This document shows, in pieces, positions 1 to 64,000 of a DNA stretch of 64,000 nt. This stretch comes from Mycolicibacterium tokaiense (GTDB taxonomy: Bacteria; Actinomycetota; Actinomycetes; Mycobacteriales; Mycobacteriaceae). The notes under the pieces were generated by a model. It did no database searches, was not told the DNA's origin, and was given only the letters and a program-made list of their open reading frames with translations. Within the stretch, counting starts at the first letter, position 1, and each line of letters opens with the position of its first letter. The position numbers and the translations under genes were made by a program. The stretch spans positions 1,116,001 through 1,180,000 of the forward strand of contig NZ_AP022600.1 of assembly GCF_010725885.1 (NCBI RefSeq), given 5' to 3'.

Positions 1-33
1 TGTGTCCAGACCTGGAATGGTCGCTGAGGTCAT
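1..33 (-). CDS. pckG: Phosphoenolpyruvate carboxykinase (GTP), N-terminal 11 codons only
   Basis: Only the first 11 codons lie in the window; the gene runs off the left edge. The reverse strand reads MTSATIPGLDT, which matches the N-terminus I recall for mycobacterial GTP-dependent PEP carboxykinase (Rv0211). A strong Shine-Dalgarno AGGAGA sits 5 bases before the ATG. The enzyme interconverts oxaloacetate and phosphoenolpyruvate in the cytosol and is the gluconeogenic entry step when the cell grows on lipids. The call rests on this short peptide plus the expected neighbours (Rv0210/Rv0209-like genes and trmB). Confidence 0.85.
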   Translation of the reverse strand, partial: MTSATIPGLDT

Positions 34-142
34 GAATTTCTCCTGATTAGGTTTTCCCGCCAAGACGTAATGCCCTTACCGCGCAAGGCGGATGCCCCGA
101 TGGCGAACACGAACGTCCCTGGTTATAGAGGTTAACCCCGGT

Positions 143-172
143 GACATACCCGGCGATAACTGTGGGTATGTC
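143..172. promoter_or_regulatory. Dyad in the pckG upstream region
   Basis: GACATACCC at 143-151 and GGGTATGTC at 164-172 form a perfect 9-bp inverted repeat with a 12-base spacer, about 110 bp upstream of the pckG start. Three CGATTCA heptamers (189-195, 221-227, 255-261) lie further upstream in the same 256-bp gap. The dyad is a plausible operator for pckG, but no regulator can be assigned from sequence. Confidence 0.4.
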
Positions 173-289
173 CATTGACTCACAGGAACGATTCAGATTG
201 TCCTGATCTGGGTGATTCATCGATTCAGTACGGCGGTCGACAATTCTTCTGAAACGATTCAACGGAATTCGTCTGTTTTTTCCCGACGG

Positions 290-1726
290 TTACTCATCGG
301 TAGAGACAACCGCGTCCAGCTCTGCCCGCACCCGCGCCAGTGCCCGTTCCAGCTCGGGCACGGCCCGCGCGCGTTCCGCCCCCGCCCGGGCCCGCGTCAA
401 CGCCTGCTCGCGCAACCGGGCATCGAATTCGGCGATCCGTTCGGCCGTCTGCCGGGTGGCGGCCTCCTCCCGATCGGCCAGCGCCGTGGTCAGTTCCGCC
501 TCCGCTGCCAGCACCCGGGTGGCCACCATCTGATCGGTGATGGCCCGAACCCTGGTCATCACCTCGCCGACCCAGCGGTCGAGCACCGCCCGGTCCTGCA
601 AAAGACCGCGGGTGCCCACCACCCACATCGTCACCACCACGCCCAGCACCGCCCCGAGGACGGCGCCGGCCAGCGTCAGCCCCGGCGCGAGATCGGCCAC
701 CAACCGACTCGCCGTCACCGCCACCCCGAGACCGAAACCCGCACCGAGCAGCGTCACCAACCGTGTCTCCAGTCGGCGTGACCGCAACGGCGGCGTGCCC
801 ACCGGCGCCGGCGGCTCGGCTGCGGCACCGGGATGCGACACCGGCGGCAGGTCCAGGCCCGCCGTCACGTCGGCGAAGTGCGCCCTGATGCCGCCGTCGA
901 CCTCGTCGATCACCTCGTCGGCCCGGCGTTGCACGTACCCGGGGAACTTGCCCACCCCCCGCCGGCGCATCGCTGCGGCGTCCCCTTGCAGTTCCGCGAG
1001 CACCGAGGCACACCGGCTGCGGCTGAAGTAGCCCAGCTGGACCCGGGCCTGCTGCAGCGCATTACGCACCGCGATGGCCCGCTGGGTGCGGTCCACCCGG
1101 CGCTCGGCGAGCACGTCGGCGCGCCTGACCCGGATCCGGTTGGCCACCTCCTCCTGGTCATCGGCGGCGGCATCATGGGCCCGACATTCGGCGACCAGGG
1201 CATTTTCCCACTGCCGCAGGCGGTTTCGCCGCCCCAGCTGCGGATCGGCGAACTCCGAGCGGACCCACTCCACCAGGGCGTCGATCTGCGGCTCGCCGAG
1301 TTGCGGCGCCGCCGCCACCCCCAGCCACGGCATGCCCCGGTAGCGGCAGTGGTGCCCGCTGAGCAGTTCCCGGTTCGTCTCGAGCACCTCACGCCAGCGC
1401 TGGTGCACATCGATTTTCGACACCACGCCGATCACGGCGTCGGTCTGCGCTGCGGCGATATCCAGGCGCGCACAGTCCGATTCGGCCAGCGGCGCGGCGG
1501 CCGACACCACAAAGATCACCACGGTCGCAGCATCGCCAGCGGCCTCGGCCGACTCGACGACCGTGAGCTCCGGCAGCCGTTCCCGAAGTGCGGCAACCAC
1601 ACTCGTGACACCGGCCAGCCACGGACCGGTCACCAGCACCGTGTCGCAGCTGCCTACCGCAGGCACCGGCACGCCGTCCGCCAGCGCGCCGATCACGTCG
1701 TCGACGTCGTTCACCGCCTGCTCCAC
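290..1726 (-). CDS. Membrane-anchored GTPase-like protein with degenerate P-loop (Rv0210-like)
   Basis: This 478-residue protein has a G-domain-like N-terminus. A P-loop-like GPWLAGVTS sits at residues 34-42 but lacks the invariant lysine. An SKID at 103-106 resembles the G4 (N/T-KxD) guanine-specificity motif. Residues of roughly 320-375 are strongly hydrophobic and form one or two membrane helices, followed by an Arg/Glu/Ala-rich, probably coiled-coil tail. This order recalls dynamin-like membrane GTPases, but that is inference. It overlaps the upstream partner by 16 bases and lies just upstream of pckG, matching M. tuberculosis Rv0210. Function unknown. Confidence 0.75.
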   Translation of the reverse strand: MEQAVNDVDDVIGALADGVPVPAVGSCDTVLVTGPWLAGVTSVVAALRERLPELTVVESAEAAGDAATVVIFVVSAAAPLAESDCARLDIAAAQTDAVIGVVSKIDVHQRWREVLETNRELLSGHHCRYRGMPWLGVAAAPQLGEPQIDALVEWVRSEFADPQLGRRNRLRQWENALVAECRAHDAAADDQEEVANRIRVRRADVLAERRVDRTQRAIAVRNALQQARVQLGYFSRSRCASVLAELQGDAAAMRRRGVGKFPGYVQRRADEVIDEVDGGIRAHFADVTAGLDLPPVSHPGAAAEPPAPVGTPPLRSRRLETRLVTLLGAGFGLGVAVTASRLVADLAPGLTLAGAVLGAVLGVVVTMWVVGTRGLLQDRAVLDRWVGEVMTRVRAITDQMVATRVLAAEAELTTALADREEAATRQTAERIAEFDARLREQALTRARAGAERARAVPELERALARVRAELDAVVSTDE

Positions 1727-2655
1727 AACACCAGCTCCCCGGCGGTGAGGTCGCGTGCGCAGCTGCGGTGCAGCGCCGCCACCGGTCCACGCGCATAACG
1801 CTGCCAGTGCCGGGCCCGGTCCAGGTGTCCGGTCGGGCCGTCCGCCACACCGGCCGCTGCCAGCACGTCCAGCGCGACCGCCATCGTGGTGAGCACCACC
1901 TCGTCGGACTGCAGAGCGGCGGCCGTCGCCGCATCGGTGATCGCGGCGAACTCCAGCGTCTCGAGCGCCTCCCGCAGCCGGCGATACCGGGCGGGCGCGG
2001 CGAGTTCGGCGATGCGGTACGCCAACCCGTCGATCTCGCTGACACGGCGCAGCACGTCGCGCACCTCCCCGACGCCGGCGGCCGGGTCACTGCGCAGCGT
2101 CACCACGGCGTGGGCGATCCCGAAGAGATCCAGCGCCTGCACCAACTGCCGGCGCACGTCGGAGCAGACGGAGTGCGCGCCGTGCACGAACGCCTCGGCG
2201 GTGCGCAGATCCGCCGGCTCCCCGGCCAGCACCCGCAGCGCGGTGATCAGCTGCTCGTCGAGGACCGCAGGGTCCAGCGCCGCCACCGCCAGCAGCCCCG
2301 CCACCGGCAGCACCGGCGCCCCAGCGGCCGCAGCCAGCGGTGCGCAGTGCCGACGGGCGGTCTCGACCGGGCCGCCGGGGCCCAGCGCGTGGGTGTCGGC
2401 TTTGGTCAGCGCCACCAGCACCGGACCCCGCCCGGCCTGCTGCACCGCGGACACGTCCTCGGGCTTGACCGCGTCGGCGACCACACGGACGGTGACGTCC
2501 GGCGGCTCGCCGCCGTTGACCAGTTCGCCGCCGTTGACCTCGAACCCGCCCAGCGCCTCCAGCGCCGCCACCACCGCACCCGTGCCCACCCCGGGCCGGC
2601 CGTGCACGGCCACCGTCGCGCGGGCGGCCGCCTCCATCTGCTGCACCACATTCAT
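1711..2655 (-). CDS. GTPase-like partner protein with degenerate P-loop (Rv0209-like)
   Basis: The start at 2655 gives MNVVQQ and a 314-residue protein; the frame is open further upstream, but that extension runs into trmB on the other strand. GRPGVGTG at 19-26 resembles a Walker A motif without its lysine, and TKAD at 84-87 is a good G4 motif. The C-terminal half is an Ala/Arg/Leu-rich helical region. It precedes and overlaps the Rv0210-like gene, so the two probably form an operon and perhaps a heteromeric pair. The degenerate P-loop suggests nucleotide binding or regulation more than ordinary GTP hydrolysis. No function is known to me. Confidence 0.7.
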   Translation of the reverse strand: MNVVQQMEAAARATVAVHGRPGVGTGAVVAALEALGGFEVNGGELVNGGEPPDVTVRVVADAVKPEDVSAVQQAGRGPVLVALTKADTHALGPGGPVETARRHCAPLAAAAGAPVLPVAGLLAVAALDPAVLDEQLITALRVLAGEPADLRTAEAFVHGAHSVCSDVRRQLVQALDLFGIAHAVVTLRSDPAAGVGEVRDVLRRVSEIDGLAYRIAELAAPARYRRLREALETLEFAAITDAATAAALQSDEVVLTTMAVALDVLAAAGVADGPTGHLDRARHWQRYARGPVAALHRSCARDLTAGELVLWSRR

Positions 2656-2776
2656 GTGGTGCCCATCGTGGCATCCCACCCCGGGTGGCGCGAGCCACTG
2701 CCCTGCGGGGCTGTGAAGCATCCGATGACAACTGTTGGGTATCAAATCGCACCACGATGCGTGAGCACCCGTTCCG

Positions 2777-3559
2777 ATGAGAGACCATGGACGGATGTGT
2801 GCCCAACGAGGAGCCGAGTCGGTGGATGAATCCACCCTGGGCCCCGCGGACGGCTCCGGCCGTTACCTGCACCGGCGGGTGACCAGCTTCCGGTCCCGGC
2901 GCTCGACCCTGACCGACACCCAGCAGAGCACCTGGGACCGGCTGTGGCCGCAGCTCGGGACCCAGGCCCGGTGGGGCGAGGAAGCCCCGGCCGAGCCGCT
3001 GGACGCCCAGGCATGGTTCGGCCGCCGCGCGCCGCTGGTCCTGGAGATCGGCTGCGGCACCGGTACCTCCACCTTGGCGATGGCCCAGGACGAGCCGCAG
3101 ATCGACGTCATTGCCGTCGAGGTCTACAAGCGCGGACTGGCTCAGCTGCTCTCGGCGATCGATCGCGAGCAGGTGCCGAACATCCGGCTGGTCCGTGGGG
3201 ACGCCGTTGACGTGCTCGAACACCTCCTGGTCCCCGGCATGCTCACCGGCGTGCGGGTGTTCTTCCCGGACCCCTGGCCCAAGTCGCGGCACCACAAGCG
3301 CCGCTTCCTGCAGTCGGCCAACGTCGCGATGATCGCCGACCGGCTGCGCCCCGGCGGAATCCTGCACGCCGCCACCGACCACGCCGGCTACGCCGAACAG
3401 ATCGCCGCGGTGGGCGACGCCGAACCGCTGCTGCGCCGCGTCCCCGCCGATCGGGTGGCGACCCTGCCCATCTCGGTGACCCGCCCGGTCACCAAGTACG
3501 AGGGCAAGGCCCAGCACGCCGGCAGCGCGGTGGCCGAGCTGCTCTGGGAGCGCGTGTGA
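2777..3559 (+). CDS. trmB: tRNA (guanine-46-N7)-methyltransferase
   Basis: This 260-residue class I SAM methyltransferase makes m7G46 in the variable loop of tRNAs. The SAM-binding motif LEIGCGTGT is at residues 89-97. The family signature PDPWPK, followed by a basic RHHKRR stretch, is at about 164-176, and the C-terminal TKYEGKA motif is present. The chosen ATG gives an N-terminus similar to Rv0208c; an alternative ATG is 18 bases downstream. It overlaps the next gene by 4 bases (GTGA), so the two are translationally coupled. The start lies 121 bases from the divergent Rv0209-like gene. Confidence 0.95.
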   Translation: MRDHGRMCAQRGAESVDESTLGPADGSGRYLHRRVTSFRSRRSTLTDTQQSTWDRLWPQLGTQARWGEEAPAEPLDAQAWFGRRAPLVLEIGCGTGTSTLAMAQDEPQIDVIAVEVYKRGLAQLLSAIDREQVPNIRLVRGDAVDVLEHLLVPGMLTGVRVFFPDPWPKSRHHKRRFLQSANVAMIADRLRPGGILHAATDHAGYAEQIAAVGDAEPLLRRVPADRVATLPISVTRPVTKYEGKAQHAGSAVAELLWERV

Positions 3560-4230
3560 GCATCGTCGAAGACCAAGAGGACCTGGAGCACGAACCCGAG
3601 GCGGCGCCCCGTCACGACCGGGTGCTGCTGGTGTGGGACGCCCCCAACCTGGACATGGGGCTGGGCGCCATCCTGGGTGGCCGACCCACCGCCGCGCACC
3701 GCCCCCGCTTCGACGCCCTGGGTCGCTGGCTGCTGGGCCGCACGGCCGACATCTCCCCCGGCCGGGGAACGCTGGAGCCGGAGGCCACCGTCTTCACCAA
3801 TATCGCCCCTGGCAGCGCCGATGTGGTGCGGCCCTGGGTGGAAGCACTACGCAACGTGGGGTTCGCGGTGTTCGCGAAACCCAAGGTCGACGACGACAGC
3901 GACGTCGATGTCGACATGCTCAACCACATCTCGCTGCGGCGCAGCGAGGGTCTGGCAGCGCTGATCGTGGCCTCCGCCGACGGTCAGGCGTTCCGCCAGC
4001 CGTTGGAGGAGATCGCCCGCGACGACGGGACCCCGGTGCACGTGCTCGGATTTCGCGAACATGCGAGCTGGGCGCTAGCGTCGGATACCTTGGAGTTCGT
4101 CGACCTGGAGGATATTCCCGGCGTGTTCCGGGAACCGCTTCCGCGAATAGGACTGGATTCGCTTCCAGACGAGGGAGCGTGGCTGCAGCCGTTTCGGCCG
4201 TTGTCGTCGTTGCTGGCGTCCCGGGCTTAA
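3556..4230 (+). CDS. NYN (PIN-like) domain ribonuclease-like protein (Rv0207c-like)
   Basis: This 224-residue protein starts at a GTG overlapping the trmB stop. The N-terminus has the NYN/LabA-like motif VWDAPNLD (residues 26-33), with Asp28 and Asn31 as expected for the metal site. An acidic DSDVDVDM segment lies around 118-125 and a SADGQAF segment follows. NYN domains share the PIN/FLAP nuclease fold and act in RNA processing, so a tRNA- or RNA-directed nuclease co-expressed with TrmB is a reasonable inference. There is no signal peptide or membrane segment. It lies directly upstream of mmpL3, as in M. tuberculosis. Confidence 0.85.
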   Translation: MSIVEDQEDLEHEPEAAPRHDRVLLVWDAPNLDMGLGAILGGRPTAAHRPRFDALGRWLLGRTADISPGRGTLEPEATVFTNIAPGSADVVRPWVEALRNVGFAVFAKPKVDDDSDVDVDMLNHISLRRSEGLAALIVASADGQAFRQPLEEIARDDGTPVHVLGFREHASWALASDTLEFVDLEDIPGVFREPLPRIGLDSLPDEGAWLQPFRPLSSLLASRA

Positions 4231-4292
4231 AACTTCAGAGCCATACAGGCGCGAGAACGCGCTGATACTTGCAGTGAGGGTTAGGAGCTTAC

Positions 4293-7200
4293 GTGTTCGC
4301 CTGGTGGGGTCGCACGGTGTACCGCTTCCGATATCTGGTCATCGGAATCATGGTCGCGCTCTGCGTCGGCAGCGGCATCTACGGGTTCAGCCTGGGCCAG
4401 CACGTCACGCAGAGTGGCTTTTACGACGAGGGCAGTGATTCCGTCCACGCGTCGGTGGTCGCCGACGAGGCCTACGGCCGCGACACGTCGTCGCACATCA
4501 TCGGGGTGTACACCGCCCCCGAAGGCAAGACGGTCGAGGACCCGGCCTTCCAGAAGGAGATCGTCGACAGCCTCGACAAGCTGCAGGCCGACCATCCCGA
4601 TGAGGTGCTGCGGTCGATCGGCTACTTCCGCAGCCCCGAGCTGCTGGACAACATGTCCGACGCGGACAAGAAGCACGCGTTCATGTCGATCCAGCTCAAG
4701 GGCGACAACGACGACACCATCCTGAACAACTACAAAAAGGTCGAACCGGACCTGCTGAAGTTGCGCGACGAGGGCATCGACGTCCAGTACGCCGGTCTGC
4801 AGCCGCTGGCCAACGAACTCACCGGCACCATCGGCGAGGATCAACAGCGCGCCGAGGTGGCGGCCATCCCGCTGGTGTCCGTCGTGCTGTTCTTCGTGTT
4901 CGGCACCGTGGTCGCCGCCGCCCTGCCGGCGTTCATCGGCGGCCTGACCATCCTGGGCGCTCTCGGCATCATGCGGTTTGCCGCCGACTTCATCCCGGTG
5001 CACTTCTTCGCCCAGCCCGTGGTGACGCTGATCGGTCTCGGCATCGCGATCGACTACGGCCTGTTCATCGTGAGCCGGTTCCGCGAGGAGATCGCCGAGG
5101 GCTACGACACCGAGGTGGCCATCCGGAGAACCATGATGACCTCGGGCCGCACCGTGGTGTTCTCCGCAGTCATCATCGTGGCGTCCTCGGTACCGCTGCT
5201 GCTGTTCCCACAGGGCTTCCTGAAGTCCATCACCTACGCGATCATCGCCTCGGTCATGCTGGCGGCCATCCTGTCGATCACCGTGCTGGCCGCCGCACTG
5301 GCCATCCTCGGTCCCCGGGTCGACGCACTCGGTGTGAAGATGCTGCTGCGGTTCACCGCTCCGGACACCATCCATTCGGATCCCGCGGCCACCAAGACCA
5401 ACCCCTTCGCGGTGGCCGCCATGCCGCTGGGGCTGCTGCTGCCGCCCGTCGGCATCGCCGCCGGCCACCTGGCCCGCCACCAGATCCGCCGCACCCAGGA
5501 CAAGGGTGCCCAGTTCGCCCTCATCGGGCTGATCCTCGGCTATGTCAGCATGGCCGCCTGGGTCGGCTACGGCCTCTATGAGCTGTACCGCTCGGGCTCC
5601 GTCAGCTCGGTCATCGTGTGGCTCCTGGTCGGTATCGCCGTCTTCGTCTTCGGCGCCGTTCTGTTGCTCTCGATTGCGCGGTACGTCCCAGGGTTCCGCA
5701 AGCCGTTCGAATGGTGGCTGAACTGGCTGGCCGAGAAGACGCAGAAGACCAAGACCCGCGAAGAGGTCGAGAAGGGCTTCTGGGGAAAGTTGGTCAACCG
5801 CGTGATGAAGCGGCCGGCCATGTTCGCCATCCCGATCATCATCGTCATGGTGGTGCTGGTGATCCCGCTGGGTCAGCTGGCCCTGGGCGGTATCAGCGAG
5901 AAGTACCTGCCCCCGGACAACTCGGTGCGCGTGGCACAGGAGGAGTTCGACCGGACCTTCCCCGGCTTCCGCACCGAGCCCCTGACCATGGTCATCCAGA
6001 GCGACGACGGCTCGCCGGTCACCGACGACGAGATCGCCGCCGTGCGCAGCAAGGCCATGGACGTCCCCGGCTTCATCGACCCGGACAACGATCCGGACAA
6101 GATGTGGACCGAACGGCCGTATCTGGATGGCGCGTCGAAGGACCCGTCGGTCCGGGTGATCCAGAACGGCCTGGAGAACCGCAACGACGCCGCCCAGAAA
6201 CTCGAGGAGTTGCGCGCGATCGCCCCGACTCCCGGGGTGACCGTGTCCGTCGGCGGCACGCCGGCCCTGGAACAGGACAGCATCCAGAGTCTGTTCGACA
6301 AGCTGCCACTGATGGTGGTGGTGCTGATCGTGACGACGACCATCCTGATGTTCCTGGCGTTCGGCTCGGTGGTGCTGCCCATCAAGGCCGCGCTGATGAG
6401 TGCGCTCACCCTGGGATCGACCATGGGCATCTTGACGTGGATGTTCGTCGAAGGCCACGGATCCGGGCTGATGAACTACACCCCACAGCCGCTGATGGCA
6501 CCGATGATCGGCCTGATCATCGCGGTGATCTGGGGGTTGTCCACGGACTACGAGGTGTTCCTGGTGTCCCGCATGGTCGAGGCCCGCGAACGCGGGATGT
6601 CGACAGCGGAGGCCATCCGGATCGGCACGGCCACCACCGGCCGCCTGATCACCGGCGCTGCCCTGGTGCTGGCGGTGGTCGCCGGTGCGTTCGTCTTCTC
6701 CGACCTGGTGATGATGAAGTACCTGGCCTTCGGCCTGCTGATCGCACTGCTGTTGGACGCCACCGTGATCCGGATGTTCCTGGTCCCCGCGATCATGAAG
6801 ATGCTCGGCGACGACTGCTGGTGGGCGCCGCGCTGGATGAAGCGCATCCAGGTCAAGATCGGGCTGGGCGAGACCCACCTGCCCGACGAACGCAAGCGTG
6901 TGGTGGCTCCGGAGAGCGACGACCGCGAACTCGTGGGCGCGGGCACGGCGGCGGCCCCCCGCAACCGTCCGCCGCATGACCCGACCCATCCCGCACCCGC
7001 CGGGCCGCGCCCGCGGCCCAGTCGCCCGCTCCCGCCGCCCGGCGAGGCCGGTGCCACCACCCGGATCCCCACCCCGCCCCCGGCGGCTCCCGGCGATCCG
7101 CGCCTCGGCAACGACGACGCCCCCACCACGCGGTTCTCGTCAGCCCGTAATGCCGTGCGCAACGCCGTCTCCGGTGCGGGCACCCGGGCGCCGCGCCCGC

Positions 7201-7553
7201 CGCAAGGCGGCGCCGGCGAGCGGGAGATCGAGTCCTGGCTCGGCGAGCTGCGCGGCAAGCCCGGTGCCGGCGCTCAGCAACCACCGGTGCAGCCGCCGTC
7301 GGCGGAGCCCACCCGCTCGATGGGCCCCTCCGGCGACGACGCCGAAGGCGCCACCACCGCGTTCGCCGCGCAGCCGCAGGCCGAGGCTGACGACGAGACC
7401 GCCACCCGGGCCATCCCGGTGGCCAAGCCGCGCGATGCGGATGCGGCCACCGAGAAGATGAACGCCCGCGGCGAGTCCGAGGAGAAGCGGCAGCGTCGCG
7501 GCGGCGGAGTCAGTGCTCAGGACCTGCTGCGCCGCGAAGGCCGCAAGCTCTAA
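4293..7553 (+). CDS. mmpL3: MmpL3 trehalose monomycolate transporter with an extra membrane insertion
   Basis: This 1086-residue RND transporter flips/exports trehalose monomycolate across the inner membrane and is essential in mycobacteria. It uses a GTG start with TTAGGAG 5 bases upstream. The proton-relay Asp-Tyr pairs are present: D254-Y255 (AIDYGLF) and D752-Y753 (STDYEVF), equivalent to D256/Y257 and D645/Y646 of M. smegmatis. The long Pro/Thr-rich cytoplasmic tail ends in SAQDLLRREGR as in other mycobacteria. Oddity: residues about 354-467, between TM6 and TM7, are an insertion absent from the MmpL3 proteins I know. It contains three hydrophobic segments and a DUF4190-like HLARHQIRR loop. 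The frame is uninterrupted across it. Confidence 0.97.
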   Translation: MFAWWGRTVYRFRYLVIGIMVALCVGSGIYGFSLGQHVTQSGFYDEGSDSVHASVVADEAYGRDTSSHIIGVYTAPEGKTVEDPAFQKEIVDSLDKLQADHPDEVLRSIGYFRSPELLDNMSDADKKHAFMSIQLKGDNDDTILNNYKKVEPDLLKLRDEGIDVQYAGLQPLANELTGTIGEDQQRAEVAAIPLVSVVLFFVFGTVVAAALPAFIGGLTILGALGIMRFAADFIPVHFFAQPVVTLIGLGIAIDYGLFIVSRFREEIAEGYDTEVAIRRTMMTSGRTVVFSAVIIVASSVPLLLFPQGFLKSITYAIIASVMLAAILSITVLAAALAILGPRVDALGVKMLLRFTAPDTIHSDPAATKTNPFAVAAMPLGLLLPPVGIAAGHLARHQIRRTQDKGAQFALIGLILGYVSMAAWVGYGLYELYRSGSVSSVIVWLLVGIAVFVFGAVLLLSIARYVPGFRKPFEWWLNWLAEKTQKTKTREEVEKGFWGKLVNRVMKRPAMFAIPIIIVMVVLVIPLGQLALGGISEKYLPPDNSVRVAQEEFDRTFPGFRTEPLTMVIQSDDGSPVTDDEIAAVRSKAMDVPGFIDPDNDPDKMWTERPYLDGASKDPSVRVIQNGLENRNDAAQKLEELRAIAPTPGVTVSVGGTPALEQDSIQSLFDKLPLMVVVLIVTTTILMFLAFGSVVLPIKAALMSALTLGSTMGILTWMFVEGHGSGLMNYTPQPLMAPMIGLIIAVIWGLSTDYEVFLVSRMVEARERGMSTAEAIRIGTATTGRLITGAALVLAVVAGAFVFSDLVMMKYLAFGLLIALLLDATVIRMFLVPAIMKMLGDDCWWAPRWMKRIQVKIGLGETHLPDERKRVVAPESDDRELVGAGTAAAPRNRPPHDPTHPAPAGPRPRPSRPLPPPGEAGATTRIPTPPPAAPGDPRLGNDDAPTTRFSSARNAVRNAVSGAGTRAPRPPQGGAGEREIESWLGELRGKPGAGAQQPPVQPPSAEPTRSMGPSGDDAEGATTAFAAQPQAEADDETATRAIPVAKPRDADAATEKMNARGESEEKRQRRGGGVSAQDLLRREGRKL

Positions 7554-7560
7554 CAGTTCT

Positions 7561-7623
7561 CGTTGATACTGCGCTCACCGCGACAACGTCCGAGTGGCGG
7601 TCGCGGTGAGCGCAGTGTCAACG
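7561..7623. terminator. Bidirectional terminator hairpin between mmpL3 and the AI-2E permease
   Basis: Arms at 7561-7584 and 7600-7623 pair over 24 bases with a single T-G wobble and enclose a 15-base loop. The hairpin sits between two converging genes and contains the stop codon of the minus-strand gene. There is no clear U-tract, which is usual for mycobacterial terminators. Confidence 0.75.
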
Positions 7624-8760
7624 ATCGGGGGTGGGGACCTCGTCGGGTTCGGCGTCCACGATGGGCCCGTCGTCGGCCTCCATCGTGGCCTTGACCGCGT
7701 GCGGATCGTCGGCCACCAGCACGCGGATCGCGCTGTTGAGGAATGCGATGATGGGCACCGCCAGCAGCGCACCGACGATGCCGGCGATCACGGCACCGCC
7801 GGCGATACCCAACACCACCGCCAGCGGATGGATGGACACCGCGCGGCCCATCACCAGCGGCTGCAACACATGGGCTTCGAGCTGCTGCACCGCGATGATC
7901 AGGCCCAAGGTGATGGCCGCGTAGACGACGCCCTTGGCCAGCAGTGCCACCACCACTGCCAGGAACCCGGTGATGACGGCGCCGACCAGAGGAATGAAAG
8001 CGCCGAGGAACACCAGCGACGCCAGCGGCAGAGCCAAGGGGATCTGCATGATGGCCAGGCCGGTACCGATGCCGATGGCGTCGACCAGGGCCACCAGGAA
8101 CGTCGCCCGGATGTAGCCGATCAACGAGTGGAACCCGGCGCGGCCGGCTTCGCCGACCCGCGGGCGGACCGTGCCGGGGATGATCCTGGTGACGAACTCC
8201 CAGATGTTGCGGCCGCCGTGCAGCAGGAAGATCAGGGTGAAGAACACCAGCAGTGCGCCGGTGACGATCTCGGTGACGGTGGCCGCGGTGGACAGAGCAC
8301 CGCTGGTCAGGCGCTCCTGGTTGTCGCGCACCGCCTGGATGGCCGAGTTGCCGAAGTTGTCGATCTGCTCGCGGCTCAGGTGCGCGGGCCCTTCGATCAA
8401 CCAGGTGCGCGCGCTGTCGATGCTGCGAGTGACCTCGTTGACCAGCTCGGGCAGACCCGAGGCGAACTGACTGATCACGAAGGTCAACAGCCCGCCCAGG
8501 ATGGCGAAACTACTGAGCAGCACCAGTGCCACCGCTCCCCCGCGGGGCGCACCACGGCGGTCCAGCCAGTCCACCAGGGGCATCAGCAGGGCTGCGAGCA
8601 TGGTGGCCAGCGCCACCGGTACGACGATGACCAGCAGCTCATTGAGCACCCACAGCAACGCCAGGATGGCACCGAAGAGGACAAGAAGCCGCCAGGACCA
8701 GGCGGCTGCTTTGCGGACCAGAGGTGTGACCGATGCGTCCTCGGCCGCGGGCGGCAGCAT
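7618..8760 (-). CDS. AI-2E family (UPF0118) transporter permease (Rv0205-like)
   Basis: This 380-residue integral membrane protein of the AI-2E/PerM superfamily. The start at 8760 ([10 protein letters not shown]) was chosen because the open frame further upstream runs into the divergent gene. Two or three N-terminal membrane helices are followed by a soluble amphipathic region (about residues 80-150) and a C-terminal cluster of helices containing the family-typical [12 protein letters not shown] and [12 protein letters not shown] segments. The substrate is unknown; members have been linked to signal export or Na+/H+ exchange. It is convergent with mmpL3, as in M. tuberculosis. Confidence 0.85.
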
Positions 8761-8833
8761 CCGGTCACTGTAACGGGCGTGCGGCACGCCGTGCGCCAAC
8801 GTGGCAATGCCATCAGCCTGCGCCGTTACTCTG

Positions 8834-9925
8834 ATGGTCGTGTCCTCCGACGCACCGGCCACGCAACCGCAGGAGGCGACCCGCGGCAGATACTGGTGGG
8901 TCCGCTGGGCAGTGCTGGCCGTGGTGCTGATCGTGCTGTCGGTCGAGGCGGCACTGGTGTGGGACCAGCTGGCCAAAGCCTGGCGCAGCCTGCTCGACGC
9001 CAACTGGTGGTGGGTGCTGGCCGCAGTGGCCGCCGCGATGCTGTCGATGCACAGCTTCGCCCAGATCCAGCGCACCCTGCTCAAGTCCGCCGGGGTGCCG
9101 GTGCGGCAGTGGCGCTCGGAAGCGGCCTTCTACGCCGGCAACTCACTGTCGACCACACTGCCCGGCGGACCGGTGCTCGCAGCGACATTTCTCTACCGGC
9201 AGCAACGCATGTGGGGTGCGTCGCCGGTGGTGGCCTCCTGGCAGCTGGTGATGTCGGGCGTCCTGCAGGCGGTGGGCCTGGCGCTGCTGGGCCTCGGCGG
9301 TGCATTCCTGTTGGGCGCCAAGAACAATCCGTTCTCGCTGCTGTTCACCCTCGGCGGGTTTGTCATCCTGCTGCTGCTGGCCCAGGCGGTGGTGTCCCGC
9401 CCCGAACTGCTCGACGGCATCGCGGTGCGGGTGCTGTCCTGGGTCAACCAGGTGCGCAACAAACCACTCGACACCGGGGTGGCCAAGTGGCGCGAGATCC
9501 TGGCGCAGCTGGAGTCGGTGAGCATGAGCCGGCGCACCCTCGGCACGGCCTTCAGCTGGTCGCTGTTCAACTGGATCACCGACGTCGCGTGCCTGGCGTT
9601 CGCCGCCTACGCCGCGGGCGGACACCCGTCGCTGGCCGGCCTCACCGTCGCCTACGCCGCCGCACGCGCGGTCGGGTCCATCCCGCTGATGCCGGGTGGG
9701 CTGCTGGTGGTGGAGGCCGTGCTGGTGCCCGGCCTGGTGTCCAGCGGCATGACCCTGCCCGCCGCCATCTCCGCGATGTTGATCTACCGGCTGGTCAGCT
9801 GGATCTTCATCGCCGCCATCGGCTGGGTGGTGTTCTTCTTCATGTTCCGCACCGAGAGCCAGATCGATCCGGACCTGGAAACCTCCGCCAAGTCCGACGA
9901 TCCCGACGAAGCCGAGGGCTCCTGA
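8834..9925 (+). CDS. YbhN/UPF0104-type flippase-like membrane protein (Rv0204c-like)
   Basis: This 363-residue polytopic protein of the lysylphosphatidylglycerol synthase transmembrane (YbhN/AglD2) family has about seven or eight membrane helices. The family-typical [13 protein letters not shown] segment is near residue 105 and [12 protein letters not shown] is near residue 285. The ATG at 8834 was chosen; an in-frame start at 8801 would add 11 residues close to the divergent gene. It likely handles a lipid-linked envelope precursor, but the substrate is not identifiable. Its stop overlaps the next start (TGATG), so it forms an operon with the M23 lipoprotein and DUF3054 gene. Confidence 0.82.
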
Positions 9926-11121
9926 TGCGCGCCACCTTCTGTGTCACCGTTGCTGCGGTGTTGCTGACCGGCTGCGCGTCGGACACCGAGGCGCCGCCAA
10001 CCACCGAGACCGGGCCCGCACCGATGCTCACTCCCCTGGTCGGGTCCGCCGTGGCCGAACCGGTGCCCGTCCCGGCCACCGACGGGCGCATCCACCTGGC
10101 CTACGAGTTGACGCTGTCGAACACCCTGTCCACGGAGGTCACGATGACCTCGCTCTCGGCGAGATCCGGTGACCAGACGTTGGCCACGTTGCGTGGCGAC
10201 GACCTGGCATTCTGGACCCGCGCATTCGGTGCCGGCGCCGAGCCCACCGACGTGGTGAAGCCCGGTCAGACCGTCACCGTCTGGATGGATGTCGCACTGG
10301 ACGCGAACGCACAGCTGCCCACGGAACTGACCCATTCGGTCGATCTCGCGGTGGACAAACCCATCCCCGGCCTGGTGCCGGCCACCCTGACCCAACCGGT
10401 GGCCCCGGTGCCGGTGTCCGACCGCACCCCGGTGTCGGTGGCCGCCCCACTGGACGGACCGAACTGGCTGGACGGCGACGGCTGCTGCACCATGTCGGCA
10501 CACCGGAAGGCACTCAACCCGATCAACGGAAAGCTCTACGGCGCAGAACGTTTCGCCATCGACTACGTGCAACTGCGTGACGATCTACGGCTGTTCTCCG
10601 GCAGCGCCACCACCCCGGAGAGCTACCCCGGTTTCGGCGCGCAGATCCATGCGGTCGGCGACGGCACAGTGGTGGCGGTGGTGAACGACCTGCCCGAGCA
10701 GGTGCCGACCAAGGCGCCGCAGGGACTGCCGCTGGACCAGTACGGCGGCAATCACGTGGTCCAGGACCTCGGCGACGGCAACTACGCCTTCTACGCGCAC
10801 CTGCAACCCGGGACCATCACCGTCAAACCGGGTGACGATCTGAGCACCGGGCAGCCGTTCGCCGAGCTGGGCAACTCCGGCAACAGCGACGCACCGCACC
10901 TGCACTTCCACGTCATGGACGGTCCGGATCCGTTGATGGCCAACGGCTTACCGTTCGTCATCAAGAACTTCCAGCTGAGCCGGCGGGTGTCCTCGCCGGC
11001 CGCTCTGGACGCCGTGCTCACCGGCAAGCCGGCGGCGATGCAACCGGGCTTCGCCGCCAGGGACGAATCCGAGGTCATGCCCCTGGACCTGGATGTCATG
11101 AATTACTCTGTCGGACAATGA
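9925..11121 (+). CDS. Exported lipoprotein with M23 (LytM-like) peptidase domain
   Basis: This 398-residue lipoprotein has a signal peptide ending in the lipobox LLTGC (Cys17). Residues of roughly 40-165 form a beta-rich extension. The C-terminal half is an M23 domain with HLHFH at 325-329, whose HxH pair (H327, H329) is zinc ligand/catalytic, and D213 in FAIDY. The usual first zinc His of the HxGxD-type motif is not evident: the position reads ERFAIDY. Family members cleave peptidoglycan peptide bridges or act as non-catalytic activators of amidases. It lies in a three-gene overlapping operon with a YbhN-like protein and DUF3054. Confidence 0.82.
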   Translation: MRATFCVTVAAVLLTGCASDTEAPPTTETGPAPMLTPLVGSAVAEPVPVPATDGRIHLAYELTLSNTLSTEVTMTSLSARSGDQTLATLRGDDLAFWTRAFGAGAEPTDVVKPGQTVTVWMDVALDANAQLPTELTHSVDLAVDKPIPGLVPATLTQPVAPVPVSDRTPVSVAAPLDGPNWLDGDGCCTMSAHRKALNPINGKLYGAERFAIDYVQLRDDLRLFSGSATTPESYPGFGAQIHAVGDGTVVAVVNDLPEQVPTKAPQGLPLDQYGGNHVVQDLGDGNYAFYAHLQPGTITVKPGDDLSTGQPFAELGNSGNSDAPHLHFHVMDGPDPLMANGLPFVIKNFQLSRRVSSPAALDAVLTGKPAAMQPGFAARDESEVMPLDLDVMNYSVGQ

Positions 11122-11495
11122 AAGCTGACAAGACCATCACCGCGCTGGCCATCGACACCGCGGCGGTCATCACCTTCTGCACCATCGGGCGGCGCAGCCA
11201 CGCCGAGGGCCTGACCCTCTCCGGGATCGCCACCACTGCGTGGCCGTTCCTGACCGGCACCGCGGTGGGCTGGGTGGCCAGCCGCGGCTGGCGCAAGCCG
11301 ACCGCGCTGGTGCCGACCGGGCTGGTGGTGTGGGTGTCGACGGTGGTGGTCGGCATGCTTCTGCGCAAGCTGACCTCGGCGCCGGTGGCCGCCAGCTTCA
11401 TCGTGGTGGCCTCGTCGGTGACGGCGGTGTTCCTGTTGGGTTGGCGCTCAATCGTCGGTTGGCGGGGCCACCGCAACCGTCAGCGTCGCGCGTAG
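11118..11495 (+). CDS. DUF3054 small membrane protein
   Basis: This 125-residue protein has about four membrane helices and the DUF3054 pattern: an N-terminal AIDTAAVITFCTIGRRSHAEG, then a TAWPFLTG segment. Function is unknown; the family is common in actinobacteria. The ATG overlaps the stop of the M23 lipoprotein by four bases (ATGA). Its 3' end overlaps the convergent histidine kinase gene by 48 bases, so antisense interference between the two transcripts is possible. Confidence 0.85.
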   Translation: MKADKTITALAIDTAAVITFCTIGRRSHAEGLTLSGIATTAWPFLTGTAVGWVASRGWRKPTALVPTGLVVWVSTVVVGMLLRKLTSAPVAASFIVVASSVTAVFLLGWRSIVGWRGHRNRQRRA

Positions 11496-12824
11496 GCCGC
11501 CCAGCGGGCCGTCGGACAACTCGATGGTGCCGCCGTGCAGCACCGCCTGCTGCTCCACCAGCGCCAGGCCCAATCCGGAGCCACCCACCGCGGCGGTGCT
11601 GCCGCGGGAGAAGCGTTGCAGCACCGCGGTGTGCTCCTCGACCGGCAGACCGCGGCCGTTGTCGTCCACCACGATCACCATCGAAGCGCCCGCGCGGGCG
11701 GCCGACAACACCACCCGGGTGGCGTGCCCGTGGGTCACGGCGTTGCGCACCAGGTTGTCCACCGCCAGCCGTAGGCCGGTGGGCCAGCCCAGAATGGTTC
11801 CGGCTCCCTCACAGTCGACGCTGATCTCTGCGGCTGCGGTGGCGCGGCTGCTGTTCTCCCGGGCCACCCGGTCCAGCAGCTCCTCGACATCGATGACCTC
11901 GACGTCGGCGGTCTGGGCCAGCTGACCGGAGGCCAGCTGGCCCAGTGCGGTGATGGTCGCCTCCACCCGGCGCTGGGCGCGGGACAGGTCGGCCACCACC
12001 TCGGCGCGCTCGTCGGCGGGCAGGTCGTGGATGCGCAGGGTGTCCAGATCGGCACGCATGGCGGTCAGCGGGGTGCGCAGCTCGTGAGCGGCGTTGGCGG
12101 CGAAGTCCTGAGCGGCCTGCAGCGAGTTGGTGGTCGACTGTTGCGCGGCGGCCAGGCGTTTGAGCATGCCGACCATGGCCTCGGACAGATCCTCGGCCTC
12201 TTTGGTGCCGTGCACCGGGGTGATCTGCTCGACGCCGCCGTCCCCGAGTTGGCGGGTCTGCTCGGTCAGTTTGCGCAACGGGCGCGTTGCCGCGCCGGCC
12301 AGGAACCAGCCGAGCCCGCCGGCGAGCAGCACGGCCACCACCCCGACCAGGATGTAGATGGGGATGCGCTGGCTGGAGAGCAGGATGCTGTCGGCCCGGA
12401 TGCCGATCGACATCAGCACATCGGAGCCCTGCTGCTCGAGCCGGACCGTGCGGACCCGGTAGTCCACGCCGTTGACCGTGACGGTCTCGGTGCCTTCGGG
12501 AAGCTCGGGCAGCTGAAAACCGCGCTGGAACACCACGTCTCCGCTGGCCGGCGCCCGGCCGGTGGTGAGCACGCCGCGGCGCGGGTCCTGCGCCTGGTCG
12601 GGGTACATGCTGGCGTCGACGATGGAGTCGAGCCGGCGGTCCAGCTGGGCCTCGTCGTTGTTGGCCAGCACCACCGAGGTCAGGATGGCGAGCACCGCCA
12701 CCACCAGCGCCGACGCGATACCCGCGGCCAGCGCGACCCGGGTGCGCAGCGACACCCGGTAGGTGAACCGGCGCCACAGGGACAGCGAACCCGTGGGGGC
12801 GTCCGGATCGGCGGTCACGCTCAA
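11448..12824 (-). CDS. Sensor histidine kinase, PrrB-like
   Basis: This 458-residue membrane sensor kinase has TM1 at about 28-54 and a roughly 100-residue extracytoplasmic sensor. TM2 is at about 155-178, followed by HAMP, a HisKA box [10 protein letters not shown] with phospho-accepting H247, and an HATPase domain with VDDNGRGLP and [13 protein letters not shown] start at 12824 overlaps the regulator's TGA by four bases; a GTG at 12818 is the alternative. It resembles PrrB (Rv0902c) but sits beside hemophore genes, so it may be a paralogue with a heme- or envelope-related signal (inference). It phosphorylates the adjacent response regulator. Confidence 0.88.
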
Positions 12825-13543
12825 GTGTCGTCCCGCAGCACGTACCCGATCCCACGCACGGTGTGGATCACCCGGGGCACGCCGTCGCGTTCGAGTTTGC
12901 GTCGCAGGTAACTGATGAAGACATCGGCGACGTTGGTGTCGACGTCGAAGTCGTAGCCCCAGACCAGCTCCAGCAGACGCTGCCGGGACAGCACCACCCC
13001 GGCGTTCTCCGCGAGGACGGCGAGCAGGTCGAACTCCCGCTTGGTCAGCTCCACCCGCTCGCCCGCCACGAAGACCAGGCGGCGGGCGGTGTCGATGGTC
13101 AGCGGCCCGACCGTCATGGCGTCCGAGCGTTCCTCCGAGGCCGCCCGGCGGCGCAGCAGCGCGTGCAGGCGCGCCACCAGCTCACCCAGATCGAACGGCT
13201 TGGTCAGGTAGTCGTCGGCGCCCGCCTCCAGCCCGGCAATCCGGTCATTGACGGTATCGCGCGCTGAGAGCACGCAGATCGGGATGTCGTTACCCAGCGC
13301 ACGCAGGGCCGTCACCACGGCGACGCCATCGAGTTCGGGCATCTGCACATCCAGGACCAGCGCGTCGTGCGTCTCGTTGGACAGCAGCCGCAGCGCTTCC
13401 TTGCCGGTGGCCGCCACCCGCACGTCGAAACCCGAATGGCGCAGGCCTCGGGCTACCGAGGTGCGCACATCCGGGTCGTCGTCGACCATCAACACCATGT
13501 GGCCCGCCGTCCCCTTGGCGGGCGAGTCAGTTCCGCCAGGCAC
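12821..13543 (-). CDS. OmpR/PrrA-like DNA-binding response regulator
   Basis: This 240-residue regulator has a receiver domain with an acidic pocket (DDD at 21-23), phospho-acceptor D65 (LVLDVQMP) and K115 (YLTKPF). A C-terminal OmpR-type winged helix follows, containing [14 protein letters not shown] and the [11 protein letters not shown] end. It is similar to PrrA (Rv0903c). The GTG start overlaps the last base of the upstream hemophore stop codon, and the stop overlaps the kinase start. A hemophore, regulator and kinase are therefore translated as one coupled unit. Confidence 0.9.
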
Positions 13544-13920
13544 TAGAGAATGTCGACGTCGCCATCACCGTCGGTGTCCCCGCAGCGCAGCCGGATGTCC
13601 TGCAAGGGCTTGCGGATGTTGGTGAGCTCACCGGCAACCACGGGGTTGGCCGCGAAGTACTCCTCGACCTGGGGCCGGATCTCTTCGTGGGACTGGCCGT
13701 GCAGGCTGGTGAAGAAGTTGTTCACGTCCGGGTGGGTGAACAGGTAGGCAGAGGTGGCTGCCGAGACACCGGAGGCGACGCCGGACAGGTCGGCGGCGGT
13801 GCAGTTCGGCGGCGGCACCGGCTCGGCAAACGCCGAGGGGGCGACGGTGAGAAGCATCGCTCCGCTGATCGCGCCGGCTCCTACGACTCCGACAACCGCG
13901 CGACGGGCTGTGAGCAACAT
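13543..13920 (-). CDS. Hemophore-like exported heme-binding protein (Rv0203 family)
   Basis: This 125-residue secreted protein has a signal peptide ending AFA-EP (about residue 32) and two cysteines, Cys40 and one near the C-terminus (LRCGD), that may pair. The heme-contact motif YLFTH places Tyr59 and His63 at the same numbers and spacing as the Tyr59/His63 I recall for Rv0203. AGGAG sits 8 bases before the ATG at 13920; an in-frame upstream extension was rejected because it lacks such a site. Hemophores of this family bind heme outside the cell and hand it to MmpL3/MmpL11. Its stop overlaps the response regulator start by one base. Confidence 0.85.
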
Positions 13921-14045
13921 TGATCGGCTCCTTTGAGAGGGGTCCGTGATTCTGACCTGCAAAGCTAATCAGATTCCTGGGCCAGTTTCCTGGGTTGTGC
14001 CCACACCAGCGTGCTCGCGCCGGGATGACCCGGGACGCACCGACC

Positions 14046-14540
14046 TCAGCGCAGGCCGTTTCCGGTGCCTACAGGCAGTGCTGCCGCAGCCGGCGCGCCA
14101 CCGATGACGGCGTTGGCCGCATCCGGCAAACCTGCAGGTAGACCGCTTTGTGCACCGCCCTGCTGGGCCGCCTGCATCAGACCGAGAACCTGTGGCAGCG
14201 AGATCGGCAGCTTGCACTTGGCGGTCAGCGACGTCAGCGGTTGCTGAATGGCCTCCAGATCCTCGGCCGCCTGCGGGTCGCGTTCGAAATACAGCTTGAG
14301 CGCGGCAATGGAGTTGGGCCCGGCGGGCTGGGCGGCCAACATGGTCAGTACCTCGTTGGTCTCGGGATGCGCCTCGAGATAGATGCCGGTGTTGGTGCCC
14401 ACCGAGCCGACGGTCCGGGCGATCTGGCTGGCCGCACACGGGTTCGGGGCGGCCACCGCGCTCGGGGCGGCCAGCAGGGTGGCGGCAGCGGTGCCGGCCC
14501 CGGCCAGTACCGCGGTGATGACGGAGATCTTGACGGCCAT
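14046..14540 (-). CDS. Second hemophore-like exported protein (Rv0203 family)
   Basis: This 164-residue protein has a signal peptide ending AVA-AP (about residue 31). The core pattern matches its neighbour: Cys35, a YLEAH motif (Tyr54, His58), and a second Cys in TAKCKL. It carries an extra Gly/Ala/Gln-rich tail not found in the other copy. The ATG at 14540 has AGGAG 7 bases upstream; longer frame extensions lack a ribosome site. It lies 125 bases upstream of the first hemophore gene on the same strand and diverges from mmpL11. Tandem hemophores here resemble the M. smegmatis arrangement I recall. Role in heme capture is inferred from family. Confidence 0.82.
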   Translation of the reverse strand: MAVKISVITAVLAGAGTAAATLLAAPSAVAAPNPCAASQIARTVGSVGTNTGIYLEAHPETNEVLTMLAAQPAGPNSIAALKLYFERDPQAAEDLEAIQQPLTSLTAKCKLPISLPQVLGLMQAAQQGGAQSGLPAGLPDAANAVIGGAPAAAALPVGTGNGLR

Positions 14541-14741
14541 GCGGGCACTCCTGACGCAGTCGACTTCGGTCCCTGATCCCCCGACCTGGTCTGTTGTCCC
14601 CACAGATAGTGCCATCCGCAGGAGCCGGCGTGCCAATTCAGCACACCTGATCGAGATCTCGCCGAGACTCAGCGCACAGCCTGCTGCGGTACGCTCGCAC
14701 CACTCGGGGACGAACACGGGGAGATCGCCATCCAGCAGTTC

Positions 14742-17720
14742 ATGATGCGACTGAGCAGCCTGTTACGCAGGTTCCGCTGGTTGGTCTTCGCGGCGTGGGT
14801 GCTGGCGCTGGTGCCGGCCGTCTGGCTGATTCTCACCCAGTCGAGCAACCTGACCGGCGGTGGTTTCGAAGTCGAGGGTTCGCAGTCGCTGCACGTGCAG
14901 TACGAGATCGAGGATCACTTTCCCGACGAAGGCGCCTCGCCGCTGGCGCTGGTGGCCGCTCCGCGCGCCGACGCCAGCTACCAGGACATGACCGCGGCGG
15001 TGGCCGAGCTGGAACGCATGGCGGCCGAGGTGCCCAGCGTCACCATCGTGCCCAACCCCGTCCAACCTCCGCCGCAGCCCGACCGGCCCTATGTGGTGTC
15101 GCTGAAGCTGGGCTTCGACAACAGCGGCGCGGTCGACACCGCCAAGCAGCTGCGCGAAAAGGTCGGCATCAGCGGCGAGCAACCCGGTGAGACTGCCGAG
15201 GGCAAGGTTCGGCTGTACGTGATCGGCCAAGGCGCGTTGGGCGCGGCCGCCTCCGAGTCCACCAAACACGACATCGCCGAAGCCGAGAAGTGGAACCTGC
15301 CGATCGTCCTGGCGGTGCTGCTGGCCGTGTTCGGTTCGCTGGCCGCGGCGGCCATCCCGCTGCTCATCGGCATCTGCACCGTGGTGGTGACCATGGGGCT
15401 GGTCTTCCTGCTGTCGATGTTCACCACCATGTCGGTGTTCGTGACCTCCACGGTCACGATGCTCGGCATCGCGTTGGCCATCGACTACTCCCTGTTCATC
15501 CTGATGCGGTTCCGCGAAGAACTGCGCGCGGGTCGCGACGTCCAGCAGGCCACCGACGCCGCGATGGCCACCTCGGGTCTGGCGGTGGTGCTCTCCGGTG
15601 CCACCGTCATCGCTTCGGTGACGGGGCTCTATCTGATCAACACCCCGGTGCTGAACTCGATGGCCACCGGCGCCATCCTGGCGGTCGCGGTGGCGGTGCT
15701 GACGTCGGCGACCCTCATCCCGGCGGTGCTGACCACCTTCGGCCGCGCCGCCGCCAAACGGTCCCGGGTGCTGCACTGGGGCCGGCGGGCCGAAACCACC
15801 CAGTCCCGGTTCTGGACCCGGTGGATCGGCGGGGTGATGCGCCGGCCGTGGCTCTCGGCGCTGGGCGCGACGGTGGTGTTGCTGGTGATGGCCGCGCCGG
15901 TGCTGTCGATGTCGCTGGGCAACAGCATGCTGCGCCAGTTCGACGCCACCCACGAGATCCGCGGCGGTGTGGGCGCGGCGGCCGAGGCACTGGGACCCGG
16001 TGCGCTGGGCCCGGTCCGCGTGCTGGTCACCTTCCCCGAGGGCAACGCCGGTGCGCCGCCGAACATGGCCGTCGTCGACGCCATCGGCGCGGAGATGGAC
16101 CGGGCGGTCAACGTCGTGTCGGTGACCCCCGCGGTGGTCTCCGATGACGGGCGCAGCGCCCTGCTGTCCGCCGTGCTGGCCGTCGACCCCGAGGACATCG
16201 CCGCCCGCCAGACCATTGACCTCCTGCGCGACCAGTTGCCCCGCGTGCCCGGCGCCGAGGGGGTGTCCGTCGACGTCGGCGGCCCCACTGCGTTGATCAA
16301 GGACTTCGACGACCGGGTGTCGCACATGGAGCCGTGGGTGTTCGTGTTCGTCGCCCTGATCGCGTTCCTGATGTTGCTGGCCGCCATCCGCTCGGTGTTC
16401 CTGGCGCTCAAGGGCGTGGTGATGACCGTGCTGTCGGTGGCCGCGGCCTACGGCAGCCTGGTGGTGATCTTCCAGTGGGGCTGGCTGCAGGACCTGGGCT
16501 TCGAACCGCTGGGCTCCATCGACAGCACCATCCCGCCGCTGGTCCTGGCGCTGACCTTCGGGCTGTCGATGGACTACGAGATCTTCCTGCTGACGCGGGT
16601 CCGCGAGCGGTTCTTGCAATCCGGCGACACCAAGGACGCGGTGGCCTACGGGGTGTCGACCAGCGCCCGCACCATCACCAGCGCGGCTCTGATCATGATC
16701 GCGGTGTTCATCGGCTTCGCGTTCGCCGGTATGCCGCTGGTGGCCCAGCTGGGGGTGGCGTGTGCGGTGGCCATCGCGGTGGACGCCACGGTGGTCCGAC
16801 TGGTGCTGGTGCCCGCCCTGATGGCGATGTTCGACCAGTGGAACTGGTGGCTGCCCAAGGGGCTGGGCCGCATCCTGCCGTCGGTGGATTTCGAGAAACC
16901 GCTGCCGAAGGTCGACCTGGGCGACCTGGTGATCATCCCCGACGACATCTCCGCACTGGTGGCGCCCAACGCCGATATGCGGATGGTGGTCAAGTCGGCC
17001 GCCAAGCTCAAGGACCTGGCTCCCGACGCCATCACCGTGGCGGACCCGCTGGCGTTCAGCGGGTGCACCGGGCTCTCCGCCCTGACCACCGCCTTCAAGG
17101 CCAAGGTGAAGGGGCTCGACGAGGCCCGCGCGGTCAGCGCCCGGCAAGCCCGCCTGGGGCTGCCGCTGCGCCGCAACCGCAGCGACCGGGCCCAGGCGTC
17201 CGAGGGCAACGGCCAGGCCACGGTGCGGGTGCACCGGCCGGTCCACCCGGTCACGATGTGGCGCGGGCGGCTGTCGGTGGCGCTCGATGCCCTCAGCGTG
17301 CAGAACGACCCCGCCGGCGACTATCACCACGCCCTGCGTCGACAGTGCCCGCTGGAGACCACGAATGTGCAGTTGCCCACCGGGGACCGGCTGCGCATCC
17401 CCACCGGCGCGGAGACCATTCGGCTCAAGGGCTACCTGATCATGTGCCGCAACCACCGTCGCGACTTCGCCGACTTCGCAGACCTGGTGGATGCCATGGA
17501 GCCGCAGACGGCGGCGGTCGCGCTGGGCACCATCGACAGGTACTACTCTGGGCAACCGACCGATCGACAGTGGGTCGCCACCCAGTTGCTCCGCAGGCTC
17601 TCCGATCCCCATCCCGATGATGCGGGCGACGACGCCGGTCCCGACGCTGAGGCAGACTGGGAGAAGGTCAGGCAGCGGTGTCTGGCAGTGGCCGTGGCGA
17701 TGCTGGAGGAGGCGAGGTGA
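14742..17720 (+). CDS. mmpL11: MmpL11 RND family lipid transporter
   Basis: This 992-residue inner-membrane transporter has the N-terminus MMRLSSLLRRFRWLVF typical of MmpL11 (Rv0202c). It shows the two-repeat RND architecture with proton-relay pairs D248-Y249 (AIDYSLF) and D611-Y612 (SMDYEIF). MmpL11 exports monomeromycolyl diacylglycerol and mycolate wax esters and has been implicated with MmpL3 in heme uptake from Rv0203. The roughly 260-residue cytoplasmic tail is Arg/Asp-rich. The stop overlaps the next gene's GTG by four bases. A divergent 201-bp region separates it from the hemophore genes. Confidence 0.95.
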   Translation: MMRLSSLLRRFRWLVFAAWVLALVPAVWLILTQSSNLTGGGFEVEGSQSLHVQYEIEDHFPDEGASPLALVAAPRADASYQDMTAAVAELERMAAEVPSVTIVPNPVQPPPQPDRPYVVSLKLGFDNSGAVDTAKQLREKVGISGEQPGETAEGKVRLYVIGQGALGAAASESTKHDIAEAEKWNLPIVLAVLLAVFGSLAAAAIPLLIGICTVVVTMGLVFLLSMFTTMSVFVTSTVTMLGIALAIDYSLFILMRFREELRAGRDVQQATDAAMATSGLAVVLSGATVIASVTGLYLINTPVLNSMATGAILAVAVAVLTSATLIPAVLTTFGRAAAKRSRVLHWGRRAETTQSRFWTRWIGGVMRRPWLSALGATVVLLVMAAPVLSMSLGNSMLRQFDATHEIRGGVGAAAEALGPGALGPVRVLVTFPEGNAGAPPNMAVVDAIGAEMDRAVNVVSVTPAVVSDDGRSALLSAVLAVDPEDIAARQTIDLLRDQLPRVPGAEGVSVDVGGPTALIKDFDDRVSHMEPWVFVFVALIAFLMLLAAIRSVFLALKGVVMTVLSVAAAYGSLVVIFQWGWLQDLGFEPLGSIDSTIPPLVLALTFGLSMDYEIFLLTRVRERFLQSGDTKDAVAYGVSTSARTITSAALIMIAVFIGFAFAGMPLVAQLGVACAVAIAVDATVVRLVLVPALMAMFDQWNWWLPKGLGRILPSVDFEKPLPKVDLGDLVIIPDDISALVAPNADMRMVVKSAAKLKDLAPDAITVADPLAFSGCTGLSALTTAFKAKVKGLDEARAVSARQARLGLPLRRNRSDRAQASEGNGQATVRVHRPVHPVTMWRGRLSVALDALSVQNDPAGDYHHALRRQCPLETTNVQLPTGDRLRIPTGAETIRLKGYLIMCRNHRRDFADFADLVDAMEPQTAAVALGTIDRYYSGQPTDRQWVATQLLRRLSDPHPDDAGDDAGPDAEADWEKVRQRCLAVAVAMLEEAR

Positions 17721-18208
17721 CGTTGTCCGCAGATGCTCGTCGGCCGGACCTGCAGGCCGGTCCCGGCGTCCCCGCCGACCGTCCGGTCGAATTCTGGTCC
17801 ACCGCCGCCATCCGGTCGGCGCTCGAAACCGGCGACATCACCGTCTGGCAGCGCATCGTGGTCGCCATCAAGCGTGATCCGTTCGGCCGCACCGCACGTC
17901 AGGTCGAGGAAGTGCTGGAGAAGTCCGAACCGCTGGGGATCTCCAAGGCACTGTCGGAGGTCCTGGTGCGCAGCCGTCAGCACCTGGAGGCCAACGAGCG
18001 CGCCGAAGCCGCCCGGCACGTCCGGCTGTTGCTCAACCGTTCCGGGCTCTCGGAACAGGAATTCGCTTCGCGGATCGGCGTTCCCGTGGCCGACCTGACG
18101 GTGTACCTCGACGGTGAGGTGTCGCCGCCGGCGTCGCTGATGATCCGGATGCGCCGATTGTCCGACCGGTTCGCCAAGATGCGCACACCCCGTCCCGGGC
18201 CCAGCTGA
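17717..18208 (+). CDS. Small helix-turn-helix-like cytoplasmic protein (Rv0201c-like)
   Basis: This 163-residue protein starts at a GTG that overlaps the mmpL11 stop (GTGA). The N-terminal half is helical. Residues of roughly 100-150 (LLLNRSGLSEQEFASRIGV through the MRRLSD segment) look like an XRE-type helix-turn-helix. This position downstream of mmpL11 matches Rv0201c. It may regulate the locus or serve as a cytoplasmic accessory of MmpL11; neither is shown by sequence. Confidence 0.75.
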   Translation: MTLSADARRPDLQAGPGVPADRPVEFWSTAAIRSALETGDITVWQRIVVAIKRDPFGRTARQVEEVLEKSEPLGISKALSEVLVRSRQHLEANERAEAARHVRLLLNRSGLSEQEFASRIGVPVADLTVYLDGEVSPPASLMIRMRRLSDRFAKMRTPRPGPS

Positions 18209-18215
18209 CACTGCC

Positions 18216-18620
18216 ATGACACTCGAGGAAATCCTGCGGCAGACCCGCACGGTGGCGGTGGTGGGCGCGTCGGCCAACCCCGCGCGCCCGAGCCACGGCG
18301 TGTACCGCTACCTCAAGACCCACACCGACTACGACGTGTACCCGGTGAACCCCACCATCAGCGACCTCGACGGCGACCCGGTGTATGCCACGCTGGCGGA
18401 TCTGCCGGTGGTCCCGGACCTGGTGGACGTGTTTCGCCGCGTCGAGGAGCTGCCGGCGGTGCTCGCGGACGTACTGGCCCTGCCGTCGCTGCCGGCCACG
18501 CTGTGGTTGCAGCAGGGCCTCTTCCACGAGCAGGTTGGCCGCGACGCGCACGCCGCGGGTCTGCACGTGGTGATGGACCGTTGCCTGAAGGTGGATCACG
18601 CGCAGTGGGTCGGCCGCTGA
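18216..18620 (+). CDS. CoA-binding domain protein (YccU type)
   Basis: This 134-residue protein is a single Rossmann-like CoA_binding_2 domain: an N-terminal TVAVVGASANPARPSHGV nucleotide-binding loop, a YPVNP motif near residue 46, and VDVFRR then LWLQQG. It resembles the CoA-binding half of succinyl-CoA synthetase. The exact role is unknown, possibly an acyl-CoA sensor or protein acylation partner. It lies 7 bases after the Rv0201c-like gene and probably shares the mmpL11 transcript. Confidence 0.88.
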   Translation: MTLEEILRQTRTVAVVGASANPARPSHGVYRYLKTHTDYDVYPVNPTISDLDGDPVYATLADLPVVPDLVDVFRRVEELPAVLADVLALPSLPATLWLQQGLFHEQVGRDAHAAGLHVVMDRCLKVDHAQWVGR

Positions 18621-18659
18621 GCGGCACCGTGTCGCGGGTGGTCACCAACCTGGGTTAAC

Positions 18660-18681
18660 CTCAACCTACTGGTTGGTTGAG
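18660..18681. promoter_or_regulatory. Candidate TetR-type operator upstream of a thioesterase gene
   Basis: CTCAACC (18660-18666) and GGTTGAG (18675-18681) form a perfect 7-bp dyad spaced by 8 bases, 14 bases before the thioesterase start. The inner CAACCTACTGGTTG shares the pattern CAAYCWRYTGGTTG with a site at 63126-63139 upstream of the TetR gene, so the two may be bound by one regulator. The link is inference. Confidence 0.4.
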
Positions 18682-18694
18682 TGCTGGGAGAGCG

Positions 18695-19177
18695 ATGACG
18701 ACGACGAGCCACGACAGCTTGAGCTTTGTGGTCGAGACGGTGGGTCGACCGGACCCCGCCCGCATGCATCTGTCGGTGTATCCGGTGACCAAGACCATCA
18801 GTTCGCGCTACGCCGACCTCGACCCCAACGGGCACCTGAACAACGTCGCGCTGACGGCGATGCACGAGGACATCCGCGCCACCCTCAACTATCAGATCTT
18901 CCCCCTGGTCCACATTCCGGGCGCGGACACCGTCCGGCTTCTCATCTCGCAGAACGTGGTTCACTTCCTGGCCGAGGCGCACTGGCCGGCGACGATCGAG
19001 GCGGGGATCGGGGTGGCGCGCATCGGGCGCACCTCATTCGTGCTGTCCTCAGCACTGTTCGACGACCAACGCTGCATCAGCCTCAGCGACACGGTCGTGG
19101 TGACCGCACAGGACAGACCCGTGCCGCTGAGCGAGGCCACCCGGTCCGCCCTCGAGGCTCTGCAGCTGCGCGGCTGA
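18695..19177 (+). CDS. Hotdog-fold acyl-CoA thioesterase (4HBT family)
   Basis: This 160-residue single-domain protein has the hotdog signature YADLDPNGHLNNVAL near residues 38-52, typical of 4-hydroxybenzoyl-CoA/acyl-CoA thioesterases; the Asp and the GH-x-NN form the active-site loop. GGGAG lies 5-9 bases before the ATG at 18695, which decides the start over an upstream in-frame codon. The substrate is likely an acyl-CoA or acyl-ACP but is not identifiable. It is convergent with omamB at only 9 bases. Confidence 0.85.
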   Translation: MTTTSHDSLSFVVETVGRPDPARMHLSVYPVTKTISSRYADLDPNGHLNNVALTAMHEDIRATLNYQIFPLVHIPGADTVRLLISQNVVHFLAEAHWPATIEAGIGVARIGRTSFVLSSALFDDQRCISLSDTVVVTAQDRPVPLSEATRSALEALQLRG

Positions 19178-19185
19178 CGCGTCAG
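19174..19185. terminator. Short palindrome at the thioesterase/omamB convergence
   Basis: CTGACGCGTCAG is a perfect 12-bp palindrome that includes the thioesterase stop codon, in the 9-bp gap between convergent genes. It is a possible weak bidirectional terminator; the stem is short and has no loop, so confidence is low. Confidence 0.3.
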
Positions 19186-19186
19186 G

Positions 19187-19873
19187 TCAGGCGCCCACCG
19201 GTGCCACGTCGACCACCAGCCAACGGTCGTCGACCTTGGTGAACGCCACGCGCAGGGCCAACACGGCGCGGCTCTGCTGCTGACCCGGGACGTTCTGGGT
19301 GCCCCGCATCACCACCACCACGCTGGCGACGTCCGGGCCGATGGCCTCGACGCCGGCGGAGATGGTGCGCGCCTGCGCCGAGATGTTGCGCCGCGCAAGG
19401 TCTTCGGTGGCCTGGCCGAAATTCGCCTTGAACGCGTCGGCGGCCTCGGGTGCCATCAGCGCCGCCGCCCGGTCGATCGACGACGACGGGTCCTGCGGTG
19501 AGAACGTCGCCGTCGCCTCGGACACCGCCGTTGCCAGGCGCACCACCTCACCGGAGTCGTCGGTCAGGCCGGCGTCGGCCACGGTCCACTGCGTGTATCC
19601 CACCGCGGTGGCGGCAACCAGGGCCGTCGCGGCGAGCCCGACGATGCCGAGCCGGAGCGCCGGACCGTCGTCGTCGGTGCCCGCAGTCACCCGGTCGCGG
19701 CGCAGCAGGACGTAGTTGACCACCATCGCCTCGACGATCAGCAGGCACAGCATCGCCGCCACGGCCACCCACCACACCGGCCAGCCCAGGAACACCCCGA
19801 TCAACAGGATCGCGGCGATGGTGGCCAGCGGCGCCGCCACGTCGAAAATCACTACCCGCCAGGCGTTCCTCAT
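19187..19873 (-). CDS. omamB: Orphan Mce-associated membrane protein OmamB (Rv0200-like)
   Basis: This 228-residue protein has two or three N-terminal membrane helices (about 8-55 and 73-96) followed by a Mam-like extracytoplasmic domain: an ATFSPQDP helix region, then beta strands ending VVDVAPVGA. Mam/Omam proteins stabilise or assemble Mce transporters; Rv0200 has been named OmamB. It overlaps omamA by four bases. In this window it lies about 27 kb from the mce1 operon it is thought to assist. Confidence 0.82.
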   Translation of the reverse strand: MRNAWRVVIFDVAAPLATIAAILLIGVFLGWPVWWVAVAAMLCLLIVEAMVVNYVLLRRDRVTAGTDDDGPALRLGIVGLAATALVAATAVGYTQWTVADAGLTDDSGEVVRLATAVSEATATFSPQDPSSSIDRAAALMAPEAADAFKANFGQATEDLARRNISAQARTISAGVEAIGPDVASVVVVMRGTQNVPGQQQSRAVLALRVAFTKVDDRWLVVDVAPVGA

Positions 19874-20448
19874 CGCAGGGACTCCAGCCGGGAGATCAGC
19901 AGGCGGTCATCCACGCGGGAGACATCCAGGCGCAGGTTCCACCGCACGGTCTGGGGCTCTCCCCCGGCGTTCTCACTGACCGAGGTGGCCACCACCACCA
20001 CGGTGTCGGTGCGGGTCGCCATCCCCGGCGACAGCGAGGGCTGTTCGGGCGGCGGCCCGCTGCCGGGCTCAGCATCGAGATTGTTGTGCACCTCTTCGAC
20101 GGCCACGGCAAAGATGTCGCCGGTGGTGCTGGAGTTCAGCGCCTGCACAACGTCGCGGTACGGCGCCACGGCGGCGTCGAAGTCAGCGTTGAGTTCGCCG
20201 ACCGTGCCCTCCTGCAGGGTCTGCAGGCTGGGCTCGACATTGCCCGCGTTCATGTTGATCAAGACGCGGGTCCAGTCCGCGGCCGCCTGCATGGCTGCCG
20301 CGCGGTCGCGCAACTCCGTCTGGTCGGCGCGGTGCTGGGTCCAGATCAGCGACATCAGCACCACCGCACCGACGCACAGCAGCCCCAGCACCGCTGAACC
20401 GATGCCGTATCCGGTGATGGACCGAGCCTCGGGCTCCTCGTCGGGCAT
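19870..20448 (-). CDS. omamA: Orphan Mce-associated membrane protein OmamA (Rv0199-like)
   Basis: This 192-residue protein has a short cytoplasmic N-terminus, one membrane helix (about 14-36), then an extracytoplasmic domain with an NMNAGNVEPSLQTLQEGTVG-like helical segment and a C-terminal beta sheet (VRWNLRLDVSRVDD). OmamA is known to stabilise the MceG ATPase and is needed for Mce1 and Mce4 lipid import. It is the first gene of the omamA-omamB pair and divergent from zmp1 across a 67-bp gap. Confidence 0.85.
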   Translation of the reverse strand: MPDEEPEARSITGYGIGSAVLGLLCVGAVVLMSLIWTQHRADQTELRDRAAAMQAAADWTRVLINMNAGNVEPSLQTLQEGTVGELNADFDAAVAPYRDVVQALNSSTTGDIFAVAVEEVHNNLDAEPGSGPPPEQPSLSPGMATRTDTVVVVATSVSENAGGEPQTVRWNLRLDVSRVDDRLLISRLESLR

Positions 20449-20515
20449 GGCGGTGAGGCTACCTGTTCACTCTCAGGCGACTGAGCCACCGCGCGGCGTC
20501 TGGAAGACTGGGGCA

Positions 20516-22501
20516 GTGACGGTAGAAGCTATTCGCTCAGGCATCGACCTGAGCCACGTCGACCCTTCAGCCCGGCCCCAGGACGATCTGTTCGGACACG
20601 TCAACGGCCGCTGGCTCACCGACTACGTGATCCCGGCGGACCGGGCCACCGACGGCGCGTTCCGGTCGCTGTTCGACCGCGCCGAGGAGCAGGTGCGTGA
20701 CCTGATCACCGAAGCCGCCGCCTCGGGCGCGCAGCCCGGTACCGATCAGCAGCGCATCGGCGACCTCTACAACAGCTTCCTCGACGAGGAGGCAGTCGAG
20801 CGCCGCGGTGTGCAACCGCTGCTCGACGAGCTGGCCCAGATCGATGCGGCGGACAGCCCGCAGGCGCTGGCCGCAGTGCTGGGACGCTTGCAGCGCACGG
20901 GCGGAGGCGGCGGTGTCGGGCTCTACATCGACACCGACTCCAAGGACTCCACCCGTTACCTGGTGCATGTCAGCCAGTCCGGTCTCGGCCTGCCCGACGA
21001 GTCCTATTACCGCGACCCGCAGCACCAGACCATCCTGGCGGCGTATCCCGAGCACATCGCCGCGATGTTCGGGCTGGTGTACGGCGCCTCCCCGGTGGAC
21101 TACGCGGCCAGTGCCGCTACCATCGTCGCGCTGGAGACCAAACTGGCTGCGGCGCACTGGGATGTGGTGAAGCGCCGCGACGCCGATCTGACCTACAACC
21201 TGCGCCGGTTCGCCGATCTGGAGACCGAGGCGCCGGGCTTCGACTGGGCCGCGTGGATCGGCGCGCTGGGCACCTCGCCTGACAACGTTGCCGAACTCGT
21301 GGTGCGCCAACCGGATTACCTGACCGCGTTCGCGTCGCTGTGGGCAGCGGAGTCGCTGGAGGACTGGAAGTTGTGGGCCCGCTGGCGGCTGATCACCTCC
21401 AGGGCCGGGTACCTGACCGATGCGCTGGTGGCCGAGAACTTCGCGTTCTACGGCCGCACCTTGAGCGGCACCGAGGCCATCCGCGACCGATGGAAGCGCG
21501 GCGTGTCCCTGGTCGAGAGTCTGCTGGGTGATGTGGTCGGAAAGCTTTATGTGGAGCGGTATTTCCCACCGGAGTCCAAGGCCCGGATGGACGTGCTGGT
21601 GGACAACCTGCGCGAGGCCTACCGGGTGAGCATCAACCAGCTGGAGTGGATGACGCCGGAAACCCGGCGCAAGGCGCTGGCCAAGCTGGACAAGTTCACC
21701 CCGAAGATCGGCTATCCGGCCACCTGGCGGGACTACTCGGGGCTGGTGATCGAGGCCGACGACCTCTACGGCAACTTCCGGCGCGGGTACGAGGTGAGCT
21801 TCGACCGTGAGCTCGCCAAGTTGGGCGGACCGGTGGACCGTGACGAGTGGTTCATGACCCCGCAGACCGTCAACGCCTACTACAACCCGGGCATGAACGA
21901 GATCGTCTTCCCCGCAGGCATTCTGCAGCCGCCGTTCTTCGACGCCGAGGCGGACGACGCCGCCAACTACGGCGGAATCGGGGCCGTGATCGGGCATGAG
22001 ATCGGGCACGGCTTCGACGATCAGGGCGCCAAGTACGACGGCGACGGCAACCTGGTGGACTGGTGGACAGACGCCGACCGCACCGAATTCGGCGCACGCA
22101 CCAAGGCGCTGATCGAACAGTACGAGCAGTTCTCGCCCCGCGATCTCGATGACGCCCACCACGTCAACGGCGCCTTCACCGTCGGTGAGAACATCGGCGA
22201 TCTGGGCGGGCTGTCCATCGCCCTGCTGGCCTACCAGATCTCGCTGGACGGCAAGGAGGCGCCGGTGATCGACGGCCTCACCGGGGTGCAGCGGGTGTTC
22301 TTCGGCTGGGCCCAGGTATGGCGCACCAAATCCCGCGACGCCGAAGCCATTCGGCGCCTGGCCGTGGATCCGCACTCTCCGCCGGAGTTTCGGTGCAACG
22401 GCGTCATCCGCAACATGGACGCCTTCTACGAGGCGTTTGACGTGACCGCCGACGACGCACTGTTCCTGGAGCCCGAGCACCGGGTCCGCATCTGGAACTG
22501 A
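20516..22501 (+). CDS. zmp1: Zinc metalloprotease, M13 neprilysin family
   Basis: This 661-residue M13 endopeptidase is close to Zmp1 (Rv0198c), which modulates inflammasome activation and phagosome maturation in pathogens. It has HEIGH at 494-498 (zinc ligands and catalytic Glu) and ENIGDLGG with the third ligand E558. The substrate-binding NAYYNPGMNEI region and the C-terminal HSPPEFRCN / VRIWN ending are also present. The GTG at 20516 aligns with the M. tuberculosis N-terminus; the frame is open further upstream but crosses omamA. There is no signal peptide, as in Zmp1, so the export route is unclear. Confidence 0.95.
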   Translation: MTVEAIRSGIDLSHVDPSARPQDDLFGHVNGRWLTDYVIPADRATDGAFRSLFDRAEEQVRDLITEAAASGAQPGTDQQRIGDLYNSFLDEEAVERRGVQPLLDELAQIDAADSPQALAAVLGRLQRTGGGGGVGLYIDTDSKDSTRYLVHVSQSGLGLPDESYYRDPQHQTILAAYPEHIAAMFGLVYGASPVDYAASAATIVALETKLAAAHWDVVKRRDADLTYNLRRFADLETEAPGFDWAAWIGALGTSPDNVAELVVRQPDYLTAFASLWAAESLEDWKLWARWRLITSRAGYLTDALVAENFAFYGRTLSGTEAIRDRWKRGVSLVESLLGDVVGKLYVERYFPPESKARMDVLVDNLREAYRVSINQLEWMTPETRRKALAKLDKFTPKIGYPATWRDYSGLVIEADDLYGNFRRGYEVSFDRELAKLGGPVDRDEWFMTPQTVNAYYNPGMNEIVFPAGILQPPFFDAEADDAANYGGIGAVIGHEIGHGFDDQGAKYDGDGNLVDWWTDADRTEFGARTKALIEQYEQFSPRDLDDAHHVNGAFTVGENIGDLGGLSIALLAYQISLDGKEAPVIDGLTGVQRVFFGWAQVWRTKSRDAEAIRRLAVDPHSPPEFRCNGVIRNMDAFYEAFDVTADDALFLEPEHRVRIWN

Positions 22502-22507
22502 TTTTCG

Positions 22508-22565
22508 CGAGCAGACGCGAACTCGGGCTCTGAGAGTTCAGATCACCTGAGTTCGCGTCTGCTCG
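22508..22565. terminator. Bidirectional terminator between zmp1 and the L,D-transpeptidase
   Basis: A perfect 17-bp stem (22508-22524 with 22549-22565) encloses a 24-base loop between converging genes. It is the strongest hairpin in this part of the window. Confidence 0.75.
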
Positions 22566-22571
22566 GCAGTG

Positions 22572-23549
22572 TCAGAACAGCTGCCAGTCCTGGGCGCCGT
22601 CGTTCTGGTCGTAGAGACCGGTGGAGTTCTTCACCACCACCGGGTCGCCGCTGCCGAAGTTGTCGTAGAACCACTGGGCGTCTTCGGCACTGAGGTTGAT
22701 GCAGCCGTGGCTGACGTTTCGGACGCCCTGGTCGGCCTCCGACCACGGTGCGCCGTGCACGAAGATGCCGCTGTTGTCGATGCGCACGGCGTCCTCGACG
22801 TCGATCTTGTAGCCCTCGGCGGCCGAGACCGGCACCCCGTAGGTCGAGGAGTCCATCACGATGTCGGCGAACTTCTCCAACACGTAGTAGGTGCCGTTTT
22901 TGGTCTCGTACCCGGACTTGCCCATCGACACCGGGAAGGTCTTCACCAACTCACCGTCGCGCATGATCTCCATCTGCTTGGTGTCGTTGTCGACGGTGGC
23001 CACCAGCGACTCCCCCACCCGGAAACTCGACTTGGTGCCGGCGGCGTCGATGTTGACGACGGTGCCCTTGGGCCAGAAATCCTGCGGGCGCCAGCGCACC
23101 TGCGAATCGCTGAGCCAGTAGAAGCGGCCTGGAACCGGCGGGTTCGACGAGATGTGGATGGCGTCCTCGGCCATCTGCCGGTTGGCGATGGGCACCGCGA
23201 AGTTGATGATGATCGGTTTGGCCACCCCGACCATGGAGCCGTTGACCGGGTTGAAGGTCGGCGGCCGGAACGGCGGTTCCCCGGTGAAGGGCAGCGGGTT
23301 CTGACCCGCTGCGGTGCCTGTGGTGACACCCGGGGCGCTGGAGGCGGCTCCCGGCATGGGTGCGGCCAGGGGGTCGGCCGCCGGCGCCGGCGCCAACAGG
23401 TTCGGCGGCGGCGGCGGGAACCCGAAGGGTGCGGGCGCGGGGGGCGGCGGTGGCGGGGGTACCGGTTCGGCGGCTGCCGGCGCCGCCGACAACACCATCG
23501 ACGCGGCCACCCCGGCCGTACTCAACATGGCCACCACAGTGCGACGCAT
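22572..23549 (-). CDS. Exported L,D-transpeptidase (Rv0192-like)
   Basis: This 325-residue protein has a signal peptide ending PAAA-EP, a Pro/Ala-rich linker (about 30-95), an Ig-like domain, and a YkuD catalytic domain. The catalytic motif is SHGCINLS with nucleophile Cys283 and His281, plus an upstream IFVHGAPW. It forms 3-3 (mDAP-mDAP) cross-links in peptidoglycan or links proteins to the wall. The ATG at 23549 was preferred because GGAGG lies 7 bases upstream; an ATG 6 bases earlier sits too close to that site. From synteny it matches Rv0192 (Ldt4 group). It is convergent with zmp1. Confidence 0.9.
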
Positions 23550-23704
23550 AGCCATCCCTCCGATCGCTCGAGGACCAGTTTGGCACAGTCCCGTCACCAC
23601 ACTCATCGCCCGCCAGTGGTCAAGTGACACAAATCCCAGCTCAGAGGGCGTGTCAGTGAACTTCCGGGCGCCGCTGCCCGGCCCTGATATGTCAGTCTGG
23701 AGTC

Positions 23705-24004
23705 ATGCTCATTGCTTTCAGCATCAGTCCCACCGGCGGTGACGAGACCGGCGGGGTCAGCGCCGCGGTGGCCGAGGCGGTCCGCGTGGTGCGCGCGTCC
23801 GGGCTGCCCAACGAGACCAACGCGATGTTCACCAACATCGAGGGTGAGTGGGATGAGGTGATGGCCGTGGTCAAACAGGCCGTGGACGCGGTGGCCGCGG
23901 CGTCACCGCGGGTGAGCCTGGTGCTGAAAGCCGACATCCGTCCGGGGTTCACCGGACAGCTGACGGCCAAGGTGGAGCGCCTGGAGCAGCAGCTCGAAGG
24001 TTAG
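23705..24004 (+). CDS. MTH1187/YqgV family thiamine-binding-like protein
   Basis: This 99-residue ferredoxin-like single-domain protein has the UPF0045 pattern: [17 protein letters not shown] at the start, [22 protein letters not shown] in the middle and [10 protein letters not shown] near the end. Family members form tetramers that bind thiamine or a related ligand. It overlaps the convergent ricR gene by four bases at the 3' end. Confidence 0.88.
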
Positions 24005-24300
24005 CTTCTGACCAGCCGGGCGATTGCCGCCGACGCCTCGGCCAGCTTCTTGTCGGCCTCGACGCCGCCCTCGGCCACCGCGTGGGACACACAGTGGCCC
24101 AGGTGCTCGTCCAGCAGCCCCAGCGCCACCGACTGCAGCGCACTGTTGACCGCGCTGATCTGGGTCAGGACGTCGATGCAGTACTTGTCCTCGTCGATCA
24201 TCTTCGCGATGCCGCGGACCTGACCCTCGATGCGGCGCAGCCGCTTGGCGTAGGCGTCCTTGCTCGGCGAATAGCCGTGCGGTGCGGACTCATCCGTCAT
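24001..24300 (-). CDS. ricR: Copper-sensing repressor RicR (CsoR family)
   Basis: This 99-residue all-helical CsoR-family repressor has Cu(I) ligands at C41, H66 and C70, the same spacing as C36/H61/C65 of CsoR. The sequence ([13 protein letters not shown], then [15 protein letters not shown]) closely matches RicR (Rv0190). The ATG at 24300 overlaps the stop of the DUF305 gene by one base and has GGAGG 6 bases upstream. RicR represses its regulon when copper is low and releases DNA on Cu(I) binding. A palindromic operator upstream of the two-gene operon indicates autoregulation. Confidence 0.95.
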
Positions 24301-24920
24301 CAACTACCTCCGAGCATGGTCTTCATCTGGTCGATCTCCGCCTGCTGGCCGTCGATGATGTGCTGCGCCAACGCCTTGGCGTCGGGGTTGGTGCCGTCGG
24401 CCAACTCGGTCTTCGCCATCGCGATGGCACCCTCGTGGTGGGCGATCATCGACTGCAGCCACAGTGTGTCGAATTCGGCGCCCTGCAGCGACTCGAGCCG
24501 GGTCATGGTGGCCGCGTCCACCATCCCCTCCATGCTCGACATGTCGTGGCCCGCGTGCTGGTCGGCGCCCTGGTTCCACTGCACCAGGAAGGCGTTCATG
24601 GTGTTGATCTCGGGCTCCTGGGCCGCCTGGATCTGCTGGGCCAGGGCGGTCAGCTCCGGATTGGTGGAGCGGTCGGGCACCAGGGCGGACAGTTCGACGG
24701 CCTGCTCGTGGTGGGGCACCATCATGGAGGCGAAGGTGACGTCGGCGTCGTTGAACGCGGCGGGCTCGCCGGCGATCACCGGCTCCTGCTCGGTGGACTC
24801 GTGCGAATGATCGGTATGTCCGTCCGAGGCCTGCTCCGAGCTGGTACAGGCGGTCATGAACAGGGCGGCGGCCAGGGCAGCGGTGCCGGCGGCCAGGCGG
24901 GTGGAGGTCCGAACAGTCAT
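24300..24920 (-). CDS. DUF305 copper-associated lipoprotein
   Basis: This 206-residue exported lipoprotein has lipobox LFMTAC (Cys25) and a His-rich segment (DGHTDHSHE) just after the anchor. The DUF305 ferritin-like four-helix core carries Met/His-rich motifs [20 protein letters not shown] and [12 protein letters not shown] that probably bind copper. It is the first gene of an operon with ricR, and the RicR-type palindrome at 24938-24952 lies 18 bases upstream of its start. A role in periplasmic copper buffering is inferred from family, operon and operator. Confidence 0.88.
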
Positions 24921-24937
24921 GCCACCACCGTACCTGG

Positions 24938-24952
24938 TACCCCCGAGGGGTA
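24938..24952. promoter_or_regulatory. RicR box in the DUF305-ricR / ilvD divergent region
   Basis: TACCCCCGAGGGGTA is a perfect palindrome with 6-bp arms TACCCC/GGGGTA around CGA. It has the TACCC-N5-GGGTA form known for RicR/CsoR-type operators. It lies between the divergent DUF305 and ilvD starts, so RicR may also influence ilvD. Confidence 0.8.
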
Positions 24953-24988
24953 TCCAAAATTGCCGTGTGCGCAGCCCCGGACGGAATA

Positions 24989-26698
24989 ATGACCGGCATG
25001 CCCTCAGAGACTCCTGACATCAAGCCCCGCAGCCGCGACGTCACCGACGGACTGGAGAAGACCGCCGCGCGCGGCATGCTGCGCGCGGTGGGGATGGGCG
25101 ACGACGACTGGGCCAAGCCCCAGATCGGCGTCGGCTCCTCGTGGAACGAGATCACGCCGTGCAACATGTCGCTGCAGCGACTGGCCCAGTCGGTCAAGGG
25201 CGGGGTCCACGAGGCCGGCGGCTACCCCCTGGAGTTCGGCACCATCTCCGTCTCCGACGGCATCTCGATGGGCCACGAAGGCATGCACTTCTCCCTGGTG
25301 TCGCGTGAGGTGATCGCCGACAGCGTCGAGACCGTCATGCAGGCCGAGCGGATGGACGGGTCGGTCCTGCTGGCCGGCTGCGACAAGTCGATCCCCGGCA
25401 TGCTGATGGCCGCCGCGCGGCTGGACCTGGCCAGCGTCTTCCTCTACAACGGCTCGATCATGCCCGGCGTCGCCCGGCTCACCGACGGCTCGGAGAAGGA
25501 AGTCACCATCATCGACGCCTTCGAAGCTGTCGGTGCGTGCTCCCGTGGGCTGATGTCACGCGAGGACGTCGACATCATCGAGCGCGCCATCTGCCCCGGC
25601 GAAGGTGCCTGCGGCGGCATGTACACCGCCAACACCATGGCTTCGGCGGCCGAGGCGCTGGGGATGTCGTTGCCGGGCAGCGCTTCTCCGGTGGCCGTCG
25701 ACAAGCGCCGCGAGGAGTACGCGCGGCGGTCCGGCGAGGCCGTGGTCGAGATGCTGCGCCGCGGCATCACCGCCCGCGACATCCTCACCAAGGAGGCCTT
25801 CGAGAATGCGATCGCGGTGGTGATGGCCTTCGGCGGCTCCACCAACGCGGTGCTGCATCTGCTGGCCATCGCGTGGGAGGCGGGTGTGAAGCTGGAGTTG
25901 GCCGACTTCACCCGCGTCGGCCAGCGGGTGCCGCACCTGGCTGACGTCAAGCCGTTCGGCGCCTACGTGATGAAGCACGTCGACGAGATCGGCGGGGTGC
26001 CCGTGGTGATGAAGGCGCTGCTGGATGCCGGTCTGCTGCACGGTGATTGCCTGACGGTGACGGGTCAGACGATGGCCGAGAACCTGGCCCACATCGAGCC
26101 GCCGGACCCCGACGGCAAGGTGCTGCGCGCGATGAACAACCCGATCCACCCCACCGGTGGCATCACCATCCTGCACGGTTCGCTGGCCCCCGAGGGTGCG
26201 GTGGTGAAGTCCGCAGGTTTCGATTCCGACGTGTTCGAAGGCACCGCACGGGTTTTCGAGCGAGAGCGCGCCGCGCTGGACGCCCTGGAGGACGGCACCA
26301 TCACCCACGGCGACGTGGTGGTCATCCGCTATGAGGGCCCCAAGGGCGGGCCGGGCATGCGCGAGATGCTGGCCATCACCGGAGCCATCAAGGGCGCCGG
26401 CCTGGGCAAGGACGTACTACTGATGACCGACGGCCGGTTTTCCGGCGGCACCACCGGCCTGTGCGTCGGGCACATCGCTCCCGAAGCCGTCGACGGTGGA
26501 CCCATCGCCTTCGTCCGCGACGGTGACCGCATCCGTCTCGACGTCGCCAACGGCACCCTCGACCTGCTGGTCGACGAGGACGAATTCCAGTCACGCAAGG
26601 CAGGTTTCGAGCCGTTGCCGCCGGTGTACACCAGCGGTGTGCTGGCCAAGTACACCAAGCTGGTGGGCTCGGCGGCCGTCGGCGCGGTGTGTAGCTAG
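24989..26698 (+). CDS. ilvD: Dihydroxy-acid dehydratase
   Basis: This 569-residue Fe-S enzyme converts dihydroxy acids to 2-keto acids in valine, isoleucine and pantothenate synthesis. The IlvD/Edd signatures are present: [11 protein letters not shown] and GACSRG carry cluster cysteines, [16 protein letters not shown] follows, and GRFSGGTTG lies near the C-terminus. The start is uncertain: ATG at 24989 (used here, with GGACGG nearby) or ATG at 24998; a GTG at 24965 is less likely. Its divergent promoter region carries the RicR box. Cluster enzymes of this class are known targets of copper, which may explain the linkage (inference). Confidence 0.95.
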
Positions 26699-26712
26699 CG
26701 GCCGGATTCCAG

Positions 26713-26760
26713 ATCGAACCCAGTCGACGATGTCCGCCGAATCGTTCGACTGAGTTCGAT
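26713..26760. terminator. Hairpin downstream of ilvD
   Basis: Arms 26713-26727 and 26746-26760 pair over 15 bases with one mismatch around an 18-base loop, and weaker pairing continues outward. It lies between the convergent ilvD and PhlG-like genes, so it probably terminates both. Confidence 0.6.
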
Positions 26761-26810
26761 CCGGATTCGTCAATGAGTGGTACCCGTCGATCGCCATCGA
26801 CTCGAGACGG

Positions 26811-27575
26811 TCAGCCTGCGCTGAAACGGTGAAACAGCTCAGGCAGGAAGCCCGCCAGGTGGTTCATTTCCTGCGCGCAGTGCACCAGGAGGTCCCGCGG
26901 GTGGGGTAACTGGCGGGCAGCAATCGGCCGGATCGCACTGTTGACCAGCCGATTGCCCTGTCGCACGCCGATGTACGGTCCGCCCATCCAGAACCTGGAC
27001 CGCATCTCGGCTCCGTCGGCCGTGACGCGGACATGGTGGACGAACCAGCCGATGTCGACGGGCAGTTCGCTCGACCCGAGCCTGGCGCAGACCGCGAGGT
27101 CGTCGGAGGGCCCGAGGCCCAACACGGCGGGTTCGACGAACCGGATGGCGGCCTTGGTGTACGCCGAGCCGAGATACTCCTCGATCAGCGACGTCCGACC
27201 CAACCAGCCGGCGCCGTCGTCGTCGGCCCACCGGGCCGAGACATGAGCCCGTGGGTGCCACAGCTTGTAGCGGCGTGAGTCGCTGCCGTGCCAACCGAAC
27301 CACCAGTCCCACATGGCGGGGGTGACACCGGGCAGGTCGGTACGCACAGCCACGTGGAAGCCACCGCCGCGCAGCTCACCGTAGCCGTTCTCGGTCTGGT
27401 GGTATCCCTGCTCCAGAAGCGTTGCCGCGGCATCGAACTCCAGCAGCGTCTGGTCGGCCTGCGGGCCGTGCTCGAGAGCCGTCACGACATGGCGCGGCAG
27501 TGGCGCCATCTCTGGCCGGAAGTAGCTGCCCCAGGACGTGTCGGCGTCGTTGCCGCGGTAGCCGAGGTAGGTCAT
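26811..27575 (-). CDS. PhlG/DAPG-hydrolase-like C-C bond hydrolase
   Basis: This 254-residue START/Bet v1-like zinc hydrolase is related to 2,4-diacetylphloroglucinol hydrolase. Visible motifs are WDWWFGWH (H96), YKLWHPRAH (H107, H111), a TSLIEEY acidic segment and HCAQE (H232, E236). The H-x3-E spacing matches the zinc ligands known in PhlG. The ATG at 27575 overlaps the flavoprotein's stop (ATGA), so it was preferred to one 15 bases upstream. The enzyme likely removes an acyl group from a phenolic or polyketide-like compound; the actual substrate is unknown. It is the second gene of an operon with the FAD oxidoreductase. Confidence 0.8.
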   Translation of the reverse strand: MTYLGYRGNDADTSWGSYFRPEMAPLPRHVVTALEHGPQADQTLLEFDAAATLLEQGYHQTENGYGELRGGGFHVAVRTDLPGVTPAMWDWWFGWHGSDSRRYKLWHPRAHVSARWADDDGAGWLGRTSLIEEYLGSAYTKAAIRFVEPAVLGLGPSDDLAVCARLGSSELPVDIGWFVHHVRVTADGAEMRSRFWMGGPYIGVRQGNRLVNSAIRPIAARQLPHPRDLLVHCAQEMNHLAGFLPELFHRFSAG

Positions 27576-28912
27576 GATCGGCCCATCCATGGATAGAACC
27601 GGCCGTCGGCATCGTACGTGGCACGCGCGGCGTCCAGACGCGCCATCGCGGAGTCGGTGGCGAACCTGGCTGGACGCTGCCCGAGGTTCTCGTCGGCCAG
27701 TTGGATCCCCGTGGCCAGGTGTGCCATCTGGGCCATGTGGGCCCGCGGCCAGTCTGCGTACTTCTGATCGTCGGACTCGTCCTTCCAGCCGCCGTACAGC
27801 GCCAGATAGATCTCAGCCTCCACGCTGTAGGCCATGTCCTGGCGCGCCGGGGACGGGCCCCAGTTCAGCCACAGGAAGTGCGCCGGGTGGGGCGGCATGG
27901 TGTCCAGGATGCGACGGATCCCGGGCATCAGATCCGACGCCGCCGCCGATGTCCACATGTTGTCGGCGCAGTAGCGGTGATCGTCGAGGTAGTTGCCCAT
28001 GACGGCGGTGTACCAGGTGCTCAGGTCTGTTGGCGCATAGGGAATTGCCGCCAGGGCGTGATCAATGGCAGGGCAGGTACCCAAGAGCGCCAACGCCTGT
28101 TCGGCCTCGGACTCGGTGTCGGCGAACACCGGCGAAGCAAGCACGATCGCGGGACCGTCGATGCCGAGGCCCGGCACACTCTTGGTGGCGACGATCTGCA
28201 ATTCCACGCGACGGTCCACGTCGGCACTGATGGCCCGCGCCCAGGTGAAGACCTCCTCGGCGCAGTCGAAGGGGTAGGCATACAAGCTCATGCCGCACAC
28301 CGCCGGTTTCGGGTAGAGCCTGAGGTGGAAGCCGGTCACCACCGCGAAGAAGCCGGGGCCGGCGCCCCGCGCCGCCCAGTACAGATCCGGATGATTCTCA
28401 TCGTCGATGTGGAGCTTCTCACCGTCGGCGGTGATGACGTCGAGGCCGATCACGCTCTCGCAGGCGGGTCCCAGCACCCGGCTGTTCCATCCGTACCCGC
28501 CCTGCAACAGGTAACCGCCGATGCAGACACCCTTGCAGTGCCCTGCGGGGAAGAACAGCCCCTGGGCGTCGAGTTCGGCTGCAAGGACGCTGCCACCCTT
28601 GCCGGGGCCGGCGACAGCGACCATGGCGTCCTTGTTGATGGTCGACTGATCGAACCCGTGCATGTCCAGGAGCAGCCCGCCGTCGCGCAGATGGTTGGCC
28701 GCCCAGCTGTGCCCGCCCGAGCGGATGCCGACCCGCAGGTCGTGGTCCCGCGCGTACGCCAGGGCCGCAACCACATCGTCGTCGTCCCTGGCTTCCACGA
28801 TCACGTTCGGAAAACGGTTGGGCACCCGTTGGTTCCACACCGTCGCCCGCCGCACCTGCTCGTACTCCGCGTCGCCGCGAAAGAAATGCCGCCCCGCCGG
28901 CAAACCTCCCAT
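27572..28912 (-). CDS. BBE-like FAD-dependent oxidoreductase, bicovalent type
   Basis: This 446-residue flavoprotein of the berberine-bridge-enzyme/oligosaccharide-oxidase group. The PP-type FAD domain has RSGGHSW with H68 and GHCKGVC with C126. These match the histidyl and cysteinyl attachment sites of bicovalently bound FAD in this family. GGYGWNSR follows, and a C-terminal BBE segment ends near GRFYPWMG. Such enzymes oxidise alcohols, sugars or phenolics using O2 or another acceptor. There is no clear signal peptide. It is the first gene of the operon with the PhlG-like hydrolase, divergent from an IclR regulator whose operator lies between them. Confidence 0.85.
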   Translation of the reverse strand: MGGLPAGRHFFRGDAEYEQVRRATVWNQRVPNRFPNVIVEARDDDDVVAALAYARDHDLRVGIRSGGHSWAANHLRDGGLLLDMHGFDQSTINKDAMVAVAGPGKGGSVLAAELDAQGLFFPAGHCKGVCIGGYLLQGGYGWNSRVLGPACESVIGLDVITADGEKLHIDDENHPDLYWAARGAGPGFFAVVTGFHLRLYPKPAVCGMSLYAYPFDCAEEVFTWARAISADVDRRVELQIVATKSVPGLGIDGPAIVLASPVFADTESEAEQALALLGTCPAIDHALAAIPYAPTDLSTWYTAVMGNYLDDHRYCADNMWTSAAASDLMPGIRRILDTMPPHPAHFLWLNWGPSPARQDMAYSVEAEIYLALYGGWKDESDDQKYADWPRAHMAQMAHLATGIQLADENLGQRPARFATDSAMARLDAARATYDADGRFYPWMGRS

Positions 28913-28931
28913 GACTCCTCCTTGGATTCAT

Positions 28932-28956
28932 ATAACGAATCCTCGTGATTCGTTAT
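28932..28956. promoter_or_regulatory. Operator of the flavoprotein/IclR divergent promoter
   Basis: ATAACGAAT (28932-28940) and ATTCGTTAT (28948-28956) form a perfect 9-bp dyad with a 7-base spacer in the 65-bp gap between the divergent flavoprotein and iclR genes. Its AT-rich centre and position suit an IclR-family site controlling both directions. The inner octamer CTCGTGAT recurs at 30983-30990, before the aquaporin gene, where a partial half-site follows. Confidence 0.6.
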
Positions 28957-28977
28957 TCGGTTCAATATAGTGACGGC

Positions 28978-29646
28978 ATGGCCCCACCGGACGAGAATCG
29001 ACCCGACGGCGTCGGCGTACTGCGCCGCGCGGCCGCCGCCCTGGATGAGATCGCCACGGCTCCCGGGCAGCTGCGACTGGTCGACCTCGAGGCCCGGCTC
29101 GGATGGCCGAAGTCGACCGTGCGGCGACTGGTGGTGGGCCTTGCCGAGATCGGTTACGCCGATGTCGATGATCAGGGCCGCTATCGCCTCGGTGACCGGT
29201 TACTGGGACTCACCCACTCTGACAGTGCACAGCTGGTGGCCACCTTCCGGTCGATTCTCGACGAGATCGCCTCGGCGACTGGCGAAACCGTCGATCTGTC
29301 CGTGCTGCGCGGAGACCAGATGTGGTTCATCGACCAGGTGGAATCCGCACACCGGTTGCGCGCGGTGTCGGCGGTCGGTGAACGATTTCCGCTTGACTGC
29401 ACCGCCAACGGCAAAGCGGCCGTGGCGGCGCTCGGCGGTGCCGAAAGCGACATCGCGTTCGACCGCGACGAGCACACCGTCGGCATCTCCGCAGCCGGGA
29501 TCGCGCTACGGTTGCCAGGCGGTCAGGTGGTGGCCATCTCGGTACCTGCCCCCAGCGACCGGTTCCGCGCCCGCGAGCAGGTGATCGTCGCGGCGCTGCG
29601 CGCAGCGCTGAAATCTGCCCGGTACCTCCAGGACACAGCCCAGTAA
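28978..29646 (+). CDS. IclR-family transcriptional regulator
   Basis: This 222-residue regulator has an N-terminal winged helix (LRLVDLEARLGWPKSTVRRLV, recognition region about 40-60) and a C-terminal effector-binding domain with the IclR pattern LDCTANGKAAVAAL. The ATG at 28978 was chosen; the open frame upstream runs through the operator. It is divergent from the flavoprotein operon and 24 bases upstream of the LLM monooxygenase, with which it is probably co-transcribed. It likely senses the substrate or product of this cassette. Confidence 0.88.
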   Translation: MAPPDENRPDGVGVLRRAAAALDEIATAPGQLRLVDLEARLGWPKSTVRRLVVGLAEIGYADVDDQGRYRLGDRLLGLTHSDSAQLVATFRSILDEIASATGETVDLSVLRGDQMWFIDQVESAHRLRAVSAVGERFPLDCTANGKAAVAALGGAESDIAFDRDEHTVGISAAGIALRLPGGQVVAISVPAPSDRFRAREQVIVAALRAALKSARYLQDTAQ

Positions 29647-29670
29647 TGGTCTACGACTTGGCTGTTCTGG

Positions 29671-30972
29671 GTGACCACGAAATTCCATCTGGGCTGGTTC
29701 CTGAACTTCGTCGCCGACGAGTGGAACGGCACCTGGGGCGACGGCGGCCGTGACTTCACCGGCGATTTCTACGTCGAGGTGGCGCGTGCCCTGGAGCGGG
29801 CCAAGTTCGACTACGTACTCATCGAGGACAAGCTCATGGTGTCCACCGCCTACGGCGACACCATGGAGTACGACCTCAAGCACGGCGTCAACCCCAAGCA
29901 CGACCCGGTGCCGCTGGCGGTGCTGATCGCGGCGGGCACCAGCCGCCTCGGCGTCATCCCCACCATGTCGACCAGCTTCTACCCGCCGTTCCTGCTGGCC
30001 CGGCTGTGCAGCACGGTCGACCACATCGCGCGCGGCCGGTTCGGCTGGAACGTGGTGACCTCGGCCGAAGACCGCTCGGCGCAGAACTTCGGCATGGACA
30101 AGCTCTACGAGCACGACGAGCGCTACGCCCGTGCCGCCGAGTACATGGACCTGGTGAGCAAGCTGTGGGAGTCGTGGGAACCCGACGCCGTGGAGCGCGA
30201 CTACATGACCGGCGTCTACGCCAACCACAAGAAGGTCCACACCATCGACTTCGAGGGCAAGTACTACAAGTCGCGCGGCCCGCTGAACACCGCGCCGTCA
30301 CCGCAGTACCGGCCCACCATCGCCCAGGCCGGCTCGTCGCCGCCCGGACGCGCACTGGCGGCCCAGCACGCCGACACCATCGTCTCCCCCGCCGACAGCG
30401 TGGAGTCGATGAAGGCCTACCGCGACGACATGCACGCCCGGATGGAGGCCATCGGCCGCGACCCGTCGCACTGCAAGGTGCTCTACCTGGCCTCCCCCAT
30501 CGTCGCCGACACCCGTGAGGAAGCCCTGGCCAAACGGGAACGCTGGCTCACCGACCCGATGTACGTGGAGTACATGCTGGCCGAGATCTCGTCGATCACC
30601 GAGATCGATTTCCGGCAGTTCGATCTGGACAAGCCGCTGCCCGAGGATCTGACCACCAACGGCGAACGCGGCACCCTGGCGGCGTTCGTGGGCAAGGACC
30701 GGACCAAGACACTGCGCCAACTGGTCACCGGCAGTGGGCTTTCCAGCCACACCCCGTTCTGCGGCACCCCGGACGAGGTCGCCGACGAGATGGGTGAGGT
30801 GATGGAGCAGGTGGGCGGTGACGGCTTCCTGCTGACCAGCCCCGTGCTGCGGCTCAACCGCCGCTACCTCACCGAGATCACCGACGGCCTGGTGCCCGCA
30901 CTGCAACGCCGCGGCCTGGTGCGCTCCGAGTACACCACCACGATGTTGCGCGACCACCTCCGCGAGTTCTGA
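29671..30972 (+). CDS. LLM-class flavin-dependent monooxygenase (NtaA/SnaA/DszA type)
   Basis: This 433-residue TIM-barrel monooxygenase uses reduced FMN supplied by a separate reductase. Family features include FHLGWFLNF at the start, the RFGWNVVTS segment around residue 125, HDERYARAAEYM and a QAGSSPPGRALAA phosphate-binding loop near 215. The subfamily covers NTA, pristinamycin IIA and dibenzothiophene-sulfone monooxygenases. The start is GTG at 29671 without a strong ribosome site. No FMN reductase gene is nearby. It sits downstream of the IclR gene, suggesting joint regulation with the divergent BBE/PhlG operon. Confidence 0.88.
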   Translation: MTTKFHLGWFLNFVADEWNGTWGDGGRDFTGDFYVEVARALERAKFDYVLIEDKLMVSTAYGDTMEYDLKHGVNPKHDPVPLAVLIAAGTSRLGVIPTMSTSFYPPFLLARLCSTVDHIARGRFGWNVVTSAEDRSAQNFGMDKLYEHDERYARAAEYMDLVSKLWESWEPDAVERDYMTGVYANHKKVHTIDFEGKYYKSRGPLNTAPSPQYRPTIAQAGSSPPGRALAAQHADTIVSPADSVESMKAYRDDMHARMEAIGRDPSHCKVLYLASPIVADTREEALAKRERWLTDPMYVEYMLAEISSITEIDFRQFDLDKPLPEDLTTNGERGTLAAFVGKDRTKTLRQLVTGSGLSSHTPFCGTPDEVADEMGEVMEQVGGDGFLLTSPVLRLNRRYLTEITDGLVPALQRRGLVRSEYTTTMLRDHLREF

Positions 30973-31071
30973 TGCATTCATGCTCGTGATACGAATTCGA
31001 ATTCAATTGTCCGGGAACACTTTCAGCGCCAAAACCGTGTGAGGGCCAGGGTGGGCGTGTCACGCTGAGAC

Positions 31072-31851
31072 ATGCGCACGCCCACCATGCCACACCGCCT
31101 CGCAGCGGAGTTCATCGGGACTTTCTGGTTGGTACTGGGCGGCTGCGGCAGCGCCGTATTCGCCGCGACCTTCGTCTCCGAAGACGGCACCTCTCTCGGT
31201 ATCGGGTTTCTGGGGGTGGCGCTGGCTTTCGGCCTGACCGTGCTCACCGGGGTCTACGCGTTCGGCACCATCTCGGGCGGGCACTTCAACCCGGCGGTCA
31301 CCCTCGGTGCGGCGCTGGCCAAGCGGGTGGAATGGAGCGCCCTGCCTGCCTACATCGCCAGCCAGCTGCTGGGAGGCCTACTGGCGGGGCTGGTCATCTT
31401 TGTGGTGGCCAAGGGCAAGGACGGCTGGACGGCCACCGGGAACATGGCCGCCAACGGCTACGGCGCACACTCTCCCGGCGGCTACACACTGGCAGCGGTA
31501 CTCACCGCCGAAGTGGTTCTGACGTTCATATTCCTGCTGGTGATTCTGGGCTCCACCGACGACCGCGCCCCCAAGGGCTTCGCCGGGCTGTCGATCGGGC
31601 TCACCCTGACGCTGATCCACCTGATCTCGATCCCGATCTCGAACACCTCGGTGAATCCGGCGCGCTCCACCGCGGTGGCGTTCTTCAACGGTGACGGCGC
31701 GCCGGCACAACTGTGGGCGTTCTGGGCGGCACCGCTGGTGGGGGCGGCAATCGCGGGCGTGGCCTACCCCGTGCTGTTCGGCACTGCCGAGAAGCTGGCC
31801 GAGCGGCCGGTGCGCGACGACGCCTTGCCCGGCGGCAGTCCCGAAACCTGA
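31072..31851 (+). CDS. aqpZ: Aquaporin Z
   Basis: This 259-residue MIP-family channel has six helices and two half-helices carrying the NPA boxes: HFNPAVTLG (N73-A75) and SVNPARS (N195-A197) with the selectivity-filter Arg198. The His in LIHLISIP and the Phe in YAFGT match the water-selective AqpZ filter more than the wider glycerol channels. An in-frame ATG 15 bases downstream is an alternative start. It is convergent with the O-methyltransferase (4-base gap). It follows the catabolic cassette but is not obviously part of it. Confidence 0.92.
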
Positions 31852-31855
31852 TGGG

Positions 31856-32512
31856 TCAGGTCACCAGCGCGACGGCGAAGCCGTCCCAGCCCTTGATACC
31901 GACGGTCTGGATGGCGGCGGTGTCCAGCCGCGGGTGACGTCCCATCATCTCCAGCGTGTCGCGGACCGCCCTGGCCTGCAGGTCGTCGTCGGCCGGGCTC
32001 AACACCCGGCCGTCACGAATGATGTTGTCCAGCACGATGACCGTGCCGGGACGGCCGAGTTCGACCGCGGCCTGCACGTAGGCGACGTTGTTCTCCTTGT
32101 CGGCGTCGATGAATACCAGATCGAACTCACCGGACACCGTGGGCAGGGTGTCCAGCGCCGCGCCGACGAGGATCTGTACCCGGTCGGCGACGCCGGCGCG
32201 CTCCAGGTTGCGGCGGGCGACGTCGGCGTGGCGGAGCTCGTACTCCAGCGTGGTCACCGATCCCCCTGGCCCCACCGCACGGGCCAGGCAGATGGTGCTG
32301 TAGCCGCCCAGGGTGCCGATCTCCAGAACCCTTCGCGCACCGGCGATCCGGACCAGCAGACCGAGCAGCTGGGCGCTCTGGGGGGACACTTCGATGGGCG
32401 GCAGACCCGCAGCGGCACTGTCGGCCAACGCGGCGTCCAGCACCGGATCCTCGGCCAATACGGTCCGGTTCAGCATCTCGTCGACGTCTCGGGGTGTGGG
32501 CACGTGGCTCAC
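31856..32512 (-). CDS. SAM-dependent O-methyltransferase, COMT-like (Rv0187-like)
   Basis: This 218-residue class I methyltransferase of the catechol/caffeoyl-CoA O-methyltransferase group has SAM motif I VLEIGTLGGYST near residue 66 and the metal-binding VFIDADKENN near residue 138, whose Asp residues hold Mg2+. A later DNIIRDG carries another metal ligand. The GTG start overlaps the stop of the upstream metallohydrolase gene (GTGA). It likely methylates a catechol-type small molecule; M. tuberculosis Rv0187 holds the same place. Confidence 0.9.
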   Translation of the reverse strand: MSHVPTPRDVDEMLNRTVLAEDPVLDAALADSAAAGLPPIEVSPQSAQLLGLLVRIAGARRVLEIGTLGGYSTICLARAVGPGGSVTTLEYELRHADVARRNLERAGVADRVQILVGAALDTLPTVSGEFDLVFIDADKENNVAYVQAAVELGRPGTVIVLDNIIRDGRVLSPADDDLQARAVRDTLEMMGRHPRLDTAAIQTVGIKGWDGFAVALVT

Positions 32513-32979
32513 CGTAGCTTCACGCCGTGCTTGTCGTACAGCACCCGCAGGACGTAGCCCGCTTCGGGCCCCATCACGGTGGCGGCCAGGTCGGCCATGG
32601 TGGCGGCGAACTCCGGGCCGTGCGGCGGGTCGCACACGCAGAGATGGTGGGCGATCTCGTGCAGGACCACCAGTTCGCGCAGCGCCCACCGGGTCGCGGT
32701 GTCGGGCACCGCGATCACCCCGGCGCCGTCCCGGCTCTCGTAGTGCGCCGCCGTCGCGCCGCGCCGGGCACGGACGGTCAGCGGCGCTACCTGCACCGAG
32801 GGCAGCGCCAGTACCCGGTCGACGTAGCGCTGCACGTCCTGCACCGAGCCGAACCGCGCTTCCGGCGGCAGTGTCAGCGCGGTGCCGAAGAAGTCGGCGG
32901 TGCCGCCGCGGGCGAAGACGGTCCGGGCGAACTCCTCGGCCGCGTAGACCTTGGAGCGTTGCGAGTCGCGGCGGCTCAC
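32509..32979 (-). CDS. Putative metallohydrolase, TIGR04338 type (Rv0185-like)
   Basis: This 156-residue protein carries a zincin-like HEIAHHLC motif near residue 107, preceded by a LRELVVL helix and followed by HGPEFAATM that can supply a third ligand. There is no signal peptide. The family is actinobacterial and of unknown function; it may be a minimal cytoplasmic metalloprotease. It overlaps both neighbours by four bases, forming an operon with DUF2786 and the O-methyltransferase. Confidence 0.85.
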   Translation of the reverse strand: MSRRDSQRSKVYAAEEFARTVFARGGTADFFGTALTLPPEARFGSVQDVQRYVDRVLALPSVQVAPLTVRARRGATAAHYESRDGAGVIAVPDTATRWALRELVVLHEIAHHLCVCDPPHGPEFAATMADLAATVMGPEAGYVLRVLYDKHGVKLR

Positions 32980-33725
32980 CGGTCCAGCGGGGTGCGGGCG
33001 CCGGGCAACTCGGGACTGTTGCCCAGCCGGGCCCGCCTGCCCGCCCGGTCACCGGCTCGTCGGGCCGCCGAGGAGTACCCGGCCGAGGCGCGGGCGGCCC
33101 GCCAGGTGCCCCGGGCCTGTGATGCGCCCCGATAGTAGTCGTGCAGTTCGATCTCCTTGTTGCGCAGGGCGAGTGCGGTTCCGGCCGAGCGCTGCTGATC
33201 CTTGATGATCTCGTCCTGCGCCTCCTGCCGGGCGTCCGCCAGGCGCTGCCCCACGCGCGCGCCGAAGGCCAGCTGGAAGTTCAGCCGTGCGGTGATGGTC
33301 GGGGTGGGGCGATGCGCACCCGAGGCGATGTAGGTGTCGGAGGCCCGCACCATCTGGACCACCAGGCTGGCGTAGAGGGCGTGGGTGGCGTCGATGTCCT
33401 CGCCGAAGCCGTAGGCGTAGACAAATGCCGAGTTCGACGCCACATCACAACGGACGTCGTTGGCGGCGGCGATCACCGCGAACAGCTGGACATAGGTGCG
33501 CAGACCCTTGGTCCCGGCCTCCCCGATGGTGATGGTGCGCTGGGTGGGCGTCTGCGCCGCTTCACGTTTGGCGCTGTGCGAGCGGGCCACCGCCAGGTCG
33601 ATGGAGGTGGCGGTGGCCAGCCGTTGCGCGGCGGCCATGAAGGCCTCCGCCTCGTGTGCGTTGTCGGTGCCCTCGGCCTGGCGCAGCAGGGCCGCGATGC
33701 GGGCGAGCATCTTGTCGTCACTCAT
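32976..33725 (-). CDS. DUF2786 domain protein (Rv0184-like)
   Basis: This 249-residue protein has the DUF2786 domain at the N-terminus: MLARIAALLRQAEGTDNAHE, then EAFMAAAQRL. A conserved middle part follows (AAANDVRCDVASN, GEDIDATHALYASLVVQM), and the C-terminus is very Arg/Ala/Gly-rich and basic. The length matches Rv0184 exactly. The ATG at 33725 was chosen; the frame is open upstream but without a sensible N-terminus. Function unknown; the basic tail suggests nucleic-acid contact. It is first in the overlapping three-gene operon. Confidence 0.85.
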   Translation of the reverse strand: MSDDKMLARIAALLRQAEGTDNAHEAEAFMAAAQRLATATSIDLAVARSHSAKREAAQTPTQRTITIGEAGTKGLRTYVQLFAVIAAANDVRCDVASNSAFVYAYGFGEDIDATHALYASLVVQMVRASDTYIASGAHRPTPTITARLNFQLAFGARVGQRLADARQEAQDEIIKDQQRSAGTALALRNKEIELHDYYRGASQARGTWRAARASAGYSSAARRAGDRAGRRARLGNSPELPGARTPLDR

Positions 33726-33736
33726 GCGGCGAGACC

Positions 33737-34665
33737 CTACGGAACCAGTACGACTTTTCCGCGCGCGTGACCGGTCTGCAGATAACGGTGTGCGTCCGCG
33801 GCCTGCTCCAGCGGGAACATCCGGTCGACGCTCACTTTCAGCTGTCCGGCGGCGGCGAGCTTGATCAGCTCGGGGCGCGCGGCGTCCCGGATGGCCTGGC
33901 CGCCGTCGGCCCCGGTCAGCACGGCGATGCCCAGCTCCGGGCCGCGGGCGAAGGCGGCGATGCTGGCGATCCGCGCGCGGTCGGCCACCAATTCCGTTGA
34001 GACGTTCAGTGCTTCGTCGGTGCCCACCAGATCCAACGCCACCGTGGGGGCCCCGAGCGCGCGCACGCGGTCGGCCAGCCCGACGCCGTATTCGACGGGC
34101 TGCGCACCCAGGCGGCGCAGCTGCTCGTGGCGTCCGGCGCTGGCGGTGGCGATCACGGTGGCGCCCCGGGCGACGGCCAACTGCACCGCCATCTGGCCCA
34201 CCCCGCCGCCGGCGCCGTGGATGAGGACGACGTCGTCTGTCCCCACATCGGTTTTCGTCAACAGGTGCCAGGCGGTCCCGCCGGTGAGCAGCAGCCCGGC
34301 AGCCTCCTCCGGCGTCAGCGTGGCGGGCTTGTGGCCCACCTGGTCGGCGTCGACGACCACCTGGTCGGCGTAGGCCCCGGTGACGCCGGTGGCGATCACC
34401 TCGTCGCCCACCTTCAGCGCGCCGGTGTACCCGGCGATCCGAGCGGACGCCTCGGCGACCACGCCGCACACCTCCGAGCCCAACGGCATCGGCAGCCGAT
34501 CGGGGTCATCGCCCATGTCGCCGCTGTAGATCTTGTAGTCGAACGGATTGGTGCCCGCCGCGCGCACCGTGAGCAGCACCTGCTCCGGACCGGGCCCCGG
34601 CAGCTCGACATGGCGCACCGCGAGCACGTCCGGCCCGCCGTAGGCCTGCGCCACCACCTGCCGCG

Positions 34666-34669
<4 letters not shown>
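33737..34669 (-). CDS. MDR-type NADP-dependent oxidoreductase (quinone reductase-like)
   Basis: This 310-residue medium-chain reductase has a GroES-like N-terminal half with AGTNPFDYKIYSG and no structural-zinc cysteine cluster, so it belongs to the zinc-free quinone oxidoreductase branch. The Rossmann part has IHGAGGGVGQMAVQLA (about 150-165). The C-terminus HRYLQTGHARGKVVLVP is typical. It likely reduces quinones or enones with NADPH. The ATG overlaps the stop of the upstream lipoprotein gene by four bases. Confidence 0.87.
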
Positions 34670-37618
<2,949 letters not shown>

Positions 37619-37624
37619 ATCCGC

Positions 37625-37681
37625 CGAGTGTGGACTTAGGACCCGTTGATCCACGAATACCGAGGCACAACTCCACACTCG
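37625..37681. repeat. Inverted repeat at the 3' end of the DUF559 gene
   Basis: CGAGTGTGGACTT (37625-37637) and AACTCCACACTCG (37669-37681) are complementary over 12 of 13 bases around a 31-base loop. The pair straddles the DUF559 stop codon. The same GTGTGGAGTT core recurs as a second inverted pair upstream of the gene. It could be a terminator hairpin, a protein-binding dyad or a cassette boundary. Confidence 0.6.
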
Positions 37682-38544
37682 TCGAGCCATGGGCATCCGT
37701 TGGCGCGCAGCGCCTCACACACTCGGCGCACGAGAATCCAGGGCCGCCGGTTCAGGATGTCGCTGCCGATCCGCACGATCCGCCAGCCCATCTGTGTGAG
37801 TTCGGCGCTGCGGTCGATATCGCGGGAACGCTGGCGCGGGTCGGACCAGTGCTGAATGCCGTCATACTCGACCCCGACCAACACGTCCTCCCAGCCCATG
37901 TCGATCCGGGCGAAGGGGTGCCCGCCGGTCCCCCACACCACGATCTGCGTCTGCGGTCGCGGAAACCGCGATTCGACGAGCACCAGTCGCGTGCGGGTCT
38001 CCTGCGGGGATTCCGCGCCGCCATCCATCAGGTCCACCGCCCGGCGTAGGCCGACGACACCGCGTACCCCACGATGCCGGCCCGCCAGTTCCGACACCGC
38101 GGACGGCGTGACTGCAGTGGCGTTGGCCAGCGCATCGAGGTGGATCACCGCATCGGCCAGGCCCATGCGCCGACCGATATCGAAAGCGGTGCGCGCCGGG
38201 GTGGTGAGCCGCATGCCGCGAACCACGCACGCTTCCTCTTCAGGCAGCACCACGCGGTGGACAACGATGCCGTTGGTGCAGGCCTCTGCTCGGATCAGCT
38301 CGGAGGGCCGGTCGGGATCGAGCCATCTGGCACCCAGGACGGCCGCCGCCGACATGCCTGCCAACGTCGCCGAACGCTGCGAGAACAACCACGCAGCAGT
38401 AGCCCGGGACACTGCTGTGAATTGGTAGCCGATCGGCACGTGAACGTTGCGGTGCACCTGGGCATATCGACGATGCAGAGTGCCTTTCGTGACCAGTCCG
38501 GCGGCGATCGCCTCGGTGCCGAGGAACGGCGCGTTCAGATTCAT
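37636..38544 (-). CDS. DUF559 / VSR-like nuclease-fold protein with AbiEi-like N-terminus
   Basis: This 302-residue protein. Residues 1-45 resemble the winged-helix N-terminus of AbiEi-type proteins (GTEAIAAGLVTKGTLHRRY, then VHRNVHVPIGY). The C-terminal 110 residues form a DUF559 restriction-endonuclease-like fold: an acidic VGVEYDGIQHW, then the SRDIDRSAELTQMGWRIVRI segment typical of VSR-like nucleases. Possible catalytic Glu and Asp lie in VEYDG. Many actinobacteria carry several such genes at variable loci. It has no M. tuberculosis counterpart at this position. It is bracketed by inverted repeats of a shared motif on both sides. Confidence 0.78.
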   Translation of the reverse strand: MNLNAPFLGTEAIAAGLVTKGTLHRRYAQVHRNVHVPIGYQFTAVSRATAAWLFSQRSATLAGMSAAAVLGARWLDPDRPSELIRAEACTNGIVVHRVVLPEEEACVVRGMRLTTPARTAFDIGRRMGLADAVIHLDALANATAVTPSAVSELAGRHRGVRGVVGLRRAVDLMDGGAESPQETRTRLVLVESRFPRPQTQIVVWGTGGHPFARIDMGWEDVLVGVEYDGIQHWSDPRQRSRDIDRSAELTQMGWRIVRIGSDILNRRPWILVRRVCEALRANGCPWLDECGVVPRYSWINGS

Positions 38545-38576
38545 TGCCCCAGAAAAGCGACGGTGGCCGACGCGAA

Positions 38577-38627
38577 TGTGGAGTTACGCCACGCTGTGGG
38601 GCTGATCTGTGGATTAACTCCACACTG
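38577..38627. repeat. Inverted repeat upstream of the DUF559 gene
   Basis: TGTGGAGTTA (38577-38586) and TAACTCCACA (38615-38624) are perfect 10-bp inverted arms 28 bases apart, starting 33 bases before the DUF559 ATG. The right arm continues as CTG, matching the AGTGTGGAGTT core found at the 3' end. The pair may serve as operator or cassette end. Confidence 0.6.
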
Positions 38628-38643
38628 GGGATGCAACATGTCA

Positions 38644-39087
38644 TCACGTTCGACGAGTCAGACTGGCCAGAGCCGAGGCGGTCCACCGGTCCAGCACCGC
38701 CAGATCCGCAGCATCCACATCGGCGAACATCACCGAACGCACCAGCTCGGCGTGACCTGGGGCGGCGGTGTCCAGGGCGGCGCGGCCGGCCGGGGTCAGC
38801 GACACCGTGGCACCGCGGCGGTCGTCGTCGCTACCCTCGCGCGTCACCAGCCCCCGCTCGCGCATCCGGCGCAGTTGGTGCGAGAGCCGACTCTGCTCCC
38901 AGGCCAGCTCCTCGGCCAGTTCGAACATGCGCTGCGGGCCCTGCTCGGACAGCGCCACCAGAACGTCATAGTCGCCCAGCGAGATGCCGCAGTCGGCCTG
39001 CAGTTGCCGGTTCATCGCCAGCTGCAGGCCGCTGACCAGCGCCAGATAGTTCCGCCACACCCGCTGCTGGTCGCTGGTCAACCACAT
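38644..39087 (-). CDS. MarR-family transcriptional regulator
   Basis: This 147-residue protein has a winged-helix MarR core: LVALSEQGPQRMFELAEEL, ESWAWEQSRLSHQLRRM-like recognition region (about 60-80), then the wing SDDDRRGATVSLTPAGRAAL. The ATG at 39087 (MWLTSDQQ) was chosen because the ATG at 39111 falls inside a palindrome likely to be its own operator. It is divergent from pirin across about 93 bases, so it probably controls pirin and itself in response to a phenolic or oxidant signal (inference). Confidence 0.85.
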   Translation of the reverse strand: MWLTSDQQRVWRNYLALVSGLQLAMNRQLQADCGISLGDYDVLVALSEQGPQRMFELAEELAWEQSRLSHQLRRMRERGLVTREGSDDDRRGATVSLTPAGRAALDTAAPGHAELVRSVMFADVDAADLAVLDRWTASALASLTRRT

Positions 39088-39109
39088 GCCGACAGCGTAC
39101 CCGGAATAC

Positions 39110-39121
39110 ATGACGTGTCAT
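39110..39121. promoter_or_regulatory. Palindrome in the marR-pirin divergent region
   Basis: ATGACGTGTCAT is a perfect 5-bp dyad around GT (ATGAC/GTCAT), with flanking TAC/CTA extending the symmetry imperfectly. It lies 23 bases upstream of the MarR start. It is a plausible MarR operator. Confidence 0.5.
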
Positions 39122-39180
39122 CTATGTTGTCCGCATCAGCCCATCCATCTAGGCTGGCGACCACCCCACGAGGAGTGCTG

Positions 39181-39942
39181 ATGACCACCGCAACCGCAGT
39201 CGATATCCGCCGAGCCGACGACCGCGCGAAGACCAAGATCGCCTGGCTGGACTCCAAGCACTCGTTCTCGTTCGGCCACCACTACGAACCCGACAACACC
39301 CACCACGGCCTGCTGCTGGTGAACAACGACGATATTGTCAAGCCCGGCAGCGGATTTGACACCCATCCGCACCGCGATATGGAGATCATCACCTGGGTAC
39401 TGCGGGGCTCCCTGGTACACCAGGATTCCACCGGTCACTCCGGCGTCATCTATCCCGGCCTGGCGCAACGGATGTCGGCAGGTAAGGGCATCCTGCACTC
39501 GGAGAAGAACGACTCCTGGCGCCTCACTGGCGGCGAAAACCACAGCGAGCCGGTGCATTTCGTGCAGATGTGGGTGGTTCCCGACGAATCCGGCATCACC
39601 CCCGGCTACCAGCAGCTCGAGATCGACGATGAGCTGATGCGCGGCAAGCTGGTCACCATCGCCTCCGGCATGCCCGAGCACCAGGGCGAGACCGCCATCG
39701 GCATCCGCAACAAGTACGCCGCCCTGCACGGTGCGCGGCTGCAGGCCGGCGAGAGCGTGCAGTTGCCCGAGGCGCCCTACCTGCACCTGTTCGTCCCGCG
39801 CGGCGAGGTCACCCTCGAAGGTGCGGGCGCGCTGCACGAAGGCGACGCGGTGCGCTTCACCGCCTCCGGTGGTCAGCGGGTCACCGCCACCACCCCCTCC
39901 GAGATCCTGGTTTGGGAGATGCATGCCGGATTGGCCGGTTAA
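39181..39942 (+). CDS. Pirin family protein (Rv0181c-like)
   Basis: This 253-residue bicupin protein has the four pirin metal ligands in the N-terminal cupin: H62 and H64 (THPHRDME), H106 and E108 (ILHSEKND). Bacterial pirins are iron proteins with quercetin 2,3-dioxygenase activity in some cases or redox-regulatory roles. GAGGAG lies just upstream of the ATG. It is divergent from a MarR regulator and overlaps the next lipoprotein gene by 20 bases. It matches Rv0181c, which lies next to sigG in M. tuberculosis; here the DUF559 and marR genes separate them. Confidence 0.92.
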   Translation: MTTATAVDIRRADDRAKTKIAWLDSKHSFSFGHHYEPDNTHHGLLLVNNDDIVKPGSGFDTHPHRDMEIITWVLRGSLVHQDSTGHSGVIYPGLAQRMSAGKGILHSEKNDSWRLTGGENHSEPVHFVQMWVVPDESGITPGYQQLEIDDELMRGKLVTIASGMPEHQGETAIGIRNKYAALHGARLQAGESVQLPEAPYLHLFVPRGEVTLEGAGALHEGDAVRFTASGGQRVTATTPSEILVWEMHAGLAG

Positions 39943-41230
39943 GACCCTCGCCGCGGGCGCCGCGGCCCTCCTGTTCGCCGGGTGCAGCCAACCTGCCCCA
40001 GAGCCTGAGGATCCGACCACGACGTCGCCGCCGCCGGCCACCACCGAAGCGGCGGCGGCGCCCCAGGGCCTGGCCCCGGTGACCGTCGAGGTCCCCGACG
40101 GGATGGACACGGCGCCCTTCGACGTCCCGCGCACGGCCCAGGTGCCGCCCGGCTGGAGCCTGTCGGTGTGGGCCCGGGTGCCCGAGGCGCGGCTGGCCCA
40201 GTGGCTGCCCGACGACACCTTGCTGATCTCACGGCCCGACGCCGGCGAGGTGATCCGGCTGACCCGCGACGGGGACGCCGCACAGCCCAGCGTGCTGCTC
40301 GACGGCCTGACCCAGCCCCACGGCCTGGATTTCCGCGACGACACCCTGTACGTCGCCGAGAGCAACCAGGTGAGCGCCTATCCGTACGCCGACGGCCGAC
40401 TCGGCGAGCCGCGGGTGATCGCGGGCAATCTGCCCGACGCCCGCAGCCCTGACCTGCGCGGCGCGTACTCCCACGCACTCAAGAGCGTGGCGGTGGGCCC
40501 GGACCGCAGGGTGTACTTCTCCATCGGCTCCACCGGCAACATCTCCGCCGAGGACCGCGACGCCACCCCGCCGCGGGCCACCGTCATGACCGTGGCCCCC
40601 GAGGGTGGACCGGCCCAGCCGTGGGCCACCGGCGTGCGCAACGGCACCGGTCTGGCCATCGCTCCGGACGGTTCGCTGTGGACAGCCAACAACGGCCGCG
40701 ACAACGTCGCGCGCCCCAGCGACGGACAGGTGGTTCAGGAGTACGTCACCGACAACCCACCCGAACAGATGGCCCGCCTGTTCGAGGGGCGCGAATTGGG
40801 TTGGCCCTACTGCAATCCCGAGGGTGGGCCGTCGAATCTGCCGTTGATCAACGACGTCCAGACCAATCCCGACGGGGCCCTGCTGGACTGCGCGGCGCTA
40901 CCACCGATCGAGCAGAGTTTCCCAGCACACTCGGCGCCCCTGGGCCTGGCCTTCACCGATGCCGTGTTGCCCGCGCCGTACCAGAGCGGGGCCCTGGTAG
41001 GGGTGCACGGATCATGGAATGCGTCCCCGCCCCGGGCACCCGAGGTCTCCTTCTTCCCGTGGACGAGTGGCACGCTGGGCCCGCGTCAGACCCTGGTCGG
41101 CGGGTTCCAGAGCGAGGACGGGTCGCGCTGGGGCCGGCCGGTGGCAGCTGTGGATGGTCCCGACGGTGCCGTCTACGTCACTGACGACGACGCCGGCGCC
41201 GTGTATCGACTGGCGCCTCCCGGCCGCTGA
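39923..41230 (+). CDS. Exported beta-propeller lipoprotein, PQQ-type sugar (sorbosone) dehydrogenase-like
   Basis: This 435-residue lipoprotein has signal peptide and lipobox LLFAGC, followed by a Pro/Thr/Glu-rich linker. A six-bladed propeller-like domain follows, with segments LTQPHGLDFRDDTLYVAE, VAVGPDRRVYFSIGSTGN, RNGTGLAIAPDGSLW, AHSAPLGLAF and HGSWNASPPRAPEV typical of soluble glucose/sorbosone dehydrogenases. PQQ dependence is a family inference; mycobacteria often cannot make PQQ. The start overlaps pirin by 20 bases, so the two are likely co-expressed. Confidence 0.82.
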   Translation: MPDWPVKTLAAGAAALLFAGCSQPAPEPEDPTTTSPPPATTEAAAAPQGLAPVTVEVPDGMDTAPFDVPRTAQVPPGWSLSVWARVPEARLAQWLPDDTLLISRPDAGEVIRLTRDGDAAQPSVLLDGLTQPHGLDFRDDTLYVAESNQVSAYPYADGRLGEPRVIAGNLPDARSPDLRGAYSHALKSVAVGPDRRVYFSIGSTGNISAEDRDATPPRATVMTVAPEGGPAQPWATGVRNGTGLAIAPDGSLWTANNGRDNVARPSDGQVVQEYVTDNPPEQMARLFEGRELGWPYCNPEGGPSNLPLINDVQTNPDGALLDCAALPPIEQSFPAHSAPLGLAFTDAVLPAPYQSGALVGVHGSWNASPPRAPEVSFFPWTSGTLGPRQTLVGGFQSEDGSRWGRPVAAVDGPDGAVYVTDDDAGAVYRLAPPGR

Positions 41231-41305
41231 CGTCGTCGTCAGCAAAGTTACGGTGGCGCAGCGTGATTCACGTGAAACCACCTCGTTTCGCACCTGTTAT
41301 CAAAG

Positions 41306-41333
41306 TTGACAGTGTGTCAAGTGTGGTTATTGT
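41306..41333 (+). promoter_or_regulatory. Candidate sigma-70-type promoter with embedded dyad
   Basis: A consensus -35 TTGACA (41306-41311) and a -10-like TATTGT (41328-41333) are separated by 16 bases. The -35 is also one arm of a perfect TTGACA-GTG-TGTCAA dyad (41306-41320), so a repressor could block it. The gene start is about 40 bases downstream. Confidence 0.45.
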
Positions 41334-41374
41334 GATGGTTGTCCCATTTCCCCGCGCGCGCCGAAAGGGCAACC

Positions 41375-42454
41375 GTGAGAGCCGCCATCACCACCGCCCG
41401 GCGCACCGTCGCCGTCGCCGCGGCGGTGCTGCTGAGTGCTGGTATCGCAGCCGCGACGGGCGAACCGGTGGCGCGGGCCTCCGGCAAAGAAGCTCTGGCG
41501 GCGGCGATCGCCAATACGCAGGGCTCGTATCTGGTGTACGCCTTCGGCGGCGGGCACCCCGCACCCATGCTCGATGCGGCAGGCAATGCCTACGAGATGG
41601 ACAACGGCGGCCTGCTGATGATCATCAAAGCCGCCTCCCAGCGACTGGCCCCGCGCCTGCTGGTCGACACCCACAACGGCTACCAGGCCCGCTGCGAGCG
41701 CACCCCCGGCGCACGCACCCGGGAAGGGCTGTGGCAGGCCGCGGAGATCTACACGCCGGTGGCGGCCTGGCAAGCGATGGGACAACCCACCATCGCGATC
41801 AACGCCAACTTCTTCGACATCCGCAGCCAGGCCGGCGGGTCGTGGAAGAACACCGGCTGCAGTTCCCCGCTGGGCGCCTATGTGGACAACACCCGCGGCC
41901 AGGGCAAGGTCAACATGGCGGTGACGGGCACCATCCCCTATGCGGGCAAGCAGGGGTTGTCGGGCGGTGATGAGAAGTGGACCGCCTTGTCCACGATGAT
42001 CCTGCCGGTGGGCGGGGCGCCATTTGTGGTGTCGCCCAAGTCCACTGACGACTACGACGCAGCCGGACCGGTGATCACCCGGATGGTCGACGAGGGCAGC
42101 CGCTTCGTGGCCGTCGCCGGCCTGGGCCTGCTGGCACCCGGAGACACCGGCCAGCTCAACGACCCGGGCCCCTCGGCGTCGCGGACCGCCATCGCCTACT
42201 CGAAGGCCAGGGACGAGATGTACGTCTTCCAGGGCGGCAGTTACACCCCCGATGAGGTGCAGAACCTGTTCCGCGCCCTGGGCAGCGACACCGCGGTGCT
42301 GCTCGACGGCGGCGGGTCATCGGCGATCGTGCTGCGCCGGGACACCGGCGGCATGTGGGCCGGCGCCGGGGTGCCCAAGGGAAACTGCGACACCATGGCC
42401 GTGCTGTGCGACTCACGTGAGCGGGCACTGCCGAGTTGGTTGGCATTCAACTGA
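41375..42454 (+). CDS. Exported phosphodiester glycosidase (NAGPA/DUF2233 domain) protein
   Basis: This 359-residue protein has an N-terminal signal sequence (TVAVAAAVLLSAGIAAA) followed by a NAGPA-like domain. Key motifs are INANFFDI in the middle and VLLDGGGSSAIVL near the C-terminus, which hold the active site of N-acetylglucosamine-1-phosphodiester alpha-N-acetylglucosaminidase relatives. The GTG at 41375 has AAAGGG 6 bases upstream and was preferred to a TTG at 41339. Relatives remove sugar caps from phosphodiester-linked polymers; an envelope glycan substrate is likely. It is convergent with the fructosamine kinase (8-base overlap). Confidence 0.85.
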   Translation: MRAAITTARRTVAVAAAVLLSAGIAAATGEPVARASGKEALAAAIANTQGSYLVYAFGGGHPAPMLDAAGNAYEMDNGGLLMIIKAASQRLAPRLLVDTHNGYQARCERTPGARTREGLWQAAEIYTPVAAWQAMGQPTIAINANFFDIRSQAGGSWKNTGCSSPLGAYVDNTRGQGKVNMAVTGTIPYAGKQGLSGGDEKWTALSTMILPVGGAPFVVSPKSTDDYDAAGPVITRMVDEGSRFVAVAGLGLLAPGDTGQLNDPGPSASRTAIAYSKARDEMYVFQGGSYTPDEVQNLFRALGSDTAVLLDGGGSSAIVLRRDTGGMWAGAGVPKGNCDTMAVLCDSRERALPSWLAFN

Positions 42455-43202
42455 GTTCGCGCGCCACCCGTGCCACCTCGCGCCCGTAGCCGCCGCCGAA
42501 CAGCACCACATGGGCCAGCAGCGGGTAGAGCTGGTGCAGCCCCACCCGGTTCTGCCAACCCTCACGCAGCCGGTGCACGCTCTGGTAGCCGCGCAACACC
42601 GCCGGCAGGTGCGGGCAGCCGAACAACGCCAGCATGGCCAGGTCGGTCTCCCGGTGCCCACCGTGGGCGGCCGGATCGATCAGCACCACCCCGTCCGCGG
42701 TCCACAGCACGTTGCCGCTCCACAGGTCGCCGTGGAGTCGCGCCGGAGCGTCGTCATCATCGAAGTCGCCTGCCGCACAACGCCTCATCACGGTATCGAG
42801 ATCGCGGACGGTCCGGTTCTCCAGTCGAGGCCTGGCCCGCTCGAGCATCGGCGCCAGCCGCTCCTCGGCATAGAACACCCCCCACCGCGGGTGCGTGGCA
42901 TACGTCATCGGCAGCAGGTGCTCCAGCGGCCCGAAGAACCCCGGGCCCGGCCAGCCTTGCGGCGGCGCCCCGAACCCGGCGGCGCCCGCATTGTGCGTGC
43001 GGGCCAGTCGCGCGCCGAATTCGAGGGCGGCGTTCTCGGTGGGGGTCGTGGACTCCAGGCGCTGCAGCGTCAGTGAGGTGTCATCGAAGCTCACCACCTG
43101 TGCGCAGGCCACCCCGCCGGGAGCCGATGACAGCCACTGCAGACCCGCGGCTTCGCAGGCGAAGAAGCCGGGTGGCGCAGCGCGGTGGCGTTTGACGAAC
43201 AC
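42447..43202 (-). CDS. Fructosamine kinase family protein
   Basis: This 251-residue aminoglycoside-phosphotransferase-fold kinase of the FN3K family has the catalytic loop RLHGDLWSGN (H157, D159) and the metal-binding DPAAHGGHRETDL (about 176-188). The N-lobe is compact and lacks an obvious P-loop, as usual. It phosphorylates protein- or sugar-bound fructosamines or ribulosamines to promote deglycation. The start is a GTG, 9 bases downstream of the exported PE-PPE-like gene on the same strand. The 3' end overlaps the glycosidase gene. Confidence 0.9.
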   Translation of the reverse strand: MFVKRHRAAPPGFFACEAAGLQWLSSAPGGVACAQVVSFDDTSLTLQRLESTTPTENAALEFGARLARTHNAGAAGFGAPPQGWPGPGFFGPLEHLLPMTYATHPRWGVFYAEERLAPMLERARPRLENRTVRDLDTVMRRCAAGDFDDDDAPARLHGDLWSGNVLWTADGVVLIDPAAHGGHRETDLAMLALFGCPHLPAVLRGYQSVHRLREGWQNRVGLHQLYPLLAHVVLFGGGYGREVARVARELS

Positions 43203-43211
43203 CCTGCGAGA

Positions 43212-45494
43212 CTAGGCCGCCTCCTGCTTCTCGGTCTTCTCTGCCTTCTCGGCCTTGTCCGCCTTCTCGGTCTCCTCGGAGGTGTCCTGACCGCTGTCGG
43301 TCGGCTCCGACGTGTCCTCGTCGTCCCGGGTGCCGCGGGTTCCGTAGATCACCCGCTCGATCTCCGTGCGGCCTTGCTTCGCGATGTCATCCAACGACTT
43401 CCAGGCATTCTTGAACCCGGCGTCGATCTGCTCGAAGGCGTTGTGGTCGCCGCGGTCGGTCTTCACGTCTGCGGTTTCCGCGTCCCCGGTCTCGGTGTCC
43501 CCGGTGTCGTCGTCGGACTGCTCGTCGACGTCGGCGGGCTCGGTCCCGCCAGTGTCTTCGTCGAGCTGTTGTCCGACGACCGCGGGCAGTTCCGGTGGCG
43601 CCGAACGCTGCTGTGCCGCTTCAGGTTCGGCCAGCGCCGTCACGTCGTCGGGGGTCGCGCCGAGGGCCGTCTCGAGACTACCGTCGCCGAGTAGTGCCCG
43701 GACGATGTTGACCAGGGTGCGCAGCGGGTTGTCCACCGGGGTGGAGCTGATGATGCCGTCTTCGACGGCCTGCTCGACACCGGCGACCAGCGCCTCGAAC
43801 ACATCACCGGGCACCCGCGCCCAGTCGATATTGGACGGTAGGGTGCCGAACGGGGTGATGACGTCGGCCTGATCCAGCGTGCGTTCGTACCCGTTGTCCT
43901 GGTCGACATCGGTGAACCCGAGATTGGTCAGGATCTTCAGTGCCGGCTCCAGCGCGGTGGCGACCGGATTGTTGAAGTTCATCCCGGTGACCAGGTTGAG
44001 GGCGTCGACCGGCAGCCGGATCGGCTCGAGCAGCGGCAAGCTGCTGGTGGGCAGCGTCAGGTAGAGATTGAGCGCCAGCGGATCGCCGGCCGCCACTGCG
44101 GCCAGTGCCTCCGCCAGTTGGGGGGTGGCCTGGTCGGTCAGCGCCGAGACCAACCCGGTCAGGGTCAGGCCCCGGAGGATGTACGTCGGGAACAGCAGCG
44201 CTGCACCGGCATTGAGCAGGGAGACCGGGTTGCCCCAGGCCGGGAAGTCCGACAGTGGATCGTACTGCGCCGTTGCGTCGACCTTGACCGGGATGAGATT
44301 GGCCCCGCCCAGGGTGATGCCGGTGCCGAGGATCGGCACATTGAGCGTACTGGTGGGGTCGGTACTGCTGGTTGCCTCGGCGTCGGGAGTGACGGTGTCG
44401 ATGCCGGCCAGTGCGGCCAGGGGGTACATCCGGGCGAACAGTCCGCCGTTGGCGCGTCCGGGGTTGCGCAGCAGGATCATCGGCAGCACGGTGATGCTGC
44501 CGAGCAGCGGACTGACTCCGGTATAGGCCGCTCCCCCGGGCTGGTTCGGCAGTTGCGCCACCACCTGTGGGTAGGCCATCCCGGCGGCGAACGCGCCCAG
44601 TCCGAACCCGGCGACCACCGGGATCCGCAGGTCAACCAGGTCCAGGTCTCCGAACTCGCTGAGGGCGATCTGCAGCGGGGTCAGCAGGGCGGTCTTCTGC
44701 AGGAAATTGAGGTCGGGGTTGTTCTGGATACCTGAGATCAGTTGATTCAGAATGCTGGCCACCCCGATGTTCAAGTAGGGGGTCCCGTTGATCTCATCGG
44801 CGACGGAGTTCGGGAACCCCGGTACCCAACCCAGATCCACGCCCAGGAATTTGAGCAGGGTCAGCGGCGGGCCGGCGGTGATGATGTTGAGTCCGGGGGC
44901 GTCAACGCCCGCAAGGTTCAGCGGGTCGCTGAGGTCCAGGCCCAGCAGGGTGGTCAGGTCCAGCACGTCAGTGATCCCGGCACCGGTCAGAAACGGTGCG
45001 AGGAGGGGGCCGACGCCGGGGATCCCGGCCACGTCCAGTGGGATACCGGCCAGGGTCTGGGTGATGATGGCGCCCAGTGCGTTGTTCACCACCTCTTCCG
45101 GGTCGTAGCCCAGTGCGGTGAGCAGACCCGAGAGGTTGACGTTGTCCAGGATCGCGCGTTCGATGGCGGCGGCCACGTCCTGGAATCCGTTGTAGACCGT
45201 GGCGCCGACGCCGAAGGTCAGGTCCGGGATGTCGGCCGGGTCTGGGGCTCCCGGGGCCAATTCCATCGGCGGTAGTCCGGGTGAGCCGGGGGTGGCCACC
45301 AGCGCCGAGGCGAAGCCGCCGACCAGCGCGGCGTTCACCACCGTGTCGCTGCGTACCGGGTCGGCACCCGGCGCTGCGTTTGCCTGCAGGGGCGTCACGG
45401 TGGTCACGGCCATCGCCGTCACCGTTGCCGTGGCAGCTCCGACGGTGGCCACTCGACGTGCTCGTTCTCTGCGCTTGCGATGCGTGCCGGCCAT
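43212..45494 (-). CDS. Exported PE-PPE-like domain protein with acidic/lysine-rich tail
   Basis: This 760-residue exported protein has a signal sequence with an RKRRERARR n-region and cleavage near NA-AP. It has no PE or PPE N-terminal domain. Residues of roughly 300-600 resemble the pfam PE-PPE hydrolase-like domain: NPVSLLNAGAALLFPTYI, NLYLTLPTSSLPLLEPIRLP, NNPVATALEPALKILTNLGFTDVDQDNGYERTLDQ. I see no convincing G-x-S-x-G nucleophile elbow. The last 170 residues are Asp/Glu/Thr-rich and end in KAEKAEKTEK-type repeats. It is likely a cell-surface or envelope protein of unknown activity. Confidence 0.72.
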   Translation of the reverse strand: MAGTHRKRRERARRVATVGAATATVTAMAVTTVTPLQANAAPGADPVRSDTVVNAALVGGFASALVATPGSPGLPPMELAPGAPDPADIPDLTFGVGATVYNGFQDVAAAIERAILDNVNLSGLLTALGYDPEEVVNNALGAIITQTLAGIPLDVAGIPGVGPLLAPFLTGAGITDVLDLTTLLGLDLSDPLNLAGVDAPGLNIITAGPPLTLLKFLGVDLGWVPGFPNSVADEINGTPYLNIGVASILNQLISGIQNNPDLNFLQKTALLTPLQIALSEFGDLDLVDLRIPVVAGFGLGAFAAGMAYPQVVAQLPNQPGGAAYTGVSPLLGSITVLPMILLRNPGRANGGLFARMYPLAALAGIDTVTPDAEATSSTDPTSTLNVPILGTGITLGGANLIPVKVDATAQYDPLSDFPAWGNPVSLLNAGAALLFPTYILRGLTLTGLVSALTDQATPQLAEALAAVAAGDPLALNLYLTLPTSSLPLLEPIRLPVDALNLVTGMNFNNPVATALEPALKILTNLGFTDVDQDNGYERTLDQADVITPFGTLPSNIDWARVPGDVFEALVAGVEQAVEDGIISSTPVDNPLRTLVNIVRALLGDGSLETALGATPDDVTALAEPEAAQQRSAPPELPAVVGQQLDEDTGGTEPADVDEQSDDDTGDTETGDAETADVKTDRGDHNAFEQIDAGFKNAWKSLDDIAKQGRTEIERVIYGTRGTRDDEDTSEPTDSGQDTSEETEKADKAEKAEKTEKQEAA

Positions 45495-45514
45495 CTGAAC
45501 AGCCCCTTCATGAA

Positions 45515-45534
45515 ATTCTCAGGTTATTCTCAGG
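45515..45534. promoter_or_regulatory. Tandem direct repeat upstream of the PE-PPE-like gene
   Basis: ATTCTCAGG occurs at 45515-45523 and again at 45526-45534, exactly one helical turn (11 bp) apart, ending about 40 bases upstream of the PE-PPE-like start. Such same-face direct repeats are typical binding sites for OmpR/PhoP-like activators. The surrounding 45495-45626 is AT-rich for this genome and has no gene. Confidence 0.4.
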
Positions 45535-45626
45535 ACCGTAACATCGCGTGTAGCAATGCTGCGCCGAATTGCTGATATTGCCGCAAAATCAGCGCGGTTA
45601 CCAAGATCAGATGTATTTAAAGTTTG

Positions 45627-45642
45627 CTGACGCGCGCGTCAG
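45627..45642 (-). terminator. Palindrome at the SDR gene 3' end
   Basis: CTGACGCGCGCGTCAG is a perfect 16-bp palindrome containing the SDR stop codon. On the minus strand it is followed by CAAACTTTAAA, a short T/A-rich run, which suits an intrinsic terminator. Confidence 0.5.
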
Positions 45643-46463
45643 GGTTGCCCGAAGGCCTTGCGAAGCAGGCGGTCGGCCACCCCGGCGGGGAGGGTGCTGA
45701 CCACAGCGATCTGCAGGCGCGCAGCCATGCCGGGCACATAGCGCGCCTTGGGACGGCGGTCGCTCAGCGCCTTCTCGATCAGCCGGGCCACCACGTCCGC
45801 CGGCACCGCCGCCTTCTGCGAGCTCGGGATCATCGCGCGGAAACCCGCGATGTGCCCGGCATACAGCACCCGCTGTTCGGGCGTCATCGCCGACTCCATC
45901 TCGTCGGCCGCCGCCTCGGCGGTGTCCCACATATCCGTTGCGGTCTGGGCGGGTTCGATGATGCTGACGCGGATGCCCCAGGGCCGCAATTCCATTCGGA
46001 GGGCGTCCGCAGCAGCCTCGAGGGCGAACTTGGAGGCGCAGTACGGGCCCAGCATCGGTGCGGCAATCCGGCCATTCACGCTGGAAACAAACACCATTCG
46101 CCCCGCGGATGCTCTCAGCAGCGGTATCACCGCCTGCGCCACCGCGATCTGTCCCACGACGTTGACGTCGAGTTGACGGCGCAACTGTTCGATCGGTACC
46201 GCCTCCAGCGGTGCGCCCACCACGGTGCCCGCGTTGTTGACCACGGCATCGAGTCGGGCGGGCAAGTGGTCCCGGAGCGCGGACACCTGGTCGAGGTCGG
46301 TGATGTCCAACGGCAGCGGCGTCACCCCGGCCACCGCGGCGAGGTGGGCGCCGTCCTGGCTGCGGCGTACGCCGGCGAACACCTGCCAGCCCCGATGGGC
46401 CAGGTGGATGGCGGTGGCTCTTCCGATACCCCGGGACGCTCCCGTGACCAGAACGCTCGCCAT
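45639..46463 (-). CDS. Short-chain dehydrogenase/reductase
   Basis: This 274-residue classical SDR has the cofactor motif TGASRGIG (7-14), NNAG (76-79), and catalytic Ser127/128, Y141 and K145 (GPYCASK). RR at 33-34 suggests NADP(H) preference. The ATG at 46463 (MASVLVTG) fits the family; upstream frame extension is unlikely. It lies downstream of mam1D on the same strand after a 231-bp gap, so it probably has its own promoter. The substrate is unknown, plausibly a lipid or sterol keto group. Confidence 0.9.
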   Translation of the reverse strand: MASVLVTGASRGIGRATAIHLAHRGWQVFAGVRRSQDGAHLAAVAGVTPLPLDITDLDQVSALRDHLPARLDAVVNNAGTVVGAPLEAVPIEQLRRQLDVNVVGQIAVAQAVIPLLRASAGRMVFVSSVNGRIAAPMLGPYCASKFALEAAADALRMELRPWGIRVSIIEPAQTATDMWDTAEAAADEMESAMTPEQRVLYAGHIAGFRAMIPSSQKAAVPADVVARLIEKALSDRRPKARYVPGMAARLQIAVVSTLPAGVADRLLRKAFGQP

Positions 46464-46694
46464 CACCACTCCCGTCGAGGTCACCGTCGTGGTCGGACAC
46501 CGGGGAGACACGGCTGGCGTGCCCCGCCCGGTGTCCGCCCCCGACATCGCGGGGCAGATCTGCCCAAGTCATACCCGCTGTGAGCCGGCCGGCTACGAGC
46601 GCCCCGACACGTCGCACCCAGCCCGCTCACAGCGTGCGCTAAGAAATGTACACGAGCGTGACCAGATTTTATTGACGTTTCGGCAACCGAAAAT

Positions 46695-47375
46695 CTACAA
46701 CTGGGGGGTCAGATCCAGGGACGTGATGGTGTCCATGCTCGTCACCAGCCACTGCGAGCCCTCGCGCTGCAATGTCAGACGGTAGGACAGGTACCGCAAC
46801 GACGGGATGTCCTTCGACAACGGACTGGTGGCCGTCGAGTTGGTGTACACGATGGCCGTGGCGTCGCGTCCGCTGACCGACTCGACCGCCGCGCCCACCA
46901 CCTGGGTGTTGTTGGTGACCTGAGCCTGCTTGTTGGTCGGCGCGATGGCGTCGACGTATTTGCGGTACTGCGCTTCGAAGTCGCCGCCGAGGAATCGCGC
47001 AGACCGGTCGGCCAGCGACTCCATGTTCTCCGGGGTGTAGGTCCACAACGTGGTGATGGCATCCGCAGCAGTGCGAGCGATGTCGAGCTTGGTGTCCACG
47101 AGCGCGCGGTGCGCCACGTATGGCTGCAGGGTGGACGCGGTGAAGGCGCCGGCGCCGACGAACACCACCGCAGCCGCTCCGATCGCCGCCGGAGCCCATC
47201 TCGGCGCCGCACGGCGGGGAGCCGCGGCCACCGGTTCCTCGGCCGGCACCGACTCTGCGGTCGCGTCGGCGGTGACGGTCCGCGTCCGGCGTCGCGCCTT
47301 GCCCACCGGCGTCCTGGGCGGCTCACTCTCGGTGTCGTCGGTCAGATCACCTGCAGCAGATTGCTGATCTTCCAC
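46695..47375 (-). CDS. mam1D: Mce-associated membrane protein Mam1D
   Basis: This 226-residue protein has an N-terminal basic cytoplasmic part (KARRRTRT), one membrane helix (about residues 60-85), and a Mam/VirB8-like extracytoplasmic domain ending LTSMDTITSLDLTPQL. It is the last gene of the mce1 operon (Rv0178-like). The GTG at 47375 is supported by GGAAGGAGA just upstream; it overlaps mam1C by 34 bases. Mam proteins associate with and stabilise the Mce transporter. Confidence 0.88.
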   Translation of the reverse strand: MEDQQSAAGDLTDDTESEPPRTPVGKARRRTRTVTADATAESVPAEEPVAAAPRRAAPRWAPAAIGAAAVVFVGAGAFTASTLQPYVAHRALVDTKLDIARTAADAITTLWTYTPENMESLADRSARFLGGDFEAQYRKYVDAIAPTNKQAQVTNNTQVVGAAVESVSGRDATAIVYTNSTATSPLSKDIPSLRYLSYRLTLQREGSQWLVTSMDTITSLDLTPQL

Positions 47376-47893
47376 TGGTCTCCTTCCTGGATCGCGGTGG
47401 CCACCCAACGGGAACCGTCCTCGAAGGTCCTGCCGTCCGGGAACGTCGTCACCGTCTTGGTGGCCACCAGCACGTCGGCGCTGCCGTCGTCGTTCCAGCG
47501 TTCCACCCCCGCGTCGAGCACCGTTCCCGTGGTGGGTTCGGCCCGGGCCACCTGAACAACGATCTCGTTGATCCGCTGCTGGTAGTCCTGCGCCAGCTGC
47601 CCGGTGGCCTGATCCAGCACCGCATCGGCATAGTCGTTGGCGCGCATGGGATCCGGTGAGGTGTACTGCGTCATGAACCCGCGCACGTAACTGATCACCG
47701 CGACGTTGCGCACCGCCTCCGTGCGATGCTGCTCATGGGTGATCAGCAGTAGGGTGCCCGCCGTCAGCGCGGCGATCAGCACCACCACCGCCGACGCCAT
47801 CAGCACCACCAACCCGACGGGACGCCCCCGGTGCGGGGCGCGCCGGCTGAACTGCTCGGGTGCCTTCTCCTCGACCCTGCGGCGCGGACTCAC
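47342..47893 (-). CDS. mam1C: Mce-associated membrane protein Mam1C
   Basis: This 183-residue protein has a short basic N-terminus, one membrane helix (about 25-50, VGLVVLMASAVVVLIAALTA), then a Mam domain with an NDYADAVLDQATGQLAQDYQ helix and a beta sheet (VERWNDDGSADVLVATK). The GTG start overlaps the mam1B stop by four bases. Length and position match Rv0177. Confidence 0.88.
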   Translation of the reverse strand: MSPRRRVEEKAPEQFSRRAPHRGRPVGLVVLMASAVVVLIAALTAGTLLLITHEQHRTEAVRNVAVISYVRGFMTQYTSPDPMRANDYADAVLDQATGQLAQDYQQRINEIVVQVARAEPTTGTVLDAGVERWNDDGSADVLVATKTVTTFPDGRTFEDGSRWVATAIQEGDQWKISNLLQVI

Positions 47894-48846
47894 TGTGGCG
47901 GTCCTTGCGGACTGGCCAGCACGGTCAAACCCGCGACCCGCCACTGATCGTCGACCTTCTCGAAGTCCACCCGCACCGTCGCGGTGATGAACCGCTGGTC
48001 CGGCGGCACCCCGCGCTGACCCTGCAACGCCAGCAGCATGGTGCCGCGGTCGGCGGTGTTGGTCAGGACTGCGCTGTTGGCGGTCCAGTACTCGTTGGCC
48101 GTCGCACCCGATGCGGTGATGGCGTCCTGCTGCGCCGTCAGTTGATCGCGGTAGCCGTCGGTGACCAATCCGGCGGCGCGTTCGAAATCCTGTGCCAGGG
48201 TGGGAACGTCGTAGCTGAGCATGCCTTCGACCAGCTTGGGCCCTTGCACTGCCAGCTGTTCGCGGGCCTGGGCCGCCCGCAGATCCGACTGGTACACCAC
48301 GAGATATCCCGCTGCCACCGCAGCCAAAGCCAGCACCATCGCGGCGCACACCGCCGCCCCGGCCCGCCGGACGGCCCGGGGCGGACGGTGGACCGTGCGG
48401 TGCACCTCGGTGTGGGCCAACAGGTCGGCCCAGGTGCGGCGGCGCGAATCCCACAGCGGCCACAGCCATCCCACGAACACCGCCGCGGTGTCCAGCAGGT
48501 GGGCCAGATCGCGCAGCAACAGCCGCCAGGGACCCGCCGGCACCCCGTCGCGGCGGACCACCCGAATGCCCAGCGCCGCCCGGCCCAGCGTCCAGCCGGT
48601 CACCGCGGGCAGCAGCAGACGGTTGACCACCACCGCGAGCAACGTCAGTCCGGCAGCAACCACACACACCCACCACAGGGGGCTGCGCTGAGCGGTGGTC
48701 CAGGCCACCAGCACCAGCGTCGTGACGGTCAGGAGACCGATCACCACGTCGATGACGAACGCGCCGGCGCGCGCCGCCCACCCGGCCCGGATGACCGCCG
48801 GGGCGGTATCGGTGTCCGTGGTCTGATCGTCGAGCACCGCGGTCAC
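47890..48846 (-). CDS. mam1B: Mce-associated RDD-domain membrane protein Mam1B
   Basis: This 318-residue protein is a fusion. The N-terminal RDD domain has three membrane helices with the RAGAFVIDVVIGLL motif and a later RRRTWADLLAHTEV. A further helix near residue 145 leads into a C-terminal Mam-like extracytoplasmic domain with DVPTLAQDFERAAGLVTDGY and a VRVDFEKVDDQW strand. It matches Rv0176. It overlaps both neighbours by four bases, showing tight coupling within the operon. The RDD part probably contributes membrane assembly of the Mce1 complex. Confidence 0.88.
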   Translation of the reverse strand: MTAVLDDQTTDTDTAPAVIRAGWAARAGAFVIDVVIGLLTVTTLVLVAWTTAQRSPLWWVCVVAAGLTLLAVVVNRLLLPAVTGWTLGRAALGIRVVRRDGVPAGPWRLLLRDLAHLLDTAAVFVGWLWPLWDSRRRTWADLLAHTEVHRTVHRPPRAVRRAGAAVCAAMVLALAAVAAGYLVVYQSDLRAAQAREQLAVQGPKLVEGMLSYDVPTLAQDFERAAGLVTDGYRDQLTAQQDAITASGATANEYWTANSAVLTNTADRGTMLLALQGQRGVPPDQRFITATVRVDFEKVDDQWRVAGLTVLASPQGPPQ

Positions 48847-49475
48847 GTGGTCACCTGGTCGAGGCGGGCGATCTTGTAGGTGCCTTCGTCCTGGGCCATC
48901 TGCACCCGCAGCCGGTATCCGGTTTCCTGTTGCTGTACTTCGGTGTTGGTGAGCTTCACCCGCAGCGCCACCAGGACATCCATCGAGCCGTCGTCGTTGT
49001 GGCGCTCCACGGCAGCTTCCATGTCGGTGACCTCCACCTGCGCGTTGGCAGCCTGATACGCCTCGACCAGCACCCCGCTGTAGAGCGTGGCCTGGGTCTG
49101 GTAGTCGCCGGTGGCACAGTCGAGGATCTTCTGCTGGCTCTCCGCCATGGCCGCGGTGTCGGGGGCCTGGGTGGCCGCCACACAGTCCTTGGCGGCGGCC
49201 GTCGCCGCGGCCTCGTCGCGGGCCAGTACGCCGGCGTCGCGATTGGACTGCCCTACGAAGTATCCGGCGGTGGCCACCAGCGCCGCCGTCACCACCAGCG
49301 CGGCGCACACGCCGACGAACCAGCTCCGGCTGGACAGTCGCGTCGCCTGCGGTGTGCCGGCCACGTCGCCGCCGGGAACGTCGGTGTCGGAAACGTCGCT
49401 GTGGGCAACGTCGTCATCGGGGACGTCGGGAACGTCGTCGGGATTCAGCCGGCCGGTGCCAGCATCTCCTTCCAT
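48843..49475 (-). CDS. mam1A: Mce-associated membrane protein Mam1A
   Basis: This 210-residue protein has an unusually Asp-rich cytoplasmic N-terminus (PDDVPDVPDDDVAHSDVSD-type repeats, residues 12-40), one membrane helix (about 52-75), and a Mam domain with two Cys (KDCVAATQ and KILDCATGDY) that may form a disulfide. It matches Rv0175. The ATG lies inside the mce1F 3' end (31-base overlap), so translation is likely coupled. Confidence 0.88.
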   Translation of the reverse strand: MEGDAGTGRLNPDDVPDVPDDDVAHSDVSDTDVPGGDVAGTPQATRLSSRSWFVGVCAALVVTAALVATAGYFVGQSNRDAGVLARDEAAATAAAKDCVAATQAPDTAAMAESQQKILDCATGDYQTQATLYSGVLVEAYQAANAQVEVTDMEAAVERHNDDGSMDVLVALRVKLTNTEVQQQETGYRLRVQMAQDEGTYKIARLDQVTT

Positions 49476-50992
49476 CCCTCTTCTCCTGTGTTCGTCGAAC
49501 TGCTCACGGAGTACTTCACCCCGTCGGGACCCACCACCTCACCCGCCTGTGGGTTGTAGATCATGCCGTTGGGTGCCGGAGTGTAGATGCACGGGTTGGG
49601 TTGCTGTCCGCTGCACTGCACGGTACCGCTGCCGGGTGGGCTCAGCGGATCACTGGTGATCGGCGCCGGTGGCGGCAGCATGTCGGCGGGCAGCGGGTTC
49701 ATCCCGTTGTTGATCGTCGGCGCCGGGATCACCCGCCCGGGGTTGACCGGCTGGTCGCACCGCGCGCCCGGCGCGGGGCAGTTCAACAGCTGGTTGGGAT
49801 CGCCGTACCACGGGTTGTTGCCCAGCGGCACGTACGGTTCCTCGCTGCGGCATTCCCGCGGGGTGGCGGCCGTCTTGCCCGGCACATCCGCGCACGGATA
49901 GTTGCGGGCACCGCGGACCACGTTGGCCGGGGTGTCCTTCGGGATCTTGCAGTACATCCCACTCGGCAGCGGGGCGGTGGTGGTGTCGGCGGGCGAGCGC
50001 CACTGCGAGGCAGGCAGGAAGCCGGTGAGGCACGGCGGCGGTTGGTTGATGGTGAGGCTGAAGTTCAACGCCGCGGCATTCTTGAACGGCGCGGCCACGG
50101 CCTGGGCCACCGAGGCCCCCTGCGGCAGGATGACCAGTGTCTGCTCCAGGCCCTTGTTGTACCGCTTGAGCATGTCGAACACGATCGAGAGGTTGGCCAG
50201 CGTCTGAGGAAGTGCTTCACGCACTTCCCCGAACACCCCCGCCACCGCGTCGGCGGTGGGGCCGGCTTTGGCCAGGCCGCTGCGCACGGCCTGGTCCTGC
50301 TGCGCGGTCTGGGCGGCGAGGCTGTTGAGGTTGGCCGACCAGCGCCGGATGGCGTCGCCGGAATTGACCTGGCTGTCCAGGATCGGCGCCGAGTTGTCGA
50401 TGATGTCGTTGATGTCGCCGATGTTGGTGTCGAAGTCGGTGACGATGGCCTGGGTTCCGTCCACCAGGCGTTGCAGCGCCGGTCCCAGACCTCCGACGGC
50501 CAGGGCGGTCTCGTCGAGCAGTCCCGAGATCTTCTCCTTGGGCAGTGCGGCCAGGCCCCGGTCGGCGGCGTCGAGCGCGGGACCGATCTCCCGTGGCACG
50601 GAGCCATCGGTGATGGTCTGGCCGGGCGAGAGGTACTGCCCGGACGTGCTGTCCGACACCAGATCCAGGTACTGCTCGCCGATCGCCGACACCGAGTGCA
50701 CGTTGGCCGAGGCGTCCACCGGGATCTTGTACCGGTCCTCGATGCTCATCGTGGCCCGTGCACCCGACTCGGTGGGCTCCACCTCGGTCACCTTGCCGAT
50801 GGTGATACCGCGGTAGGTGACGTTGGCGGTGCGGTACAGCCCGCCCGAGGCGGGCAGGTCCGCGTGCAGGGTGTACTGCCCCACCCCGGCCAGGCTGGGC
50901 AGCCGCAGGTAGTACCAGCCCAGCGCGGTCAGCGCGATCACCGTCAGCACGGTGAACAACGCCAACTGAATTCGGATGAAGCGGGTCAGCAT
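49445..50992 (-). CDS. mce1F: Mce1F substrate-binding/channel subunit
   Basis: This 515-residue MCE protein is the same length as Rv0174. An N-terminal membrane helix (about 5-25) anchors it. The MCE domain (about 38-118) has DLPASGGLYRTANVTYRGI and GEQYLDLVSD. A long helical region that forms part of the hexameric tunnel is followed by a Pro/Asn-rich C-terminus with paired cysteines. With Mce1A-E it forms the periplasmic conduit for fatty acids. The gene is 3 bases from mce1E and overlaps mam1A. Confidence 0.95.
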   Translation of the reverse strand: MLTRFIRIQLALFTVLTVIALTALGWYYLRLPSLAGVGQYTLHADLPASGGLYRTANVTYRGITIGKVTEVEPTESGARATMSIEDRYKIPVDASANVHSVSAIGEQYLDLVSDSTSGQYLSPGQTITDGSVPREIGPALDAADRGLAALPKEKISGLLDETALAVGGLGPALQRLVDGTQAIVTDFDTNIGDINDIIDNSAPILDSQVNSGDAIRRWSANLNSLAAQTAQQDQAVRSGLAKAGPTADAVAGVFGEVREALPQTLANLSIVFDMLKRYNKGLEQTLVILPQGASVAQAVAAPFKNAAALNFSLTINQPPPCLTGFLPASQWRSPADTTTAPLPSGMYCKIPKDTPANVVRGARNYPCADVPGKTAATPRECRSEEPYVPLGNNPWYGDPNQLLNCPAPGARCDQPVNPGRVIPAPTINNGMNPLPADMLPPPAPITSDPLSPPGSGTVQCSGQQPNPCIYTPAPNGMIYNPQAGEVVGPDGVKYSVSSSTNTGEEGWKEMLAPAG

Positions 50993-50995
50993 CGC

Positions 50996-52153
50996 CTATT
51001 CACCTCGCTCCACCAACGGACCGCCGGGCACCGAATTGGGGCTCGGGGTGTAGCGCACGTCCGGGATCATCTGGTTGACGTCGCGACCCCACGCCTGTTC
51101 CAGCGCGCGCAGCGCCCCGGAGAACCCGGTGCCGGTCAGGAACGCGTTGTCCAGCGTGCTCAGCGTCAGGTCGAACGTCGCCGAGGTGTTGATGTAGTCA
51201 CCACGCACCACCTTCGGCACGTTGTCGATGGCGAACGGTGCGGTGAGGATCAACTTCAGGGCGCCGATCAGGTACGGCGAGGCCCGGCCGAGCTGCTTGA
51301 GCGGCCGTTGCAGCAACTGCAGGTTGGTCTCCAGGTCGCCGCGCGCGGCCGAGAGGTACTGGTCGGTGGCTGCGCTGAAGCGGCCCAGCGCCGTCACCGC
51401 GTCGGCGAACACATCGCGCTGGTCGGCGAAATACTTGATCAGCGGCGGAAACTCGGTGAGCACCCGGTCCAGAGTGTCGTTGCGGGCCGCCACGATGGAC
51501 AGCAACTCGTTGGTGGTGTCGATGGCCCGGGTCAGATCTTCGCGCTGGGCGTTGAGCTGTTCGGTGAACACGTCGAGCTTGCCGAGGAACGCGCGGACCT
51601 GTTCGGCGTTGCCGTCGAGGATGTTGTTGACCTCGGTCTGGATCACCTCCAGGTTGGGGATGCCGCCGCCGTTGAGCACCGTGGCAATGCTGGCCAGGGT
51701 GCGTTCGGTGGTGGGATAGGCCGAGCTGTCGGCCAGCGGGATCGTATCGCCGTTGCGCAGCGGTTGCGCTGACGGATCCTGCTGCGGCGCTGCGAGTTCG
51801 ACGTGCTGGGTGCCCAGCAGGCTGGTCTGGCCGATGCGCGCCGTGGCGTTCTCGGGCAGTTGCACATTGCCGTCGATATCCAGGGTCAGCGTGGCCACCC
51901 AATTGACCAGTTCGATCTTGCGCACCGACCCGACGAAGACGTCGGCCACCCGCACCCGGCTGTTGACGTTGAGCGCCAGGGTGTCCGGCATCTGGACGTA
52001 CACCGTCATGGTGTCACCGCTGGTGCCGGGGCCACCGGGCAGCGGCACGTTGGCCACGCCCTTCCACCCGCAGGAGGCCAGCACCATCGCGACGACGGCC
52101 AGCACCAGGGTGCGCCAGGTGGCTACGCGGGTGAACCGCAGGATGCGCGTCAC
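50996..52153 (-). CDS. mce1E: Mce1E (LprK) lipoprotein subunit
   Basis: This 385-residue MCE subunit has a lipoprotein signal: MVLASC places the lipidated Cys at 28, as expected for the E subunit of mce operons. MCE domain motifs are VNSRVRVADVFVGSV and GTQHVELAAP. The helical needle region runs to about residue 330, and the C-terminus is shorter than in the other subunits. The GTG start overlaps the mce1D stop by four bases. Confidence 0.95.
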   Translation of the reverse strand: MTRILRFTRVATWRTLVLAVVAMVLASCGWKGVANVPLPGGPGTSGDTMTVYVQMPDTLALNVNSRVRVADVFVGSVRKIELVNWVATLTLDIDGNVQLPENATARIGQTSLLGTQHVELAAPQQDPSAQPLRNGDTIPLADSSAYPTTERTLASIATVLNGGGIPNLEVIQTEVNNILDGNAEQVRAFLGKLDVFTEQLNAQREDLTRAIDTTNELLSIVAARNDTLDRVLTEFPPLIKYFADQRDVFADAVTALGRFSAATDQYLSAARGDLETNLQLLQRPLKQLGRASPYLIGALKLILTAPFAIDNVPKVVRGDYINTSATFDLTLSTLDNAFLTGTGFSGALRALEQAWGRDVNQMIPDVRYTPSPNSVPGGPLVERGE

Positions 52154-53766
52154 GGGGCACCCACCTCAGCGGGCAGCGGCGGTCCCGGCGGGGCGGGCGC
52201 CGGTGCTGCAGGCGCCGGTCCCGGAACCTGCTGTGACAGCGGCAGCGGACCGGGAACCACGTCCGGTGCCGGGGGCGGCGGCGGACCGGGCTGCGGATAC
52301 CACGGCGGCGGCAGCGGATTGTTCTGGTCGTAGGCGTTGGGCACCGCACCGCCGCGGGGACCGCCGGGCGGGTAGCTCACCGGGTCGGGCCCACCCATCA
52401 GGGCCGCCAGCGAGTCCGGGGTCAACATGTTCTTGGTGAACTGCTGCACCTGCAGGCCCTGCATGCCGGGTGCCACGATCCAGCCCGGCTCGTGGTTGCC
52501 GTGGCTGAACAGGGTGTCGCGCGACCAGACACCCGGAACGGTGGTGTCCTTGTAACCGGGGGGCGGCTGCAGCCGGGGCTCGGAGTACGCCACGTACTTG
52601 GGCAGCGTTGCCGCCGTGGCGAACTGGTTGACGCCGAACGGCGGGAAGTTGAACTTGATGGCGTCCAAGATCGGTGCGAGGTACTGCGCGCACAGCTCCG
52701 CGGACTCCTGATAGCCGAGCCGGCTGCCGGCCTGGATGGAGCTGCAGATGAACTGCATCGGGTTGGCGAAGCTGGCCACCACCGGGATCGCGGTCAGCGA
52801 GCCGTGGGTGGGCTCGTAGATGTTGACCAGGTTGGCCGCGAGGTTCGGGAAGATGTGCAGCGCGGTCTCGAGCCCGTCGCGGGGCTCGGGCTGCAGGATC
52901 GCATTGGTGGTGTTGGCCAGGTTGTTGATGCTGGTGGACAGCTCGGACCCATTGTCGTTGATGAACTGCTGTGCGGTGGTGAGCAATCCGTCGATATCGC
53001 GCAGGGCGGTCGCCAGTTCCTGGTCGTTGTTGGTGAAGGAGTTGGTGAACTGAGCGAGGTTGTCGTTGAGTTCGACGAATTGCTGATCGCTGCGGTGCAG
53101 GGCGTTGACGAACAACGCCAGGCTCTTGGCAACGGCGAAGAAGTCGCCGCGGCCCTGGTTGAGCGCGGTGATCGACTCCGACAGCGCGTTCAAGGTGGTG
53201 TTGATCTGCTCACCCTTGCCGGCCAGCCCGTCGGCGAAGGACTCGACGACGTCGCCGAACGGGCCCTTGGGCTGTCCGGGGGTGGGGCCCAGTTCCGTGA
53301 CGATGTCGGTGATCTGGTTGCGCAGGTCGTCCCATTCCACCGGAACCTGGGTGCGTTCCATCGGGATCTCGGCGTTGTTCTCGAGCTCGGGGCCGCCGGT
53401 GTAGGCCGGGGACAGCTGGATGGTGCGCGAGGCGACCAGGCTGGGATTCAGGATGGACGCGGTGGCATCGGCAGGCACCTTGTACTTGTTCTCGTAGCTG
53501 AAGGTCACCTTCATCCGGTCGCCGGCGGGCTCGATGCTGTCGATCGACCCCACCCGCACGCCCATGATCTGCACCTTGTCGCCGGGGTAGAGCGCCAGCG
53601 CCTGCGGGAAGTAGGCGGTCACCGTGTTGTAGGTGAGCCTCTTGTACAGCTGCCACCCTGCGACGGCCCCCACCAGTGCAAGCACGAGCACCAGCGCGCC
53701 GATGATCACCGCCGCGCGGGACAGGCGCGGCACTTTCATGTTGCGCACGTTGAAGATCGTCGACAT
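52150..53766 (-). CDS. mce1D: Mce1D subunit
   Basis: This 538-residue MCE protein has a membrane helix at about 20-42 and an MCE domain with ALYPGDKVQIMGVRVGSIDSI and a RTIQLSPAY strand. The helical tunnel segment contains repeated coiled-coil heptads (about 150-300), and the C-terminus of about 90 residues is very Pro/Gly-rich. It lies 2 bases after mce1C and overlaps mce1E. The Pro-rich tail may reach towards the outer membrane; this is inference. Confidence 0.95.
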   Translation of the reverse strand: MSTIFNVRNMKVPRLSRAAVIIGALVLVLALVGAVAGWQLYKRLTYNTVTAYFPQALALYPGDKVQIMGVRVGSIDSIEPAGDRMKVTFSYENKYKVPADATASILNPSLVASRTIQLSPAYTGGPELENNAEIPMERTQVPVEWDDLRNQITDIVTELGPTPGQPKGPFGDVVESFADGLAGKGEQINTTLNALSESITALNQGRGDFFAVAKSLALFVNALHRSDQQFVELNDNLAQFTNSFTNNDQELATALRDIDGLLTTAQQFINDNGSELSTSINNLANTTNAILQPEPRDGLETALHIFPNLAANLVNIYEPTHGSLTAIPVVASFANPMQFICSSIQAGSRLGYQESAELCAQYLAPILDAIKFNFPPFGVNQFATAATLPKYVAYSEPRLQPPPGYKDTTVPGVWSRDTLFSHGNHEPGWIVAPGMQGLQVQQFTKNMLTPDSLAALMGGPDPVSYPPGGPRGGAVPNAYDQNNPLPPPWYPQPGPPPPPAPDVVPGPLPLSQQVPGPAPAAPAPAPPGPPLPAEVGAP

Positions 53767-53768
53767 CG

Positions 53769-55373
53769 CTACCGGTTCCCTACGGCGTCAGGTGTGGTGG
53801 ACGGGATGATGAACGGCGGGTTCCCGGGTAGCGGCGCCACCGAGTTGGGCGAGAGTTGCTGTCCCGGACCGGGTACCGGGGCGGGGCCGGGTCCCACCGG
53901 AGGTACCGGTACGGGCGCGGGGCCGGGTCCCGGCAGCGGGCCGACCGGGACCGTGCGCGCTCCGGGCGGGCCGGGCGCCAACGGCGGGGCAGGAACCCCC
54001 GGCACCGTCGGCACGAGGCCACCGGGCTCGTTGCCCGCGGGCACACCCGGTGCCGGGGGCGGGGCGTCGGGGTTGGGCGCTGAGGTCTGGACGCCCACCG
54101 GCGGACCGTAGTTCGTGCCGTACGGGTTGTCTCCGAACGGGCCGACGGTCAGGTCCGCGCACGGCAGTGGGTTCTCCGGCGACGGAATCCCGTCCGCGGG
54201 TGGGGTGTACGAGCACGGTGACCCCTTGGGCACCGCCGGGCCAGGGAAGTCCGGGGTGCCTTCGAGCACCTGCGGGGCCGGCGGCGGCGCGCCGTTGGGC
54301 TGACGCTGTCCGTTCGGATCCGGGAACTGGAAGGCGGGCAGCCCGGCATTGCGCCAGAACTGCTCGGGATCGATCCCGCGTTTCTTGAACGCGGCGTCGA
54401 TGAAGGGCTGGACCACTTGGCCGGGCAGCAGGTTGATGATGATCACCTTGAAGTACGGCCCCGAGCCGATGGCCTCGGCCAGCGACGCGGTGAACTTGCT
54501 CAGGGTGGACAGTGATTCGGCGAGGTCGAACTTGTGGCGCTCGAGGATGCCGGAGACCGTCTGCAGCTGTTCCAGCACCCTGTTCAGGTTCGGGTTGTCG
54601 TTGATGAACCCCTCGAACTGGCGCGAGACCTGTGACACGTTCTCCAGCAGATAGTTCACCGCCTGGCTGCGCTCGTTGATGGCGGCCAGCAGCGTCCGGG
54701 AGTTCAGCAGCAGCTGGTTGATCTGCTCGCTGCGATCCCCGAGCACGCCGGCCACTTTGTTGGCGTTGGCCAGCAGTTGCTTGAACTGCTCGTCGCGCTT
54801 GCCGATCACGTCGGAGAACCTGGCCACCCCGTCCAGCGCGGCGCTCAGGTGTGGGTACGTCTGGTCGATGGTCTCGCTGAGCACATTCAGCGACTGCTTG
54901 ACCGTCTGGATGTCCCAGCCCCCGGCAGCTTTGGTGACGTCGAAGAACGCGTCGTAAATCTGGTACGGCGTGGTGCTCTGCCCGATCGGCAGCTCACCGG
55001 AGGCCCGCAGCGTCTGGCTGCCGCGCGGCTCGATCTCCAGCACCTTCTTGCCCAGGATGGTGTCGGTGCGGATGGCCAGCCGCGAGTCGGTGCCGATCTG
55101 GTTGCCGCCCAGGGTGAAACCCATCCGGACATGATCGCCGTCGATGGCCAGGCTCTCCACCGTGCCCACGTCGGTGCCCGCGATGCGCACCTTGTCCCCG
55201 GTGTTCAGGCCCCCGGAATCGGTGAACAGTCCGTAGTACGTGGGCTGGGCGAACAGCATCGGCACGCTCGAGAAGCTCTGTCCCACACCGATGATGAGCA
55301 CCAGGATCAGGATGCCCAGGACGCCGCTGCGGATCCGGTTGGATCCTTCGATCGATCTCACTGTGGGGTGCAC
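53769..55373 (-). CDS. mce1C: Mce1C subunit with long Pro-rich tail
   Basis: This 534-residue MCE protein has a membrane helix at about 17-35, an MCE domain (GGLNTGDKVRIAGTDVGTVE, GKKVLEIEPRGS) and a helical region to about residue 330. The C-terminus of nearly 180 residues is dominated by Pro, Gly and Ala, with repeating GPGPAPVP-like units. The start is a GTG overlapping the mce1B 3' end by 16 bases. The low-complexity tail is the most repetitive coding stretch in the operon. Confidence 0.95.
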   Translation of the reverse strand: MHPTVRSIEGSNRIRSGVLGILILVLIIGVGQSFSSVPMLFAQPTYYGLFTDSGGLNTGDKVRIAGTDVGTVESLAIDGDHVRMGFTLGGNQIGTDSRLAIRTDTILGKKVLEIEPRGSQTLRASGELPIGQSTTPYQIYDAFFDVTKAAGGWDIQTVKQSLNVLSETIDQTYPHLSAALDGVARFSDVIGKRDEQFKQLLANANKVAGVLGDRSEQINQLLLNSRTLLAAINERSQAVNYLLENVSQVSRQFEGFINDNPNLNRVLEQLQTVSGILERHKFDLAESLSTLSKFTASLAEAIGSGPYFKVIIINLLPGQVVQPFIDAAFKKRGIDPEQFWRNAGLPAFQFPDPNGQRQPNGAPPPAPQVLEGTPDFPGPAVPKGSPCSYTPPADGIPSPENPLPCADLTVGPFGDNPYGTNYGPPVGVQTSAPNPDAPPPAPGVPAGNEPGGLVPTVPGVPAPPLAPGPPGARTVPVGPLPGPGPAPVPVPPVGPGPAPVPGPGQQLSPNSVAPLPGNPPFIIPSTTPDAVGNR

Positions 55374-56398
55374 CTACCCGTCGGCTGGGTGAACACCTTG
55401 ACCGTGCGGACCGGGCCGCCGGGCTGCAGACCGTTCAGTTTGAGGTTCAGGTCGCACAGATAGAAGTTGAAGAAGTCACCGTAGACACCACCGGCGCGGC
55501 CGATGATCTTCAGTGCGTTGGGCACCTTGGACAGCGTGTCCTCCACCTGGGCCTGCTCGTCGATCAGCGGCTGCTGGATGGTCTCGAGGTGCCCGATGGT
55601 GTCTTTGAGCACCGGCCGGTTGTCGGCCAGCAGATCACCCAGTGTGCCTGCGGCATTGCTGATGTCGGCCACCGACTGGCCCAGTGGGTCGGCGCGGTTC
55701 TTCAGGCCGGTGATCAGCACTTCGAAGTCGTTGACCGTCTGGTCGAACTCCTTCTGGTGCTTGACGGTGGTGTCCAGGACGGTGTTGAGGTTGGTGATCA
55801 CCTCACCGATGGCCTGGTCGCGGTCGGCCAGCGCGTTGGTCAGTTGTGCGGTCTGGTCCAGGATGTCGTTGATGGTGCCGCCCTGACCCTGGAACACGGT
55901 GATGATGGACTGGGCGATGTTGTTCACCTTGTCGGGGTCCAGCGCGCGGAACAGCGGCTTGAAGCCGCCGATCAGCGCATCGAGATCCAGCGCGGGAGTG
56001 GTGCGGGCCAACGGGATGAACCCACCCGGAGGCAGCACCCGGTCCGCGCCCTCCCCCTGGCCGCGTTGCAGTTCGAGGTAGCGGTTGCCGATCAGGTCCT
56101 GATAGCGGATCTGGGCGGTGGTGGACTGGTACAGCGGCAGCGTGCGGTCCACGTCGAAGTCGACCCGCACGCGCTGGCCGCCGTCGATCAACTGCACCTT
56201 CGACACCTTGCCCACCTCGACACCCGAGGCGCGGACGAACTGCCCGGCGCGAAGACCGCTGGCATTGGAGAACTCTGCGGAGTATCCGGAGGTCCGGTCG
56301 AAGCGGATCTGCCCGAAGACGATGATGATGACGGCGGTGAACATCAGCAGCACCAGAGAGAAGGCGCCGAGTTTGATCGCGGTTCCGGTGGTTCTCAT
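55358..56398 (-). CDS. mce1B: Mce1B subunit
   Basis: This 346-residue MCE protein, the same length as Rv0170, lacks the Pro-rich tail of Mce1C/D. The membrane helix is about 11-33 (AFSLVLLMFTAVIIIVFGQI). The MCE domain has LRAGQFVRASGVEVGKV and YQDLIGNRYLELQRG, followed by the helical needle and a C-terminal part with paired Cys (LCDLNL and GRCTPQ). The ATG overlaps the mce1A stop (ATGA); the open frame upstream was not used. Confidence 0.95.
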   Translation of the reverse strand: MRTTGTAIKLGAFSLVLLMFTAVIIIVFGQIRFDRTSGYSAEFSNASGLRAGQFVRASGVEVGKVSKVQLIDGGQRVRVDFDVDRTLPLYQSTTAQIRYQDLIGNRYLELQRGQGEGADRVLPPGGFIPLARTTPALDLDALIGGFKPLFRALDPDKVNNIAQSIITVFQGQGGTINDILDQTAQLTNALADRDQAIGEVITNLNTVLDTTVKHQKEFDQTVNDFEVLITGLKNRADPLGQSVADISNAAGTLGDLLADNRPVLKDTIGHLETIQQPLIDEQAQVEDTLSKVPNALKIIGRAGGVYGDFFNFYLCDLNLKLNGLQPGGPVRTVKVFTQPTGRCTPQ

Positions 56399-57624
56399 GG
56401 GTTGATCGTGTTCTCCCCGACTTGGCGACCCCAGACGTACTCGGTGAGGATCGGCTGGCCCAGTTCGAAGTGGTTGTACGGCGCGATCGAGGCACCGGTG
56501 TCCATCACCAGATACGGTGCGGGCCACAGCTCACGGGTGATCTCCTGCCAGCACCCGGGTGCGCCGCCGGGGCCGCCCTTGGCGTTCACCCGCGGCAGGT
56601 TGTCCGGGTACACATACGGGTTCTCGGCACCCAGGAACGTGGTGTTCGTGTTCAGCGAATAGCCGTTTCCACCAAGGGAGGCAGCCACTTTGGGCGCGAC
56701 GGTGGCGTAGTTGCGGATGGTGCAGAAGATTGCCGGGCTGTATTCGTCCAGGGTCCTGGAGGTGGTCACCAGGTCTGCTGCGCCTCGCACCAGGAACGGC
56801 CCGCCGCGTTCGAACACGTCGGCCCCGGTGTTGCCGAAACCCACGGCCGCCAGCAGGGCGGCGTCCAGGTCACCCTGGCGCTCGTTGAGCGTGCGGGCCG
56901 TGATCACCGCGTTGTCCAGGGCGTCGAAGAGATCGGGGGCCGCAGAGGTGTACACCTCACCCAAGTCCGCCAATCTCTGCACGTCGTAACGGATCTGCGG
57001 CATACGGGGGTTGATGTCGTCGAGGATCGAGTTGCCGCGGACCAGCGACTCGCCGAACTTGTCACCAAGGCCGGTCAGGGCCTCGGCGGTGGCCGACAGC
57101 GTGAGGTTCAGCTTGACCGGGTCCACCTGTTCGGAGATCGAGGTGATGGTCTCGAACAACGTGTTGAACTCTGTGGTCACATTGGAGACGTCGATGACAT
57201 CGGCGGAGGTGATCCGCGCGGCGACGGGGTCATCCGGAGAGGTGAAGGAGACGTACTTGTTGCCGAACACCGTGGTGGCCTGGATGTTGGCGTTGACGTT
57301 GGCCGGTATCAGGTCGATGTAGCGCGGGTCGACGTCGAGGGTCAGCTGCGCTTTGGTGGTGCCGTCGGAGTCCAGCGGCGCCACCTTCGCCACCCGGCCG
57401 ATCTCGACCCCGTTGTAAGTCACCTTCGAACCGGGGTCCATCACCAGGCCGGCGCGGCTGGAGACCAGGGTGAGTTTGGTGTTGTCGGCGAAGCCGCCGC
57501 GGAACTGGATGTAGACCAGCGTGGCCACCACCAGGACGACAACCAGGAGCACCGCGCCCGCCAGCTTGTAAGGCGGCGTGCGCTGGGTGTTGGGTGGCGA
57601 GGTGACCTGCCCGGGTGCGGTCAT
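56395..57624 (-). CDS. mce1A: Mce1A subunit
   Basis: This 409-residue MCE protein has a membrane helix at about 21-40, an MCE domain (LVMDPGSKVTYNGVEIGRV, NKYVSFTSP) and a helical tunnel region to about residue 290. The C-terminus resembles Mce1A but is about 45 residues shorter than the 454-residue M. tuberculosis protein, which lacks here its extra tail. It lies 3 bases downstream of yrbE1B. Mce1A gave the family its mammalian-cell-entry name; the complex imports fatty acids. Confidence 0.95.
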   Translation of the reverse strand: MTAPGQVTSPPNTQRTPPYKLAGAVLLVVVLVVATLVYIQFRGGFADNTKLTLVSSRAGLVMDPGSKVTYNGVEIGRVAKVAPLDSDGTTKAQLTLDVDPRYIDLIPANVNANIQATTVFGNKYVSFTSPDDPVAARITSADVIDVSNVTTEFNTLFETITSISEQVDPVKLNLTLSATAEALTGLGDKFGESLVRGNSILDDINPRMPQIRYDVQRLADLGEVYTSAAPDLFDALDNAVITARTLNERQGDLDAALLAAVGFGNTGADVFERGGPFLVRGAADLVTTSRTLDEYSPAIFCTIRNYATVAPKVAASLGGNGYSLNTNTTFLGAENPYVYPDNLPRVNAKGGPGGAPGCWQEITRELWPAPYLVMDTGASIAPYNHFELGQPILTEYVWGRQVGENTINP

Positions 57625-57627
57625 CGG

Positions 57628-58497
57628 CTACACCGTCAGGTTGAAGTTGGGGTCGACGCCGTAGAGCGCCAACGATGCGAGCAGGACGACGACGACGATC
57701 AGGACCAGCGATGCGCGCATCGAACGACCAACGGCCTCACCGACACCCACGGGACCACCACCGGCGTTGTACCCGTAGTAGCAGTGGTTGAGCATCACGA
57801 TCACCGAGATGATGATGGCCTGGACGAAGGACCACATCACGTCGTCGGGCCGCAGGAAGGTCCGGAAGTAGTGCTCGTAGGTGCCGATCGACTGTCCGTA
57901 GAAGAACGTCGTGGTGATCTGGGCGGACAGGAAGCTCATGATGATCGCCATCGCGTACAGCGGGATGATCACCACGAAGCCGGCCAGGATGCGGGTGGAC
58001 ACCAGATACGAGATCGATTTGATGCCCATGACTTCCAGGGCGTCGATCTCCTCGCTGATGCGCATGGCGCCAAGCTCGGCGGTGGCACCCGCGCCGACGG
58101 TGGCGGCCAGGGCCTGACCGGCCACCACGGGCGCAGCGATGCGCACGTTCACCAGGGCGGCGAAGAAGCCGGTGAAGGCCTCCACCCCGATGTTGCCGAG
58201 CGAGGCGAAACCCTGGATGGCGATCAGGGATCCGCCGGAGAGCGTGACGAACCCGACGATCGCGACGGTGCCGCCGATCACGGCCATGGCCCCGGTACCC
58301 ATGCCGATCTCGGCGATCAGACGCAACACCTCGCGGCGGTAGAACCGCAGCGCGTGCCCGATCGATCCGACGGCGGTGACCACGAACCAGGCGACGTGGC
58401 CGATGGAATCCAGGAACCGGCCGGGTGATCCGGCGGCGCGCCCGGCGTTGCCGTAGAGCCGGGGGAACCGGGCGCGCAGAACCTGTGTCGTGGACAT
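57628..58497 (-). CDS. yrbE1B: YrbE1B permease (MlaE family)
   Basis: This 289-residue MlaE-type inner-membrane permease has five or six helices and the conserved cytoplasmic coupling helix AMRISEEIDALEVMGIKSISYLV, whose EExDALxxMG pattern docks the MceG ATPase. The start overlaps the yrbE1A stop by one base. It has the same length as Rv0168. With YrbE1A it forms the transmembrane core of the Mce1 importer. Confidence 0.96.
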   Translation of the reverse strand: MSTTQVLRARFPRLYGNAGRAAGSPGRFLDSIGHVAWFVVTAVGSIGHALRFYRREVLRLIAEIGMGTGAMAVIGGTVAIVGFVTLSGGSLIAIQGFASLGNIGVEAFTGFFAALVNVRIAAPVVAGQALAATVGAGATAELGAMRISEEIDALEVMGIKSISYLVSTRILAGFVVIIPLYAMAIIMSFLSAQITTTFFYGQSIGTYEHYFRTFLRPDDVMWSFVQAIIISVIVMLNHCYYGYNAGGGPVGVGEAVGRSMRASLVLIVVVVLLASLALYGVDPNFNLTV

Positions 58498-59345
58498 CAG
58501 CGCCCCGTCCCGAAGCGGACACCGATGGTGGTGAGCACCACGTTGACGGCGAACAGGGCCACCACGCAGAGCACCAGCGTCTCGTTGACCGCGGTGCCGA
58601 CACCCTTGGCGCCGCCGGCCACCGTCAGCCCCCGGTAGCAGCCCACCAGGCCGGCGATCAGGCCGAAGGTCAGTGCCTTGACCACGGAGATCAGCACCTC
58701 GGGAAGACCGGTGACCAGCGTCAGCGTCGAGACGTAGGCGCCGGCGGAGACGTTCTGGATGTAGACGCCGAAGATGAAGCCACCCACCAGCCCGATGGTG
58801 ATGACGGCGCCATTGAGCAGGAAGGCGACAAACGTCGAGGCGGCGACACGCGGGACGACGAGGCGGTGGATCGGGTCGATGCCGAGCACCTCGAGTGCGT
58901 CGATCTCTTCACGGATGGTCCGGGCACCGAGGTCGGCGCAGATGGCCGTGGAGCCCGCGCCGGCCACCACGAGCACGGTGACCAGGGGGCCGAGCTGGGT
59001 CACCGCACCGAGCGCGGCACCGGCGCCCGAGACGTCGGCGGCGCCGAACTCGGCCAACAGGATGTTGAGGGTGAAGATGATCAGCACCGTGAGCGGGATC
59101 GAGACGGCGACGGTGGGCAGGAACGCCACCCGCATCAGGAACCAGCTCTGGTCGATGAACTCCCGCCATTCGAACGGTCTCAGCAGGGCCCTGCCTGCGA
59201 GCACGCACATCCGGAAGAACCCGCCGACCAGCTCCAGCGGCGTGCGCAACTGATCACGCACGTAGCCGGTGAGACCGTTTGACGACACCGTCACGCGGGC
59301 ACCCGATTCCGGGTGACCCGACGGTGGCGCCCCGGCCGCAGCCAT
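58497..59345 (-). CDS. yrbE1A: YrbE1A permease (MlaE family)
   Basis: This 282-residue MlaE-type permease has the coupling helix TIREEIDALEVLGIDPIHRL. The ATG at 59345 gives 17 residues more than the M. tuberculosis protein; a GTG at 59294 (VTVSSNGL) would match it better, so the start is uncertain. AAGGAGGG lies about 20 bases upstream of the ATG, unusually far. A 209-bp gap separates it from fadD5 and holds a 34-bp palindrome. Confidence 0.93.
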   Translation of the reverse strand: MAAAGAPPSGHPESGARVTVSSNGLTGYVRDQLRTPLELVGGFFRMCVLAGRALLRPFEWREFIDQSWFLMRVAFLPTVAVSIPLTVLIIFTLNILLAEFGAADVSGAGAALGAVTQLGPLVTVLVVAGAGSTAICADLGARTIREEIDALEVLGIDPIHRLVVPRVAASTFVAFLLNGAVITIGLVGGFIFGVYIQNVSAGAYVSTLTLVTGLPEVLISVVKALTFGLIAGLVGCYRGLTVAGGAKGVGTAVNETLVLCVVALFAVNVVLTTIGVRFGTGR

Positions 59346-59395
59346 GACGAGCTACCCTGCACGCACCCTCCTTGGCCCGACCCGGAGAAAGTGTC

Positions 59396-59429
59396 GTCCG
59401 TCTTCCTACTGCTCAGTAGTAAGACGGAC
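59396..59429. promoter_or_regulatory. 34-bp near-perfect palindrome in the fadD5-yrbE1A gap
   Basis: Read on the minus strand, arms GTCCGTCTTACTACTG and CAGTAGGAAGACGGAC match over 15 of 16 bases around a 2-base centre. It lies about 50 bases upstream of the yrbE1A ATG, inside the otherwise tightly packed mce1 operon. It could be an operator for an internal promoter or an RNA stem that stops or stabilises the transcript. The rest of 59346-59554 contains no gene. Confidence 0.7.
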
Positions 59430-59554
59430 CACAGGAATGTACCCGATGCCGCGGCGGGCGTGTACCGCATCTGCACGATTAACCCTCCGCCGTCACCGGC
59501 ACATAATTTGCGCCCTGGTCAACTCTTAGAATCCGATTCGAGAAATGGTCTCTA

Positions 59555-61171
59555 TCAGGCGGTTTCGGGGCCAGAATCTACACTGAAGCGGCTGCGCAAT
59601 TCGGTTTTCAGAACTTTGCCAGCCGGGTTGCGCGGCAATGCGTCGACGACCTCGAGCCCGCGCGGGTGCTTGTACCTGGCCAACCGCTCGTTGAGAAAGT
59701 CCTCCAGATCGGCCAACTGCAGACCGGGGGTATCCGGTGTGACAGCTATGACGGCCACCGGCACCTCGCCCCACTTCTCGTGGCTGCGGCCGATCACTGC
59801 CACCTCGGCGATGGCCGGGTGCGCGGCCAGCACGTTCTCCACCTCAGCGCAGTAGATGTTCTCGCCGCCGGAGATGATCATGTCCTTCTTGCGGTCGACC
59901 ACCCAGACGTAGCCGTCGGCATCCATGCGCACCAGGTCCCCGGAGTGGAACCACCCGCCGGCAAACGCCTCGGCGGTGGCTTCCGGGTTGTTCCAGTACC
60001 CCGCCATCAGAGTCGGTGCGCGATAGACGATTTCGCCCACCTCACCCACCGGCACGTCGTTCATGTCCTCGTCGACCACCCGTGCGGACACCGTGGGAAT
60101 CACCTTGCCCACCGAGCCCAGCTTGCGAATGGCGTCCTCCCCCAACAACATGCACGTCACCGGCGACATCTCGGTCTGCCCGAAGGCGGCCAGGATCTTG
60201 GCGGCGGGGAAGGTGTCGGCCATCTCGCGCAGCAGGGTGTCCGATGCGGGTGCGGCTCCCCAGGAGATCACCCGCAGCGCGAGATCGCGCGGGGTAACCT
60301 TCTGGGCGGCGCACACCGCCTGCCACTGCGCGGGCACCAGGAAGATGCCGGTGACGCCCTCTGTCTGCAGCAGATCCAGTAATTGGTGCGGGTCGAAGGC
60401 CCCGAGCGGGTTGATCACGGTGGGACGACCGAGGGTGAGCCCGACGAGCATGTTGGCGATCCCGGCGATGTGGAACAGCGGGACGCCGATGAAGCCGACA
60501 TCGGTGTTGATGTCGGCGCCGTTGGTGTACAGCATCGTCATCGTCTGACCGGTCAGGTTGGTGTGCGTCAACACCGCACCCTTGGGCCTGCCGGTGGTTC
60601 CCGAGGTGTACATGATCAGGGCGGGGCTGTCGCCCGGTACGTCGGCGGGCGGCGCCGGGTCTCCGGCCTCGGCCAGCAGGTCCTCGTAGCCCAGCTGGCC
60701 ATCGGCGGTGGGAGCACCGGCCACGATCACGGTCTCCAGCGTCGGCGCCAGCTCCCGCACCCCCGCGGCCACCGGGGCCAGCATGGGTTCGGTCACAACC
60801 ACCCGGGCGTCGCAGTCGGAGACCAGGAAGGCGAGCTCGGGCGGGGTCAGCCGGAAGTTCACCGGGACCGCGATCGCGCCCAGGTAGTTGGCCGCCAGGA
60901 AGGACTCGACGAATTCCGTGCGGTTGAGCATCAGGATCATCACGCGGTCGCCGGCCCGCACCCCGCGGCGCGCCAGCGCTGCGGCCAGCGCACCGACTCG
61001 GCGGTCCAGCTCGGCCCAGGTGGTGGTGTGTCCCTGATAGCGCAGGGCGGTGCTCTGCGGCTGCATGAGGGCATGGCGGCTGAGCTGGGTGACCCAGTTC
61101 TGGCGGCGAGCGAGGTAGGGCTGGGTGGCAGGTGTTTCGGTGATCGCCTGGCCGGTCAACTGTGCGGTCAA
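59555..61171 (-). CDS. fadD5: FadD5 fatty-acyl-CoA ligase
   Basis: This 538-residue adenylate-forming enzyme activates fatty acids to acyl-CoA. The AMP-binding motif YTSGTTGRPKG is near residue 185, FGQTEMSP and the GWFHSGDLVRMD hinge follow, and the C-terminal catalytic Lys is in NPAGKVLK. It is the first gene of the mce1 operon, so imported fatty acids can be trapped as CoA esters. The TTG at 61171 (LTAQLTGQ) was chosen since it matches the Rv0166 N-terminus; the frame is open to 61270 but would cross mce1R. It diverges from mce1R. Confidence 0.94.
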   Translation of the reverse strand: MTAQLTGQAITETPATQPYLARRQNWVTQLSRHALMQPQSTALRYQGHTTTWAELDRRVGALAAALARRGVRAGDRVMILMLNRTEFVESFLAANYLGAIAVPVNFRLTPPELAFLVSDCDARVVVTEPMLAPVAAGVRELAPTLETVIVAGAPTADGQLGYEDLLAEAGDPAPPADVPGDSPALIMYTSGTTGRPKGAVLTHTNLTGQTMTMLYTNGADINTDVGFIGVPLFHIAGIANMLVGLTLGRPTVINPLGAFDPHQLLDLLQTEGVTGIFLVPAQWQAVCAAQKVTPRDLALRVISWGAAPASDTLLREMADTFPAAKILAAFGQTEMSPVTCMLLGEDAIRKLGSVGKVIPTVSARVVDEDMNDVPVGEVGEIVYRAPTLMAGYWNNPEATAEAFAGGWFHSGDLVRMDADGYVWVVDRKKDMIISGGENIYCAEVENVLAAHPAIAEVAVIGRSHEKWGEVPVAVIAVTPDTPGLQLADLEDFLNERLARYKHPRGLEVVDALPRNPAGKVLKTELRSRFSVDSGPETA

Positions 61172-61213
61172 CGCTCGGCACCCCTTCTCGATCCAACTTG
61201 CGTGGATCTTACA

Positions 61214-61223
61214 TTTGATCAAA
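61214..61223. promoter_or_regulatory. Palindrome in the fadD5-mce1R divergent region
   Basis: TTTGATCAAA is a perfect 10-bp palindrome in the 80-bp gap between the two divergent starts, flanked by AT-rich sequence. The position suits an operator for Mce1R, which represses mce1 in M. tuberculosis. It is short, so confidence is modest. Confidence 0.4.
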
Positions 61224-61251
61224 CATTGTGTTGTCCCGGTCACAGTAAAGC

Positions 61252-61995
61252 GTGAGCGCTGGGCAGACAACCCCCGTAGTCACATCGAATCCGAGGGCGA
61301 GGGCGACGTTGAACGCACCGGCAGGGACCCGTCGTGGCGGCGTGCGCCGCACCCAGCTCTCGGATGAGGTGGCCGGCCGGCTGCGCGCCGAGATCATGTC
61401 CGGAGTGCTCAAACCCGGCAGCTACATCCGGTTGGACGAGACGGCCGCGCAACTCGGGGTCAGCATCACCCCGGTGCGTGAGGCGCTGCTGACGCTGCGC
61501 GGCGAGGGCATGGTGCAGCTGGAGCCCCACCGTGGCTATGTCGTGCTGCCGATGAGCCGCCAGGACATCGCCGACATCTTCTGGCTGCAGGCGACCATCG
61601 CCCGGGAACTCGCAACCAGCGCCACCGCCCGCATCACCGACGAGCAGATCGACGAGTTGGAGCGCCTCACCGACGCACTGGCCGAGGCGGTGGACGGCGC
61701 CGACTCGAAGGCCGTGGTGGCCGCCGAGTTCGCGTTCCATCGCGCCTTCAACCGGGTGGCGGGCCGAATCAAGTTGGCCTGGCTGCTGTTACACGTGGCC
61801 AAGTCCATGCCCGCGCTGCTCTACGCGGCCGACCCCGGCTGGGGCGCGGACGCGGTGACCAACCATCGCGACCTGATCGCCGCGCTGCGCACCAGGGACG
61901 TCGCCGCCGCCGTCGCGCACACCGAGTGGCAGTTCAACGACGGTGCCGACCGGCTCACGGAGGTCTTGGAGCGCAGCGGGATCTGGGAAACCTAG
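61252..61995 (+). CDS. mce1R: Mce1R, GntR/FadR-family repressor of mce1
   Basis: This 247-residue regulator has an N-terminal winged helix (LSDEVAGRLRAEIMSGVLKPG, LDETAAQLGVSITPVREALLTL, residues about 38-85) and an FCD effector domain rich in His/Asp/Arg that likely binds a metal or acyl ligand. It is divergent from fadD5, as Rv0165c is in M. tuberculosis, and known there as Mce1R. The GTG at 61252 gives an N-terminal extension of about 30 basic residues, so the true start may lie further downstream. Confidence 0.92.
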   Translation: MSAGQTTPVVTSNPRARATLNAPAGTRRGGVRRTQLSDEVAGRLRAEIMSGVLKPGSYIRLDETAAQLGVSITPVREALLTLRGEGMVQLEPHRGYVVLPMSRQDIADIFWLQATIARELATSATARITDEQIDELERLTDALAEAVDGADSKAVVAAEFAFHRAFNRVAGRIKLAWLLLHVAKSMPALLYAADPGWGADAVTNHRDLIAALRTRDVAAAVAHTEWQFNDGADRLTEVLERSGIWET

Positions 61996-62435
61996 TTACT
62001 CAGCTGCTCCGCGCGGTTCTTCAGGTTGTTCGCCAGGTGGTCGAGCGCCTCGTTGACGACCTTTTTCACCATCATGGCCGGCACCGGAACCCCGAGGTCC
62101 ACCTCGACGTCCATGTCGACGGTGAGCAGCGACGTCGAACCCATGCCGACGACGGAGAACAGCTGATCCTGCTTGGAGAAGTGATCACCCTGCTGCATCA
62201 CGGTCTGGATCTGGTTGGGCTGCGGGTAGTAGACGGCCTGGATGTAGGTGCCGTCATTGCCCTGGACGGAGGCGTCCAGGCGCAGCTGGCTGGGCCGGCC
62301 GTCCGGGTACCGGTGCAGGATCCAGCAGCCCTTCACCTCTTCGTTCCATTGGGGATAGGCCTCGAAATCGGCCACGATGCCCAGGATCACGGACTCCTCG
62401 GCCGCGACCTCGACCGTCTTGCTCACCAGCGGCAT
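61992..62435 (-). CDS. SRPBCC/START-like lipid-binding protein (TB18.5, Rv0164-like)
   Basis: This 147-residue single-domain polyketide-cyclase/START-fold protein has the usual start VSKTVEVAAEESVILGIVAD, then YPQWNEEVKGCW and a C-terminal helix VVNEALDHLANNLK over the cavity. There is no signal peptide. It probably binds or shuttles a hydrophobic ligand. It is convergent with mce1R (4-base overlap) and 9 bases downstream of the TetR gene, so it is likely co-transcribed with it. Confidence 0.9.
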   Translation of the reverse strand: MPLVSKTVEVAAEESVILGIVADFEAYPQWNEEVKGCWILHRYPDGRPSQLRLDASVQGNDGTYIQAVYYPQPNQIQTVMQQGDHFSKQDQLFSVVGMGSTSLLTVDMDVEVDLGVPVPAMMVKKVVNEALDHLANNLKNRAEQLSN

Positions 62436-62444
62436 GGCGTCACC

Positions 62445-63086
62445 TTATCTCTGTGCGGTGCTGCCTTCGCCCAGCGGTGACTCCACCCGCGTCTTCTCGT
62501 CGCGGATCAGTCCGCGCAGCAGCGCGGTGCTGAATTCGGCGGCGATCTCCGGGGCCGAACGGCGGCCGTGGGGCCGCAGCCAGCGGTAGGCGCCGAGCGT
62601 CATCCCGATGTAGCCCAGGGCCAGCACGTGGGAGTCGCACGCGTAGAACTCGCCGCTGGCGATGCCCCGGTCGATCAGGCCGTGGACATGCTCGTAGACC
62701 TGGGCTTCCTTCTCCTTGATCTCGGCCACCTGCTCTTCGGTGAACCACTCGCTGATGTAGGGCTGCTCCTGGAAGTACACCGCTGCGCCTTCGGGATTGG
62801 CCGCGATCTGCGTGAGCAGCCGCACGGTGTACTGGTAGAGCGCCTCGCGGGCCGTCCAGGTGGGGTCGTCGTGCACCGCGGCCAGGGTGTTGTCGGCCGC
62901 GCGCTGGTAGATGTCGTAGAGAATGAGCGACTTGCTGGCGTAGTAGTGGTACACCGTGGCCTTGTTCAGCCCCACCACGTCGGCGACATCATCCATCCGG
63001 GTGCCGTGGTAGCCGCGAGCGGCGAACAGCTTGGTGGCGACGGCCAACAGCTCCTCGCGGCGGGTCAGCCCGTTTTCTGATGCCAT
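62445..63086 (-). CDS. TetR-family transcriptional regulator (Rv0158-like)
   Basis: This 213-residue regulator has an N-terminal HTH (ELLAVATKLFAARGYHGTRM, DDVADVVGLNKATVYHYYASKSL) and a helical ligand-binding domain with AVYFQEQPYISEWFTEEQ. It closely resembles Rv0158 as I recall it. The ATG at 63086 is preceded by GAAAGAG. A TetR-type operator lies about 40 bases upstream (63125-63140), suggesting autoregulation. Ligand unknown, plausibly an acyl-CoA given the cluster. Confidence 0.9.
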   Translation of the reverse strand: MASENGLTRREELLAVATKLFAARGYHGTRMDDVADVVGLNKATVYHYYASKSLILYDIYQRAADNTLAAVHDDPTWTAREALYQYTVRLLTQIAANPEGAAVYFQEQPYISEWFTEEQVAEIKEKEAQVYEHVHGLIDRGIASGEFYACDSHVLALGYIGMTLGAYRWLRPHGRRSAPEIAAEFSTALLRGLIRDEKTRVESPLGEGSTAQR

Positions 63087-63124
63087 GGTTCACTCTTTCT
63101 GCGGCCCCGACGGTCGGCGCCCTA

Positions 63125-63140
63125 TCAATCAGTTGGTTGG
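63125..63140. promoter_or_regulatory. Candidate TetR operator upstream of the Rv0158-like gene
   Basis: TCAATCA-GT-TGGTTGG is an imperfect 7-bp dyad (two mismatched pairs). Its core CAATCAGTTGGTTG fits the pattern CAAYCWRYTGGTTG shared with the site at 18662-18675. Confidence 0.45.
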
Positions 63141-63222
63141 CTAGTTTATCCCCATCGAACGCTGTCGTACTGCCGCCTCGGGTGACTACACTGGTCACAC
63201 CGGTACCGCTGGGAGGCATCTG

Positions 63223-63333
63223 ATGGATCCGAACCCGGATTACGACGCGAGCGACGAGATCGAGTACTTCTTCTCGTGGTTCCCCTGGGCGCTGCGCGGC
63301 GTGTACCCACCCCCGGCCTACCCGCCGGTCTGA
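63223..63333 (+). CDS. Small 36-codon ORF of unknown function
   Basis: ATG at 63223 is preceded 6 bases upstream by GGGAGG, a strong ribosome site. The 36-residue product starts [17 protein letters not shown], is acidic at first, then aromatic ([11 protein letters not shown]), and ends in a Pro/Tyr-rich PPPAYPPV. The amphipathic aromatic middle could lie on a membrane. It ends 11 bases before the GTG of the HAD phosphatase gene, so the two may be translationally coupled. Not recognised as any known protein. Confidence 0.6.
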
Positions 63334-63344
63334 GCGTCGAGGGC

Positions 63345-64000
63345 GTGCGCTCCCCCAACACCTGCTGGCTCACCGACATGGACGGCGTGCTGGTGCGCGA
63401 GGAACACGCGCTGCCCGGTGCAGCGGAATTCCTGCAGCGACTCGTGGACAAGGGCCGACCGTTCCTGGTCCTGACCAACAACTCGATCTTCACGCCGCGC
63501 GATCTGGCCGCCCGGCTGGCCCGCTCCGGACTGACGGTGCCCGAGGAAGCGATCTGGACCTCCGCATTGGCGACGGCCACGTTCCTGCACGACCAGCTGC
63601 CCCGCGGCTCGGCCTACTGCATCGGTGAGGCGGGGTTGACCACCGCGCTGCACGAGGTCGGCTACACCCTCACCGACGTCGGACCGGACTTCGTGGTGCT
63701 CGGCGAGACCCGCACCTACTCCTTCGAGGCCATCACCAAGGCCATCCGGTTGATCGGCGAGGGCGCGCGGTTCATCGCCACCAACCCCGACGTCACCGGC
63801 CCCTCCGCCGAAGGCCCTTTGCCCGCAACGGGTTCCGTCGCGGCACTGATCACCAAGGCCACGGGCCGGGAGCCCTATTTCGTGGGTAAGCCGAATCCCA
63901 TGATGTTCCGCAGTGCGCTCAACCGCATCGAGGCCCACTCCGAGGAGACCGCGATGATCGGCGACCGGATGGACACCGACGTGGTGGCGGGCATCGAGGC
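63345..64000 (+). CDS. HAD superfamily IIA (NagD-like) phosphatase, 3' truncated by the window
   Basis: This partial gene contributes 218 complete codons before it runs off the right edge. HAD motif I is [10 protein letters not shown] (nucleophile Asp with DxDG), motif II is FLVLTNNS, the cap-type IIA segment follows, and motif III/IV are GKPNPMMF and [14 protein letters not shown]. Members dephosphorylate small sugar or nucleotide phosphates. GTG at 63345 is the best start seen, but its ribosome site is poor, so coupling to the preceding small ORF is likely. Nothing further can be said about the C-terminus. Confidence 0.88.

Follow-up and report, generated by a model that had tools for sequence, protein, structure and literature searches.

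The mmpL3 locus of M. tokaiense

The stretch of Mycolicibacterium tokaiense DNA analysed here (64,000 nucleotides, called the window below) contains an mmpL3 gene whose product scores 1648.4 bits against the NCBIfam equivalog model for MmpL3 (NF052608; cut-off 1400). No other MmpL3 was found in this single-contig genome, the next best match to its N-terminal part being 34% identical (Table 1). MmpL3 exports building blocks of the mycobacterial cell wall, and trehalose monomycolate export by this protein would be the family expectation. The gene order (TrmB-like, NYN, mmpL3, AI-2E and flippase-like) is common to the window and to relatives whose MmpL3 lacks the insert described below, and the NYN-domain gene corresponds to Rv0207c by position only. 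In a report on Rv0207c (PMC6656915), surface plasmon resonance showed the cytoplasmic product of this mmpL3-adjacent gene binding to MmpL3 of M. tuberculosis. Another MmpL-like match, a distant one (29% identity, 1036-residue frame), lies in the same neighbourhood at 14763-15743 (+).

Table 1. Features of the mmpL3 locus (window coordinates; residues numbered in MmpL3)
Feature	Position	Strand	Basis or remark
NYN-domain gene	3556..4230	+	directly 5' of mmpL3; positional counterpart of Rv0207c
mmpL3 ORF	4293..7553	+	GTG start, 1086 aa, open frame, insert-bearing
Asp-Tyr pair 1, residues 254/255	5052..5057	+	
Arg342, near TM6 end	5316..5318	+	best co-varying core column
Insert, residues 354-464 (F354-Y464)	5352..5684	+	alignment to M. 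smegmatis MmpL3 and G167
Predicted short helix 371-382, first arm of likely re-entrant hairpin	5403..5438	+	model
DUF4190 (PF13828) match, residues 373-424	5409..5564	+	Pfam
Predicted helix 384-401	5442..5495	+	after Pro384-Pro385 break; ends in GHxAR motif and basic loop
Basic loop 392-405, taken as cytoplasmic	5466..5507	+	charge
Predicted full transmembrane helix 406-433	5508..5591	+	model
Predicted full transmembrane helix 439-464	5607..5684	+	model; outside DUF4190 match
Predicted helix 466-483	5688..5741	+	realigns with canonical linker before TM7
TM7, helix 508-528	5814..5876	+	structure model
Asp-Tyr pair 2, residues 752/753	6546..6551	+	

A membrane insert in the TM6-TM7 linker

Alignment to M. 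smegmatis MmpL3 from the PDB yielded two blocks (query 1-354 and 476-1084), with query residue 354 paired to M. smegmatis residue 356 and 476 to 369, such that 121 residues stand against 12 (net +109). When G167, the closest insert-less relative found, was used instead, residues up to 353 and from 465 onwards aligned and those between were extra, and two linker residues absent after the insert relative to G167 again give net +109. The site is the TM6-TM7 linker, which is short in canonical MmpL3. A preliminary description of this DNA had proposed an insertion of about 110 residues in that loop, with three hydrophobic stretches and both Asp-Tyr proton-relay pairs kept; the insertion and the positions of the pairs are confirmed, and 19-residue hydropathy maxima do begin at about residues 371, 410 and 440, the mean reaching 1.73 in the first stretch and up to 2.99 in the one beyond the DUF4190 match. 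The same description had called the insertion DUF4190-like and likened its first two stretches to a DUF4190 hairpin. This holds for its first part, for which the Pfam score (45.9 bits with the whole protein, 50.6 bits with the cut segment) exceeds the gathering score of 35, but the match stops at residue 424 and the third hydrophobic stretch consequently falls outside it. All 40 inserts in one alignment, window included, match DUF4190 at E <= 0.001. Third-position GC is alike in the insert (92%) and the cores (92-93%), so composition shows no sign of foreign origin.

In a family-level search of 401 genomes with an insert profile of 128 positions (E <= 1e-15), full-length matches (1-128) came from 13 genomes, each a member of the window's genus, with frame lengths of 1020-1248 residues; the ten matches in other genera cover profile positions 8-83 only, in frames of 154-437 residues. 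No clear stand-alone relative covering the third stretch was seen among the best rows of the 8000 candidates sharing most words that were scored in a protein database search. P0021 (156 aa) can be aligned over 77% of the insert, past DUF4190 weakly and across a 13-residue gap, and on this basis a longer stand-alone ancestor may have existed. As stand-alone relatives we rejected P0001, P0002, P0004 and P0006-P0008, in which MmpL3 sequence adjoins the insert, as well as P0003 and P0005, in which the insert is joined to unrelated sequence on contigs shorter than 1 kb that may be chimeric. Elsewhere in the M. tokaiense genome, DUF4190 occurs in one frame with an apparent prolyl isomerase, which we take from its motif to be cyclophilin-type (L079 772-1806, -), and in two adjacent frames with proline-rich N-terminal parts (L126 329-772 and 776-1327, +). 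Database annotation already pairs PF03176 with PF13828 in 20 of 20 listed insert-bearing proteins; in the open-licence literature searched we found no paper describing the combination of MmpL3 with DUF4190, nor DUF4190 by itself.

Predicted topology

The full-length AlphaFold2 model superposes on solved MmpL3 across both halves (rmsd 1.9 A over 753 residues) and has the RND fold with two six-helix halves in their native relation, although a canonical core is expected in this model since 27 of the 45 rows in its alignment were insert-less. The insert was modelled in blocks of pLDDT 67-81 in the full-length model; of five models of the insert alone, two came out poorly (62.5 and 56.0). Across 52 distinct inserts, Pro384 and the GHxAR motif are kept in all, and the basic loop has a net charge of +1 to +3 in all. 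The loops flanking the last two crossings are basic and the loop between them is not. Read from loop charges and the AlphaFold2 models, the insert probably forms a re-entrant hairpin broken at the Pro-Pro pair followed by two full crossings, with the topology of the transporter kept.

Distribution and copy number

Among 396 genomes sampled evenly across the genus, 69 (M. tokaiense included) contain the insert at full or nearly full length in frames of 514-1248 residues, a lower bound because some of the genomes are incomplete; no such insert was found in the other 327, and the segment is therefore not a feature of most MmpL3 proteins. E values of the 69 inserts are 2.0e-23 or better, followed by 1.6e-13 for the next match, whatever its kind; some match to the segment occurs in 293 of the 396 genomes, many of these being DUF4190 in shorter frames. 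The insert is present at 19 of 75 named loci; insert-bearing species include M. manitobense, M. sediminis, M. lacusdiani, M. hodleri, M. yunnanensis and M. gallinarum (protein P0068). Two mycobacterial mmpL3 loci (L032 and L072) lie on contigs of metagenome-assembled genomes labelled Bifidobacterium breve, records that are probably mislabelled or contaminated.

We determined linker lengths in a set of 153 MmpL3 rows (genome repeats included, N-terminal parts below 45% identity excluded), four of which are without the C-terminal part. The remaining 149 linkers comprise 19 residues in 51 rows, 125-135 in 84 and fewer in 14, the last being 13 rows from other genera and one from Mycobacteroides; within the genus, linkers thus have either 19 or 125-135 residues, with no intermediates in the rows examined. 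A search with the first 350 residues against 148 genomes requested at >=98% completeness, 33 of them among the 69, revealed a single MmpL3 match at E <= 1e-120 in 32 of these 33, the exception being G028. Tandem mmpL3 genes, in which an insert-less copy immediately precedes an insert-bearing one, were observed at L001 (931-7309), L003 (691-7294) and L007 (574-7243), where the two cores are 65-75% identical and both frames are open. Second MmpL3 copies in frames of 864-902 residues lie on other contigs in G033, G143 and G170, the main copy having 981.

Probable exchange of the insert at one site

A core tree from which the insert was left out (127 rows, 65 of them insert-bearing, with some genomes repeated) implies at least six changes of state, one built from four proteins of the flanks (88 rows, species with both copies scored as insert-bearing) at least nine, and a 49-row set (23 insert-bearing, 26 not) eight, and a single insert-bearing clade was rejected with the last set (p-AU 1.2e-11). 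Support in the large trees is SH-aLRT only, and the changes are counted there as gain or loss alike, the trees not polarising them. The window's mmpL3 and flanks group with G056 (insert-bearing) and G167 (insert-less) with support 100; its insert groups with those of G101, G106 and G065 (5 rows versus 37, 100/95, on long branches), and the core sequences reject that grouping in a test with G101 and G106. Between the window and G167, 25-codon blocks over residues 1-868 are 77-96% identical in nucleotides; the exceptions are two partial blocks, both at the site, with 67% identity (24 bases) and 47% (15 bases), so the change was local. No donor of the window's insert was found, the best outside G056 standing at 52%. 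The C-terminal tail of G056 (L127) is only 33-44% identical per block in nucleotides to window residues 935-1041 and may be a different tail allele or a frameshift; the G167 tail is 71-81% identical to that of the window.

The picture is sharper for L021, which is insert-less within an insert-bearing group (support 99, 12 rows, core tree). Block identity to its sister L008 is 82-98% through to residue 740, with the site as the exception: there, residues 360-379 share 97% identity with canonical L174 and 65-69% with three sisters. Of 33 informative sites in 345-381, 28 match L174 and 2 match L008, versus 105 and 276 of 415 in the rest of 1-760. Nine combinations of sister and donor gave Fisher p-values between 4e-15 and 2e-4 (the donor L022 giving the weakest), which are descriptive, as the tract was picked after the scan and an insert-less linker is necessarily canonical. 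A simple deletion would not rebuild canonical linker codons, whereas replacement by recombination would. On the basis that the insert-bearing proteins do not form one clade, that the window has an insert-less sister in G167 and that L021 shows this pattern at the site, it seems that recombination moves the module in place. Distances between inserts also rise with those between cores and between flanks (Spearman 0.40-0.49), so part of the inheritance is vertical. A possible vehicle is distributive conjugal transfer in mycobacteria, a process reported to produce mosaics (PMC4202316). Apart from the site, L021 mmpL3 also looks mosaic or fast-evolving at residues 81-140, where nucleotide identity to L174, L175 and L022 drops to 45-65%, well under the level of most remaining blocks, with identity to L005 dropping to 63-65% over 81-120.

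Selection and co-variation

Nei-Gojobori estimates for 12 close pairs (15 chosen) gave dN/dS ratios of 0.068-0.450 for the insert, 0.012-0.113 for the N-terminal core and 0.008-0.094 for the C-terminal core. The insert value was below 0.5 in all 12 pairs, above the N core in 9 and above the C core in all 12, indicating that the insert is under purifying selection and is constrained less than the transporter. The insert likewise diverges faster than the core. At 84-86% C-core identity, insert identity averages 45.5% in the 131 pairs that include a window-type insert and 60.8% in the remaining 384 insert-bearing pairs, which places the window's insert among the more divergent ones. No core position co-varies strictly with the insert. 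Residue 342, the strongest of the columns compared, is Arg in 49 of 55 insert-bearing rows and Asn or His in 57 of 59 insert-less rows of the genus (Arg in the window and G056, Asn in G167), counts that are not independent since the rows share ancestry; the residue may be co-adapted or, being close to the site, carried in the same tract.

Discussion

We consider it rather probable that the window encodes an MmpL3 with a membrane-embedded accessory module fused into its TM6-TM7 linker, which arose probably once, the inserts being homologous over their whole length, and which recombines between species. The module would consist of a DUF4190 unit (re-entrant hairpin at Pro-Pro, cytoplasmic GHxAR loop and one crossing) and a second crossing that returns to the cytoplasm, giving 14 crossings instead of 12 and leaving both transporter halves in their orientation. 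Homologous recombination between the mmpL3 alleles that different species carry would account for its gain and loss in place. The evidence bears on anatomy, selection and exchange; in function, the insert is perhaps an accessory module, which could lie next to the transporter, on the side of the cytoplasm or the inner leaflet, and tune MmpL3 through partner docking, loading or stability. It would not be part of the proton relay, which is left intact. A role in oligomerisation was considered and is not favoured; published reports state that transport does not require MmpL3 to oligomerise (PMC11481577) and that the C-terminal end helps to form stable oligomers (PMC6656915). The broader proposition that mmpL3 is a two-state gene across the genus (linker of 19 or about 126 residues), with a cassette swapped by short gene-conversion tracts that alters MmpL3 loading, assembly or regulation, is plausible, but we would stop short of calling it probable.

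The serious rival, which we nonetheless deem unlikely, is that a DUF4190 segment sits harmlessly in a tolerant, unstructured linker, does nothing specific and travels with mmpL3 alleles. Published reports find no clear density for residues 343-377 of the M. tuberculosis TM6-TM7 linker (PMC8752444) and call residues 340-378 an unstructured cytoplasmic loop (PMC11481577), in keeping with such a passenger, as are the 327 genomes in which no insert was found and the faster evolution of the insert relative to the core. Membrane packing alone could moreover explain part of the constraint. Yet low dN/dS ratios in every pair, the GHxAR motif in every insert and two linker lengths without intermediates all speak against it. 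We find it distinctly improbable that an insert-bearing MmpL3 was born in tandem with the canonical one and specialised, species then retaining one or the other: adjoining copies at L001, L003 and L007 would fit this origin, but nearly all insert-bearing genomes in the copy-number search have one MmpL3 match, the tandem insert-less copies cluster as a divergent group with L028 and L043 (support 96), the window's core groups with insert-less G167 in both the core and flank trees, and core trees place insert-less copies inside insert-bearing groups.

The preliminary description had also weighed three crossings that would invert the second transporter half against a re-entrant loop at the Pro-Pro break that preserves topology. 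Although three hydrophobic stretches, the first with a 19-residue hydropathy mean of 1.73, are what inversion or dual topology would call for, we regard this as very improbable in view of the invariant Pro384, the modelling of the first stretch as two helices (371-382 and 384-401, the latter ending in charges), the basic loops on either side of the last two crossings with a non-basic loop between them, the superposition of both halves on MmpL3 and the retention of both Asp-Tyr pairs. The re-entrant alternative probably applies, with loop charges, AlphaFold2 and the superposition in its support. An assembly or sequencing artefact can practically be dismissed, as the same insert recurs at the same site in 69 genomes and nothing was found in its favour.

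An accessory module within MmpL3, our preferred reading, bears on a protein that published reports call essential and a leading antimycobacterial target (PMC8752444, PMC10171966), and which is known from M. smegmatis and M. tuberculosis with 12 membrane crossings. A conserved module found in roughly one in six sampled genomes, and apparently swapped at a single precise position, amounts to a natural experiment, in that comparison of insert-bearing with insert-less sisters of this two-state variant of a major tuberculosis drug target can reveal the role of the disordered TM6-TM7 linker and its partners and show how far inhibitor data carry to other mycobacteria. DUF4190, a family of unknown function, in turn gains a place beside a known transporter. 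Protein family and domain are each known; the apparent exchange between species is unusual.

The window's protein shares with canonical MmpL3 (M. smegmatis 7n6b, M. tuberculosis 7nvh) the predicted fold of both halves, the Asp-Tyr pairs and the family score, but has 111 residues of membrane module in place of a short linker that is unresolved in 7nvh (343-377). With stand-alone DUF4190 membrane proteins it shares the Pfam family and a comparable motif region flanked by hydrophobic stretches; those of other genera stop at profile position 83, whereas the insert adds a helix and sits inside a transporter. AcrZ, a small accessory helix of the AcrB pump, offers a works-like comparison, an extra membrane element beside an RND transporter, although AcrZ is a separate small protein. 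CD225 (dispanin) proteins comprise a re-entrant segment, a loop and one crossing, as is predicted for the DUF4190 unit. Hhalign of the insert against CD225 (PF04505) gave a probability of 0.7% over 19 columns with shallow profiles, and CD225 was absent among the Pfam matches of the inserts. Separate CD225 (dispanin-type) genes were observed 10-12 kb from mmpL3 in two relatives, G001:C192:38874 (L245) and G006:C1:633800 (L236).
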